Notes under the pieces: generated by a model | The model's database searches: none | What the model was told of the DNA's origin: nothing | The model's input: the letters and a program-made list of their open reading frames with translations, nothing else | Made by a program: the position numbers and the translations under genes | Shown here: one piece after another, positions 1 through 64,000 of the stretch | Position numbering within the stretch: the first letter of the stretch is position 1 | Layout of the letters: each line of letters opens with the position of its first letter | Source of the DNA: Acanthococcus lagerstroemiae | Lineage: Eukaryota > Arthropoda > Insecta > Hemiptera > Eriococcidae | Assembly (NCBI GenBank): GCA_031841125.1 | Contig: CM063106.1 | Location: forward strand, 46,980,162 to 47,044,161 | Direction of reading: 5' to 3' | DNA length: 64,000 nucleotides

Positions 1-2700
1 ATAATTATGCGCAGCGATGTGCTTTTTTTCTCTCGTTGCTTCGATTCCGCCAACGTCGGAGACCTATTGTTGGAAAGTTTTTTAGTTGCCTTTTATGTGT
101 TCCATCGACCCCTTTCGCAACATTTTTAAAGAGCTCGGTAATTATACCGCATTTCTCGGCTATAACGAGACAATTTTACGAGCACCGAGACCTAGCTCGA
201 TGGGGAATGGTTTTAAGACGAAAAATACTGCGGTGGACGGGAGAGAAGCTCGCGATACGAATATCTTGAGGTTAAAATTCATCGACAATATTTCAAAAAT
301 TCGTTTTCCGTCTTGTATACGCTGTACACAAAAATCTCAGACATTGTTCACCTCCGACCGCCCATTGACTTCCGCGCTTTTAAACAACTTTTTTTGTTCC
401 GTCGAGAATGTTTCCTAACAAACAATATATCTATTTAATCCATTCTCACTAGCACGTGAAACTTAATAAAACCCGAATGGAGCACTTCCATCCCCCGCCG
501 AAGAGAGAAAATATACTTACGAACCATTTTTGTAAACGGGTATAAGGAATTGGAGAGAAAGTCCCGAAAGTATTTATAAGAGCTTTTTACAAAAGACGCA
601 TATCTTACGGTGAATGGGACTAAAGTGGCTTCGCTTTTGGAAATGTAACTTATGCGCAACGTCTAATTTTCTTATTCCAAATTTTTCTTCAACCTCTAAT
701 TGGGTATAATGTGATGGAGTAAACTAGAATGTACGTGTGGTACTGGAGTACGTTCTCAACCAAAGGTCATGAAATTTCCTCAAGCATTTTTTTGAACTGC
801 GAAAACTGAAGATACTCGGTGCAATATTTGTAGAGAGTTTTGTATACGAAGAAAGTCTAATTCACTCGAGATGAGGAGTCGAAAAGCGAAAAATTCGAAT
901 AACACGGTTCCTCGAATTTCAACTTTTTACAGATAATATAAGTCGTGCAATATAGTAAAAAAACATCCAAAGTATGATAACGTATGAGTATAGAACCTGC
1001 ACTTGTCTGCTTTCACATCTCTAACAGGGCGTCTAACAAATTTGAAAATTACAAATATTACACTTTTCATTGGACTCTTTTCGGACTTTTTATATACATA
1101 AAAATTGAATTTGCAGACACATAGTGATCGAAATTGAGTTTTCGACAACACTGCATTATTATTTTTCAATTTTTATTGAATCTGTATTAAAATTATTGAA
1201 CTTCTATTGGACTTATCGGACCATCTTTTCAAATACTGGACTTTTATCGGACTTATTGGCTCGGTTAATACTCTATCTAATATATAGAGAAGTGTTTGTC
1301 TGTCGGTTTGTTTGTTGGCGAGTAACCGTAAGAGCTAAAGGAGCTCGTACTTTCTGGATATGTTTATATGAAATCTGGGAAAGTTTAAGGCTAAAAAGAA
1401 ATTTTAGTACCCTTAGTAGGAGGAGGCCACCAAATTTTGTCCCCTCTGGACCCATTAATTTTTTTCGACTTGGACTTTTCGGGGACTGCAAGCGCGAAAG
1501 AGTCGCCTTCTACAATTTCAGGCACGTGAAAAAAAGGAACTACTGAAACCCTACACATTTTAGAAAAATGTATCAGATTGAAATAAAAATGGTCTCAATG
1601 GAACGAAAATTTTATGTACTACAAATTTCGTCCCATTCAATTTTTCCATAAACGCTTTCGTTTTCATAATATCTTGAGATTTCTTCATACGCTTGTAAAT
1701 GAAATGTTTCCCTTAATCAGGGTTTCAAGGTAAACGACAACAGCGTGCCACCGCTTCCAGCAGCCCCAAATGCAGCTTATCACATTATGCAAAATTCGGT
1801 GATTATAACTGTTTCCCTTCGGAAATTATTAAGGGGTTGAAAATCTGAAATTTCTAAAACGAGCTCAAAGTAATTGTTACATTTATATCTGATTATACTT
1901 GGATATTGTTTCGTACTGATTCATGTACCACACGGCCCATTTTCAGGCCCGTCTCTTCTCCAAAACTCTGAACTTTCAGTTTTTGGAAAATATAGTCCGG
2001 CATTTCTCCTAAAATTATGCGATTGAATCTTCGAAAACACCAAAATTTTCGTCTGAGTAATATAAATATGAAGTGATGAACTGCAAATGAGTTAGGCCCT
2101 CCCAATTTAATGCAATACGAGCTGAAGCTATTTCCTATCGTTAACTTCCACAGGTTTCAGTAACGGTGAGAACGGGACCTCCTTGCAACCAGGCATTGTA
2201 CCGTTACCCATCCATCGACACACGCACACACAGAATAGAAACCAGTTTTTATTGTTTGTTCGTATGTAAAAATGTGGCATGTGCTTCATGTATCAAAATA
2301 AGAAAATATGAAATAATTACAACTAAAAATATCGTTCATTGTCATGAGTACACGAATTATTACTAATTAAACTTCCAACTTGGTGCACAAGTTTACCTAC
2401 CCATTCCAAAGAAACATGTATCTACCCGACATCAAGTAGGTATCTATACCTGGAAACCAAATGTGCTAAGGGAAATTGATAACCAAATAATTCGTTTGGT
2501 TAGTAATAACTTCCGTGTGTACTGCGTTACAGAGCTACATACCAGTGTTCCTCCATCTAATTACACTTTAGTCAATTCACTTGAGCCAACTCACTTTAGC
2601 CTACGATCTAGGTGAGCCGCGAACCGGGTTACAGTGTCACAGCTAGTAAATTTATAAAAGAAACGATGGTAATATAACAACCCATGTTCATGAAGTTTTC
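1..2700. other. Unassigned AT-rich DNA
   Basis: I see only short open frames without recognisable protein features, and no repeat I can delimit. No gene is supported here. Confidence 0.5.
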
Positions 2701-3046
2701 CTACACTTGCAATATATACAGATCAAAATTGGAAACACTCAAGCTGTTCCATAATTATAAGTCAAATACAGAAGTCAACAGCCAATAAGAACAGATATTG
2801 CATCAGAGTACAGTAACAAATCACTGGACTAACGCTATAAATCAAATGACCAATAGCCACACAGAAAATTTCATCCTTTGTACCATACGGTATTATTCGA
2901 ATTTACGGTGTATTTCACGAATCCGCCCCTTATTTTCTTTTGATTGCGAGGAGGAATTTTTACGGGACGAAAATGGATCTTCAAGTGATAAAATGTTTTC
3001 TGGTTTTTTTGTTATTTTTTCCCCCGGGAAATAGTATATTACACAC

Positions 3047-3146
3047 CAAGAGTCAAAAGTGAGTGTTTACATGGCGAGGGAAAGTTTGCGAACGAGCGTA
3101 GCGAGTGAGCAATTCCCGAGTCATGTAAACTCACTTTTGGCTCTTG
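3047..3146. repeat. Short inverted repeat (hairpin or MITE-like end pair)
   Basis: Arms of about 25-27 bp at 3047-3073 and 3122-3146 are near-perfect reverse complements, reading CAAGAGTCAAAAGTGAGTG at the left and its complement at the right, with small mismatches. The ~48-nt centre is CG-rich. It could be a cruciform or the core of a small non-autonomous transposon. No clear target-site duplication was seen. Confidence 0.5.
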
Positions 3147-3462
3147 TTGTGGAAGATATTTTTTATCCTACTTGATCAGAAGCGGCAATGTTTTTCGCTG
3201 ACACGATCTGTATTTTTTTTTCCTTTTCTATTGTCTATTTATTCATTCATTTGTTTATTAATTAATTAAAATTATAGACAGGTGATTTTTGTGTGCGTAA
3301 TTAATTCAAAAATTTAATTTGCTCAGTTAATTACTACAAAGTACAGTATCACAGTCTTGTCTTCAGTTTGTTCACGTGCACATGCAGCATTCACAGGTAG
3401 TGGCCAGCAAAAACGTAACGACGGTTAACAATGAACGGTAACAGTCGCTATTTCATAATTCG

Positions 3463-3525
3463 TTCCGTGGCCGAGTGGTTAGAGACGATCGCTGCATCTT
3501 GGTCCAATGATTACTGGCCAGCAAT
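3463..3525 (+). repeat. tRNA-like SINE head remnant
   Basis: The stretch contains GTGGCCGAGTGGTTAGAG, which resembles the A-box half of a class II (Ser/Leu-type) tRNA gene. The expected B box (GGTTCGAATCC) does not follow, so this is not a functional tRNA gene. A tRNA-derived SINE fragment is the simplest reading; chance similarity is possible. Confidence 0.3.
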
Positions 3526-3689
3526 TTTTTCATGTAAAAACGCTTTACATTGAGGGACGTTTACTTTACATGCAGGTTTCCTAAGCATTCGACGCATGAA
3601 TGATAGGCGCTTCTTGTCGTCTGTAAAACACCAACGTAAACATTGCCTTTCTGATCAAGTAGTATGTAAAAAATTTACTTTCCCTCAAA

Positions 3690-4190
3690 AAGGGGGCTAA
3701 GCATACCAGTAACTTTCCAATCCTAAATAGAAAGGCATCGAACAATATATCGATTAGAGATTTCTTGGGTTCTGATTTCGAATATCGCATTAGATTTTTG
3801 ATACGATCCCCGTTTGAATTCAAACATTTTAATTTTGGACCAACAATCCAAATTTTGAACTCAAAATAAGCAAAATATTCGGAAATTTGATCAAAATATC
3901 GAACTATGATTTTCTTGGATCGATAATTCCGCATATTGCATCAGATTTTGAATACGTCCCCCATTTGGGATCGGAAATTCTAATATCGGACTAAAAAGGG
4001 TAAAAATTAAAGTGATTTAAAAATTGAATGAAGTTTCGAAAAAAGGTTTCTTGGGTTGCGGATTTCAAACATCAGATTAGATTTCGGATTGGGTTCCAAT
4101 GTGGGCCAAGAAGTTAGCTCAAATTTTGAACCTAAGAATGGTCAAAATTAATTTGGTTTGAACAATTAAATACATTTAAAATAAATTATC

Positions 4191-4226
<36 letters not shown>

Positions 4227-5420
4227 TAGAGGAGGTAAGAGGTTTGCTGATTTTGAATATTTGTCAGATTTTGATGTTAAAAAATTAAATGTTGCAAATT
4301 TGGGCCCCTACAATCGAAATTACGCGTTCACGGGACAAAAATGGATCTTCAAGAAAAACAAGAATCACATAATCAAAAACTAAAAATGATGAGCCCAAAA
4401 AATGACCGAAGCTACTGAAGGACACAAAACGAAGCACAATGATACAAAAACAAATTATAAAATTGAGATTAATAAGACGAATTTATGACCATTGACCAAT
4501 CATTAGTTTCGAAGTTATTATTCAACTCAAAATACTACTAATTTATTGTTGAGCTAAATGGCGTATTTACGGGGTATTGAGTATGCAATTTCATGTGCAT
4601 GAATTTAAAGCGGTGCAGAACAGAACGCGGAGTATAATCCGGCAATCTTTTTTCCGAACGGTAGGTCTGATCGACGCCAAGTAAACGGAGAATGTCATGT
4701 GAAAGGGTCTAGTTCCTTTTTGGGTGAACAAATTTGCTCTTCTCAAAATGAGAGGCTCGAATATACCATAACTTTGAATTCTTCAAAGAAAAAGTAACTG
4801 ATAAAATATCGAAAGGGGTTCTTTGAGTTACTTATTTCGCATATTACATGAGATTTTTAATCCGGCCAGCCTCGATCTGAGCCCAAAAATCTAAATTTTG
4901 CATACAGAATGGGCAACATTAAATTTTCTCGAAAATTCAAATAAGGCATCGAAATAGGGTTATTTTGGTTCGTTGATGACGAATATTGCATCAGATTTCG
5001 ATCTGATTCGGATTTGAGCACAAAAAACGAAATTCTGGACCCGGAAAAAGTCAACATTAAATTGACATAAGGAATTCAACAAAGTTTCGTGAGGGTTTTT
5101 TGTTTCTGTCATTGATTTTGAGTATCGCATCAGATTTTCAATCTGATCCTGCCTTAGCCCCAATAATCAAAATTTTGGACTCAAAAAGGATCGGAAATAA
5201 TTTTGATTAAAAATCAAATAAGTTATCAATTTTTCTGGGTGAGGAGGGTCGCTGATCTTGAATATCTTGCAAGTTTGGTCTGGCATTTGGACCAACAACT
5301 CAATATTTTCCCCGTCAAATAAACGAAATCGACTTGAATTGAAAAATTGAACAATGTCGCAAATTCGGGCTCCTACAATCCAAATTTCATCTTGAAGGGA
5401 GGAGGAGAATCAATTCGACT
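3690..5420. repeat. Degenerate tandem satellite, ~140-bp monomer
   Basis: Related segments start near 3761, 3911, 4048, 4222, 4818, 4959, 5097 and 5232, with usual spacing of 135-150 bp. Each carries the same ordered motifs: TTTCTTGGGTT-like, then GAATATTGCATCAGATTT-like, then CCAAATTTTGGACTC-like, then a GTCAAAATTAAATTTG-like stretch. Monomers are strongly diverged, so the array is old. About 500 bp near 4310-4800 interrupts it, and a T homopolymer lies at about 4192-4225. Confidence 0.7.
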
Positions 5421-7826
5421 AGGAAGCCCACACGAAGTATCCCGATAAATTATATATGTTAGTGACGTTGAATTATTTCATTACATTTTGTATCGAGTTA
5501 CATAAATATGAGGTCATTTCATTCAATTTCCAAAATAAGAGTGACAATAATATTTCAAATTTGTTTCCTATCTCAATTCAGAATTGTCTTTACTGACCAA
5601 ACTAGAAATATTGTGAAGGATGGAACTACAAATTCTTGCCTCTGTGCCGCATAGTAGTTAGGAAATTGACTTAGAATAAGTAAAATTTACTTGACAGAGA
5701 ACAATAAAGAACGTTTGAAATGAGTCGCGGTAATCGCTTCTCGCGCATTTAAGTATCAGTCGAGGTGGGCGTCCTGTAACCCGCACCAGGCCACACGAAT
5801 AAGGCATTACAACCCCAGGGCGCGTTACCACGAGATCAGAAAGGTTGAACTGTGCGTGTGCACGTCGTGAACGGCTTACTCAATGTCGTGAAACACGGGG
5901 CTAGTAAAAGCGAACTCCGGCTGCTCATTCTTTAGCACAGAGAAGGAAAACTCTAACGCAACAAAATCGTGGAGAAAACAACAGCAAAGTACCCCGACTA
6001 ACCTGCCCAGGAGAGTCGCGTTTCAGAAACCGCGACCGCTAACGTCCCTCATCGGATACGGCGCCTGAAAAAGGACCATGACAAGAAAGAAGCTGGTGGT
6101 AGGCTCAGTGTGAAGTAAATCGAAATCAATGACTATGACTGTTGACTTACCTGTAACAAAAAAGAAAAACATACAATTAATTATTTCCGCATAAAGAGAA
6201 CTGCTAAGTTGGCAGCCCTGCTGCTGTTAAAGTATGATGCTCCACGTAGAGTACGAGCTCATTGCATTAGGTTATGTGTGTCCGATAGTACGGTTGCGGT
6301 CTACCAACGATTTTCTTAATACTCAATACATGGTTCTTAAGTACCTACCTAAGTGTTATAATTGCATTTGCGTCTACAAAAGTTGGTGTTCGACGATATG
6401 ACATGAAGGCTCAGCTCAATAGGTGACGGTCCCAGTCCAATCTGCACGCAAAATCCACTACGCTAATAGTTGTAAATCATACCCAGGTTAATTAATTGAG
6501 CGCTCATTAAAAGTGAAAATTAGTTTAGATTCAATGTGCCGACCGGCAAGCATTCGTGTTTCGCTGAAACTACTCAATCACGTCCCTCATATTCCATGTC
6601 CCTGTTCTCAATTATGATAGTTCCTCACTAGCTAGTCTCCACCCAAATATCCGAACAGGGGAGTTTTTACATCCGGCATTATTATTTACTTTGTGAGTTG
6701 CCATCGTGATTGTTGTGATGGGACGTAGGGTCAACTACTGATGTAGTTTCCCCTTGGTTTCATCAGGGTGTATCTCTCAAATTTTTCCTCCTATGTGCTT
6801 TTGATTTTCCTTTAGGCCCCCTCACCACGCCAAGGTAGTACAAGGAAAGTTAAATATATTTCCTTTGGCACTATTTTTTCTACAAAACTATGCAATATAC
6901 GATTTTTTTCATGTGTATGTAAATGTCAGAACTGTAGTATCAACCAACAATACCCTTTTGTGTCAATCTGAAACTTAGTCTAACATCAATATCAAGAAGT
7001 ATTAGGGCGATATACAATTGAAATAACGTTTCAAATGAAAGATTATCACAATCTGGAAAGAAACCGCTTCAAAATAATACCAGAAGTAGGGGAGAGGGAG
7101 AATGTTTGGACAGGGTCAGGTTTTAGACAGTCTACTTTTTATAGGCAACATTGATAACTAACGCAAGTATTCCACAAAAAAAAAGTTTACCAACATCTCA
7201 CTGATCCAGGAAAAAAAGTGTTTTTCTTAAGAAAAATAATGGCTTTGTGGTTTGTAAAATTAGGAATATCTTTTGACTATGAAATTGTACAAGTCTCTAA
7301 ATTGGTTATCAGCTAGAGCAAACATTTCAAAATCTATTGCAAGTGTGCAGTGCAATCAGTACCTAATTATATTTAGATAATTAAAAAACAAAACAATAAA
7401 AATGGATACTAGGATGTTTTGGACAGTGAAACAAGGGTAACTCGGTGTTCGAACTCAACAGAGGTACGTTATTTATGGTAAAGCAAATAGTACTTTCTAA
7501 TTTATAGCATCTGTAAAACTGGAATACTGTCCCCTCGGTACTGATGCAATGCCTAAAAGAGTAGTTTCCGGTGCGGGGTGAGGTGTCATAGGGGCCACTT
7601 TGGCATGCCGTGCATCGCCATACGTCCTACCACACCATTAGAATACTGTAGTTCGAATTATTTAATTGCGTTTCAGTGTGGAAATGCATCGTTATTACGT
7701 TTGTAAACGGCCATTATACGTGTATGTTAACGAAGATGTTAATTTTATTCTCACCAAATTATTATTATTTCATTCATGAAGAAACTGACTGCAATGGAAA
7801 GTACTTATTTAGAATAACTTTCGTAC
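5420..7826. other. Unassigned intergenic DNA
   Basis: No gene is supported. 5740-6110 is less AT-rich than its surroundings and could be a non-coding exon or promoter. A minus-strand pyrimidine-tract-AG|GTAAGT motif lies at 6145-6175. Sequence near 7083-7130 resembles, inverted, sequence near 14160-14200, on the far side of the nested retrotransposons. Confidence 0.4.
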
Positions 7827-9100
7827 TTAGGAGTATATCTTGATGAAAAACTCTCCTGGAGGGATCACATCTCAGATAAAATAAGAAAAGGGATTGAGGC
7901 TCTTTGGGCTGGCTGCACTTTTGTCGGCAGGACCTGGGGACTCTCTCCAAAAATGATGCACTGGATATATATTGGTGTAATACGTCCCAGAATCACATAT
8001 GCGGCCATTATGGGGGGGGGGGTCGAGTTCACCTGGCTAAAGTCTGAGAGGAACTAGACTACCTGCAAAGGCTTGCATGCGGGATGACAATGGGGGCAAT
8101 GAGAACAGCGCCGACTAAGGCACTAAAAAAGCTTCTAAATTTGCCACAATTTTACACTACTATAGGTAGAAGCAGCTGCAATAATGGGGGCTTATCGTCT
8201 GGGCCAACCAAATTTTCAGGCCCAAAAGATAGGCCACAGAAGGATATTGGAGATGGAGGGACGATGGATAAACGCTTTGGGAAGCCGAAGGATAGAATCG
8301 CGATGGAACACTTCTTTGACAAGCTGCACGGGGCGCTGATATCCTCCCGGGAGACTTGGGAAAAGAGGTGGCCAAGCATTCTAGGAAAAGAGGAGAATGA
8401 GTGGTTTGCAGATGCCTTCAAGAATAACCAAGGTATTGGAATAGGAATTAGGAATGCAAAAGGCGCTGACAACTGTTCAATGGCACTGGGGTAGGGCGTC
8501 ACTATCCGCCAAGGAGAGGTAATGGCGATCACGTTGGCCATTGATAAAAGCCAGCAGAAGGGCCTTGTTAATAAGCAGATCTATATCTGTAGATAGTCAT
8601 TCGACTATTAAGGCACTATCGTTACACCAAGCTACATCTCTGGTGCGGCAGAGTGTGTTAACAAATTATACAACTTTTTACAGAAGAATCGTGTCACCAT
8701 ACTATGGACACCGAGACACTGCGGCATAAAAGGGAACATAATCGCTGGCAAGCTAGCGATGGAGAGCATAAAAAAGGAACTCGTGACACCCAGTCCATGT
8801 CTTTCTGTAGCATACAGCGTCATAAAAGCCAGAGTTGAGGCTTGGATGAGCAAGCAGATGGAAATGCACTGGCGGTCGTCCAGTGGCATGAAAGTCAGCA
8901 AAGCACTGATAGGGGATGCTCCAAGTAAGTATGCCAAGTTCCTATTAGGGCTTGAGAGGAAATATGCAAGGTTCATGGTTGGACTACTAACTGGTCATGG
9001 GGCCACAAAACACACGTGGTATAAAATAGGAGTGGTGAAAAGCGGCCCCTGTAGGTACTGTGGAGGAGAGGAAGAAACTTCGATCCATATCATATGTCAA
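7827..9100 (+). pseudogene. Non-LTR retrotransposon ORF2 3' half (RT end, RNase H, zinc finger), left part
   Basis: Translation across several frames shows the end of a reverse transcriptase (LDEKLSWRDHI, then VIRPRITYAA near 7985), an RNase H domain (EVMAITLAID, TILWTPRHCG) and a terminal C-x2-C-x8-H-x4-C finger (CRYCGGEEETSIHIICQC). RT followed by RNase H places it in the I/R1/LOA/jockey assemblage. It is 5'-truncated near 7827 and carries several stops and frameshifts, including an in-frame TAG near 8492. It is cut at 9100 by the LTR element and resumes at 13689. A parallel copy lies at about 24890-25845. Certainly dead. Confidence 0.8.
9096..9100. other. Target-site duplication, left (GTCAA)
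   Basis: GTCAA directly precedes the 5' LTR and recurs at 13684-13688 directly after the 3' LTR. This fixes the insertion as a 5-bp duplication inside the older non-LTR element. Confidence 0.9.
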
Positions 9101-9304
9101 TGTTGTAGTATGTATCGCGTAGCAAGTTCGGATAAGAACAGGTTCTTATCTAAACCGGCTAACGGTTATGTTCAATTATTATTATGCATAAGCACAGTTC
9201 GATTATCGCTTAGTATAGTATAGAGTACCTAGTTGAAAATGTAACTGTAAGTCAGTCTTGAATAAACTGAACAACGATAAAGCAGAGGGTGTTTTGTTAA
9301 AACA
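9101..9304 (+). repeat. 5' LTR of mag-like element
   Basis: 204 bp, starts TGTTGTAGTATG and ends GTTAAAACA. It matches 13487-13683 except for an extra 7 bp near its start and about two substitutions. It contains an AATAAA polyadenylation signal near 9260. Confidence 0.92.
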
Positions 9305-9317
9305 TGGTGTCAGAGTG
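9305..9317 (+). other. Primer binding site
   Basis: TGGTGTCAGAGTG immediately follows the CA end of the 5' LTR. It is complementary to the 3' end expected for a tRNA-Leu (acceptor stem GTCAG...). The tRNA assignment is from general knowledge and unverified. Confidence 0.65.
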
Positions 9318-9509
9318 TCGTGAACCTAAGATTTTCTTTTGATTAAAAAGCGGAATTATTTTTTTTTTTTTGAGTGTGTCGGGATGGTGGCGATGTGCTC
9401 CACACCCAGATCCAGTTCGCGCCTACAGTAAATTTCGTTTTGCGGATAGTGCAGTTCGAGAAATACCCAAGTTTCGTTTTTTTTTACGCCACCTCGCCCG
9501 TTTTCATTT

Positions 9510-10436
9510 GTGCCAAAGGACTGGCAGTCCTGGAGAAGCCATTTTGAGCGCTATCGTGCAGCCTCTGGTTTGGCCAAAATGGTGGAGGTAGAGCAAGTCA
9601 ACGCACTTATCTACATCATGGGCATCAAGGCGGAGGAGATAAGCAAAGCCTTTGTCTACGCTAAAGCTGGCGACGAGAAGAAATACGACATCGTTCTGGG
9701 TACGTTTGATGCACATTTTGTTCCGCGCAAAAACGTAACCCATGAGCGCTATTTATTTAATACTCGTAACCAACGCACAGGTGAATCTGCGGAGGAGTAT
9801 ATTACTGCCCTGCATAAGTTGGCAGACACGTGCGAGTTTGAGAACTTTAAGGAGCAATTGATTCGCGACCGTATTGTTGTAGGTATAGCCAACCCCGAGT
9901 TGAGCAAACAAAAGGCTATAGATATCGTGCGTGCAAACGAAGACGTTGCGAACCAACAAGAAGCCCAACGGGCTGCTCAAACTGAAGCGGCCAAACAAAC
10001 CAGCGCAGCCCACATCGACCGAGTATATCAGCGCAACGGCGGTAACTCAGATCGAAAATTGGACTGTGGTCGTTGCGGTGAATCGCCTCACGGCCGCGAG
10101 ACCTGTCCAGCAAAGCGCGCAAAGTGTCACAAATGTCACAGGTATGGGCATTATTCGCGTATGTGCAGAGGGTCTGATAGCAAGCCGGTAAAGCCAAATC
10201 AGTGGTCACGGAAAGCTTCAAACAGACCTCAAAAGAAGCGTGTGAATGCTGTAGCTGAGCAATCGGACTCTTATTCGGGTTCCGAGTCCGGTGATGATGA
10301 TCGATTCTACATCGGCAGTGTGAGTAAGCTTGGTCCATGCGCAGATCCGTTCAACGTCAACATTGTAGTTGCTGATCAACAGCTCAAGTTTTGCATTGAT
10401 TTGACGCAGACGAGACAGTTATGCCGCCATCATTGA
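9510..10436 (+). CDS. gag: Gag of mag-like element (capsid plus two zinc knuckles)
   Basis: Gag packages the element RNA into cytoplasmic particles. The opening WQSWRSHFERYRAASGL, then the VNALIYIMG and GESAEEYITALHKLA blocks, fit the mag-type capsid. Near the C-terminus are two C-x2-C-x4-H-x4-C type knuckles (CGRCGESPHGRETC and CHKCHRYGHYSRMC, about residues 188-218). No ATG opens the frame at 9510 (it is GTG); the frame is open further upstream past a T homopolymer at 9477-9485, so the true start is lost or shifted. The frame then runs into the protease region and reaches a stop shortly after the catalytic aspartate. Confidence 0.85.
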   Translation: MPKDWQSWRSHFERYRAASGLAKMVEVEQVNALIYIMGIKAEEISKAFVYAKAGDEKKYDIVLGTFDAHFVPRKNVTHERYLFNTRNQRTGESAEEYITALHKLADTCEFENFKEQLIRDRIVVGIANPELSKQKAIDIVRANEDVANQQEAQRAAQTEAAKQTSAAHIDRVYQRNGGNSDRKLDCGRCGESPHGRETCPAKRAKCHKCHRYGHYSRMCRGSDSKPVKPNQWSRKASNRPQKKRVNAVAEQSDSYSGSESGDDDRFYIGSVSKLGPCADPFNVNIVVADQQLKFCIDLTQTRQLCRHH

Positions 10437-13400
10437 AACATCCCGATTTTCCATTACAGCGCCCGGACTCAATCCTAGAAGGTCCAGGAGGTAGTACACT
10501 GCAAGTTGAAGGCATGCAGATTCTTCCTACGTGCTACAGGGGTCGAACATCGTATCAAAAAGTGTATTTTGTCCATGGTCAACGTTGAGCGCTACTTGGT
10601 AAACCGCAATCAAGGCCTTTAGTCTGATTCGTCGAGTCAACATGGTCAAAGATGGTGAGGGAGTAGAAGCGTCTTTCAAGAAACTGTTCAAAGGGTTGGG
10701 CAGAATGCCAGGTAAATATGTTATCGTTTTGAAAGATGGCGCAAAACCCTTTGTTTTGACTATACCTCGGAAGATACCTTTTCCGTTACAGCCACGGGTT
10801 AAAGCCCTATTAAATAACATGGTGAAAGACGGTATCATTTCGCGAGTCTGCGAACCAACAGACTGGGTGGCACCGATGGTTATTGCGCTAAAAGCAGACG
10901 GTGGTATTCGCCTCTGTGTCGATCTTTCACGGCTCAATGCAAGCGTGAAACGAGGTCATCACCCCATCCCAGCTGTAGAGGAGACCCTGGCTAAAATCGC
11001 AGGTGGTTGCCTTTTTTCAAAATTGGATGCGAATGCAGGTTTCCACCAGGTGCTGTTAGCAGAGGAGTCCCGGCTGCTTACTACTTTCATCACTCCATGG
11101 GGACGATTTTGCTTCAATCGTTTGCCTTTTGGAATTACCAGCGCTCCGGAATATTTCCAAGCACTCATGACAGAAATGCTTGAAGGGTGTTGTAATGTGG
11201 TCTGTCACATGGACGACATTCTAGTGTGGGGCCAGGATCAGGAAGAGCATGACAAATGCCTGAAGGCTGTGCTAGAGCGTATTCAAGATTCAGGGATGAC
11301 GCTTAATAAGGAAAAGTGTGTTTTCCGAGCATGGAGAATCAAATTCCTGGGCCACTATGTCGAAGGAGGCCAGGTTCATGCCGACCCCGAGAAAACTAAA
11401 GCGATACGTGATTTATCAGCGCCAACATCAAAGAAGGAGCTCCAGTCTGTTATCGGTAGTGTGAATTTCTTAGCCCGTCACATACCAGACAGAGCCACTC
11501 TCCTCGCACCACTCTACGATCTTTTGAAGTCTGATCGGGAGTTCGTATGGGACAGTGCCCAGAAATGTGCTTTTGAACAGTTAAAAAAAACTGCTGGAGA
11601 GTCCGGAGGTCCGCGCAGTCTACGATGTAAATCGTCCAACCACAATTTCATGCGACGCTTCATCGTACGGAATTAGAGCAGTCCTTCTGCAGAAGAATGC
11701 AGATGGCAACCAGAGGCCCGTCGCGTATGTCTCCCGAACTCTTACCAGCAGTGAGAAAAATTTTGCCCAAATAGAAAAGGAGGCACTTGCCATCTCTTGG
11801 GCATGCAACCAGCTTCAAAATTTTCTTATAGGCAAGGAATTCGTTATTGAAACGGACCACAAGCCACTTGTGTCGATTCTAACCACAAAATTCCTCGATG
11901 ATCTAACACCCCGGTTACTGCGTCTTCGCATGAAACTTCAGCGTTTTCAGTACTCTGTCATTCACACACCTGGCAAGAACCTCGTCGTTGCTGACCTTCT
12001 GTCACGCAAACCAGTGTCACTTGCTCCAAAAGATGATGAGAATATGGCTGAAGAGTTGTCCTACGCTACAATCAAAACCGTCGAGATGCTACCAGCATCG
12101 TCGTCCATGTTGCAGCGAATTAAAGAGGCGCAATCTAAAGACGTTATTGGTCAACGTTTGCGCTTGTTCATTGAGAAAGGGTGGCCTAAGTCAACAAGTG
12201 AAACTCCGGAAAATCTAATCCCGTATCGCCGTCATCAATCAGCACTACATCTTTCACGTGACCTCATTATATTCCGTGACCGCGTGTGGATTCCCTCATC
12301 GCTGCGCCAATCCATTCTGGAGAAAGTCCATGCATCACACTTTGGCGTTACTAAGACGTGTAAGCTTGCCCGTACGTCGGTGTGGTGGCCCAATGATATA
12401 GCAAAGGTTGTCGCAAACTGTACCAGTTGCGCAGAAACCAGAGTAAATCGTAGCGAGCCACTCATTCCAACATCGCTCCCCGAGAGACCGTGGTTGAAAC
12501 TAGGAGTTGATCTACTCAAAGAGGAGGGAAAGTGGTACATTGTAGTCATCAACTACTACTCAAAGTATCTCGAGTTAGCGCACCTTCCAAAGCTTGACAG
12601 CAAAACGGTAATAAATTGTTTAGCAGCGATTTTTGCACAGTTTGGTATTCCCAAGGAGATTTTCACCGACAATGGGACTCAACTGGTCTCCCAAGAGATG
12701 AAGGAGTTTGCGCAAGATTACGATTTCAGGATCACCACGAGATCACCAGCCTACCCCCAATCAAACGGCCTCGCGGAAGCAGCCGTGAAAATAGTAAAAA
12801 AGATCCTGCGAGCTAAGTCACCATCGCTTGCGCTTCTACATTATCGTGCATCGCCAACATCTACGGGTTATTCACCAGCCCAATTACTTTTCAGCCGAAA
12901 CATTCGAACAACTATTCCTTTGGTAAACCTGGACTGGAAAAAGCTGTCACCTAAGCACATAGCTGAGAGCGACAAGTTGCGTCAAGATCACATGAAGCGC
13001 ACCTACGATCGCGCTAAAGGTGCTCGAGTTCTACCACCCTTAGTACCAGGCGATCGAGTCTACGTCGAAGACGCCGACCAGCAAGGCACAGTCGCGATAA
13101 AACGTGAGGAACCACGATCCTACAGTGTGCGCCTAGATGATGGAACGGAACTACGCAGAAACCGGAAGTCGCTACATCAACTTCCAACGCCAATCAAGCA
13201 AGAACCCGGGCCTACTTCTGGAACTCCAACAGTATCTCCGGAACCTATTGGGCAACGGTCCAAGAGTGCGCACCGTCATCAAGATACACCAATAGCGAGA
13301 CTAAGGCAGTCAGTTTCGGCACCGAATTCGCCCGTTTCTTTGCCAAAACGCTACAGTCGCCGTGGGACACCACCGCCCGATCGTCGTCAAAGTGGACACC

Positions 13401-13468
13401 CCCTCAAACAGCCCCGTCAGAGAGGTTACGATCTTCGCGCTCGGGCTCAGGTGAACTATAAGGAGTAA
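10390..13468 (+). pseudogene. pol: Broken pol of mag-like element (protease, RT, RNase H, integrase)
   Basis: Protease: the D-T-G triad near 10400 is destroyed; after FCID the frame shifts and only the following MPPS...DFPLQ segment survives. RT: open at 10642-11676, with PMVIALKADGGIRLCVDLS, RLPFGITSAPEYFQ and HMDDIL (near 11210). Within an 8-A run at 11583-11590 the frame shifts by one base. RNase H and integrase continue open to 13468 with CDASSYG, IEKEALAI and TDHKPL, then the HHCC zinc domain (HASHFG...CTSCAE), and DDE residues in VDLLKEE, FTDNGTQ and NGLAEAAVK. A basic, Pro/Ser-rich tail ends the protein. Stop TAA comes 17 bp before the 3' LTR. Two or more frame breaks make it non-functional as read; the A-run break could be an assembly error. 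Confidence 0.88.
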
Positions 13469-13471
13469 GCC

Positions 13472-13486
13472 CCCAAAAGAGGGAGA
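13472..13486 (+). other. Polypurine tract
   Basis: Purine-rich AAAAGAGGGAGA ends exactly at the first base of the 3' LTR, the expected position of the plus-strand primer. Confidence 0.8.
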
Positions 13487-13683
13487 TGTTGTAGTATGTA
13501 GCGAGTTCGGATAAGAACAGGTTCTTATCTAAACCGGCTAACGGTTATGTTCAATTATTATTATGCATAAGCACAGTTCGATTATCGCTTAGTATAGTAT
13601 AGAGTACCTAGTTGAAAATGTAACTGTAAGTCAGTCTTGAATAAACTGAACAACGATAAAGCCGAGGGTGTTTTGTTAAAACA
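13487..13683 (+). repeat. 3' LTR of mag-like element
   Basis: 197 bp, TG...CA, nearly identical to the 5' LTR at 9101-9304. TSD copy GTCAA follows at 13684-13688. Confidence 0.92.
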
Positions 13684-13915
13684 GTCAATGCCCAGCAATA
13701 GCCGGGACAAGACGCAAAGCACTGGGACTAGAGTATCCAGACCCAGTGAAGTCGACGGGATGGAGGTCGATAAAATTCTCAGTTTGGATATAAAAGTGAA
13801 GCTACTGAGCTTATTCTTGACAGCAATTTGAGAAATATAGTGCAACTGACTACAAAGTCTGAGCACTCGGCGCATACAGATCCACCCCACACACAGATGA
13901 ATGAAATAGAATAAT
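13684..13915 (+). mobile_element. Non-LTR retrotransposon 3' end, right part after the LTR insertion
   Basis: The sequence resumes the element interrupted at 9100: the CCCAGCAATAGCCGGGACAA region and downstream align with 25625-25830 of the second copy. The 3' border is approximate. No coding domain lies in this stretch. Confidence 0.75.
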
Positions 13916-15531
13916 TTTCGGTGTATTTTTTTGTTTGTTTTTCAAAATATTTGCCTATTTTACGTGTATCCAAAACTTCGTCATGTACAATGCAGAACCT
14001 CCTGCTAAGGTGCAAGGTTGGGGGGAAAATCCAAAAAATTCAAAAATCTACTCCATGAAAAAATTATACGAGTAAAAAACAAAAACACCTCTTTACGATC
14101 ATTTAATCATTTTCCTCCGTAGATGCATAAGCATAATATGGGTGAAATATTGAAAAATCTAGTAACTGTCCAAAACATCCTCCCTCTCCACTAATTACCT
14201 TTTTCAAAATTGACGACATATAATTGAAAAATAACGAGAATCTATTAACATTTTTCAAGTCATCAAAAAGTATTTTTATCCAGCATGTGACTGATAAAGA
14301 CTATTTTTCCAAACAGCATCGAATGAGTAAACTGGCTTTTTTATTTGACTGAAATGGAGAGTGAGGTAAAAACCGGAGAATGAGGTAAACATTTTTACCT
14401 CCACGGCTTGCCTACAACACGTGACGAAAACACGAAAAGTCGCAGTCGTGAATTACATGCCCTGTAGGAGTGCTACAATCGCTGAACAAAACGTGATCTG
14501 ATAGGACTGGATGTAATCTTTTGATTTTGAGTAGATTTTTGAATTTTAATAGGTAATTTATATATTTGTCACGCAATATGAATGTTTCTATCGATGTGGA
14601 CGATATATTTAACTTCATCCATCAAGAATATCTATCGGTAACCCATTCGTTTTAGCCATGCAGCTTATGAAAGATAGTCACATTTTCAATGTAATGATAA
14701 AGCAGTAGCAAGCCTTTGTCCAACACAACACCTTTCCGAAGATTACGTTTCTCGAGAATTTTGGAATCACTGACTGTGAACTTATCGCACGCTTCTCTTC
14801 AAAACATTTTGCTCACGAATGTAGTTCCTCGGGAAGATGGAGCTCCTAGCATGAATTTCACTATATGTGGATTTCCTTATAACAGGAATGCGTTCTAATG
14901 TTACAATTCAAATTTAAGTAAAATATAACAATACCGACTATAATTGATATATTGCAAATTAAAAATTGAAACATAAAAATTATCGTCTACCTACTATCTC
15001 GATGCGAATGTGCACGTATGTCAATTCGTGTACTGACTCGCAATTCGCAACTACACTCCTCATTATTATGTTGGATAAAGTTACGTTCGTCACTCGTGGA
15101 AAAGTGAGCCAACACTGCTCGTGCAATTAACGAAACTCACCTACTGCGCGTTTTGTTAAGACTTTGCACTCGCAGGTAAAATTGCTCACTTTACCCACTG
15201 GTAACGAAAATAACTATATCTTTACACTGATCGTGAAAGTTTATTTTGACTGTTCGATACCTAGTGGTAATGTAAGATTTTACCACCAGGTATTATCAGA
15301 GAAGTAATAAAAATCAGGGTTACCGAATAGAACAATATGAAACATAGCATTCAATGTATCGAAATGAATAGAAAAATAAAGCAAAGAAACAAAAAAAGAA
15401 AATGAATAATATTTGTTTGAAAAAATTGCAGTTTCAAACGTCTTATTGAAAATTTAATGTTCTGTTTGTCATCTATATCCTTTATTGTAGCAATGATTTA
15501 ATTTATCTGGTTGCAATTTGGCGTTTTGCTG
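13916..15531. other. Unassigned AT-rich DNA
   Basis: Short open frames only and no recognisable domain. The segment after 14160 partly mirrors sequence before 7130. Confidence 0.4.
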
Positions 15532-15617
15532 AATTGAAGCGCTGCGTGGAAGAAGAACCTCTGTCTCATAAGAAATACATTAATCGAAGGGCCCATCTTC
15601 CACGCAGCGCTTCAATT
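15532..15617. repeat. Perfect 21-bp inverted repeat
   Basis: AATTGAAGCGCTGCGTGGAAG at 15532-15552 is exactly the reverse complement of 15597-15617, separated by 44 bp. It sits just upstream of a jockey-like RT relic. It could be a foldback structure, a tiny MITE or a template-switch scar. Confidence 0.85.
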
Positions 15618-15639
15618 GCAACTACTGTGTCTTCTCTTT

Positions 15640-17695
15640 CTAATCTTTAGTAGGCGCGTAGACGGCATACCACCATTCATCTTCAAAGCTTGTAGGGAAT
15701 TTTTAGTTGCACCCCTCCAAAATGTTTTCAACCTAGTTTTAAAAGAAGGACATATCCTTCTGTATGGAAAATAGCAAAAGTAATACCAATTCCTAAAGAC
15801 AACTCCGATAATGATATCACCAAACACCGACTCATTGCTCTTCTGCCTCTGTCAAGTAAAATTTTCGAAGCTATTATTTACAAAAAGATCTACAATCAAA
15901 TTAAACATCTAATAACAGATCAGAAACATGATTTTGTTGCTGGCAGATCCGTTGTCACCAATCTTGCTCATTTTACAGACCTATTAGCTCACGCTATCGA
16001 CAACAAGCAGCAAACGGATGTTGTGTACACACTGACTTCCAAAAAGCCTTCGACAGAGTTGATCACTGAATCTTACTAATAAAGCCAGATCGTCTGGGGG
16101 TTTCCAGCAAACTGATACAGTTTCTGAATTCTTACCTCCAAAATAGAGTCCAATTTGTATATTTTAGGGGACACCAATCACAACCATTCATTAGTCGATC
16201 TGGAGTTCCCCAAGGCTCTCATCTAGGTCCCCATTTATTTATCCTGTTCATCAATGACATTGGGGAAATATTTAAAGCATATAAATTTCTTCTGTATGCT
16301 GATGATCTAAAAATTTTTAGAGTTATTCAACATCCAACGGATGTGGAGGGACTCCAAGCCGATCTTGATTCCCTAGCTTCGTGGTGCGATAATAACAATC
16401 TCTCCTTAAACTTAGCCGCATCTCGTACACCAGAAAAATGAGGCCAAACCTTTGACTACAAGCTGAATGGTCACACACTAAAGATGGTTATGGAGATTAG
16501 GGACTTGGGGGTGCTTCTGGATTCTGCGCTCTCTTTCAACAATCATCACGCCGTGGTCTGCCAAAAGACCAGATCGATACTTGGTTTAATATTTCGATTA
16601 TCAGCCTCGTTCACTAGACCTGAAACTTTATTAACATTATACCACACTCTAGTAAGATCGCATCTCGAATTCGCCTCAGTGATATGGTGTCCAACTCTGC
16701 AATATTTTATCCAAACTATGGAGAGAATTCAAAAACGTTTCCTTCATTTTCTTTACTTCAAAATGTTTCAATACTATCTTTACGACCTAACATACGAGGA
16801 ACTCCTTATAGACTTTCAAACACAATCACTGGCAACTCGTAGAAACATAGCATCAGTCCTTCATATTCATGATTTACTTACATTTAGAATATCAGACCAA
16901 ATTCAACTATCACAAATAAACATTGCCGTACCGCGTCCAAAACAACAAAAGCACAAGCCGTTCTATATTCCCATCTGCCGAACTACTGTATATAAAAACT
17001 GGCTTATAATTCGAGGAATGGAGCTAGCAAATACGCTATAAGTGAGAGGGACCCCTCTATCGAAATTCTCGACCCAAAAGGGAGGCTTCGATTACTCCAG
17101 GCTCTAAAATCCCACATATAAATTAGCCAGGGGAAGAACGGGGGTGAGGTGGAGCTAGGACTGGGCGAATGAGGGCTTCGTGCGCTGCAGATTGTGGACA
17201 CATGGATGAATCAGGCTTGATGCAGGAATGTGTATATAATTGGACGTATGGATGGGTGTAAATGGAAAGGGATGATGTGAGGGGAGGGGGCTGAAATTGG
17301 AAGAATGTGTGAAGTACCTTATGTTAGAATAATAAGTATCGGAATTATTATTATTATTTATTTTTATATCTTCTATTCTTTTATAATTCCTACTCTTTAT
17401 TTTTATTTATTTATTTATTATTATTTTATGTCCATAGCACCCAACGTAGCATATTGTTCTGCCGCTACGCCCCATTTCACCTATTTAATTATTTACCCAT
17501 TTACCATTTATATATTTCTATTTTTTATATTTCATTCTTTAATATTTCTATTCTTTATATGTAATAATAATCAACACAATGGCCCCCATTCGGACCACTA
17601 GGTCATCGGGGGGTCATCGGCAAAATTGTAGCGTAATTATAGAACTGTACAAATTGAAATTGAATAAATTGAAATTGAAATTGAAATTATTATTA
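15640..17695 (+). pseudogene. Jockey/CR1-like non-LTR retrotransposon, RT part and 3' end
   Basis: Translation in shifting frames shows classical RT blocks: IPPFIFKAC, PSVWKIAKVIPIPK, KHRLIALLPLSSKIFE, DFQKAFDRVDH (one base off near 16030), SGVPQGSHLGP (16204) and LLYADDLKIFR (16290). The C-terminal part (16484-17041, RDLGVLLDSALSFNNH then HTLVRSHLEFASVIW) is one open frame of 185 aa. A TGA near 16440 and frameshifts kill it. There is no RNase H. A CA/T-rich 3' UTR ends in (TTGAAA)n/(ATT)n repeats near 17640-17700, the usual tail of such elements. 5'-truncated. Confidence 0.85.
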
Positions 17696-17699
17696 TTAT

Positions 17700-18297
17700 T
17701 GTTATTATATAATTATTTTCTAATTCTAATTTTATAAAATTATACAATTACTTATTTGTAATACAAGAGCTCATCCTGTAATTGACGCAAGCTGTTGGAG
17801 GAGCTATCAATAAATTATCAAATCAAATTATGTATTTTGTTTACGTATTTAGTAGTCTCCTCTGTGCTTCGGTTCGCCCATTAATCAGTATTGTAACTTG
17901 AGACTAAAGTAGCTGTCAGTGAATGCTCAATAATGAATACTGAATCTCTAGTAGGTATAATTATAGCAATAATGATTTCGCAGGGCGAAAGCTATTCCAA
18001 GAAAATATTTATAACTTATTTGGAAAAAAATAAATAAATAAATAAAAATAACAGCATAACTATTTTCAAAAACTTTGGCAATCATTATGAAGAAAAATAT
18101 CTTACTAATACAAAAAAGGGTATCGTGAACGTTAACCAAATCGTGCGAATTATTCCACTCGCCTAGCAGCTCCTGTGACAAACTCGCCCTCTTTGGTAAA
18201 CGTGCTCTTTACCCTCTTGTATAGTAATATACTATATCTTTTAGAATTCTCGTGTTACATTCTAAGTGATGTTGCCAAATGTCCTTGTTACCAAATA
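17700..18297. other. Unassigned AT-rich DNA
   Basis: A/T-rich simple sequence and short frames only. No gene seen. Confidence 0.4.
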
Positions 18298-18598
18298 GGT
18301 ATCACATTCTGCACCAGCAAAAAAAAAAAAAAAACAGCTAGGGGCCGTGCAAAATGCACCTGGAGCGTGTGTCAACCAAGAACAGATTAGATACCAAATA
18401 GGTATCATATTCTGCACCTACTAAAAGAAAAAATTCAAAAAGAACAGCAAGGAGCCGTGCAAAGTGCACCTGGAGCGCGTGTCAATCATGAACAGGTATA
18501 TCACATTCTGCACCTACTAAAAATAAAATAAAAGTTCAAAAAGACCAGCTAGGAGCCGTGCAAAGTGCACCTGGGGAGTGTGTCAACCAAGAGCAGGT
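18298..18598. repeat. Three-copy ~100-bp tandem repeat
   Basis: Units at about 18298-18386, 18397-18495 and 18496-18597 share ATCACATTCTGCACC, an A-rich stretch, then AGCCGTGCAAAGTGCACCTGG and GTGTCAACCAAGA. The GTGCAAAGTGCAC core is nearly palindromic. Divergence is moderate, with variable A-run length. Confidence 0.8.
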
Positions 18599-18599
18599 G

Positions 18600-19459
18600 A
18601 CTTTACTCGATTATGAGGGTCCTGCTCCACTAGCCCCAATAATAAGTGTTAAAATTTAAAATAATTGATGTATTGAGAAACATATTCAAGTATATTGAGG
18701 AGATTGTAAATTTCAAATTAATTTTCGGGTATTCGCGATGTTGGTTGGTATTTCCACACTGTACTTGTGGATATCTTGCATTACGTCATATTTCCTCTAT
18801 CGCCACCGGCACGCAACACCCGCTTCCTTTACCATATTTAATATGGTAAATAAGGGAGATTTAGTACCCGCCAAACGATACACAATTTCTTGTGATAAAT
18901 GCCGGAGGAAAATTTATGCGTCGACCGCGATAATATGTTATTTAGCGGAACGTATATAAGTTTAGTGTTGTTTAAAGTTATGTGTGGCGGATTTGGGAGA
19001 GTACCTCTTTGCTCACCGAAGGTAGTCCGTTTTCGAAAGGTCTTTCCGTTAAGTATCAAGTAACGAAAGGTAGCATAATTTATGTTACGGAAAAGTTGGT
19101 AACATTTTCTCTTGCGTTGACAATTGAGTGTTGATTTCCCAGCGGGCTAAATCTGTTTTACCATTTTTCGGATACCAGGAATAGCGTAGCGTCGCGCCGG
19201 TCGCGTATTTTAAAACGTTCAGTTTTCTCGATCTCGCCGGAGTGCGATAACCCGTACTTTTTGTCGAGTATCTTCGACAACCATTTTGGTTCGTCTGACG
19301 CCATTCGCCGAGGGCGGATTAATGAACATTATGCGCATTGATTGTGGACTCAGAGGATCACCCAACGCATCTCAGTTTGGCATCAGACCGAAAACTGAAA
19401 ACGTATATACATGTTCAGTACTCATACAGTAGGATTAATAATTCACGAAAACGAAAATT
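18600..19459. other. Unassigned DNA, moderately CpG-containing
   Basis: From about 18720 to 19400 CG dinucleotides are more frequent than around it. This might be a promoter or 5' region of the minus-strand frame ending at 19460 or another gene. No confident exon. Confidence 0.3.
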
Positions 19460-19768
19460 TCAGTATTTTTTACACCGTCGTTGATCTGCGCGGGTACTTT
19501 GCCAGTAGAAATTATTCATCATTTCACGCGACAAAAAATGGATATTGTTTGGAATTACTCCTTCTTGCTGTTCCCAGGGGCACGGTTTAATACCTTCATT
19601 CGGACCTAAGTTAAAAGGAAACGGTCTGTAATCTGGCGTGTATATAATAGGGACGATGGAAAATCGTACTACCGGGATTTCCTGCGCTCTGAAAGCATCA
19701 CAGCCTTCGAAATCCCTCGAAATATAAACACGAGGAATTGACGACTGCGAAGTCGAAGCCCCAGGCAT
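19460..19768 (-). CDS. Hypothetical 102-aa protein
   Basis: A single frame starting with ATG and ending TAA. The composition is protein-like (many Pro, Tyr, Phe and charged residues, no low complexity): it opens MPGASTSQSSIPRVYISRDF and contains IVPIIYTPDYRPFPFNLG. No signal peptide, membrane segment or known family is visible. A (TC)n tract lies upstream at about 19801-19820. It could be one exon of a larger gene or a chance frame. I do not recognise it. Confidence 0.35.
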   Translation of the reverse strand: MPGASTSQSSIPRVYISRDFEGCDAFRAQEIPVVRFSIVPIIYTPDYRPFPFNLGPNEGIKPCPWEQQEGVIPNNIHFLSREMMNNFYWQSTRADQRRCKKY

Positions 19769-19769
19769 T

Positions 19770-21239
19770 TTGAATACAAAATTAAATCGCTTTTTCTACT
19801 TTCTCTCTCTCTCTCTCTCTTTTAAATACCCGGTCACTTTTTAATGCCGGATTAATACTGCACTTTTTTCTAGCGGATACGTTTTTTAAAATTAATTAAA
19901 ATCGAGCAGTGTCAGAAAATTAAACGGAGATCGTATCAAGATTTCCAATGAGTGAACATGAGAAACAGTGATCTCATAAAAGGAGTAATTTCATACACCT
20001 CGCCGCCTAGTTGCAAGCTTTGAATTTTTAGTTCATGGTAGCTTTCTGAGAAGACGTACGATTGTGCCACAAATATCTCTCTTCTATTTCTCCACATGAA
20101 ATCTAATCATTACTTTATAAATGCTTCAGTAGCCCAACAGTAATACGCTAGGGATTGGCAATGTAGGTGACGGGGGAAATTTCCCGGGAAGTGAAAGACC
20201 GGTCTCATTTATGAAATTTTAGCAGGTAAATTTGGGCATTTGGGAGCAGAGGCTAAAAAGAAAAGTGGAGAAAAAATGAAACATGGTTGAGGGTAGAGTA
20301 GTCATTATTTCAACCAAAAATTGTTCTATGTATGTATTTAAAAAAAGATTTTGGGATCGAGAAAGCCTCATTCAAATTTAAAATTTGATGTCTGAAGAGG
20401 ACAAAAAGTCTCGCGCTGAATTCAAAATTATCATTTATGTATCGTATAATTGATGAGTTCTTTAGCAACTGTTTACTTGAGCTCAACTAGAAAAGAATAA
20501 AGACAACTAAATTCCTTGTATTCAACAGATCTAGAATCTACCAACCTGAACTACCAACTCTTAAGTTCTTCATTTTAGGGAGAGAGGGGGGAGGAGATGT
20601 TTTTCAATGCAACATAACAAGTATAGGTCTCGGATAATAAATCATTTTCTGAATGCCTGTAAGAAGAAAAATATTTGTAATATTCTAAAGCAAATTAGAA
20701 GATTTTACATAAAGGATTTCAAAATCTGCTGAAACTACGAATATGAAGTCTGTCCACCGAGGAAACACTCCCATTTATGTGCGTTGTTGCATACAGAAGA
20801 ACCTCAAAAAAAAAAAAAAAAAAAAAAAAAAAAACAACTTAAAACAGTTTAAACTTGATTAAATAATATTAACCCGTGCTCCAAGGAGGTCAAAGTCCAG
20901 CCAGCATTTTCGGTCAAAATTGGCCATTTGAAAGAGGGAAAAAAACTTATTAATAGAAATATTTATCGATTTTGACGAAACTCGGGTGAGTTGTTGTCTG
21001 GGGTCAATACATTCTTTATGAAAAATTTTATTCATTTAAATTGGTCAATGTTACCACAACAAAGATTCAAATGTTGAAACATGTGATTTATTAACTATGC
21101 AAAATTTTAGAATTTCAATGTTCCTTCCCATATTGTCATAGGAATTTATGCTTTTTAGCACTGAACTAAGGGGCTTCGCGCCTCGTCCGACCATCACAGT
21201 CCTCAGTGTTTGGTCCAAAACTTTTGTTCCTGAGTTGAG
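19770..21239. other. Unassigned AT-rich DNA
   Basis: Contains a (TC)n run near 19801-19820 and an A homopolymer at about 20807-20834. Nothing else recognised. Confidence 0.4.
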
Positions 21240-22690
21240 GTTTGCTTTGCGCTTCCGTTGCTCCCCCTTTATCAGCGGTCCTCAATCTTCCACCATAAAT
21301 TCTCCCCTTCCGTCTTTTCTTCATCACGAGCCTCCTCCTCCATCATGACCCACTCGTTCACCGCACGGTCGTTGTCCACTTCCACGGCAGTCGCACTTCA
21401 ACAGTCGCAGCCCTCCTCAGCCACAAACTCCTCCCCCACAACGGCCATAATCTCCTACCAGAGGCCTCAATGCTCACCCCATGGTCTTTTACCTCCGCAG
21501 TATCCTCCTGCGAACCCTTTCCTACTGCACATCCGGGTAGACCCCCTCCCTTGGACTTTCTCCTCACCTCAACAATTATCAACTACCACAACCAACCTCC
21601 ACCACCTGGGCTTTAATTTCTTTACATTACCCTCTCCCTGTCTCCATGACCTTCTCCGTCTACAGCTTCTCCCCATATGACACCCTCCGTTCATCCCTCC
21701 AATCATCACCCAGTCCTCCACCAAGTCTCTCCCAATCACCTTCTTCCGCCCCGAGTGCCCTCCCCCATTAGGACCACGTCCCTCCGACCACCCCCACACC
21801 ATTATGGCCTTCAATTCTGTTCACGTACCACACCCCCACCAAGACCTCTTCAACCATCACTACGCCCTTCCCAATTGCGGCCATAATCCTTGCTACAGCC
21901 TTCCTCTTTCACTGCTTCTTCTCGGCGGCCTCTTCATCCTAACTCCCACGAAGGTCCTCTGGTCCTCCACTTAGGAGCTCCCATCACCATGACCACCCTT
22001 CCCCTTCAGACCTCCACCACCAGCCCCTCTCGCACTATGGCTTTCATTTCCCTCCCCAGTCCCTCTTTCACCCAGAACTTCCTTCTCCACCAGGACCTCT
22101 TACTCACCCTTAGTCCCCACAACACCCGGGGCCTTTATCTCCCTCTACAGTCACCGCCACCACCGTGGTTTTCCTCCTCTTCAGGAGCTCCCTCCTCCAC
22201 CATGAGTACCTCTTATAACCCCGGGCCCTTATCCACTAAAGTTTTACTGCCTCTCCAGGACCCTCACCCACCACTACCTCCTCCTTCCTCAATGGCCACC
22301 TTCTCCTACCAACCATTTCCTCCCCCACGGACCCCTCACCAACTGGGATTTATCTCCCTTCACAGCCCCTATCCTCACTATGGTCCTCCAACCCTCTTGA
22401 AGATCCCTGGCCATCCACCCAGGAGCTCTCAAAACCATGACCACCCGTCCCCCGAGAGCCCTTCCCCTCAAGACCCCAGCCGGCCACCAGCCCCTCCCGC
22501 ACCACGGTCATTTCTCTCTTTGGTCCCCTCTCTCATCGAGGACTTTCTCCTCCATCAGGTCCTCCTACTCATCTTAACCCCCTGCCCCACCCAGGGCCTC
22601 CACTTCCGTCCACAGCCCACGTCCCCACAGGGGCCCTCCTCTCCTTCAGGAGCTTCCTCCACAACCATGAACCACCTCCTGAGGGTAGGC
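21240..22690. repeat. Pyrimidine-rich minisatellite island, ~210-240-bp period
   Basis: The plus strand is strongly C+T-rich and GC-richer than its flanks. A motif like AGGAGCTCCCTCCTCCACCA followed by TGA(C/G)(C/T)ACC starts at 21973, 22183, 22421 and 22648 (spacing 210, 238, 227), with weaker cousins near 21325 and 21752. A longer block, CGCACTATGGC at about 22031, recurs as CGCACCACGGTC near 22498. Lack of A-containing stops makes long Pro/Ser frames by chance, for example 21890-22714. Confidence 0.75.
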
Positions 22691-24127
22691 TATCCCTGGA
22701 AAATTGAGCAATAAAGGGGCAGGGTAGGCAACCCGCAGTAGGAGGTTTTACTGTATATAAACATGACTCTTTTTTTTTGGAGCCATAAAAATCTGCCGTT
22801 ATCAGTAACAGATATGGACCTGTAAATGGTATGTTCAAATTCAAAGCCTATTTGAATGACAGGAAAGATTTTTTGTTGGGCATGCATAATGCAACTGGCT
22901 CGAGTTTCTTCAAAATCAGTATATTTTTTTATTTTGGCACTTTATATTGAAATGCCTACCTCCCCCTCACCATTTATTATAAAGCAATGTCTGACGTTAA
23001 TCAATCAAACGCAAATTTTTTAAAGATTCCTTTTTGAATTATTTGAAATATTTTCTGGGGGTCGAGCCATTTTTCGAGAAAATCTTTAGAATAAGGACCA
23101 CCTCAGTACAGGATTTAAAAATGTGCCAAGTTGGACCGATTCAGAGCATGTGAACTGCTAACCATCAAAGACTTACTGGAATATCGAGTAATTTTTTTCA
23201 CAATTTTTTTCAATATAATATTGGTAGTTTAGTGGCAGCGTATACTGACTCCTTAATCCCAAAATCACGGGATTTCACTTGTACAATTGAACCCCGTGAT
23301 CAATATGAGCGAAAACTATATGAACATGTGAAGCATACACAGGAGGCGGAACTAATGGAACAAGAAAAATCCTTGTTCCTTCAACATTTATAGCCTCAGA
23401 GAAAATAGCATGTTTACTAAATTTAGGAACTGTTTTCAAAAACTGATGATATATTTCAGCCAAAACCAGCAAAAGTCGAGTTCCTAAATCTGAATTTTAA
23501 AAAAATTGAAAGGAATACCCCATCCTTGCGTCTTCATAAAAAACTACTTCAGCTGCACGTGGGTGTTTTTCAGCTTTTTATGTTTTGTGCAGTTCATTAG
23601 GATTGTGAGCTGTGAATTTTGGGTCAGTTTTTAGTTTTTCACCAGAGATGCTGGACAATATCAAAAAAATAAATAAATGAAAATTATGATTTTAAAATCA
23701 TTCTAAAATCTTCCGGAAATCCCGAATCGAAAATTAAGAAATAATTACTCCAAACAAAAACTATTGAGATCATGATGAAAATGATTTTACACGATTTTTC
23801 TGGTATTAAGATCAAAAAAATCAAAAAAAAAAAGGGAAAATGATTGATTCTAATTATAAATCGTTAAAATCATGAATCAACTGATTTTCAAAATTAAGGT
23901 TCTAAGATCAAAATTACAATCATTTAAAATAAATAAATTTTCATGATTTTTATATTTTTTTATATTTTGCCCATCTTCACTTTTTAACAAGATTATGTTG
24001 TTCTGTTATTTACACAATATGGACCGTTTGCCAGTTTTAAGAAGTTGGTTCATTTTGGCATAGGAACAAGTAAGGGGTGTTCTTTAATGAGCTTAGACCT
24101 CTCGCCTTAATAGTCTGAGAAATTATA
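22690..24127. other. Unassigned AT-rich DNA
   Basis: Short frames only. 23640-23960 is very A/T-rich with repeated AAAATCAT-like words and may be an old MITE, but I cannot place its ends. Confidence 0.35.
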
Positions 24128-24410
24128 CAAGCGAACATGGGCGTAGCTAGAACTTTTTCTAGGAGGGGGCAAAATTAGAATTTGTGCAGGTGCAAGTCGC
24201 TGCTTTGCTATCAGTGGGGCGCTAGTCACACATTTTCGTTGTCTAGCGTCTAGGCCTCTAGGCACATCCTATTTTCTGCGAATTTTATTCAGTTGGCTTT
24301 AGATATTCGAAAATAATCTTGTGAGCACTGAAACACAATTTTTCTTTCAAAATCCGGGGGGGGGAAATCAACCTCCCTTGCCCCTCGCTGGCTACGCCCA
24401 TGCAAGCGAA
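24128..24410. mobile_element. hAT-type MITE with 8-bp target duplication
   Basis: The 267-bp element at 24136-24402 starts CATGGGCGTAGCTAG and ends CTGGCTACGCCCATG, near-perfect terminal inverted repeats. The flanks carry an exact 8-bp duplication CAAGCGAA (24128-24135 and 24403-24410). An 8-bp TSD with C-A-start ends is characteristic of hAT elements. There is no coding capacity, so it needs a transposase in trans. Confidence 0.85.
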
Positions 24411-24889
24411 TCAGTTTTCAGTATTATTTCGATACTTGTCAGCCCTACGAGCCTCCCCACTCCAGTGTGACTATTTGCACTTATACACTCTAAACAATTT
24501 GATTTAGACTGTGGTCGCCTCTGATCGTGTTCAGTCATGTTGCATTGAAATTGTCTCCTAACCTTTTTGATCAACTTTTTGGAGTTGGAGTGATGGGGTT
24601 TGTGGCTATAGAGAACTGCAATTTGCGAAACGTTCCATTGGCAATTTTTTATTCATAGCCACACATCTGATAATTATTCCTTCTTATAAGCAGCTAGAGC
24701 ATTTGCTTTTGGTATGAAATTCATTTTTTCTGTACAAAACAGACCGCGACTTCGACATTATTCCTACTTTTTATATTATTTTTATAGAACGTCTGCTGAC
24801 ACTACTTACAACATGAGTCTAAATCTTATTTGTTGTGAATGTACCGCGACATTCGTTATCAAAGGAAATTATAAGGTTCGGTATATTTC

Positions 24890-25845
24890 ACGCGGCTATA
24901 GGAGACTTCTCGTCTGGGTCAACCTAACCTCCAGGCCCAAAAACCAGACCACAGAAGGATAGGGGAGATGGCGGGGACAATAAACATGTGTGGTTTGCTA
25001 ATGTCTCAAAGAATGACCAAGGTGCAAAAATCGGAACCACGAATGCAAAAGGCGCTGACAACTATTCAATGGCACTGGGTGAGGGCGTCACTATCTTCCA
25101 AGCAGCAGTAATGGCGATCACGGTGGCCATTGACAGAAGTCAGCAGAAGGGCCTCGCTAATAAGCTGATCTATATCTGTACAGAGAGTCAAACAGCCATA
25201 AATGCACTATCGGCACACCAAACTACATCCTTGGGTGTGGCGGAATGCATTAACAAACTATACACCCTTGCTCAGGAGAACCGTGTCATCATACTATGGA
25301 CGCCGGAGCACTGCGGCGTAAGAGGGAGCATGATCGCGGATAGGCTAATGAAGGAGGGCATAAAAAAGGAACTCGTAACACCCAGGCCGTATCTTCCCAT
25401 AGCATACAGCGTCATAAAATCTAAGGTGAAAGCTTGGATAAGTAAGCAGATAGAAATGCACTGGCGGATGACTAGTGGCATGAAAGTCGGGAAAACACTG
25501 ATAGAGAACGCCCCCGGTAAGTACGCCGAGTTCCTACAAGGGCTCGGCAGAAAACATGCAAAGCTCATGGTCGGATGACTAACTGGCCATGGGGCTACTA
25601 AACACACATTCACGTCATATGTCAGTGTCCAGCAATAACGGGGACAAAACGCTAAGTACTGGAACTGAAATATCCAGTACCCAGTAAAGTTAAAAAGATA
25701 GAACTCAGTAAAATTCTCACATTGGCTGCAAAAGTAGGGCTATTGAGCTGATTCTTAACAGCAACTTGAGGACAGGTGCAATGGACTACAAAGTCTGAGC
25801 ATTCGACGCACACAGCGCCACCTCACACAAAGAAGAAAAGTTTCG
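24890..25845 (+). mobile_element. Second copy of the RNase H non-LTR element (3' fragment)
   Basis: It aligns with 8180-9100 plus 13689-13900: CTTCTCGTCTGGGTCAACC at the left, shared AAAGTCTGAGCA at the right. Relative to the first copy it has a deletion of about 120 bp near 24990, a small deletion before the CCHC finger, and it is not split by an LTR element. It is useful as the empty-site reference for the nested insertion at 9101-13683. Confidence 0.8.
24988..25578 (+). pseudogene. RNase H fragment of non-LTR ORF2 (196-aa open frame, catalytic residues altered)
   Basis: Open without stops over 196 codons but lacking RT and an ATG-based start. RNase H motifs are visible: SMALGEG, QAAVMAITVAID, IYICTESQTAINAL, ILWTPEHCG. 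Compared with the copy at 8400-9000, the conserved Glu in QAEVMAI is Ala, and the usual TDS is TES. A catalytically competent RNase H is therefore unlikely. The frame ends near 25578 in the region of the missing CCHC finger. Confidence 0.7.
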
Positions 25846-27755
25846 GTATTGGTCGATTACTTTTAGTATATTATACGAACTTCCACCAGTGAAATATGGT
25901 TTCTCGTTTGTATCAGAAACTTGAAGAGGACAGGGTCGGCACTTTCAACAGAACACGTTGGTCGATCGAGGAAGTAAGACAGAGGAAAAAACGTGCACTC
26001 GAATCCCCTCCGATACGTGACCTAAGAGTATAATTGAGAAAAGAACGTAAGCGGTTTGTCAAAAACCTAATGTGCTAAAGATGTCGGAGACACTCCCGAC
26101 TTGTAATGCCGGTGTCCCTGAATTTATACAGTGTTTTTGTGAAATTTATACTCATCGGTTTTCGAGTTAGTATAACTTGGTTTATTTTTGGAGTTGCTGA
26201 AGCATATAAGTGCAGATTATCCGTTCGTGGCTGGCGAAAATGTATGTAGTTGAAAAGACAAACATAAAGGCGAGGTGTGCTCTAAAGCACAGATTTCCAG
26301 TCTGAAGTGAGTAACGTGTACCGAGCGGTCCAAATTATCGACTTACATCCCTGTCGCGGTCGTTATTTGAATAACCCGCTGTGCTGGACTTTCGAAAAGA
26401 CTTTTTCGCTCTTATAAAAGCACGCCAGTTCCTTATTCGTATGTCTTGTAAATTATAGAAAAACGAGCGACGCGTGGTGCAGGTAAATTAGATCAAAAGG
26501 AGAGTGTGAATCAGAAAACCTCAAAGATGAAATTTGGTACAATTGTTCGTCAAGTCGTGCTAACAAACAAGGGGCGGATACAGAAAATAAAAATAGACGA
26601 AACATAATAGCTTCACTATAGACGAATTTAGATGTTTCGAGGGGCAGAACCCCTCCCGTATCTGCCACTGTAACAAGAAGTTTTCATTCTAACGGCGATC
26701 AGTATCACTATTTTGGAAAAACTGTGCCTAATCTTAAGATTTTGCTCGTAAATTCATTTATATAAGTTATACAAAAATATTCAAGAGAACAACTTTAAAG
26801 AGCGTCCATTTTTACATACAATGTACCTATCTCACCATTTCTTTCATCTTGTCCTCAGGATGTCATACATCTGTAGGGGACTCAGAATAATAACCCATTT
26901 CACTGTTACGCGTTTATACGCAGGCCTCATCGATAGAAGCTTATGTTGCCTCAGAATGTTTTTGTCTTCTTTTTTTTTTTTCTACTTTTTTCTTCTTTTT
27001 CTATGGGGTCTATACTATTTGGTTCTCACCGATTCAATTATAGTTTTATTAAAACCATAGTTCATTTCTATCTATTTTAGTCTAAACTCCCACAGTATTG
27101 TTATGGAGTTATGAATACCGGTATAATACTGAATAAAATTTCTGACAAAATCAGATTTTTTACCGGCTCGTAGCGCCATAAATAGACGAGATAGGCCGAT
27201 GGTCCGTATTGAGATTAGGCTCTACATTACTATATCATCTTGGAAAAATGACTAATACTTTACCCCTCACCGTTTCAGTGGTACACTGGGAGCTCGAATT
27301 TGAAAATTACTCAAGGAATTGAGTTCAGTGACCTCGATTCCTATCTCCAGTTTCAGTTTCTCAACATTCCTCCCGTCTTTTTTAAGGCCACTTCCCCAAG
27401 GTCATTAACTTATACTTCGGAAAATATCAAACTGTCTTACTTTTGATCTACGTCAAATGTACTTTCAAAATATAAAAGAGAAATGGAATTTAAAATTAGA
27501 GATTTGAAAAACAACTATTAAAATGAGAAAACCTTGTATATTTTTCCATGAAAAGGGAAAGGGGTTCTAGGCACATCTTTCCTTTACCCGATCGACCTGA
27601 AACTTTGCAGGAACTTTTAGTAAAATTCTGAGAACATTTCTGGATTACTAAAGGTTACTCACTAGTAAAAGTCAAGCGTAATCAACCTAATCTCTAAGAA
27701 TTCATGATTACCAACAGGATTGATAGGCACTTCATTCCCGCCTATTTTCCTTAGC
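25846..27755. other. Unassigned DNA
   Basis: Only short frames. 26930-27010 is pyrimidine-rich. No domain, RNA gene or bounded repeat identified. Confidence 0.4.
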
Positions 27756-27757
27756 AA

Positions 27758-28378
27758 CCACGTTCTGCTACCATGTGAAATAATCTTGTTTAAGCAGAGT
27801 AATATTGCAACCTAAAATTCATACATTTTCATATTTTTATGATTTATACAAATTTATGAAAGGGTATGGAATATAGATTATTTCAACCAATTAATTATGA
27901 AAGCTCAGCTTGGTGCAGTGGAAGGCTTGTGATGAGCTAGAAATGTTGTTTATATACTGAAAGTCACTTTTATAAGAATGAAAAGCCATGGTATACAATA
28001 AAAGTTATATCACAAATACATGTAAATAATGAGCTCCTAAAGTAAAGTAGGTTTCTTGCGGCCAGGGAACTAAGAGCGAGACACTGTGTCGCTTGGGAAG
28101 AATTTTCTTCAACCCTGAACTTGATAGAAAGTCTGTTATTGTGAAAATTCCATTCTAGACAAAGAAGAGATGGGAACTTACAGAGGTGGACTCAATGTCA
28201 AGGATTGCTCGAACATATCAAGTGCACTACTAGTAATGTTCACTTATTACATGTTATTGTTGGCCGACACGAGGAGTCGGTGAATATATTGCAGGGTTCG
28301 TTATAGTCAGCTTTTGCACAACTTATTACAGAGCCTGTCAACGTACTGCCACTCGGGGCCTGTGCGCGGGCGAGCGCT

Positions 28379-28417
<39 letters not shown>

Positions 28418-28990
28418 CGAGGAGATCAACTTTGGTAAAATTAGTAGCAAAATCTAACGGTTATCTGACCTGTGAATCTTCACAATTCTGCTTGGACCGG
28501 TATCAACACAAACACGAGCGCAAATTCACATTCACAGTAAATTACACGACGTACGAAAACGCAAGAAAAACCTCACATTTGAACCATATGAAGATCTGAA
28601 CAGAAATGAGACTAACGTGTCTTACTGGCTACCAGGTACTGCAGTGCCTGGTATAAACATGATCATGACTCATTGGTTTAACGTTAGTTTTCGGTTAACA
28701 GGCTCAAGCGATTGGCTTTGTTGAAGTATCTGAGGCTGTCTGGTACGAGGAGTTACAAAAGAGACTGAACCTTTTATACCTTATCTATTTTATCGTTTCG
28801 GCTATTAACAATAGCAAAACACTACTGCTATCAGTCGAAATCGAATTTTTAAGTTACAGGCTGAAGTGCTTTGCTTTGAAAGCATTCGAGGCTGTCCTTC
28901 AGATATTAACTGATCGCATGAATTCAATATTTCGACTATTAATTATAGTGGGTTACTAATAATTAAAGTCGAAGTCGAATTTTTTCGACA
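27758..28990 (-). mobile_element. Long LTR, copy A-left, with PBS
   Basis: On the minus strand the LTR starts TGTCGAAAAAATTCGAC at 28990 and ends ATTTCACA at 27774 (1217 bp). The next 16 nt (27773-27758) read TGGTAGCAGAACGTGG; the first ten bases fit the initiator-Met tRNA PBS used by copia-like elements. It contains a (GA)n run at about 28382-28414 and one copy of the ~70-bp U3 repeat. Relative to the solo LTR at 31911-33316 it lacks a segment near 28063. Confidence 0.75.
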
Positions 28991-29152
28991 CTGCTCCAAA
29001 AGGGGTGTGCACAACTGCCCGAAGGAGTTGTGCGCCACTGTCCTAAAGGGGGTGTGCACCATTCAGGATTGCTGACTTAGCACAAGAAGAGGACTTGGGA
29101 AAGAATTGCATCATTCACCATGTCGTCAGCTTAGGATTTGTGTCGTGCTACC

Positions 29153-29581
29153 TTAGTAGGTGGACACCTCACCTCTATAAGAATTTCTAATGAATACAGA
29201 TTTTTGACTGATTTTTGTACCAGTTTTGTTGGGTACAACTGCATAGCGCTGGAAGTAGGTTCTTAGTTGGTTCTGGCACAAAGAGTTAGGTACTTGACGA
29301 TAACTTTGTGGCAGATGTGATGTGCTTTTCTTGGTGTATAGCGAACTACTAAACCTAGAATTGTACACAATTTCGATCGGACGATTTTGCATAAACTGGA
29401 GTAGTATAGATGATATGTACATAACTACGTACTGTACTACTGTGGTGACATCTGTCCAGGCAACTGTTTCTGTTCTGATCTTCATATGGTTCAAATGTGA
29501 GTTTTTTCTTGAGTTCTCGTACGTCGTGTAATTTACTGTGAATGTGAATTTGCGCTCGTGCTTGTGTTGCTGCCGGTCCAA
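29153..29581 (-). other. 142-codon open frame in the palindrome centre
   Basis: The frame spans the asymmetric centre and part of the right LTR arm. It has no recognisable domain and partly reads LTR sequence, so I do not call it a gene. It is noted because the centre is otherwise unexplained. Confidence 0.15.
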
Positions 29582-30683
29582 GCAGAATTGTGAAGATTCA
29601 CAGGTCAGATAACCGTTAGATTTTCGCTCTCTCTACCTCGCTCTCTTTCTCTCTCTCTCTCTCTCTCACTAGCGCTCGCCCGCGCACTGGCCCCGAGTGG
29701 CAATACGTAGACAGGATCTGTAATAAGTTGGGCAAATGCTAACTATAACGAACCCTGCAATATATTCACCGACTCCTGTCGGCCAACAACAACCTGTAAT
29801 AAGTGAACATTACTAGTAGTGCACTTGATATGATCGAGCAATTCTTGTACATTGAGTCAACCTCTGTAAGTTCCCATCTCTATCACTAGTAGTGCACTTG
29901 ATGTTCGAGCAATCCTTAACATTGAGTCCACTTCTGTAAGTTCCCGTCTCCCATTACTAGTGGTGCATTTAGTGTTAAGCAGTCCTTGACACTGAGTCCA
30001 CATACATATAGGTAGTAGGGTTTGTGGTGCATTTGGTGTTAAGCAGTACTTGACACTGAGTCCACCTGTAAGTTGTGGTGTTAGTGGTGTGTTTAATGTT
30101 CAAGCAATACTTGACATTGAGTTCTCTAGTAAGCTCTCAAGTTGTCTTCCACAATTTTGACTAATACTTAGAGACATTATAAGCCGTCACGCAAGTCATC
30201 ATCCAGTTGCCTTGCACACCGCCTTGTACTGACTGCCTGAACTGCCCCTAGAATCTCCTATGTTGGCGCTTCACCTAACCAATCATACCGTTATCTTGAC
30301 ATCATATGACTGACAGTATATGTGTTTGTTTCATGTATACTGTTAGATGAAGCCACCAAGAAGCAAGACCGAAGCCACCGCAAGAAACCTACTTTACTTT
30401 AGGAGCTCATTATATTTACAAGTATTTGTAATATACCTTCTATTGTATACCATGGCTTTTCATCCTTATAAAAGTGACTTTCAGTATATAAAGAACATTG
30501 CTAGCTCATCACAAGCCTTCCACTGCACCAAGTTGAGCTTTCATAATTAATTGGCTGAAATAATTTATATTCCATACCCTTTCATTAATTTGTATAAATC
30601 ATATAAATATGATAATGTATGAATTTTAGGTTGCAATATTACTCTGCTTAAACAAGATTATTTCACATGGTAGCAGAACGTGG
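29319..30683 (+). mobile_element. Long LTR, copy A-right, with PBS and expanded U3 repeats
   Basis: Plus-strand LTR ending TTTCACA at 30667, followed by PBS TGGTAGCAGAACGTGG (30668-30683). The 5' part of the LTR is missing. A (CT)n run lies at about 29624-29668. Five U3 repeat units lie at 29811-30135. The segment is bracketed by an exact 38-bp direct repeat (29281-29318 and 30694-30731). Confidence 0.7.
29811..30135 (+). repeat. Five tandem U3 repeats inside the LTR (~60-77 bp each)
   Basis: Each unit contains ACTAGTAGTGCACTTGATG-like, then AAGCAATCCTTGACA-like, then TTGAGTCCACCTCTGTAAG-like. The solo LTR at 31911-33316 has two such units and copy A-left has one. Variable copy number in U3 is typical of enhancer repeats. 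Confidence 0.8.
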
Positions 30684-30731
30684 TTATGGTCCCAAGAGTT
30701 AGGTACTTGACGATAACTTTGTGGCAGATGT

Positions 30732-31905
30732 TGAAGGGGTAGCTCACTTCACTTTATTGAAATCTATCAAGGAAAGGGTGCATAGAATTCCAAAAATATC
30801 CACCGAGAGTGAATTATGGCCTAATGCTGCTATACCCGTTGGAGAATACAAAGTTGTGAAGTCATGCCGACTGTTCACGAGGCTTAGCTACGGGTCCGCG
30901 ATCCTTAAAAGTTCATAATTTTGAAATTGATTTCCTGTACTTAGATTGTTTAAATTCGCACAATATTGGTGTCAAAAAAATTCATTCAATTTCGACAATA
31001 ACCTACATTCTTTCAAAAACTCGACCCGCGAGTCTATTCGAACTCTCCACTATGTCGAGTCCTTCTACCCCGTTTGAAAAAACGAATGATCTCGTATGCT
31101 TGCAAACTGGAAACGTCGTGTGAAATGTTTCCATTCTTAAAAATTTCGGCAGGAAACAAATGTTCATATCCGTCAAGTCCATACTCGAACATTGGGGTTA
31201 CGAGGTGGAGAATCCTGTACTGAATTCATATCGACATCATTTTTGAAAAGTAAGGTAGGCCTTGGAGATAGGTACATGGTGTATAAGCATTAGGATGTCC
31301 GTTATTTTCCACATTTTAAAAATTTGGCTGGGCTACCTCCTGAATTTTTTTCCTACCACGAAGTAAGTCTACCGCCGTATTTTCAGCAATTTTGATTGGT
31401 ATGAACTCGTGCCGCAGACTGCTTAAAATTTAACATAGGATTTACATAAGGACCTTGCTTCTATCACAAAACTGTTAAAATAGTACACTTTGAAGAGTCA
31501 GAATATAGCGTCAAGCGATTTCACTTTATAGGGGATGAAATGTGAAACATTTAGAAAAAAAATCTAGAATAAAAAAATAATGTTAAATAATTTTCAAAAT
31601 ACAAGAATTGCAAAAATTCTATTATTGATACATTGGTTTTTCCCATTTTCGGCCGATTTGTCCTGTTAATAAGTCAATTTGACCTTTCTGGACGTATTTT
31701 TTATTCAAATTCCAGATTTGTGTTCGATATTCATCTCACGTGAATAGTTTTCCTTCAACTAGCTTTCCAACTTGGAAAATCCAAAGAGTAAAACAACCAA
31801 AATACCAAAAGAACGGGAGCATGTAGAAAAAGCGCGTGTACGATTCGATAGTCAAAACAAAAGCAGGGGGCTGAAAAGTTCTGAATTTTGGAAAAACTCG
31901 CATTA
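30732..31905. other. Unassigned DNA
   Basis: A 66-codon frame at 30721-30918 begins with GTG and looks weakly protein-like, but shows no known domain. Otherwise nothing identified. Confidence 0.35.
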
Positions 31906-33321
31906 AGGGGTGTGAAATAATCTCTTGTAAGCAGAGTTGTATTACGACCCAAAAATTCATATGTCATATTTTATGATTTATACAAATTTATGAAAGGGTG
32001 GGAATATAGATTATTTCAGCCAATTAATTAGTTATGAAAGCTCAACTTGATGCAGTGGAAGGCTTGTGATGAGCTTTTATCGCCAGCTCAAAGACTAGGC
32101 AATATTGTTTATGTACTGAGAGTCACTACTACAGGAATAAAGCCATGGTATACTAACAAACGTATATTGAAATTTAAACAAGGAAACTTATTTAATATAT
32201 CCTTCTAAATATGCCTCTTTAAATTATATTATGCTCCTCCGGCGTCGGCAACTTCTAGGTTCGGACTAGCCCTGGGCTGCATCATCTAACAGTACATGGA
32301 ACAAACACATATACTGTCAGTCATAAGATGTCAAGATAACGGTAAAATTTAGTAGGTGAAGAGCCAATGTAGGATTCTAAAGGCGGTTCGTGAAGTCAGT
32401 ACGAAGCGGCGTAGGGCTGCTTGAGTGACTTGTACCAGTGGTCAGCATGATGGAAACCTACTCAGGAACTTATAGGTGGATTCAATGTCAAGGATTGCTT
32501 GAGCATTAAGTGCACCACAATTTAGGGTAGACTCGGAGTCAAGGATTTCTCGAACTCCAAGCACTACTTGAAAGGTTCATTTAATGTTGGTCGACACGAG
32601 GAGTCGTAAGATATATTGCAGGGTCCGTTGAAGTTGGCATTTGCCTAACTTGTAACAGTGCCTGTCAACGTGTTTGCCAGTAGATGGCAAGTAAGAGGGC
32701 GAGCGTTAGCGAGAGAGCAAGAGTGAGATCAACTGTAAGGTAAACTGTAATTAATGCAACGGTTATCTGACCTGTAGATCTATAATGTGATGATCTTGCT
32801 TCACCAACCCGAAACACTTACGCGAATTGAAACACTTAACGCGGACAAATTCAAACACAAGCGTAACACAAGAGCGTACTGTAGCCTTTGCTGAAACCGT
32901 ATACTTTTCAACTGCATGAAGTTCAACACAGAGATGATACACGGGTCTCTTATCGGCTACCAGGTACTGTTGTAGCTCGTATGAGCAAGACCATGACTCA
33001 TTGGTTTATCGTTAGTTTTGGAGTAACAGGCTCAAGCAATTTCGCTTTGTTGAAATATCTGAGGCTGTCGATACAAGGAATTACAATAGGGACTGAACCT
33101 TTCTTATCAACGTTAGCGAAACACTAATGCTGGTAGTCGGCGTTGAAATTTGATGTGATAGGCTCATATGCTTTGCTTTTGTTAAGCATCCGAGGCTATC
33201 GCATGTTCAAGATATATCACGGAGATATTGATTGACCACATGAATATAATATTATTTTCGACTATTAATTATAGTGAGACATTAATAATTAGAGTCGAAG
33301 TCGAATTTTTTCGACAAGGGG
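31906..33321 (-). mobile_element. Solo long LTR with TSD AGGGG (copy B)
   Basis: The 1406-bp LTR occupies 31911-33316. On the minus strand it runs from TGTCGAAAAAATTCGAC to GATTATTTCACA. Exact 5-bp duplications AGGGG flank it (31906-31910 and 33317-33321). There is no PBS or internal region, so it arose by LTR-LTR recombination. This copy defines the family borders. The LTR superfamily is uncertain: the 5-bp TSD fits copia, BEL or gypsy, while the PBS beside copies A favours copia. Confidence 0.85.
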
Positions 33322-35289
33322 TCTACGAGTTGCACCCGACATCATCACAGACCAGCCCCGCAGCTGGTGAAGTAGAATCAGGGGTCAGTATCTCCAACCA
33401 CTTTACGAGCTGGCCGCCTCACGGAGTCTTTGTTTTAGTTACTTTGCGCTGCGTTGTTATCCTAACATGTTCCATGTTCCTTGTTATTTACTTATATTTT
33501 TTTATCGTATTCTGCTGCGGTGCTGCCCAATTTAGTAGGAGGACCACCGGTCGTTGGTTTTTGTTTTAAGGAGAAAATTGCGATAAAATTTAAGGGGAGG
33601 CGGGAGTATGTTCGGACCCAGGGTATTTCATTTCTTACTTTTCATAGGCTGGAAAGGTGTATGAAGCGGAGGCCCCTCCTTCGTCGCCGTGTGGACCCCT
33701 ACATACGTGACCATTTATTTATCCATAATATTGTATAAGTCTAGATGTATCAGTCGTAGGTTGAGTTAAGGTGTGTGGTGTTTTAATGTCTGTGTCAGCG
33801 TGGGGGTGTTAATGAAGGGTCACGTAGTCTAAAGGCAGTTTGATGTCTCAGACAGGTAGAGGCAACCTCTCATACTACATATATACCAGAAAGAGGTGAT
33901 ACCAATGGTTTATTTCTCATCTTTGTATCCGTGGCCAACACCTTTTACCTTGTTATCTTTTTTCTTGTTAATCGAAAGATAGTTATGCCGTGCTTCTTTA
34001 GTGGTGCTGATCTAATTCCAGCAGACGGAGTGGAGTTTGCCAGCCCCACGTTACACTAGTCCGGCCCAAAACCGTGTCGATTGCCCCCCCCCCCCCAAAG
34101 AAAAAAGAGCTTTAGTCTACCTTATTCCTTCGGCTGTATACCAGACACCGGATGGAGCATTTGTTTGGGTCACCTGAGAGTAATCGCATGAAGAGCCAAG
34201 TCTGAGAGCTCGAGTAGTGGTAGCGTTTTCTTTCTATAACTATCGAGTAGATATCACGACATGTCGAAAGGAAAAAGCTTTTATTGAAGTGAAAATTTTC
34301 GCTGTTATTTTGCTCTCTCCCCCACTCTTCTTTCTCGCTCTCTCTTTCGCTTTTATTCTCTCGTTTCATCTCATAAATAAGGAAAATCCTCGAACGAGCG
34401 ATGAATTCGGTGACTGCTTGCCATTCTGCTTTCCATTCTTGGTGTGTATGTTGGATTAAACGACGGCGTGAAGGACGTGCTAAAAGTGAAATTTAAAATT
34501 TGCCGTCGTCGGCGCTGCGAAACCAGCACAGCGTATCGACGGCCTAACGAACGTATTTTATAAGAATTTACTCTTCGGAGTAGTTCGGTTTTTTTCCCTC
34601 TCATTTTTCTCTTCTCGTCCGCGCTATTTTTATTTATTTTTTCGGTCTTGTATTACGCATTTCCGTTTAAGTAATGCAATTTGTCACCGGTGCCGCGCCG
34701 ACGTTACCAACATTCGACGGAGGAAAATGCACGAGAGACGTAATGAGAGCGTCTTTACTGGCGACGCTTGCATCTACATCGAGGCTGAGTAAAAATGCAT
34801 TAAAAAGTACACGTCTCGCGCATTATTGAATGACGTTTTATGAGTACTCGCTATTCGCGATCGCGAGTACTATGGATATCACACGTTTATTCAATTTTGT
34901 CGTAATTTTTCAAACTGCACTGTTGACGTTCTGGTTGGTTGCCTGGGTATTTTGGGATCGATTCGCAGCATCACAACTATCTGCCAGCTTCCTTGTTTGC
35001 AAGATTGTGCTCCTTTAGCCCAAGAAAATTACGTTCAAAATATGATGTGAAAAATAAAAACGAATATTAGAAAAGGTTTTATTATCGGAATATCATGACA
35101 ATGATCCTATTGATATTTAGTTAAAAGCTACCGCCTTCAACAACTGTGCTTCCCCCGGCGGATTGAAAATGTGGAATTTTTATAAGATGTTTAGCCTATT
35201 TTTCATTTTTCTCAAAAACGAGTCCTTTTCTACAAAAAAGTCATTGATAGAAAAATTTTCCTTGCTAAATTTCCTACAAAGAAGATTGT
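33322..35289. other. Unassigned DNA, partly CpG-containing
   Basis: A C homopolymer lies near 34086-34097. 34400-34830 is rich in CG dinucleotides and could be a promoter or first-exon region; no coding exon is convincing. Confidence 0.35.
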
Positions 35290-35299
35290 TACCCAAAAT

Positions 35300-36648
35300 C
35301 GTGTAAGTACCACAGGAAAGTAGCGAACGCTTTTGAAAGTGTTGGCGAAAGACCACCGTGGCAGGAAATTTCAGATCAGTCCCGAGAGCTGAAAGCTCTG
35401 TGGGCTCAGTGGGACTCGCTGCGCATTAGTGACGGCCTTCTGGTGCGCGCTTGGGAGTCGGAAGACGGCACAACAGTGCGAATGCAGACCATCATTCCAC
35501 GGAAAAAGGTTCCGGAAATCTTACGTGGTGTACATGACCAAGTGTACGGAGGGCATCTGGGCACCACAAAAACCCTAGCGAAGATTCGAGAGCGCTTCTA
35601 CTGGCCGACGTACAAGGAAGATGTGGAAGACTGGCTCCGCCGCTACACCACTTCTGCGGCAGTGAAAGAGCCACAAACTTGGTCTTGCAGGAGGATGCAG
35701 ACGTACAACGTTAGATATCCATTTGAACGGGTCGCAATGGATACTGCAAGACCATTCCTGCTCTCGGATGCTGGAAACCGGTATGTGTTGTGTGTAGGCG
35801 ATTACTTCAGTAAAAAATGGCCTGAAGTATACCCGATGCCAACACAGGACGCTGACGGAGAATTGGATCACGCGTTATGGTGTCCCACTGGAGCTACATA
35901 CAGACCGGAGGAGGAACTTCGAATCCAAGTTATTCGAAGAAGTATGTCAGCTTCTGGGAATTCGAAAGACGAGAACTACTCTGCTGCATTCGCAATACGA
36001 CGGCATGGTTGAGCGATTCAACCGGACGCTCAAGAAATATTTTGCCAAAGTCGTTGCTGAGCACCAAAGAGACTGGGACTGTTGGCCTACAGATCAGCCG
36101 TCCACGAGATTACGCAGCATACTCCTGCAAAGGTCGTCTTTGGCCAGAAGTTACAACTACCATGTGAACTGGAGTTTGGGACTCCTCCTCAACAGCCGCA
36201 ACTGGTGGACGAGTTTATTAGCCAACTGAGAGAAAAGCTTGACTCTACTCATCGCATGGTCCGAAATCACTTGCAAATTGCCAGCGACCGGATGAAGACT
36301 CGCTACGATGTGAAAGCCAACGAGGTCGGCTTCCAGGCTGGGGATGTGTCTGGTTTTACAATCCGCAACGAAAGAGAGGACGGAACTCGAAGTAACAGAG
36401 TCATTGGGAAGGACCGTACATCGTACTCAAGCGGATCAACGATGTTGTATACCGGACTCGGAGGCTTGGTGGTGGACGAGCCAAAGTCGTGCACCTTGAT
36501 CGTTTGGCAGTCTGGCATGGTGACCATGAAGAAGATCCGGAGCCTGGCCGGAACCTTCAAGGCTTCAGAAAGGGCAGTGTGGCGAAGAACGCTCCCAAAC
36601 ATTCGAGATAAGCGAAGAAAGATCGACACGTTTCGAGCAGCAGAATAG
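35300..36648 (+). pseudogene. pol: Ty3/gypsy pol relic (integrase and C-terminal part)
   Basis: 5'-truncated. The integrase zinc domain is visible (VHDQVYGGHLGTTKTLAKIRERFYWPTYKEDVEDW), but the two cysteines of the HHCC finger are replaced (RRYTTSAAV, where C..C is expected). The catalytic core follows (FERVAMDTA, NRYVLCVGDYFSK, then GMVERFNRTLKKYF in another frame), with breaks near 35865 and 36090. The last frame (to 36648) contains AYRSAVHEITQHTPAKVVFGQ and a basic tail. It is unrelated at sequence level to the other two gypsy elements in the window. Confidence 0.82.
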
Positions 36649-36649
36649 A

Positions 36650-36857
36650 AGTTCGATAACGATAGCGATAAGGAGTTTCGCCGATAACGCCGGGATATAT
36701 AAAGGCCGCTGACCGACGCCGTATAGTCCGGTTTTATATGCGATAAACTGTGCGTTTTCAAAGCGATCTAGCTACTGTTTTCGTGTGTTTGTATTAGTGT
36801 GACATTAAAAGTTCTTAGCGCGTGTTTTTGTGCGCTTTTCGGTGCGAATTTAGTTAC
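36650..36857 (+). repeat. Probable LTR remnant of the gypsy relic
   Basis: Follows the pol stop directly. It has a clear TATA box (TATATAAAGG, 36696-36705) and pyrimidine/GT-rich R-U5-like sequence, ending where the next LTR fragment begins. No second LTR is present to confirm the borders. Confidence 0.5.
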
Positions 36858-36858
36858 A

Positions 36859-37308
36859 ATACCGTTATCTTGACATCGTATGACTGACAGGATATGTGTT
36901 TGTTTCATGTATACTGTTAGATGAAGCCACTAAGAAGCAAGACCGAAGCCACCGCAAGCTCGGTCTCTCTTCAGTAGAAATAAATTTTTCGCCTTTTACC
37001 GCAAGAAACCTAATTTACTTTAGGAGCTCATTATTTACAAGTATTTGTAATATACCTTTTTATTGTATACTATGGCTTTTCATTCCTATAAAAGTGACTT
37101 TCAGTGTATAAACAACATTGCTAGCCCACCATGCTGGCAATACAAGCTCATCCCAAGCCTTCCACTGCACCAAGTTGAGCTTTCATAGTTAATTGGCTGA
37201 AATAATTTATATTCCAACCCTTTCATAAATTTGTATAAATCATAAAAATATGATAATGTATGAATTTTGGGCTGCAATATAACTCTGCTTACACAAGATT
37301 ATTCCACA
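36859..37308 (+). mobile_element. Long-LTR family fragment (copy C)
   Basis: Matches the 3' part of the LTR in copy A-right from ACCGTTATCTTGACATC to the terminal TTCCACA. It lacks the upstream LTR half and PBS. A 39-bp insertion plus an 8-bp duplication (ACCGCAAG at 36951-36958 and 36998-37005) interrupts it. Confidence 0.75.
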
Positions 37309-38099
37309 GCAACCATACGCCATCTTGAATAGAGGTCCAAAACTAGTCTCAAACGTTCGGTGGCGAGACTTTCATGTAGCAAGTGTTGCATGTGCTATAT
37401 CCCAGGGACCTAGTATGTAGCAGAAGTATCCTTTGTCGTATCCTTAGAATAATAAAACAGTAAAATCCTCGGACATTTAGCAGCACCTAATAACTTTCCT
37501 TTTTACTGAGTAAATTTTTTCTCCGCGAATCATGGTATCGCGAGAGAGGAACATTAGGCAAGTCTATATCTTGATCGTGCTCGTGTCTGAAGACTGCAGA
37601 ATCAAAAAAAATTTAAGTTCTTGTAAATTTGAAAATATATTCGTCTTGTTTCTACATCTGCTTAGTTATTAGTACATGTGTGTCAGTTGCGCTCGTGCTT
37701 AAATTTCTGCTAGTACCGTGTAAATGGAAAGGTTCAATTTTTCCTACAAGCTCCCGCTGTGATTTCAACTTTATTAATCTCGATCATGATTAATTTCAAC
37801 TTTAACTTTACTAAGGATGAAATAATTCAGTCATAACTATCATAATTTGAAAATTAAAAAGTATATAAGTTATGGTCGTCGCTCTGCCTCTACAATTTCA
37901 CAAACACATTTTGGTCGACGGACACAAGTAATAAGGTAATTATTGTCTCGTGACAAGGTGATAAGGCGATAACTGTTTTCCCTTTCAAAGGTGAATGCTC
38001 CGCAAATAAGTCGACACGACTCCTAGAGGTCATTTTTCACATTTGAGCTCCAAAATGAGCAATAAAATATAGTTGGTACGAGAGAAATTTCTGCAATAA

Positions 38100-38990
38100 C
38101 TTGTAAAGCTAGATAGCCAGTTTGAACATTGTTTTATTAATAGTCGGATAGAAGTTCTTGCATACCACATACTCCATCACTTTACTGATAGTAGGTTACG
38201 TAATATATGCACACGTTATCGACACGTATACTAGTATTTTGCGGGACTGCAATTATTTTCCAACCAGCCATCGTGGTATTTCATGTTTAGCGTAGCAAGT
38301 AAGTTGTTAATTCTTCTGTCGATTTTGAAATTCTTCCAGAGTATGAAGAGTTTGGTAATGGTGATAGCGTCACTTGGCCTCTTATACCCGCAAATTGAGG
38401 CTACACTTGAGTGTTGTACGGGGAATTGTGCTTCACGTGGTAAGGTGATCAGTGGTATTTTAGTTATTGTAAGTAACTACTGTATGGAGATACGTTTTGA
38501 GTCTTATCATCAGCGATCACTAAAATTGACACGTTACTCCAACTAGAGATAGCGAATGATAAATACTCGGCATTTTGACTGATCAAGTAGCGATCCAAAG
38601 CTCGATGACATCTAGTTGGGTACGAGATGTGAATATTCATACGGATTGCCCATCTGAACGAATGCATAGCTGCTTATGATAATTATATAAGGTTGCAGTC
38701 CTCCTCGGTACTTCTATAAGCTTAAGGGTAATTGAGCAAATGCCTTGAAAAATGAAATCTCCGACCTGTCAGAACTTCTTTTCGGCATTACAGAAGCTAA
38801 CACATGCGCATTCTAATCGGATGGATGAGATCTGTCAATCATCTACGCAGATGGGTTACTTTATCGTTACAGCCCCTTTTGGGTAAGGGTTGCACGGAGA
38901 AATTCTTGAAAAATGAAGTTTACTTCCTCCAGAACTCCTTCTCCAACATTTCAGAAGTCTGTATAATATGCTAGTGAGAACAAATTTGAA
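38100..38990 (+). repeat. Duplicated unit U1 around host-gene exon 1
   Basis: About 900 bp comprising promoter-proximal sequence, exon 1 and the start of intron 1. It is homologous to a second unit split into 39000-39385 and 41229-41790. Confidence 0.75.
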
Positions 38991-41900
38991 TAAAGATGAT
39001 CAACACTTTATAGATAACCAGTTTGGACATTACTTTGTTGTCGGTTGGATAAACGTTCTTAAATACCATATACTTCATTCATCACATTACTGACAGCGAA
39101 TTACGCGCATGTTACCGACATGTATCAGTATTTTGAGTGACTTAAAATATTTTCCAACTAGCAGACGTGGCATTTTATTTTCAGCGTAGCAAGTAACTTT
39201 TGTTAATTTCTCCCGTCGAATTCGAAATTCTCTCAGAGTATGAAGAATTTGATTGAGGTGATAGATAGTGTTACTTGACTTTTTATACTCGCAAACTGAG
39301 GCTGAACTTGAATGCTGTACTGGTAATTGTGCTGCACGTGGTAAGATTGCCAAAGTTATTTTAGTTCTTGTAAGTAAATACTATTCTCCTTCGTCACACG
39401 AGTCCATCCAGATAATCGACCAGGTGCAAGATCTCGTCACTGGTATGGTAATCCCGTAGTCCTGCTGCATCCACTTCTTAAATTGGCAGCCGGAAGCGCT
39501 CCAGAAGATTGCTTGGATCCAGGGGATGTCCAGAGTCGCACTCTCTGTTTTCAGCAAGGCCCCATTTAACAATGTTTACTGTAGTCCTTGCGTAGCCAGT
39601 CCGCAGTCTATTACGAGTACCCAGTTGAGTCCAGCGTGAGCCTCCCCTACCTTTTACGCTTTCGTATGGTTCGTGTTCTGCCACTGCCCTCCATCATCTA
39701 TCCATTCTTACTGTTGAAGGCGGGGCCTGGAGTTGCTTAAAGGATGCCAGAAAGCTGTTGCGTGACTTCAGACGAGGCCTTGTTATTGACTGCCTTCACA
39801 TCAGTTGTTTTGGGTTATTTTCAAAGGTGTTCGCTCGCAGTCAGCAAGAATGGATCTGCAGAAGTTAAAAAGAGCAATCTCACAGGCTAAGTACAGGGTA
39901 TCTACTGTATTTGGGAAACAAAATATCATGACTATCATGGGGGATATAAAAAGGAAGTGGGGCTGGGGGAAAACTCGGCGTTTCGCACCTCACGGGGGGC
40001 TCAACCTTTTGACCCCCTCATCCCATTTTGTTCAATTTTCAGATAAACCAAAACCTGTATTGTGGAACTTACGTTCTGCAACTGGTTTTCCAGTCGGGGG
40101 ATACCTGAAATAAGAGAATATTGTACCTACTTTTCAACTCCCATGGCAAGGCCAAAGCTTGAATTTTTTTTTTTCTCTCTTTCTCTTTTTTCTTATAGAA
40201 TCACCAGAATTATATTATTGCATACTTCAACATTTTTCCTTTAACGACATTACAAGAATATAGATTTTAATACGAATAAGACAGTCTTAAGAGAGTTGGA
40301 AAATGCCCATAGTTTTGCCCCTCTTTGTGGGTGGTTTGAACATGCAATCTTCTGCATTTATAAGCTTGCAGAAAAACAGGCAATATTCCATTTGTATGAA
40401 ATTGGTGATAAATGTGTTCCGCATCTAATAACTAACTGGAAAAGTGAAAGGCTAACAAATATTAGATTCATGTATTGATTCAGAAAAATCATTATTCACT
40501 ACTCATTTTATCAACAAATTCCTGGAGAGTCCAGATTTAGTAGTTAACGTCCGTGACTATATTATCATAACTGACCCGAGTGTAAACACATGCCATTTTT
40601 TATCTATAACCAGATTATTCAATACTAACGTCGTCCTATCAATACAGAGCGCGCCAAACTTCCATATTAAATATTCACAACTGATTTTTTTTTTTTTTTT
40701 TTGGTAATGGAAATATTGTGAACTATGACGATGAACTATCAGAACTTTTTCGAGTTCTGGTTGAAATATGGTGACTTTTCATAACTTTCATGACAATTTT
40801 TTGAATTCATGCCCTTTCTGGCCAGTAGACATCCTGAAGTAGAACCTCTCTGTCCTGGTCGGCCACAGGTATCAAAACGGTACGTCTCATTGAGGGCTGT
40901 TTCGACATGCATTGTACAGACTGGTCTTGCCCACACAACACAAAACCATATTCAGCTGCCGCAAAACCAAAAGCCAGACCTGTTGTCTTCATTATTTTAG
41001 CTCTTGGGTCTCATTTAGAAAAGGAGAGCTTTCGTAGGATGTTGTTCCGGCTTTAAAACCTTCATCTTGGTCTGCTCACAACGCTTCCGGAAGGTGAGTG
41101 AGTGATCAACAGTAATCCAGAGGTACTTTGGATTCTCACAATCCTTCTAGTCAGTTAAGCTACAGCTTCATCTTGCTTTGGCATTCTTGAGATGGAACGA
41201 CCTTCCTGTATATTGACACGTCATAAGTCTTGACATCAGCTAACGCCTAAAACTGACGTGAATCCGGAATCGGGATAGTAGATATTTTTAGATAAATCCT
41301 ACTAGAGGTATTTCTATTGATCAAGGAACGATACAAAGTTCGATAACGTTATCTAGATATGTAGCTTATAACACATGAATATTCATACTGACTGCATATC
41401 TGAACGAACATGGCCGCTTATGATAATTATGTAAGGTTGCAGTCCCTCTATATTATTTTTAAACTTAGGGCAATTCTCCGACTTGTCAAAACCCATTTTC
41501 GGCATTACAGAATTTAACCCATGCTCATTGTAATGTTAGGTATAACCCATATGGTATTTTTTTGCCAGGTATCATATAGAAAAGAAATAACGTTAACAGG
41601 AAAAATATACATGAACAGACCTAATCAACTGGATGAGATTTGTCAATCATCTGTGCAAACAGTCTACTTTATCGTTATAGCCCTTTTTGAGCAAGGGTTG
41701 TAAGGATAAAATATTGAGAAATGAAGTCTACTACGTCCCGAACTACTCTTCCAAAATTTTAGAAGTCTCTATTCTAATTAGAAGGTTAGACCCTTATGCT
41801 ATCTTCGATAGAAGAAGACAGAACAGCCTGGAAAAATTAAGTCGGCAATCTGAATCGATATAACACACTTGATGGTCGGGAAAACTTGTCACCCATATTT

Positions 41901-43944
41901 ATGTAAACAACCCTCTCTCTGGGAATTTCAGGGAAAAGTGAGACGACATGAAGTCTGCAGCTGAAATGTACTAGAACTGATATATCTACTTGATAGGTGG
42001 GGCAAAAACTTTCAGTTATCTATGCGAATATCTTCGTTTCCCTTACACAAGGAAACTGTGTTAGAAAATGAACTCAGAAGTTTAGAAAAGGCTTGAGCAT
42101 TTTTGTCAAGTCTGGGAGTCATAATTACATTGGCTGTACTGCCACGGAGCGCTACTAACCCGCCATCACAGCCAACTATTATTGTCTGTACGCCTACATT
42201 TTTCTGGAGTTTTTTTTTTCCCCCGGGTATTACAGAGAATTGCCTACTGCCAAATAAGCTGGCAGTGACTCGGCAGTATGTATTCTTTTGTTAGCAAAAT
42301 GTACAAATATCGGCTAATCAGGAACTAGGAAATAGCATGAAACTTTAGAATCTGCAATCTTCTGCTCCTATATTGGAGATCATAACGTGAATGCAAAGTG
42401 GCTGAGAAAGAAATTATTAGCCAGGTTATATCGTTGATTCATAGATGTGAGTCCGTCAATCAAGACGTTGGGAACACAGAAATTTTGCAAATATGGACAC
42501 AGTCACTTTTAGTCACCTTGAAAGCTCAACCCTTCAATTTCTAATGCTATGCGAATCCGTACAAACCCATCACCGCTTATCTGTCACTTGAATTCTGACG
42601 GATATTGAAGGGGCCCTAAAACGGATGTCAATATTCACTGTGTCCATGTGATGTAAATCTCTATAAACATATTCATTAACCATTTTTTCCTGTAAATCTT
42701 AGCAAAAATTGTTTGCCTACATCCATAGTTTAAGGGTAATAAAAAAACTTCTTTGAATGTTTTCTATAAATAAAACGTGACACCCTAAAGACCGTAATAA
42801 ATACTGTAGATTCTCAAATCAATTCTAGGTAAGCCATGGCCGCAAGATTTGACGACTCCATTCCCATGTTCTACCGCATCTCCGATAGATATTGATTCGA
42901 AAAAAGTGAATGAATTCGTCGTTAAGCCATTGTATGTGGTAGCCGATGTTGTCGAAAAGCTCATTCTACAAAACACAGGGAAAGAAGGTAAGCGTATGTC
43001 TATCATATATGCTGCAAAAGACTTTTCTACTGATAAATCAAGTTCATCTTTGCGGGCTCTGCTCCCTGATAGTTACAATCACTCCAGCGGCAGGGGTGCA
43101 CACTGGAAGTTATATTACTGGAGGGATATTCGGCTCAGACGTTTATCTATACCGAAATGGAATCTTTTATTTTGCTAAGAATATCAGCAACAGGTTTGGC
43201 AAGCTCGAGAATGGATACGGGTAAATATCTGTGCAAGGAATTACCTATGTGCTGTTAATTTTGTGAATTGCATACGACGACTTTCTTCAAAAATGAATGT
43301 CTCATTGTAGCACTCCACTAGTCATTGGTATGGTACATTTTAACCGCAAATACGGATGTATGGATGCTGCTGTGAAACATCGAGATGGTACAACAATGTT
43401 AATAATTGGCGCAGATGTGGTTCGTAATCATATGTACTAATTCGTAAACGCTAGACTTTCAAGCATTTGAAGTTTAACAGTGCAGAAAGACAATTAAACT
43501 TTCGTGTTTGTTTCTAGAAACCCGGAGCTTATAATCCAGGTTTTGCTGGTTTTGCTAAAATGTTGGCAGAAATAGTCCAACCACATACTTCCTACACAAC
43601 AACAGGTCCTGTAGGCGCCTTTCTCGCCACCTATATCGTGCCTAACTTCTTAGGTCCATATTACTATATGTATCCGGGCTCCTTCACTAGTGAAAATGGA
43701 ACACGTTACGATTGCGCCACAATATTGCAAACTGCAACACGCACAGTCATATCTACTGAACAGGTGAGAACAAATGATATTGAATTATACGAAGATAAGT
43801 CATAGTATCAAATGGTAAGGTTTTTTTGAATTTTGTACGTCATTGTTTCCGAGGAATAGTAGACATTTGAGGCAATTCATTCAGCATTCCAAAGACAACG
43901 TGATCTCCACTATTTTGTGTGTGTGTGAGTGTGTGTGAGAGAGA

Positions 43945-43987
<43 letters not shown>

Positions 43988-46900
43988 TCTGTTTTTGATT
44001 CGGTGGAAGTCAGTTCACAACAACATTCTTTTTAATGTAGTATTAATCTAGAACGTCCCGGAAAAGAAGATCTCCCCTCCCATAACCAAGAAAATGATGA
44101 TTTGTCTCTCACCAACTTTTTAATATCATAATGAATAGGCCTTGGAGATTACCAAAATAAGGGCTCATTAGGTTACTGATTTTGAAAACGTCATCAGGTA
44201 TTCTATCGACCCTGGCTCTAAACAATCCGAATTTCAAACCCGAAATGGGTAAAACTGACTTCGCTAAGAAAACTGAAATAACCCATGAACTACAATTACC
44301 TATATGACATCGACTCTCTTGTCGACATTCACAATCCGTCACTTTTTTGATACGATATTATGGTTGATTTTAATATAGAACTCGATACAAAATTCAAATG
44401 GCCATGTTGACATCCTGCATAAGTAGAACCTCGATTATCTGTCACCTAAAAAACTCTCCCTGTCTTCCGACCCTTCAATCATTCGACAATTCTCCGTTTT
44501 ATATCGGACAGGTCAAGATTGTAACACGTCATCGGAGGCAACATGTGCAGTATAAATCCAACAAAGGTTGTTTGTTAAGCAACTCCGCCAAGCCCATATC
44601 TTGGGAACCACTGGATCTGGAAGAATGGACGGTGCTCTGTGGAAAGACAGACTCCTTAGCTTCGAAACGGGGAGTCGATTAGTTCCATATCTGCTTTTGC
44701 TTGCGAAACATGTGTTCAAAACGAAAACTCGCTACTGCTGCTCGGTACATGCAAGTATGTTTTGACGCTTGAAGGTGCTACGCCGGTTGAGGTTTTTCAA
44801 TTCGTCATCCGATGCTAAACGATACCCTATTAGATATTTTTTAAGATACTTGAACAGATAAAAGTCACTAGCAGTAAGGTCGGGGTATAAGGAGAGTGTG
44901 GAACAATTTCGTAATGCGACTCCTCTAACCTGACTTGAGTAGGTGCTGCTGCGTGCGGCCTCGCGTTGCCCTATTGCAGTAAGCAGATACCGCTGGCAGG
45001 TCGAACGCGGCTTAATCGACATCATGTCAAGGTCTTACAAAACTTCTCAGCATTGATTATAGTGTCTTTTTTTCAAAATCCCGAATTTTCTGATCAAGTT
45101 TGGCAACAACTACATCCCTTTTCAGCAATTTTGGGCGCCCTGACCAAACTTGATCCAGTAATTCGAACGCACCAGCCTTTGTTTCTCTTGCCCACATCCG
45201 TACCGCACTGATATCAAAACGCTCATCCTCAAAACGCGCCTTTAATCGTCGAAAAATCTCAACAGGCGTAGTACCTTCAAGCGTCAAAAATACTAGTAAG
45301 TACCAAGCGGCAGTAGCCAGTTTTCGTTTCGAACACATGTTTCGCGAGCAAAAGCAAATAAGTATGGAACTGATCGACCTTTCGTTTTGAAGCTAAAGAG
45401 TCTTATCTTTCCAGAGAGCACGCGCGCATTCTTCAAGGTCCAGTGGTTCCCAAGATATGGGCTTGGAGGGGTTATTCTCTGAAAAACCTTTGTATATTGC
45501 TTTTTTGCCACACTTTGTTTCAAAAAGACAAAATTCAAGAGAAAGGGAGAAATAAACAAGGAAAGAAAGTAAAGAAGCAATAGGGATAAAAATATGGGGA
45601 AGGGGGCACGGGGCAGCTTGCCCCCAAGCTTCCACCGGAGTTCGGAAATTTTCCTAGATGGATCAATAGTTGGGGAAATCCAACAAGTTGAAAGGTTTTT
45701 TTTTGGCCAAGACAAAGAAATTTTGATACTTGGGAATTTTGACTTGAGTCAGTTGGGAGTTTAACAACTTTTGCCCCTCCAGAAAAAAACTCTTCGCTAC
45801 GTCCCTGAGAGGAAAAAAGACTCCATGTTATTCGACTTTTCGCTTATCCGACAGAACGAATTCCCCAATTGGGTCGGATAATTGAGGTTCTACTGTACAC
45901 TATTCGATTTCTGAAAAGATGCTTCGGACGTGGACCCCAACATCTAAATTTTATCCTTCAAATAGACAATACCGATTTCACTTGGAAAACTGAACATTGA
46001 ATGGAATCGGGAAAGAGTAATCATTCAACTATTCTATGTATCCACTCATGTCGATGGGTCATTCTTCAGAAATGTTGATATTCCAGGTACCGTAAACCAG
46101 GGCTGCTTTACATTTGCGGGGTAACTTTACACAGTACCTATTTTACCGGGTTAGCGAGGAGAATTGTACAATCTAGAAAAGATGGAACATTGTGTTCCTG
46201 GATGTTTACTCGATCAGGTTTGGTATTTTCGAGTCGAAAAATGGGTATTAAACGGTGTTTGAGAACACTGCGAAAATACGTATCAGTGCCAAGCAAGATG
46301 AAAATGTTGGGTTACAAAGTTCCCCCTATTTACAGTATACAGTACTATGGAATATTTTTTATCGTGACGTAAACCGACGCAGAATTTTATCAGCTTTCGA
46401 ATGATATATGATAGTATGAGGAAAGATGTGTGCACAGATGACTGGATGGTTAGTTATAGCGAGTTAGTGAATCAAAAAATAATAATAATAATAATAATAA
46501 GAGGATCCGGCGAATACGATAAATTGTAATAAAATATAATTTTTTTTCTTAATGAGAAACTTCGAATTTATTCAAACTTTGTTCGGGGCCATCGTTACCT
46601 ACTTGAAATGTTCTCCCACGTAGGGGCGTTCCAACAGGGGATAGGGGATGCCACCCCCGAATGTTTTTGGCAGTCGGCAAATTTACCCAAAGATATGTGA
46701 AAGTCGGCTAAATCGGTAATCATGAGTATAAAAATACAGTCAGCACTTTCAAAATGAGTTCTATGCTAAATCACCGACATTATGACGGAGTCCATAAATT
46801 AATGACTAAGCTTTAAAAGATTTTGCAAGCACGATGAAGCATTATCCAGCCTTGCACTGATAAATCGAGTAGACTTTCGCGGGTATCGACTGCATGGCAC

Positions 46901-49314
46901 GTCGACACCCTCCCTGTTCAGCTGACAGATGATGATTCATGCATTCCGGTGGCCGATTCAAAATCTAAAAATGGGTGCGCTCTGCCAGGGGGTCATCTCA
47001 TGCACATTGGGACAGATTCAAAGTTGAAAAATCATTCGTCAAACATATCATTTTATGATTCTCTATTATATTCTTAAAGGAACCTCACTATGACACACTC
47101 GTGACGGCGTTTTGTATTGGCAAATGGTCAAAAACCGAAGATTCTGGTTTGAGGGATCCCAATTACTACTTCATGGAACTATAAATCGGCGTTTTCTGTT
47201 TTTCATGAGATTTATGCATGATATCATGTACGTCTGCCATACATAACTGATGAAAGTTAATTTTCTGTGTTCGAGGTACAACACCGAACCTTGGGATAAG
47301 AAAGTTAGTCAATTAAAAAATGCATTCCTGGCCTTTGTATTCGAGTTACAGAATGCAAAATTGTATGAGTGGTGTCCCGAGGTACAACACTGAACTTTGG
47401 GACAAAAAAGGTAGTCAATTTAAAATGCATTCCTTGCCTTTGCATTTTTGATAAGTTGTGACATACATAGATTATAGCTATGTACCAGCTGCGTTTCGAC
47501 TAAACGACTCCAAACTTTTCGTCTGAAAATTCAATTTCAATGGAATGTGTCTCGCGGTACAACACTCTTCCCTATACAAATGCTGTTACTACTGAATGTA
47601 TATTTTCAGCAATTTAATCGTCTTAATAACGGCTGGAAATTACTCTGATTTGCTATTTTCCAAGAGATCCGTGTCAGTATTCACGTTATATCCGGTCTGG
47701 AGGACCAATCTTTCTCGTTCCTACGGGTGCTAAAAATAACAGGACTAATTTTTTCGCAGCGCGTGTGGTAACCCTTCAAATCTGAAACATTGCCAAGTTG
47801 ATAACCTAATAACCTTCCTCTCCAACGTATTTGCGACCCCAGTATAAACTTATTTCTCCAGTTGTGTCGTCTTGTTCAAATTGGTGAATGTGATGCGTGT
47901 CACGAAAATGAAGCAACGTACTCTAATCGAGCAGCGGTATGTAATCAACTTTTGAGTGAAATCTGGCGAATCTGGAAAGGAAATTCTCGATAACGTGATT
48001 AAGGTGTTTGGTGATACAGTTATGAGTCGTTAGTGACTGTCCCAAACTCAGCCCGAAAAAGACGCGAAAGAGCAAATTCAAAGTCAAATTATGATAATTC
48101 GCTTCTGTGATAGCTGAGGGGTGGTTCACAAGGAGTTTGTACCACCTAGACAGACGGTAAATCAACAATGTTACGTCAAATTGCTCGAATGGTTACGAAG
48201 AAGAGCCGTTAACCTGACGATGGGCCATATGTCACCATGCCTTCAACATAATGTATCTAATTCTTTACATTAAAAAATATCCGGATATGTCATCGTATGA
48301 CTTTTTTTCATTCCCCCAGGTCGAAAAAATCGTTGAACAACACATTTCGAATCAGTAACTGACATTGAAAGGTACGTGACGAGGATACTTCAGAAACTGG
48401 CGGCTTTAGTGTCCCAATATTGTCATGAAAACTGGAAAAGGTGGTGGAATCAGTGTATGGCTGTCTAAGGGGAGTGCGGGTTTTTCGAGAATTTGCGCGA
48501 GAGAGGGGTGTAGTTCAAACCGCAGCAAAGGCAATCGAAATCAAAAAAACGAGACGGTATAGAGAAGATGTGTGTATTGATGGACCTATAGTTAAAGTAA
48601 ATCTTGTGAGGGTTAGCATTTACTGTGACTGAACTGTAACTAGACTACACTAATGTCCTGTCAGGTCGACCAGTGGAGGAGAAAGGATAATGAGTGAGTA
48701 GAAGAAGAAGAAGAAGAATGTGTTTTTGAACAAATGACGAACCGGATGTGCAGGTATGCAGAGACAAAAGACGTTTGTTAAATTAAAGGCGGATCAAATT
48801 TTCTTCTGAAAGCTTGGAAAAGTAGAATTCAGTCATATCTATCAACGAGAAAAAAACTGCCCGTATCATTGATGACTTGTGAAATAACTGCTGGGGACTG
48901 AAATATCAACATTTTTGAAGAATAACCCCGAAACAGATTTGCACTAAAAACCCTTAGATCAATCTGAACTTGCACCAACCCCTTATTTTTATGATTCATA
49001 TTTATGAAATTTATAAATTTAACACGTAGATAGGTTAGGTCGATGGACTGTTACTAGACCGTATACTCTAATTTTTAATCTTCACGTCTTGTTCTTCCAT
49101 TTTTTTTCTCTCTCAACAGTATAAATCGTTCACGAATTTAATCGGTGCCAATGGAAAACCACTTGAGGACACACTTGAAATTTATCCTTCGTGCAAGAGA
49201 CCGGTCATCAAAGCCTTTGGACCCATACTAATTCCAGGTCTATCAGGCTTACTTCCATCGTTAAGCCCACAAAACATCAGTTCTAATATACTAAAGATTC
49301 TCACTGGAGGATAA
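38343..49314 (+). CDS. Six-exon gene for an unrecognised 317-aa secreted protein
   Basis: Exons: 38343-38439, 42829-42987, 43073-43220, 43311-43419, 43518-43763, 49120-49314. Every junction is GT-AG and the phases (1,1,2,0,0) join without a stop, strong internal evidence for a real gene. The protein opens with a hydrophobic signal peptide (MKSLVMVIASLGLLYPQIEA) followed by a Cys cluster, ECCTGNC. Later landmarks: GVHTGSYITGGIFGSDVYLY, MVHFNRKYGCMDAAVKHRDG, NFLGPYYYMYPGSF and a C-terminal LILTGG-like end (KILTGG). No transmembrane segment after the signal; at least six cysteines. An AATAAA lies at 49345-49350. An alternative upstream ATG at 38283 exists, but GTAAGT at about 38300 and CAG at 38339 may instead bound a ~41-nt 5' UTR intron. 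The exon 4 donor is weak (GTTCGT). Function unknown. Confidence 0.75.
39000..39385 (+). repeat. Duplicated unit U2, first part
   Basis: Homologous to 38100-38480: AGATAACCAGTTTGGACATT, the CGTAGCAAGTAA stretch and the exon 1-like block. It continues at 41229 after an inserted non-LTR element. Confidence 0.75.
39240..39340 (+). pseudogene. Dead duplicate of host-gene exon 1
   Basis: Starts ATGAAGAATTTG and ends GCTGCACGTG followed by GTAAG, like exon 1, and keeps the coding tail EAELECCTGNCAAR. It is 101 bp instead of 97: a 4-bp gain near GATAGATAG shifts the signal-peptide frame and creates an in-frame stop. It could still act as a non-coding or alternative exon, but not as a normal start exon. 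Confidence 0.7.
39386..41228 (-). mobile_element. Non-LTR retrotransposon 3' fragment inserted in U2
   Basis: Minus-strand translation shows RT C-terminal features: ITVDHSLTFRK and CEQTKMKVLK near 41130-41060, LAFGFAAAEYGF near 40970, ALNETYRF near 40900, and NRLRTGYARTTVNIVKWGL...CDSG near 39630-39530. These blocks are typical of the LNRLRTG...KWG...CxCG tail of jockey/CR1-like elements. About 850 bp between the two coding blocks is unrecognised and may be a further insertion. Many stops; dead. Confidence 0.6.
41229..41790 (+). repeat. Duplicated unit U2, second part
   Basis: Homologous to 38500-38985 (TATGATAATTATGTAAGGTTGCAG, TCGGCATTACAGAA, GATGAGATTTGTCAATCATC). An extra ~100 bp lies near 41535-41625. 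Confidence 0.75.
41791..42828 (+). other. Remainder of intron 1
   Basis: No domain or repeat recognised. Ends with the acceptor AATTCTAG at 42821-42828. Confidence 0.5.
43900..43985. repeat. (GT)n/(GA)n microsatellite in intron 5
   Basis: TGTGTGTGAGTGTGTGTGAG followed by a long GA run to about 43984. Confidence 0.9.
44422..45897. mobile_element. Pogo/Tigger-like non-autonomous element (composite)
   Basis: The left end AGTAGAACCTCGATTATCTG (44422-44441) and the right end, whose reverse complement reads CAGTAGAACCTCAATTATCC, form inverted termini like those of pogo/Tigger MITEs. The right end also contains a further internal palindrome (45844-45880). A mariner-derived block lies between. The borders are plausible but no TA duplication was verified. 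Confidence 0.45.
44590..45464 (-). pseudogene. Deleted mariner transposase with long inverted arms
   Basis: The N-terminal HTH part (minus strand, 45338-45057) reads TPVEIFRRLKARFEDERFD and DQVWSGRPKLL, as in mariner transposases. The C-terminal part (minus, about 45025-44732) reads YPDLTASDFYLFKYLKKYL and GYRLASDDELK, including the region of the third catalytic Asp. The middle of the catalytic domain is missing. Arms 44590-44800 and 45250-45464 are inverted copies of ~210 bp that include the transposase start, so the 5' coding end occurs twice in opposite orientation. Non-functional. Confidence 0.75.
45898..49119 (+). other. Remainder of intron 5
   Basis: Contains an (ATA)n run near 46482-46500, an (AAG)n run near 48702-48717, and two ~115-bp tandem copies at about 47270-47460 (GGTACAACAC...TTGGGA...GTCAATT...AATGCATTCC). 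No coding domain seen. Confidence 0.45.
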
Positions 49315-50928
49315 GCCGACACGTGATTTACTTAAAATTTTCTAAATAAATAGTTTGATCGCATTCGTACGTGAATAATGAAAATTATTATTATGAACTG
49401 AATCTGACTCCACAGCACAGCCACTTTTGGAGAATGTACTTAACTTCGATCAGGACAGTAGCATTACCAGAAAACGAAAAAAGTAAGGTGAAAAAAAAAG
49501 CGCTTCGCTTCACATTTTGCGCCTGAATTCGGAACATAAAATCTTCCAAGTAGAAGTAGTGCGATGGGTCAGTTTCTAGAGAGGATACCTTCTCTTCCTT
49601 CCTCCCAATAACGGACTATTAAATTATATACACTGGGAAGAAATAGTTGAGAAAAGAAATCAATGGCGGTGGATGGTGTCAGAGTTCATGACAAAATCTA
49701 TAGCAAGGCACCGCAGCAATGCGAAGAAACATTTGCAGTTCCAATGCGATATCTGCAGCAGCGTGGACCAGCATCAGTTGTTATCGACTCGCCGAGGAGA
49801 AGAAAAATATGTGAGCCCTAAAAAATGAATGTTATGCTGTTTAAAAATACGTGAATATTTATAAAAACTGCAGAGGCAGTTTTATCAATTGATATTAGTG
49901 ACATCCTCATGAGTCATGTATATACGATATAAAATCTATGATTAATAGATGACAAGACAAATGAACAAATCTGAAAAAACTCCGAAAATCTATGAGCTGA
50001 CTCTGTGTAGATTTCTGATCTAAATTACATTTTAATAGCAACTGCCATAACCACAGCTTTTTTTATTGGATGAGGAAAATCAAATCTTTATAGAGAATCA
50101 AATTTCAACGAAGGGGAGTAAGTATATAATCATTAAATTCCAACAATTGAAGAAAGGGGTAACAATAAATTTCATTTTGTCACAAAGGGAAAAAACTAGT
50201 TTCGAAGGAAGCAATGTCTGCATCCACCACCCATTTTCCCTCATCTGATTATAATACTAGCTTTCAAGCATGGTTTTCCAAATCTTTTTGATAGGGACTC
50301 CATAAGTCTCTTGAGGTTAATACTATTCTTGCAGTGAAATAAACGCCAGCAGTATCATATGGATAACATCTTTATTCCAGATTCTTATTTCGGTAACCAA
50401 AATGTTCGCTGACACCACATGGTAGGGACTAGGGACATTGGTTCTGGCGGTGACTGTTGCCTAACGAAGTGAACTGAGTGGTATCTGGCAGTCCTTAAAG
50501 CGGAGTAGGCGGTCAAAAAAGCACTGCGAAAGTTTTACAGTTCAGAAACACAGGCACAAGTTCTCATCGAACAAACAGTGCTCAAGAAAAAAAAATCGAA
50601 AATCTTCCAATACGTTGTCATAACGTCTAAACACAAAGTCTTTAAATTTGACGTGAAATCTAAAAATGAGGTTTCAATATACGAAATCAAAAAAACGAAG
50701 TGAAGAAAAAAGCTTCAATACGAAAGGAAAAACGAAGTTAAAAGTCCTCGGTTGATCATCGATTACCGGCTGAAAATTCTCGTATCTAATACCTATGCGG
50801 TGCTAAAACATGGCGGGAGACATCAACTGAGCGTTATCACGAAAATAGAAACTCCCGGTGATAGTCAACCTAAGATCACCACAAATCCTTAAGCGTAATT
50901 TCTCACATTTACTATTTGAAGCAGCTAT
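49315..50928. other. 3' flank of host gene, unassigned
   Basis: The poly(A) signal AATAAA is at 49345-49350. The rest holds only short frames. Confidence 0.45.
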
Positions 50929-50932
50929 AGAT

Positions 50933-52363
50933 TGAGGCATGGGAAACTGGGAACAACGCTCCCAGTCCAGCACTCATATCTGAGAAGCAGCATAGCTGAG
51001 TAACGGAGGAACGTCTCCAGCAAAAATCAAAAAACAGGGATGCCATTCAATTAAGAAAATGTAATAACAAATAAAAAATAAGCATAACATAACAAAAGGC
51101 GAGGGGGACATAACAATGATAAAGAACAAAATTATTAATAACGGAGAACAGGGAGCTCAAACACAAACCAGACGCGAAAGCAACAATTACTAGGGATGTG
51201 AAACTTCGGGTGCTGACCACAGCAAGAAATGAATTTAAAATGGTAACAAATGAAGACGAATCAAATTGACTAGGAACATAGATTTACTCCCGGTACGAAA
51301 CCAATGAAAAGGGGAGGGAGATAAGGTGGAATAAGAGTTAACCCCATGGCACAAGGCCTAATTAATGGTCCACCTTATCCCGGCAAATACAATTAAATAA
51401 ATACAAATTAGCGAAAATAAGTGTGGTCAGCAACATTCAGCTAATCCCAAAACCCACAATACACGATCTAAGGGTAAACAATTGTAAATGTATCGTTACC
51501 TTTGAGATATGAACCGACGAGAAGAGCTCTCCCCGTGTTGGATATTTTCCGTGAGAAACTGAAACACATGTATGATAATATAGGAAGAAACATTAATACC
51601 CCCTTTCCCATTTTTGAGAAGCCATAAAAAATAACGAAATTTGACGTTTTTCCTTTTAAACGTAGTGGCAGAGAACAATAACTAAAAACGCGAACACTGT
51701 GGCCCATCGACAAAACTTAGGTAACCAGGATCTTTCCGGACTTGAACGGCAGCATCATCAGCGTCATATGAACGGCTCTCGGCAGTATGAGCACTTCGAC
51801 TATCCAGAGAGTAACTTAGGTGTGACAAAACGTAGGCAAAACATCCATTGGTTAATGGCTGGAGGCCCCTCGGTGGGTCCCTTCGGAGCATCACTGCGGC
51901 ATCCAGTGCGGTGTTTTACTCGTCCAAGACGATCTTAACAGCGGCGATGAATATGATTCTGTGGTGTCTCGGCATGGCCCGGCCCTCCCCTGATGTCCGT
52001 GATCACGGCTTACATATCGACAACGATCAGATCATTAATGCGGTAGCGAACATAACGAACTACACGTTAAAAGTACGAATTACGGTATTTGAGTTTTGAT
52101 AACTTCGGATTTACGACATAAGGAATGTACGTCGAACTTCAAACTATGAAAAATCGCTAAACATACGCGAACATCTCTATCGTACAAAGGGCATCGGCCA
52201 GCTAACAACGGCTCGTTCCGCTCGAAGGTAGATCGACCAGACGCATCGACACCGCTGGCAAACCGATAACCCCACCTACGCCATGATCGGTGGTAGGTGC
52301 AATTATCGTTTTCGCACGTTCGATGCGTATCGGGAAACTACCTTCGAGCATTTCCATGCATCA
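50933..52363 (-). repeat. 3' LTR of dual-RNase-H element
   Basis: 1431 bp; on the plus strand it reads TGAGGCATGGG...CCATGCATCA. Pol stops about 60 bp before it. The sense sequence just upstream is CAGGGGGCATT, a weak purine tract. Short frames inside it are identical in both LTRs and are not genes. Confidence 0.93.
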
Positions 52364-52423
52364 AATGCCCCCTGGGGGATCACTCCTGTAAGGGGAGATC
52401 CACCAGCGAATGCATGGACGCAG

Positions 52424-55400
52424 CTAACTGGAGCCTACTGGAGAACTACCGGTGCCACGGCGCACAAGTCGAAGTTGCCTAACGTTCACGACAAAGGGGA
52501 CGGCATTAGGTTCAAGGCTCACGATGAGATAGGCGTTCGTGCACCACTTTTGTACGACCAGATATTCGCCATCGAACTTTTTATGGAACTTTTTGGAGAT
52601 GCCATGATACGCCTGAGAGAGAGCATGCACCCTCAGCGTTACGACATCTCCTGGTAGGAGTCTTGTAAATTCCGAGACAGGACGAGTGTTATTGTCGTGT
52701 TCGAGCCTACGCATCTTTTGTAGCTTAACAGTGGCGATATAACTTTGGATGGACTTTGTAAGGGTACTTTCGGGAGCTAAGCATTCGTTGAGGCATTCGA
52801 GATTTTCGATGTACGATTTAAAAACTTCGCCCACCGCCCAATCAACTTCAAGGTTACCGAAGTCCGCCGTATGTCCATTTGTGTGGACCAAGCGGACAGA
52901 TCCGGCGGGTAAGGCCTCAATATAATGTACCAGAATTTTTAGCCACTTAACATTACTGTAAGATTCTAGCCTAGGATTGTCCATCGATAGGGAGCCAGAA
53001 TCAAATAGGTCGACAATATAACCCGAATCCGTATGGACAACTATTTTTCTAGCCCTGCCAGCTAAACTAATACGCAGAGCTTGAATTACTGCGATTACCT
53101 CCGCCTGGTTATTTGTAACCTTCGGCTCGATGATTTTCGACTGGTTAGCAGGACTGTTAGTGGAAAACCATACCGCGTATGCCGACAAAGCCTCCTTACA
53201 CCCATTCCTAAGTGCACCACCGTCTGTCCATACATGAACGGCGCCATCCCTGTCGTAGGTGAAGTCGATAGTTTTCTCTTTCATTGGCTGCGATAGATCA
53301 TTAACTGATGTCTGTAACTCCATGTTTTTAATGGTGGAAGCGAGTTTATACTTTGGATGCGGAATGCGATATTCAAAGTCCCGTCCAACAGGATTGTCAA
53401 CCCGGACCCCGAGGACCTCTAGAGGGGAATATCCATGGGACTTAGCAGCGGAGTTTATTGAAAATTGTACTTCTTTAATGTAGCTGAACCAACGGGTGTG
53501 GTCGTCATGTGGACTATCGGGGTCATTAATTATCAAGCGTAGTTTCTCGGAGATGACACGCATCTGACGTTCTACCGGATTCGCGTTGGCGTTGTAGGGA
53601 GTTATATACCGATGCGAAATACGCATTTTTTCTAAGAACTCATTAAACTCATTGCTTCGGAATTGGGTTGCATTATCCGACAAAAGAGTATTGATGTGAT
53701 AACCAAGGACCTGACACTCATCTAAGATCTTTTTTATAGCATAAACGAAACTTGAAGCACGCATTGATTTCATGCCACGAATTGACACGTGACCCGAAAA
53801 GACATCTTGGGCAACGAAAAGAGCGACAATGCCGTTGGCCCTAATGGGGATGGGACCGTATATATCGCATGACACTAACTTAAATGGGAAGTCGGCGGTC
53901 ACATTGCACGGTCGAGGTTTATTTGATGCATTTGGTGACTTGTTCTGCTTGCAAGGCAGGCACTGCGATATGATGCGCCGCACTTGGCCATCCAGATTAG
54001 GGTAATAAAATGAACGGCTAATCAGGACAGTTGTCTTATTGACGCCAGGATGGCCATAAAATTGATGATAAAAATTTATTAGGTGGGTAATTATGGCATT
54101 TGGGATTATTAATAAGTTGCCTGCAGGGGTGACGCGGTATAATACTTCATCTTGAACCTCATATTGTTCCCGAAAAGCTCCCAATATGTGACTATTAGAT
54201 TGCAATTTATTTCGAATCTTGGAGCAGAAGGGGTCTCCCTGTTGATGTAACTTGACATCGGCGAGGGATTGGCGTAAAAGTTCCGAAGCCAGGCCATCCG
54301 AATGACCGCCGACCTGCTGTATTACGGCTGAGCATAAGGTACAGCACTCGGCCTTGAAGCCAATTGGCGAGTCTTCGTCGTAGTCAGCTGCAACCTCGTT
54401 GTCAGGCGACTTTACTGCAAAGGTTGACGTCAATTTTTCCTCCAGTTGTAGCAAACTAAGCACAGCTGAGCTTTGTAGCGATTTTACCAATTGTTCGAAT
54501 CTAGTGTCAGCCTCTGCGGTACAATTTATGTTGAATGAGTTGATGAATAAATACATTTTGGCTATCATCGCATTTACAGGCACTAAGTCAGACATTTTCT
54601 TTAGCAGTGAGGCGAAACGATATTCAAGTATGATGGTGTTTTCAGTTAGCAACACTTGATAACGCTTTAGCGTATAGTATACAGCATAATAATTTTTATA
54701 ATCTGACGATTTAGACATTGCAGTTTGGGGAAGTCGGTGGTTAACCATGGTTATAATATTAGATTCTCCATTAACATGTTGAAAAATACAACCCACCACG
54801 AACGTATCACTCGCAGCCACCTTTATAAGGAAAGGTTGATCTTTCACGGGGAAGGACAGGGGCTGCCGTTGCGCGAACCTTTCTCTTATTTGCTCAAAAC
54901 ATTCCCTAAGGACGGGAGTTACTATGTATGGCGGATTTTTACTTAATAGATTCATGTACGGTTGCACTAGTTCTACGTAGTTAGGGATGAAGCGAGAGAA
55001 CCAATTGGTGAAGCCCAGCAGCTCCTGTATAGGTTTCTTGTTTGTGAATGTTGGCTTATCTAAATATTTTGCTTGAAAGTTGTCAAAAAACCTCAGCTTG
55101 TCTACATCATGAATGACGAATTGTTTTGAAAAAATGTGACCCAGGAATTTTATGCTCGGGTGAAAAAGTATTGTTTTCTTCAACGACAGAGTCATCCCAG
55201 ACTGTAGCACATTACGACATAACTTCGATAGTTCGGCAAGGTGGGAATCAAATTCCATAGTTTGAATTTTGACGTCGTCGACATACACCTTGACGGTTCT
55301 TTTGTCGACATCGTCGGTGTATATCGCCTCCCTAGCGGCTCGATTAAACAGGGAAGGGGAAACGGAAGTGCCAAAAGGCAAACGTGTATATTGATAGCAG

Positions 55401-56989
55401 GTTCCATCAAATTCGAATCCTAGGAATTTTTTAGCGTCATCATTCAGTCCGATTTGTAGGAAACCGTTTGAGAAATCTGTAGATGAGTAAAGAGTGCACT
55501 CCTCCTGCTCGAAAATGACGTCCTCAATTTTCGGTGGATTGTGGTGTTGCGGACGCAGAATGCGATTAAGTGAACTAGAGTCAAGGCACAGACGAACGGA
55601 CCCATCCTTTTTCGTGACTGCTACCAGTGGATGAATGAACCTCGTATTCGATTGTTCAATGATTCCAGCTTTCAGCAAACAAGTGATTTCTTGCCGGACT
55701 TTGACACGCATCTTAATTGGCACAGGATATGATTTAGGAATCCAACGCTCGGTCGGCGACACCTCAAATGACACCTTATATCGATTATACAACCCAAGTT
55801 GGGAACGAAAGACAGGAATAAAATGAGCTAACTCGGCGAATGCAACTTTGCCCTGCTCGGGAGAGATATACTTATGCAACACGGCGTACTCAATTTTCTT
55901 TTCCAACAGACCCAGTAGTTCACGCGTCTCTTCGCGGGATATGCGGTGACTCGTATCAGGATCCATCTGCCCTTCGAGAGCAGAGACCTGAGTGAGCGCA
56001 TCCGGCATTATGTTCTGAATGGAGATAGACTTTGAGTTACTCTCTTGGTATTCGATTGTAACAGGGTGAGGCGCTGTGTAAAGATTAAACTCACGCGCGA
56101 AGTTTCCCGCTCGGTGAGTCCCAACCATAATATTATTTTTATAATTAAAATTCAAATTAAACCGTAAGATGACGTCAGAACCAAGGATGCATCCTTCCGA
56201 CATACCCGGTAAGATAACAAAGGGATGGACCTCAGACATATCTGGCACTATAGGCACGGGTAATATTACATATTCTCTAGCCGCAGTTACGCCGGCTGCG
56301 AGTTTTAATTTGAGAGGGAAATCGAGTTGACCACGCATTAAATTGTGGCCTTTATCGGCGAGATAATTCGCCACATCGTCGGCGATGAAAGAAATCGATG
56401 CCCCTGTGTCGATCAACGCGTGCATTTTGATCCCGAATGGACTAAGACACACACGGGGAATGACACTGGACAACTGTTTCTCAACGCCAACGGTTGTGGA
56501 TGGCACATCGATTGTAAAAAGATCAGCCGTTTTGAATACTTCTTCATCTTCAATGGGTTCATTCCCTAGATTAGGACCGGTTATTGATTTTAATTTACCT
56601 AATATCGATCGAATTATGTCGTTTGACAGAAAGATTCGGTTCCGGTGACCGAGGCGGTACGCATTCGAGAATAATTGCCGGTTAATTTTTGGAACATTGT
56701 TCACATAAGTGAATACCTTATCATGTGGGTTTATCTTTGTGAAAATTTTACTATCGACGTCGATTAATGTAATGCGAGAAGCGAATGCCCGACTCAACTC
56801 GTTTATCGAGTCTAAGATCACGTTGTGGAATGACCATCTACTGATATCGCTGTAATTAACTGCTGGATAAGGCGGAGGCGTTAACAGAACAATATGTTTT
56901 GTGCCTCTTTCTAAGACATGCTCTAAAATCCTTTGCAGGCAGGTAGCGAAGTCGTCGCCGACTTCATAGTAGGATGGACCGTATAACAT
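52424..56989 (-). CDS. pol: Pol of dual-RNase-H element (1521 codons)
   Basis: Residues ~1-140: second half of an SGNH/GDSL-like domain (HIVLLTPPPYP, then HRNRIFLS). Protease: ALIDTGAS, D194-T195-G196. RT: about 400-680, YVDD at 569-572. First RNase H: about 705-805, but catalytic positions are A725 (VAAS for TDAS), N766 and Y790 (EYR for TDH). Integrase zinc domain: H975, H980, C1010, C1013. Core: D1042, D1105, E1140 (D-D-35-E). Second RNase H: about 1250-1390 with D1256 (WTDGG), E1297 (NNQAE), D1321 (HTDSG), H1373 and D1383, all present. After it, about 1435-1510, comes an integrase C-terminal SH3-like module (LLPGDVVTLRV...FDGEYLVV). The second RNase H therefore lies inside the integrase region. 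The frame is intact over 1521 codons; its start is joined to the upstream frame by a further shift near 57010. Confidence 0.92.
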   Translation of the reverse strand: MLYGPSYYEVGDDFATCLQRILEHVLERGTKHIVLLTPPPYPAVNYSDISRWSFHNVILDSINELSRAFASRITLIDVDSKIFTKINPHDKVFTYVNNVPKINRQLFSNAYRLGHRNRIFLSNDIIRSILGKLKSITGPNLGNEPIEDEEVFKTADLFTIDVPSTTVGVEKQLSSVIPRVCLSPFGIKMHALIDTGASISFIADDVANYLADKGHNLMRGQLDFPLKLKLAAGVTAAREYVILPVPIVPDMSEVHPFVILPGMSEGCILGSDVILRFNLNFNYKNNIMVGTHRAGNFAREFNLYTAPHPVTIEYQESNSKSISIQNIMPDALTQVSALEGQMDPDTSHRISREETRELLGLLEKKIEYAVLHKYISPEQGKVAFAELAHFIPVFRSQLGLYNRYKVSFEVSPTERWIPKSYPVPIKMRVKVRQEITCLLKAGIIEQSNTRFIHPLVAVTKKDGSVRLCLDSSSLNRILRPQHHNPPKIEDVIFEQEECTLYSSTDFSNGFLQIGLNDDAKKFLGFEFDGTCYQYTRLPFGTSVSPSLFNRAAREAIYTDDVDKRTVKVYVDDVKIQTMEFDSHLAELSKLCRNVLQSGMTLSLKKTILFHPSIKFLGHIFSKQFVIHDVDKLRFFDNFQAKYLDKPTFTNKKPIQELLGFTNWFSRFIPNYVELVQPYMNLLSKNPPYIVTPVLRECFEQIRERFAQRQPLSFPVKDQPFLIKVAASDTFVVGCIFQHVNGESNIITMVNHRLPQTAMSKSSDYKNYYAVYYTLKRYQVLLTENTIILEYRFASLLKKMSDLVPVNAMIAKMYLFINSFNINCTAEADTRFEQLVKSLQSSAVLSLLQLEEKLTSTFAVKSPDNEVAADYDEDSPIGFKAECCTLCSAVIQQVGGHSDGLASELLRQSLADVKLHQQGDPFCSKIRNKLQSNSHILGAFREQYEVQDEVLYRVTPAGNLLIIPNAIITHLINFYHQFYGHPGVNKTTVLISRSFYYPNLDGQVRRIISQCLPCKQNKSPNASNKPRPCNVTADFPFKLVSCDIYGPIPIRANGIVALFVAQDVFSGHVSIRGMKSMRASSFVYAIKKILDECQVLGYHINTLLSDNATQFRSNEFNEFLEKMRISHRYITPYNANANPVERQMRVISEKLRLIINDPDSPHDDHTRWFSYIKEVQFSINSAAKSHGYSPLEVLGVRVDNPVGRDFEYRIPHPKYKLASTIKNMELQTSVNDLSQPMKEKTIDFTYDRDGAVHVWTDGGALRNGCKEALSAYAVWFSTNSPANQSKIIEPKVTNNQAEVIAVIQALRISLAGRARKIVVHTDSGYIVDLFDSGSLSMDNPRLESYSNVKWLKILVHYIEALPAGSVRLVHTNGHTADFGNLEVDWAVGEVFKSYIENLECLNECLAPESTLTKSIQSYIATVKLQKMRRLEHDNNTRPVSEFTRLLPGDVVTLRVHALSQAYHGISKKFHKKFDGEYLVVQKWCTNAYLIVSLEPNAVPFVVNVRQLRLVRRGTGSSPVGSS

Positions 56990-57381
56990 GTCTGTAAAAC
57001 CACTGACAGAAATAAATGTTCATGAAATTGATTACATTTGATAACAGCATTCGCCAGAAATTTTGTTGTAATATGCTCGAAAGCTAGATGATGGCGTGCC
57101 GAAGCCTGCGGGGTTTTCCGAATGAACCGAAAGTTACAATATTTTGCGATTTGAAAAGCAATTGTATCACCGACGAGTTGAAACATGTTATGGACACGGC
57201 GCATGCGAGAAATATCGAATGATGGTTTCGTTTCAGAAGGTGGGCCTCGACTTTCCGGGGGTGAGTTCCATCGGGATTTAACGAGGGGGAGACGGTCGAC
57301 GGCTGCCCGATCTCTCAGTGCGACCGAGACCCGTTTCCCGATGAATGGTTGTGATAATTTGGCCGCTGGAAACCACGATTG
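56923..57381 (-). CDS. N-terminal Pol segment: start of SGNH-like domain, in the -1 frame to gag
   Basis: The frame is open from 57381 to the stop at 56923-56925 and begins inside the end of gag. From the internal Met at 57204 it reads MRRVHNMFQLVGDTIAFQIA, where GDT sits at the position of the catalytic GDS block of SGNH hydrolases, Ser being replaced by Thr. The matching downstream blocks (SGFTDMLYG; TPPPYP) are in the frame of the long Pol, one base earlier, so the domain is split by a frame break near 57005-57015 in a T-rich stretch. Entry from gag is probably by -1 frameshifting at 57333-57339. Confidence 0.7.
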   Translation of the reverse strand, partial: QSWFPAAKLSQPFIGKRVSVALRDRAAVDRLPLVKSRWNSPPESRGPPSETKPSFDISRMRRVHNMFQLVGDTIAFQIAKYCNFRFIRKTPQASARHHLAFEHITTKFLANAVIKCNQFHEHLFLSVVLQTCYTVHPTMKSATTSLPACKGF

Positions 57382-58792
57382 TCAGAGGTATGAGGAATGG
57401 GGAACCAGTCCCGTCCGTCATGACCACGACTCTCGTAACTAGCGTCTTGGTTACCACTTGTTGGGGGAGTGCCCCGGTTGGAGGAGAAACACGTTCCATT
57501 TCAACCGAATCATCATGGAAAATTTGGCTTACTTGGCTTGCATTGCCGGTTTGATTTCCACGAAGGCGATTGTTAAAATTAGACGGATGAGAATTGGGTC
57601 TATTATGAGTCTGGTGATTTTCTGACTGACTGCCATACTGACGATTATCACGGAAGTGACTTCTAGTATTACTGAAATTGTTAGCGCCGTTGCGCATTGG
57701 GTTACTGTGATTCGACTGATAGGATTGATTTTTTTCTGGTTTTAATATATTAAGTTCCTTGAAATGGGTTACAACAGCGACAAGGCGATCCAGGAGCTCG
57801 TTGATATCGTCCTCGAAACGGTCCGCCAGAGCACGACGTACCTCGAATGGCAATTTATTTTTGATTTCCTTTATGGCTTGTTTAGGTGGTATGAAAAACT
57901 CGGTCAAAGCCGTTAGCTTAGTATACCAATTAAGGATAACGCCGCGTGCCTTCGACAAGTCGAACACATCCAACCTAAGACGCCGAAATTCTTCGTAAGT
58001 TGCCATCTGGGCACTCGGGTTCCAAAACGTGCCGAGGAACGAATCACGATACTCCCGGTATGACGCGAACGAGACGGACAAGTGGAGATCCCAATTCGGA
58101 TTTGGCACACGCACTCGGTTTCTTAGCCATAGAATTTTATGAGTCTCTGGTGGCTGATAAACTTCGAACCATGTTTCTAGCTCTTCTAGGAATCGTACGG
58201 GCATAAGAGTACCATCGTCACGAAATACAGGCAGGCAGTCAGGGACTGTGAAAGTTTGCTGGTAACGATTCCCTGGATTCTGATGGCAACAAGCCGAAGC
58301 TTGGGTTAACTCTGGGCGGTCACACCTACGAGTCGACCAAAGGTGATCATTATTTTGTGTAGCAGAAGTAGGGACTGACTGATGTCTAGGCACCTCTTTT
58401 TGATTTTGGTGAGCATGTGGCTCATTGACTACCGAACATACGATATCAGACACGAATTTTCTTAATCCCTCCGGGGTGAATGTAATCGAACCATCCGGGG
58501 GTGTTTGCCTGGGACCCGAGTCACCTGCCCCGTTACCCACGGCATCACTCTCACCTGCCCCATGGACTTCGTCACCACAATTTTCCGGATTCTCGGTGAC
58601 CATACTGTCACCAGCCTCATTGTTCGGTAGATTAGCCCCTGGATTACCGTTGACATGGGAGGGCGACAGAGACAGACGGTTGAGACCAGCCATCACTTGT
58701 TCGACGCGCTGATCCACGCTGTCTCGCTCATTATAATAGCCCAAAGGTGGCCTATTGTCCCGTGTACAGTATTGATGGCTACGTGAACCCAT
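57278..58792 (-). CDS. gag: Gag of dual-RNase-H element
   Basis: 504 codons from ATG. N-terminal ~130 residues are low-complexity; the capsid-like core (about 190-340) has PVRFLEELETWFEVYQ, FASYREYRDSFLGTFWNP, ILNWYTKLTAL and IKEIKNKLPFEVRRAL. It is followed by an Asn/Ser/Arg/His-rich tail with no CCHC knuckle. From about 57440-57500 onward a neighbouring frame is the better gag tail: it is RG/NH-rich (DWFPIPHTSDNRGFQRPN) and stops at 57315-57317, while the annotated frame turns Val/Thr-rich. A single-base loss near 57440-57500, or an assembly error there, would explain it. Confidence 0.85.
   Translation of the reverse strand: MGSRSHQYCTRDNRPPLGYYNERDSVDQRVEQVMAGLNRLSLSPSHVNGNPGANLPNNEAGDSMVTENPENCGDEVHGAGESDAVGNGAGDSGPRQTPPDGSITFTPEGLRKFVSDIVCSVVNEPHAHQNQKEVPRHQSVPTSATQNNDHLWSTRRCDRPELTQASACCHQNPGNRYQQTFTVPDCLPVFRDDGTLMPVRFLEELETWFEVYQPPETHKILWLRNRVRVPNPNWDLHLSVSFASYREYRDSFLGTFWNPSAQMATYEEFRRLRLDVFDLSKARGVILNWYTKLTALTEFFIPPKQAIKEIKNKLPFEVRRALADRFEDDINELLDRLVAVVTHFKELNILKPEKNQSYQSNHSNPMRNGANNFSNTRSHFRDNRQYGSQSENHQTHNRPNSHPSNFNNRLRGNQTGNASQVSQIFHDDSVEMERVSPPTGALPQQVVTKTLVTRVVVMTDGTGSPFLIPLTIVVSSGQIITTIHRETGLGRTERSGSRRPSPPR
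57333..57339 (-). promoter_or_regulatory. Candidate -1 ribosomal frameshift site GGGAAAC
   Basis: On the minus strand the heptamer is in the correct register, G GGA AAC, relative to the RG-rich gag-tail frame that stops 18 nt later. A -1 slip enters the frame that leads into Pol. Downstream lies a GC-rich potential stem (CGGTCG pairing with CGACCG). GGGAAAC is a known retroviral slippery heptamer. Confidence 0.65.
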
Positions 58793-59614
58793 ATCAACAC
58801 CGGAGATGTCGCAAATTGAACTATAAAACGAAGATCCTACGAATAGCCACAGACCTCACTACAGTGGAGCACGAGACTAACAATAAAGGTATTATTAAAA
58901 GATAGCTTATTAAAACTAAATAACCAAATAAGAAAATAACAATTAAATAAAGCAAATTACACAACGAGGGGTGAAGGCCAAGACAGGAGCGAGAACACCA
59001 CAGTACATTAAAAAGGGAAGAAAAACTAAATTTTGCTTGGAATTTTCGTTCTCTCTTTCGGAAAGCTCATTTGACCACTGGGTTTGAAACGATATCAAAG
59101 TACCAGCAGGCAAACCCAAATTACCAATCTAGCAGGGAATAGTTAGGTCCTGGCCAGGTTTCCCTCGCCCTCCGGAGATGGTAACACGCAAAGGGTCCGA
59201 TCTCCTGGCCGGCTCAAACGGCACACAGACATGCAGAAGGTAGCGGGGACAACTAATCTTCCACAGAGGTGTCAGAACCTAACCGCGCCAGTGGAGTAGA
59301 AAGGTAATTACTCCGGGAAAAAACCCAAAGGTTGATTGGGAAAGAAAATGAAATTTAGCATCAATAGATGTTAGAAAAATAGTGGAGATTTTGTAACTAG
59401 TTCGGGACCAACTAGCTACTGGGAGTCTTATCGACTGAGCTTTATATCACAAGAGAGAGAACGGCCCCAATAGCCCAAAGCTAAATTCTCCAGGGACAGT
59501 AAGAGCCAACCGCATCCAGTTGGTTATAATGTTTCAAACTGCCCCAGAGAATTAGCGCTAAAAGGATTCCAAAGGTGTGGGAGACGTTCCCTCACCAGGC
59601 AGATGCCAGAAATA
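58793..59614 (-). other. 5' leader of dual-RNase-H element
   Basis: About 820 nt between the 5' LTR and the gag ATG, with no long frame. No canonical tRNA-complementary PBS starting TGG directly at the LTR edge; the nearest candidate begins six nt in (TGGCATCTGCC). Confidence 0.6.
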
Positions 59615-61045
59615 TGAGGCATGGGAAACTGGGAACAACGCTCCCAGTCCAGCACTCATATCTGAGAAGCAGCATAGCTGAGTAACGGAGGAACGTCTCC
59701 AGCAAAAATCAAAAAACAGGGATGCCATTCAATTAAGAAAATGTAATAACAAATAAAAAATAAGCATAACATAACAAAAGGCGAGGGGGACATAACAATG
59801 ATAAAGAACAAAATTATTAATAACGGAGAACAGGGAGCTCAAACACAAACCAGACGCGAAAGCAACAATTACTAGGGATGTGAAACTTCGGGTGCTGACC
59901 ACAGCAAGAAATGAATTTAAAATGGTAACAAATGAAGACGAATCAAATTGACTAGGAACATAGATTTACTCCCGGTACGAAACCAATGAAAAGGGGAGGG
60001 AGATAAGGTGGAATAAGAGTTAACCCCATGGCACAAGGCCTAATTAATGGTCCACCTTATCCCGGCAAATACAATTAAATAAATACAAATTAGCGAAAAT
60101 AAGTGTGGTCAGCAACATTCAGCTAATCCCAAAACCCACAATACACGATCTAAGGGTAAACAATTGTAAATGTATCGTTACCTTTGAGATATGAACCGAC
60201 GAGAAGAGCTCTCCCCGTGTTGGATATTTTCCGTGAGAAACTGAAACACATGTATGATAATATAGGAAGAAACATTAATACCCCCTTTCCCATTTTTGAG
60301 AAGCCATAAAAAATAACGAAATTTGACGTTTTTCCTTTTAAACGTAGTGGCAGAGAACAATAACTAAAAACGCGAACACTGTGGCCCATCGACAAAACTT
60401 AGGTAACCAGGATCTTTCCGGACTTGAACGGCAGCATCATCAGCGTCATATGAACGGCTCTCGGCAGTATGAGCACTTCGACTATCCAGAGAGTAACTTA
60501 GGTGTGACAAAACGTAGGCAAAACATCCATTGGTTAATGGCTGGAGGCCCCTCGGTGGGTCCCTTCGGAGCATCACTGCGGCATCCAGTGCGGTGTTTTA
60601 CTCGTCCAAGACGATCTTAACAGCGGCGATGAATATGATTCTGTGGTGTCTCGGCATGGCCCGGCCCTCCCCTGATGTCCGTGATCACGGCTTACATATC
60701 GACAACGATCAGATCATTAATGCGGTAGCGAACATAACGAACTACACGTTAAAAGTACGAATTACGGTATTTGAGTTTTGATAACTTCGGATTTACGACA
60801 TAAGGAATGTACGTCGAACTTCAAACTATGAAAAATCGCTAAACATACGCGAACATCTCTATCGTACAAAGGGCATCGGCCAGCTAACAACGGCTCGTTC
60901 CGCTCGAAGGTAGTTCGACCAGACGCATCGACACCGCTGGCAAACCGATAACCCCACCTACGCCATGATCGGTGGTAGGTGCAATTATCGTTTTCGCACG
61001 TTCGATGCGTATCGGGAAACTACCTTCGAGCATTTCCATGCATCA
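59615..61045 (-). repeat. 5' LTR of dual-RNase-H element
   Basis: 1431 bp, same length as the copy at 50933-52363 and collinear with an 8682-bp offset. One substitution was spotted by eye. Confidence 0.93.
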
Positions 61046-61049
61046 AGAT

Positions 61050-61708
61050 CATTTCTTTGTTGATCAGTAACTATCCAAAAACCAATGAGGTAATTTGTCC
61101 TTTATTGTTTGAACAAAAATACCTACACAGTAAACACACACACCTGCTTGCTGTAATAAACTGCAAGGATCACTAAAACAAGGTACCAAATGTGATACAA
61201 GAAAGATGTGACTTGATTTTAATACGTAATAAATGGTATATTCCGTAATACAAAACTTAAATATTAAAGTTAACATGTTTTTCAACTTATTAGTATATTT
61301 ATAATAACTTATTATTAATTATCAGTTGTTTTTATCTTTACAGCGCTAGAACAGAAGGATATAATAGTTAACTATAGAACAGATATTGCCGATTAATTAA
61401 CTAGAGGGTATATAACATTAAATATAATTTATTTCAGATTATATCCTAATTAGTATAAGAGGTATGATCATCACTATCATTTCTTATTAACTAAAACTCC
61501 TGGAGCTTTAGTAGCTTGCGGTGCTTGCTGGCTCGTCACCGCTGATCTGCCTTCTTCCAGTGAACTACCCGACCTGTACAAAAAATACCGTCATTCCAGC
61601 GACCTCATTCCTCTAGCAATAAAAACCACCCTTGTTCTCCTCATACAACTCGATTCCGTCCATCCGATACAGGCAAAAAAAAAAAAAATGTAAAAGAAAC
61701 ACAAAAAT
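61050..61708. other. Flanking DNA between two LTR elements, possible terminal exon on minus strand
   Basis: Mostly AT-rich. At about 61488-61576 the minus strand has a TTTTTTGTACAG acceptor-like site followed by a ~30-codon frame (SSLEEGRSAVTSQQAPQ...) ending TGA. This could be a last exon of a host gene interrupted by these insertions, or chance. Confidence 0.25.
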
Positions 61709-61896
61709 GTAAAGACATTGTTAGCTTCGCCGGTTCGCTCTCTCGATGTTGCGCGATTCCGAAGCCAGTTTACCGTATACCGCCGATTCGTAAATACAGA
61801 AAACGTTTTCATCGCTCCGACTTCTTTTTTCATTTCTTTCGGACTTTTCAATGGTATCGACTCGACGCGGGGACTATACCGACAGCCCCCCGCAAG

Positions 61897-61914
61897 TGGT
61901 GACCTCGACGTGAT
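61897..61914 (+). other. Primer binding site, tRNA-Trp type
   Basis: TGGTGACCTCGACGTGAT lies two bases after the likely LTR end. It differs by one base from the TGGTGACCCCGACGTGAT used by CsRn1-type elements (known from the family). Confidence 0.8.
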
Positions 61915-61999
61915 TGAAAATATCGAATATAATAACTGCAACGCGATCGCGAATTCGTTCAATAACAGTGCCGGTACCGCGATTACTAACATTAGCAGC

Positions 62000-62856
62000 A
62001 TGACACCGCAACCGTTTCTACAGTGTGGGCCCTTTTCGAAAAAGGACCCAGCAAGTTGGTTTCGCCGGCAATTAGAGGCACAGTTCACACTAAATGGGAT
62101 CCTGGATGAACAAATCCGGTATATGTGGGTTCAAGCCAGGCTAAATCCATCAATTCAAACAGACTTCAAGGACTTCTTCGACAATCCACCGGCGGAAAAC
62201 CAATACACGGCTTTGAAAACTCGAATTTTTCAGGAATATTCTGACTCGGCAGAAAAAATGCACAGGTGCTACTTCAAGGGGTGAGTTTGGGCGATAGACG
62301 TCCTTCACAAATGCTGCGGGAAATGCGCAAATTAGCCAATGGCAGTGTGAAAGATGATTTTCTGCGGACCTTGTTCATGCAGCGTCTACCCCCGCAGATC
62401 GGGCTCGCACTTTCGGTCATCAACGAACCACTCGAGCAATTGGCGCAAACAGCCGACCGACACATCGACTTCTATAACAGTATGAAGATGTATAGTGCTT
62501 CCCAAAATTTCGCCTGCTCACCGTTTCCGATCATGCCAGACCACCCGTTCCCGACCATCAGCGCAGTGAACCGTAAACCGACAGACCAGCTCCTCCTTGA
62601 AAAAATGGACCAACTACTATCGGCTATAACCGATATCGGTAAGAAGTTAGACGATAAACGCGAACCACGATCGAATCATCGCTCTCGGTCGCCTACTAAT
62701 CCAAATTTTGGAAATACGCGCGATCGTTCGCCTTCTCGCGGTGTCGTACCGGAAGACATAAACTTATGCTATTATCATTATACTTTTGGGGCAAAGGCCA
62801 TGAAGTGTAAAGTCATGGACAGTGGCGCCCCATGCACGTGGGCGGGAAACAAGTAA
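62000..62856 (+). pseudogene. gag: Gag of CsRn1-like element, frame broken once
   Basis: ATG at 62000 opens MTPQPFLQCGPFSKKDPASW; this frame ends at 62284. Homology continues one frame over (62266-62856: RRPSQMLREMRKLANG, LFMQRLPPQIGLALS), so a single-base shift occurred near the A run at 62253-62258. The C-terminal motif CYYHYTFGAKAMKC...PC is the unusual CHCC-type finger of this clade rather than CCHC. The second frame stops with TAA at 62854-62856, three bases after the slippery heptamer and its following codon. Confidence 0.8.
62844..62850 (+). promoter_or_regulatory. -1 frameshift site GGGAAAC at the gag end
   Basis: The gag frame reads GCG GGA AAC AAG TAA. The heptamer G GGA AAC is in correct register; slipping by -1 gives GGG AAA CAA GTA, which is exactly the open protease-RT frame. 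This fits gag-pol expression by -1 frameshifting. Confidence 0.8.
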
Positions 62857-63932
62857 TTGCCGTAGTGAGGGCGGCCACCCCGACAACCGAATCGTGCCGC
62901 CAATTCGCACATGAACGTAGCTTAAACAAATTATTCCTAATTGACACCGGTGCATTCGCCTCACTTATGCCTCCGTCGAATAACTCAAGTACATTAACGC
63001 AGCTCGATCATTGTTTGTATGCCGCGAATGGCACTCCAATCCTTGTTTACGGCGATCGACTCATCACCTTAAATTTGGGGCTTCGTCGCCCTTTTTGTTG
63101 GAAATTCATCATCGCCGACGTACCCCATCCAATTTTAGGCGCTGATTTTTTCAACCATTTTGGCCTTATACTCAACATAAAAAACCGAAAACTAGTCGAC
63201 CCTCTCACCGACATTTACATCCCTACTGTACGGGAAAACACGTCGTATACTGGCATCAGTGCATTGCCGCCGGTTGACACTTGGTATAATGCACTATTGT
63301 CCCAGTTTCCGAACATTGTTCAATCGCCCAACCTTACGTCATTACCGCCCGTCAAACACTCCGTGTTACATTACATACACACGACCGGCCCCCCTATCTC
63401 ATCTCGACCCCGGCGCCTGTCGCCTTTACAATTGCAAGTAGCCAAAGCAGAATTCGAAACGCTCATTGAATTGGGCATTTGTCGCCCCTCTTCCAGCCCT
63501 TGGGCCAGTCCCCTCAGAATGGCCCCTAAGGCGGACGGTTCTTGGCGATGCTGCGGGGATTATAGACGAGTAAACGCGGCCACAGTCTCTGATTCGTATC
63601 CACTCCCTCATATTCATGATTTCGCCCTATCCCTACATGGGAAAAAGTTCTTTTCAAAAATCGACTTGGTAAAGGCGTACCATCAGATTCCTGTAAATCC
63701 TGAAGACATCCCGAAAACAGCAATCACGACCCCCTTTGGATTGTTTGAGTATACTCGTTTACCATTTGGCCTCTGTAACGCTTCTCAGACATTTCAAAGG
63801 TTCATCAACGACGTCCTTGCACCGTTTCCTTTCGCTTATGCTTATTTAGATGATGTTCTGTTAGCAAGTGCATCCCTTGAGGAATCCAAAGAACATCTTA
63901 CTCTTATCCTCAGACGTTTTTTCCGAGTTTAA
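62845..63932 (+). pseudogene. pol: Protease and RT of CsRn1-like element, broken near the end
   Basis: Protease [16 protein letters not shown] (D-T-G intact, near 62940) and [63 protein letters not shown] and the catalytic [10 protein letters not shown] (near 63840). The frame stops at 63932 after a T run (63917-63922); homology (INASKS, PSIEFLGFEL) continues in another frame to the window end. RNase H and integrase lie outside. Confidence 0.85.
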
Positions 63933-64000
63933 CATAACTATAAACGCCTCAAAGTCAATCTTCTCTCAGCCCTCAATCGAATTCCTCGGTTTTGAACTCT

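Follow-up and report, generated by a model that had tools for sequence, protein, structure and literature searches.

An intact RNase H domain placed behind the integrase core in a Ty3/gypsy-type LTR retrotransposon lineage of the insect Acanthococcus lagerstroemiae

LTR elements with two RNase H domains, the native one of them dead, are known from retroviruses, lokiretroviruses and Odin, as set out in the available text of PMC9040795. In Odin, the lokiretroviruses and the Retroviridae, the native RNase H is described as a degenerate tether and the second as Fungi/Metazoa-type, lying downstream of the native domain in a Pol ordered PR, RT, RH, IN, and the available sections of these accounts also describe Odin as lacking env (PMC9040795, PMC10508981). 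For plant Tat elements, the accessible part of one account gives five arrangements (structures 1–5), in which an archaeal-type extra RNase H accompanies a degenerate native domain whatever its position, with none reported in the integrase; in structures 3 and 4 an ORF of its own encodes the extra domain, and here too the native RNase H is degenerate (PMC10508981). The oomycete Ty3/gypsy elements Archon and Chronos, in the portion of the description open to us, combine a degenerate native RNase H with an intact, archaeal-type second one, which in Archon adjoins the native domain, and Chronos has its dual RNase H plus a chromodomain adjoining the integrase; the same text takes an active-site His to mark the Fungi/Metazoa type and an Arg the archaeal type (PMC5348765). 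Among env-less LTR elements of animals, the Troyka superfamily is described, again in the text available, as having no tether, an ordinary domain order, CG...CG ends and 3-bp target site duplications (TSDs) (PMC12440569).

The element described here resembles Odin and its relatives in pairing a native RNase H that looks like a degenerate tether with a second one closest to the Fungi/Metazoa type, and resembles Odin in having no env. With the Tat structures it shares an extra RNase H beside a degenerate native one, with Archon and Chronos the same combination in a Ty3/gypsy-type element, and with Troyka its env-less state in an animal. Whereas the second RNase H of Odin and retroviruses lies between the tether and the integrase, here it follows the integrase core and precedes the integrase C-terminal domain (CTD); unlike the extra domains of Tat, Archon and Chronos it is not of the archaeal type, and the LTR ends (TG...CA) and 4-bp TSD differ from those of Troyka. 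A live RNase H within or after the integrase is not mentioned in the text, as distinct from the figures, of the available accounts of Odin, retroviruses, Tat, Archon and Chronos. The initial annotation of this DNA had offered the element as a candidate for an undescribed system. Its domain order is unmatched in the literature searched, but the dual RNase H as a phenomenon was already known; as far as these partial sources go, it is the position of the live RNase H that is new. This difference in placement, along with an RNase H 1 of Ty3/gypsy type, points toward a possibly independent capture, separate from that in Odin and the retroviruses.

The element occupies positions 50933–61045 of the window (the whole stretch of 64,000 nucleotides that was analysed), on the minus strand, and is 10,113 bp long (Table 1). 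Its 5′ and 3′ LTRs differ at 1 of 1431 sites, and because they are nearly identical we consider the window copy to be young. The ATCT duplication falls within the 4–6 bp that, together with TG...CA ends, characterize Ty3/gypsy elements, and three other copies are flanked by GAAT, ATTT and AAAT. Since pol ends 60 bp before the 3′ LTR, there is no space for env downstream of it. The Pol frame of the window copy is broken in its N-terminal domain, upstream of the protease, and other copies have longer, unbroken frames that run through this domain. A piecewise scan of Pol against Pfam gave the order protease, reverse transcriptase (RT), RNase H 1, integrase HHCC domain, DD35E core, RNase H 2 and integrase CTD, which is the PR-RT-RNH-INT order of Ty3/gypsy with an extra RNase H behind the integrase core. 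Judged by this order and by its LTR ends and TSD, the element is an env-less LTR retrotransposon of Ty3/gypsy type. The scan, together with the alignments described below, agreed with the coordinates (52790..54862) and the named residues of the initial annotation, which had seen here an LTR element with a dead first RNase H and a second, intact one inside the integrase region.

Table 1. Features of the element, listed in the sense direction; positions are those of the window unless a copy is named.
Feature	Position	Strand	Details
TSD ATCT (sense), 5′ side	61046..61049	(-)	
5′ LTR	59615..61045	(-)	1431 bp, TG...CA in sense; matches 3′ LTR except at one site
ORF in gag position	57278..58792	(-)	504 aa; no Pfam match
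pol ORF	52424..56989	(-)	1521 aa; stop to stop 52424–57019
Conserved N-terminal Pol domain, possibly SGNH/OSK-like	56585..57201	(-)	Split over two frames; limits approximate, by counting
N-terminal domain in other copies	L039:286-903, L044:220-837, L048:208-822, L051:1-618, L054:60-671		
Aspartic protease	56168..56428	(-)	Pol 188–274; PF13975 1.7e-7
Reverse transcriptase (YVDD)	55130..55615	(-)	Pol 459–620; PF00078 4.8e-20
RNase H 1, active site lost	54536..54910	(-)	Pol 694–818; RT_RNaseH_2 (PF17919) 1.2e-13 and RT_RNaseH (PF17917) 2.1e-5, scanned as Pol 691–860
Integrase HHCC zinc-binding domain	53936..54106	(-)	Pol 962–1018; Integrase_H2C2 (PF17921) 3.4e-13, scanned as Pol 861–1245
Integrase core	53570..53887	(-)	DD35E = D1042, D1105, E1140; rve (PF00665) 2e-10, scanned as Pol 861–1245
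RNase H 2, intact	52829..53242	(-)	Pol 1250–1387; D1256, E1297, D1321, H1373, D1383; RNase_H (PF00075) 7.2e-15, 55.8 bits (cut-off 25.8), scanned as Pol 1235–1410
Integrase CTD (SH3/GPY-F-like)	52469..52651	(-)	Pol 1447–1507; SH3_Tf2-1 (PF24626), weak, 3e-4, under its cut-off, scanned as Pol 1400–1521
3′ LTR	50933..52363	(-)	1431 bp; single mismatch at 52232
TSD ATCT (sense), 3′ side	50929..50932	(-)	

Searching the species' own 658-Mb assembly with RNase H 2 returned 49 matches. Those that we used, to which the labels A to F apply, represent at least six subfamilies that are 39–53% identical to one another in this domain. Subfamily A includes the window copy and is 96–100% identical within RNase H 2; B is about 50% identical to A, while C, D, E and F are 39–44% identical to it, E and F being represented by broken copies. 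Integrase_H2C2, rve and RNase_H were found in one frame in four of five further pieces (one B, one D and two C), the fifth (F) being a fragment whose frame begins at RNase H 2, and four subfamilies have the full domain order in one ORF. The order has thus been kept among deeply diverged members of a single genome. An alignment of five rows (A, B, D and two C) spanning integrase, RNase H 2 and CTD showed 39–51% identity to the window row, with the HHCC, DDE and RNase H 2 catalytic residues invariant. With RT as the query, 28 of the best 150 of 1205 genome candidates were 47–100% identical and the next 33%; among the matches listed, the dual-RNase H group is well apart from other gypsy elements.

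We aligned RNase H 1 with three intact gypsy controls, namely two Pol proteins of gypsy domain order (P0001 and P0002) together with the window's other gypsy element. The loss of the acidic catalytic residues, which had been read at A725, N766 and Y790, was borne out, although the third catalytic column in the window copy is the residue adjoining Y790. In subfamilies A, B, C, D and E in turn, the column of the first catalytic Asp holds A, E, S, T and A, and that of the Glu holds N, L, L, Y and Y, so that both are gone from all five subfamilies compared, with B carrying a Glu where the Asp would be; four of the five have also lost the second Asp, subfamily C having an Asp in that column. The losses thus differ in detail from one subfamily to another, and none keeps the full catalytic set. 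RNase H 1 is nevertheless 32–46% identical between subfamilies and still matches RT_RNaseH despite its lost active site, a pattern of conservation like that of a part retained for its shape.

The profile check that had been proposed for Pol residues 1240–1400 gave the match to PF00075 listed in Table 1, and the five residues said to be intact there (D1256 to D1383) are indeed invariant in all seven aligned RNase H 2 sequences, drawn from six subfamilies. It had also been asked whether the domain is archaeal or retroviral in type. Neither was its best match: the RNase H 2 profile scored highest, by a wide margin, with human RNase H1 (63.9 bits, 1.5e-16), against 39.8 bits for chain 3h08, 30.4 bits for chain 4e19, which we take to be an archaeal enzyme and which matched over positions 6–87 only (half of the domain), 27.5 bits for 1ril, about 27 bits and less for E. 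coli-type chains, 26.6 bits for the best retroviral chain and 25.5 bits for Rv2228c. The active-site position that holds Arg in archaeal-type domains is His in 7/7 sequences. In the prokaryote library NCBIfam, RNase HI models were best for three members (6.1e-8 to 1.2e-13, under cut-off), with RnaseHI_Halo as the second match. Three bacterial RNase HI sequences scored 37.3, 39.1 and 44.9 bits in a separate, small comparison into which nine sequences were entered, and which has no row for P0001 or for the longest ORF of L001, an ORF that need not be the symbiont's RNase HI gene. As a profile, RNase H 2 is nearest to eukaryotic RNase H1. L001 and L177 lie on a 1.5-Mb contig (C11) that looks bacterial, and the RNase HI of this contig is 88% identical to that of a Bacteroidetes endosymbiont of Geopemphigus sp., an aphid. 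Another contig (C326) has a COX1 match with 12 internal TGA codons, and 600 bases of it are open when translated with the invertebrate mitochondrial code; both contigs fit an insect host, probably a sap-feeding hemipteran.

As to where RNase H 2 came from, we rejected both a duplication of RNase H 1 (1.4 bits) and the resident LINE family as donor (14.9 and 5.4 bits). Sixteen genome pieces were taken as possible sources, L079 being the one scored; by eye 15 of them are one LINE family, and the longest ORF of the remaining piece (L087) has no RNase H. An RNase H1 gene belonging to the host itself did not turn up. A weak RNase_H match elsewhere in the window (24928–25578; 4.7e-4, under cut-off) apparently belongs to the genome's many-copy LINE family. 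A single-sequence AlphaFold2 model of RNase H 2 and the CTD had a mean pLDDT of 31 and was left unused.

The distance from the catalytic Glu of the integrase to the GDxV motif of the CTD is 307–311 residues in five of five members of the family, compared with 122 (P0001), 99 (P0002) and 91 (the window's other gypsy) in ordinary elements, and from this difference we conclude that RNase H 2 is an insertion and not a C-terminal fusion. These distances and the order of the Pfam matches confirm its earlier placement between the integrase core and the CTD. The CTD itself was aligned by hhalign with that of P0001 at 80% probability and unconvincingly with the other two controls (3.6% and 1.5%); with the SH3_Tf2-1 match under its cut-off, which is the other evidence for a GPY/F module, this one fair match suggests an ordinary gypsy CTD. 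When the five-row alignment was compared with P0001 by hhalign, the match covered the integrase and ended before RNase H 2. In a protein search, the nearest proteins to the five-row alignment were P0001 and P0002, both of which have the ordinary gypsy order and no PF00075. No element with the order described here was found in protein and viral collections, searched with RNase H 2 plus CTD and with the five-row alignment and including viral contigs, though such an absence says little for collections without known coverage of animal genomes or Repbase.

We think it probable that the RNase H step of reverse transcription is now carried out by a captured RNase H1-type domain lodged within the integrase, with RNase H 1 left as a tether. 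A eukaryotic RNase H1-type domain would have been captured between the DD35E core and the CTD of an env-less Ty3/gypsy-type lineage; from the integrase part of Pol, RNase H 2 would degrade the RNA template and make and remove primers, acting within a complex of RT and integrase or within their precursor, and RNase H 1 would give RT a structural tether comparable to the retroviral connection domain. RNase H 2 is suggested for this work because its active site is kept and that of RNase H 1 is lost, and an analogy is offered by plant Tat, where the available text has the native RNase H decaying wherever the extra one sits (PMC10508981). Among the points against a takeover, RNase H 2 is distant from the polymerase in sequence, so that it is not obvious how polymerase-coupled cuts would be made, and at catalytic positions of RNase H 1 subfamily C retains an Asp and subfamily B has a Glu.

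RNase H 2 might instead serve integration, for instance with target-site RNA:DNA hybrids, or RNA left over at the cDNA ends, as its substrates. Its conserved place between core and CTD would suit such a role, but we regard this as unlikely, given that RNase H 1 is dead in 5/5 subfamilies and reverse transcription needs an RNase H, of which the host is a possible supplier. The element's protease might also excise RNase H 2 as a free enzyme, in which case its position in Pol would only secure expression and packaging. Tat structures 3 and 4, in which, according to the available text, the RNase H is encoded separately and the native domain is degenerate (PMC10508981), are in keeping with this idea; cleavage on both sides of the domain, however, would detach a conserved integrase CTD, and we consider it quite improbable.

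Of the 49 genome matches, 14 lie in uninterrupted frames of 1075–1741 residues; with so many matches, some of them in long open frames, RNase H 2 is not a chance occurrence. The other 35 lie in frames of fewer than 1000 residues. For a pair of subfamily C copies (L008/L033), dN/dS was 0.111 in RNase H 2 (dS 0.615), 0.047 in the integrase core and 0.201 in the CTD; since no long ORF lies upstream of L033, it is an old copy, some of whose changes may be neutral. A closer C pair (L008/L038) gave 0.281, 0.098 and 0.324 for RNase H 2, core and CTD, from few changes (dS 0.02–0.04), and two between-subfamily pairs were saturated. Of these pairs, the first is the informative one, and it shows purifying selection on RNase H 2. 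That it is a functionless passenger or part of a chimeric gene, as the many fragmentary copies might suggest, is very hard to reconcile with this low dN/dS (0.11), with an active site kept in 7/7 sequences from six subfamilies and with the 14 long open frames.

It is conceivable, if doubtful, that an animal lineage independently moved its RNase H from RT into the integrase module. The activity that takes off the primers, and by doing so sets the cDNA ends, would then reside in the very enzyme acting on those ends, linking reverse transcription to integration within a single polypeptide and freeing RNase H from any fixed spacing to the polymerase. A dual RNase H whose first domain is dead has been discussed as marking the way from retrotransposons to retroviruses, and a live domain in the integrase separates two ideas about it, namely decay of the first domain from redundancy and decay owing to the new domain's place beside RT. 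It also raises the question of whether RNase H must adjoin the polymerase at all, and it makes a natural RNase H-integrase fusion available for testing.

Trees of RT and of RNase H 2 from six subfamilies both joined A and B with support and resolved little else; this agreement fits a single old capture followed by common descent, but is no proof of it. Two RT matches, at C8:48.42M and on C15, were considered as an ancestral state and rejected because they look truncated or interrupted; integrase and RNase H 2 are absent from the 2.0 kb and 1.3 kb, respectively, adjoining them. This genome yielded no sister element lacking RNase H 2, and therefore the order of capture and decay cannot be read from it.

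LTRs were compared in ten further copies: six had complete or near-complete pairs that were 97.9–100% identical, three had ends 99.4–99.9% identical that reached the edge of the sequence compared, and one was without a resolved pair. The lineage has been active recently. Subfamily B LTRs (L065/L066 and L067/L068) contain an internal tandem repeat with 77-bp shifts. In subfamily D (L073/L074 and L075/L076) the similarity of the ends continues for more than 3.3 kb, as far as the piece reaches, which may reflect very long LTRs or copies lying inside longer duplications. A copy at C1:60932838-60942950 was rejected as a second insertion, since its flanks match those of the window copy (99.6% over 537 bp and 99.3% over about 750 bp), which indicates one insertion in a duplicated stretch; either two copies of the locus lie about 14 Mb from each other or the repetition belongs to the assembly.

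Before the protease, five subfamilies have a conserved N-terminal Pol domain of about 205 residues (Table 1). One of five such domains matched Pfam OSK (6e-4) and GDSL (0.017), both under cut-off, which hints at an SGNH-hydrolase fold that has degenerated; no SGNH structure was among the three weak PDB matches. LTR elements of bdelloid rotifers are reported to carry GDSL genes as ORF3, in the available part of one account (PMC5408684). Elsewhere in the window, the gypsy element used as a control (10603–13468) has the ordinary order: one frame encodes RT, and an overlapping one encodes integrase and an intact RNase H 1. It is preceded by an ORF (9450–10436) with no Pfam match. A further retroelement fragment lies on the plus strand at 61694–63932 (DUF7041 2e-15, RT 1.2e-23), about 650 bp from the 5′ LTR.
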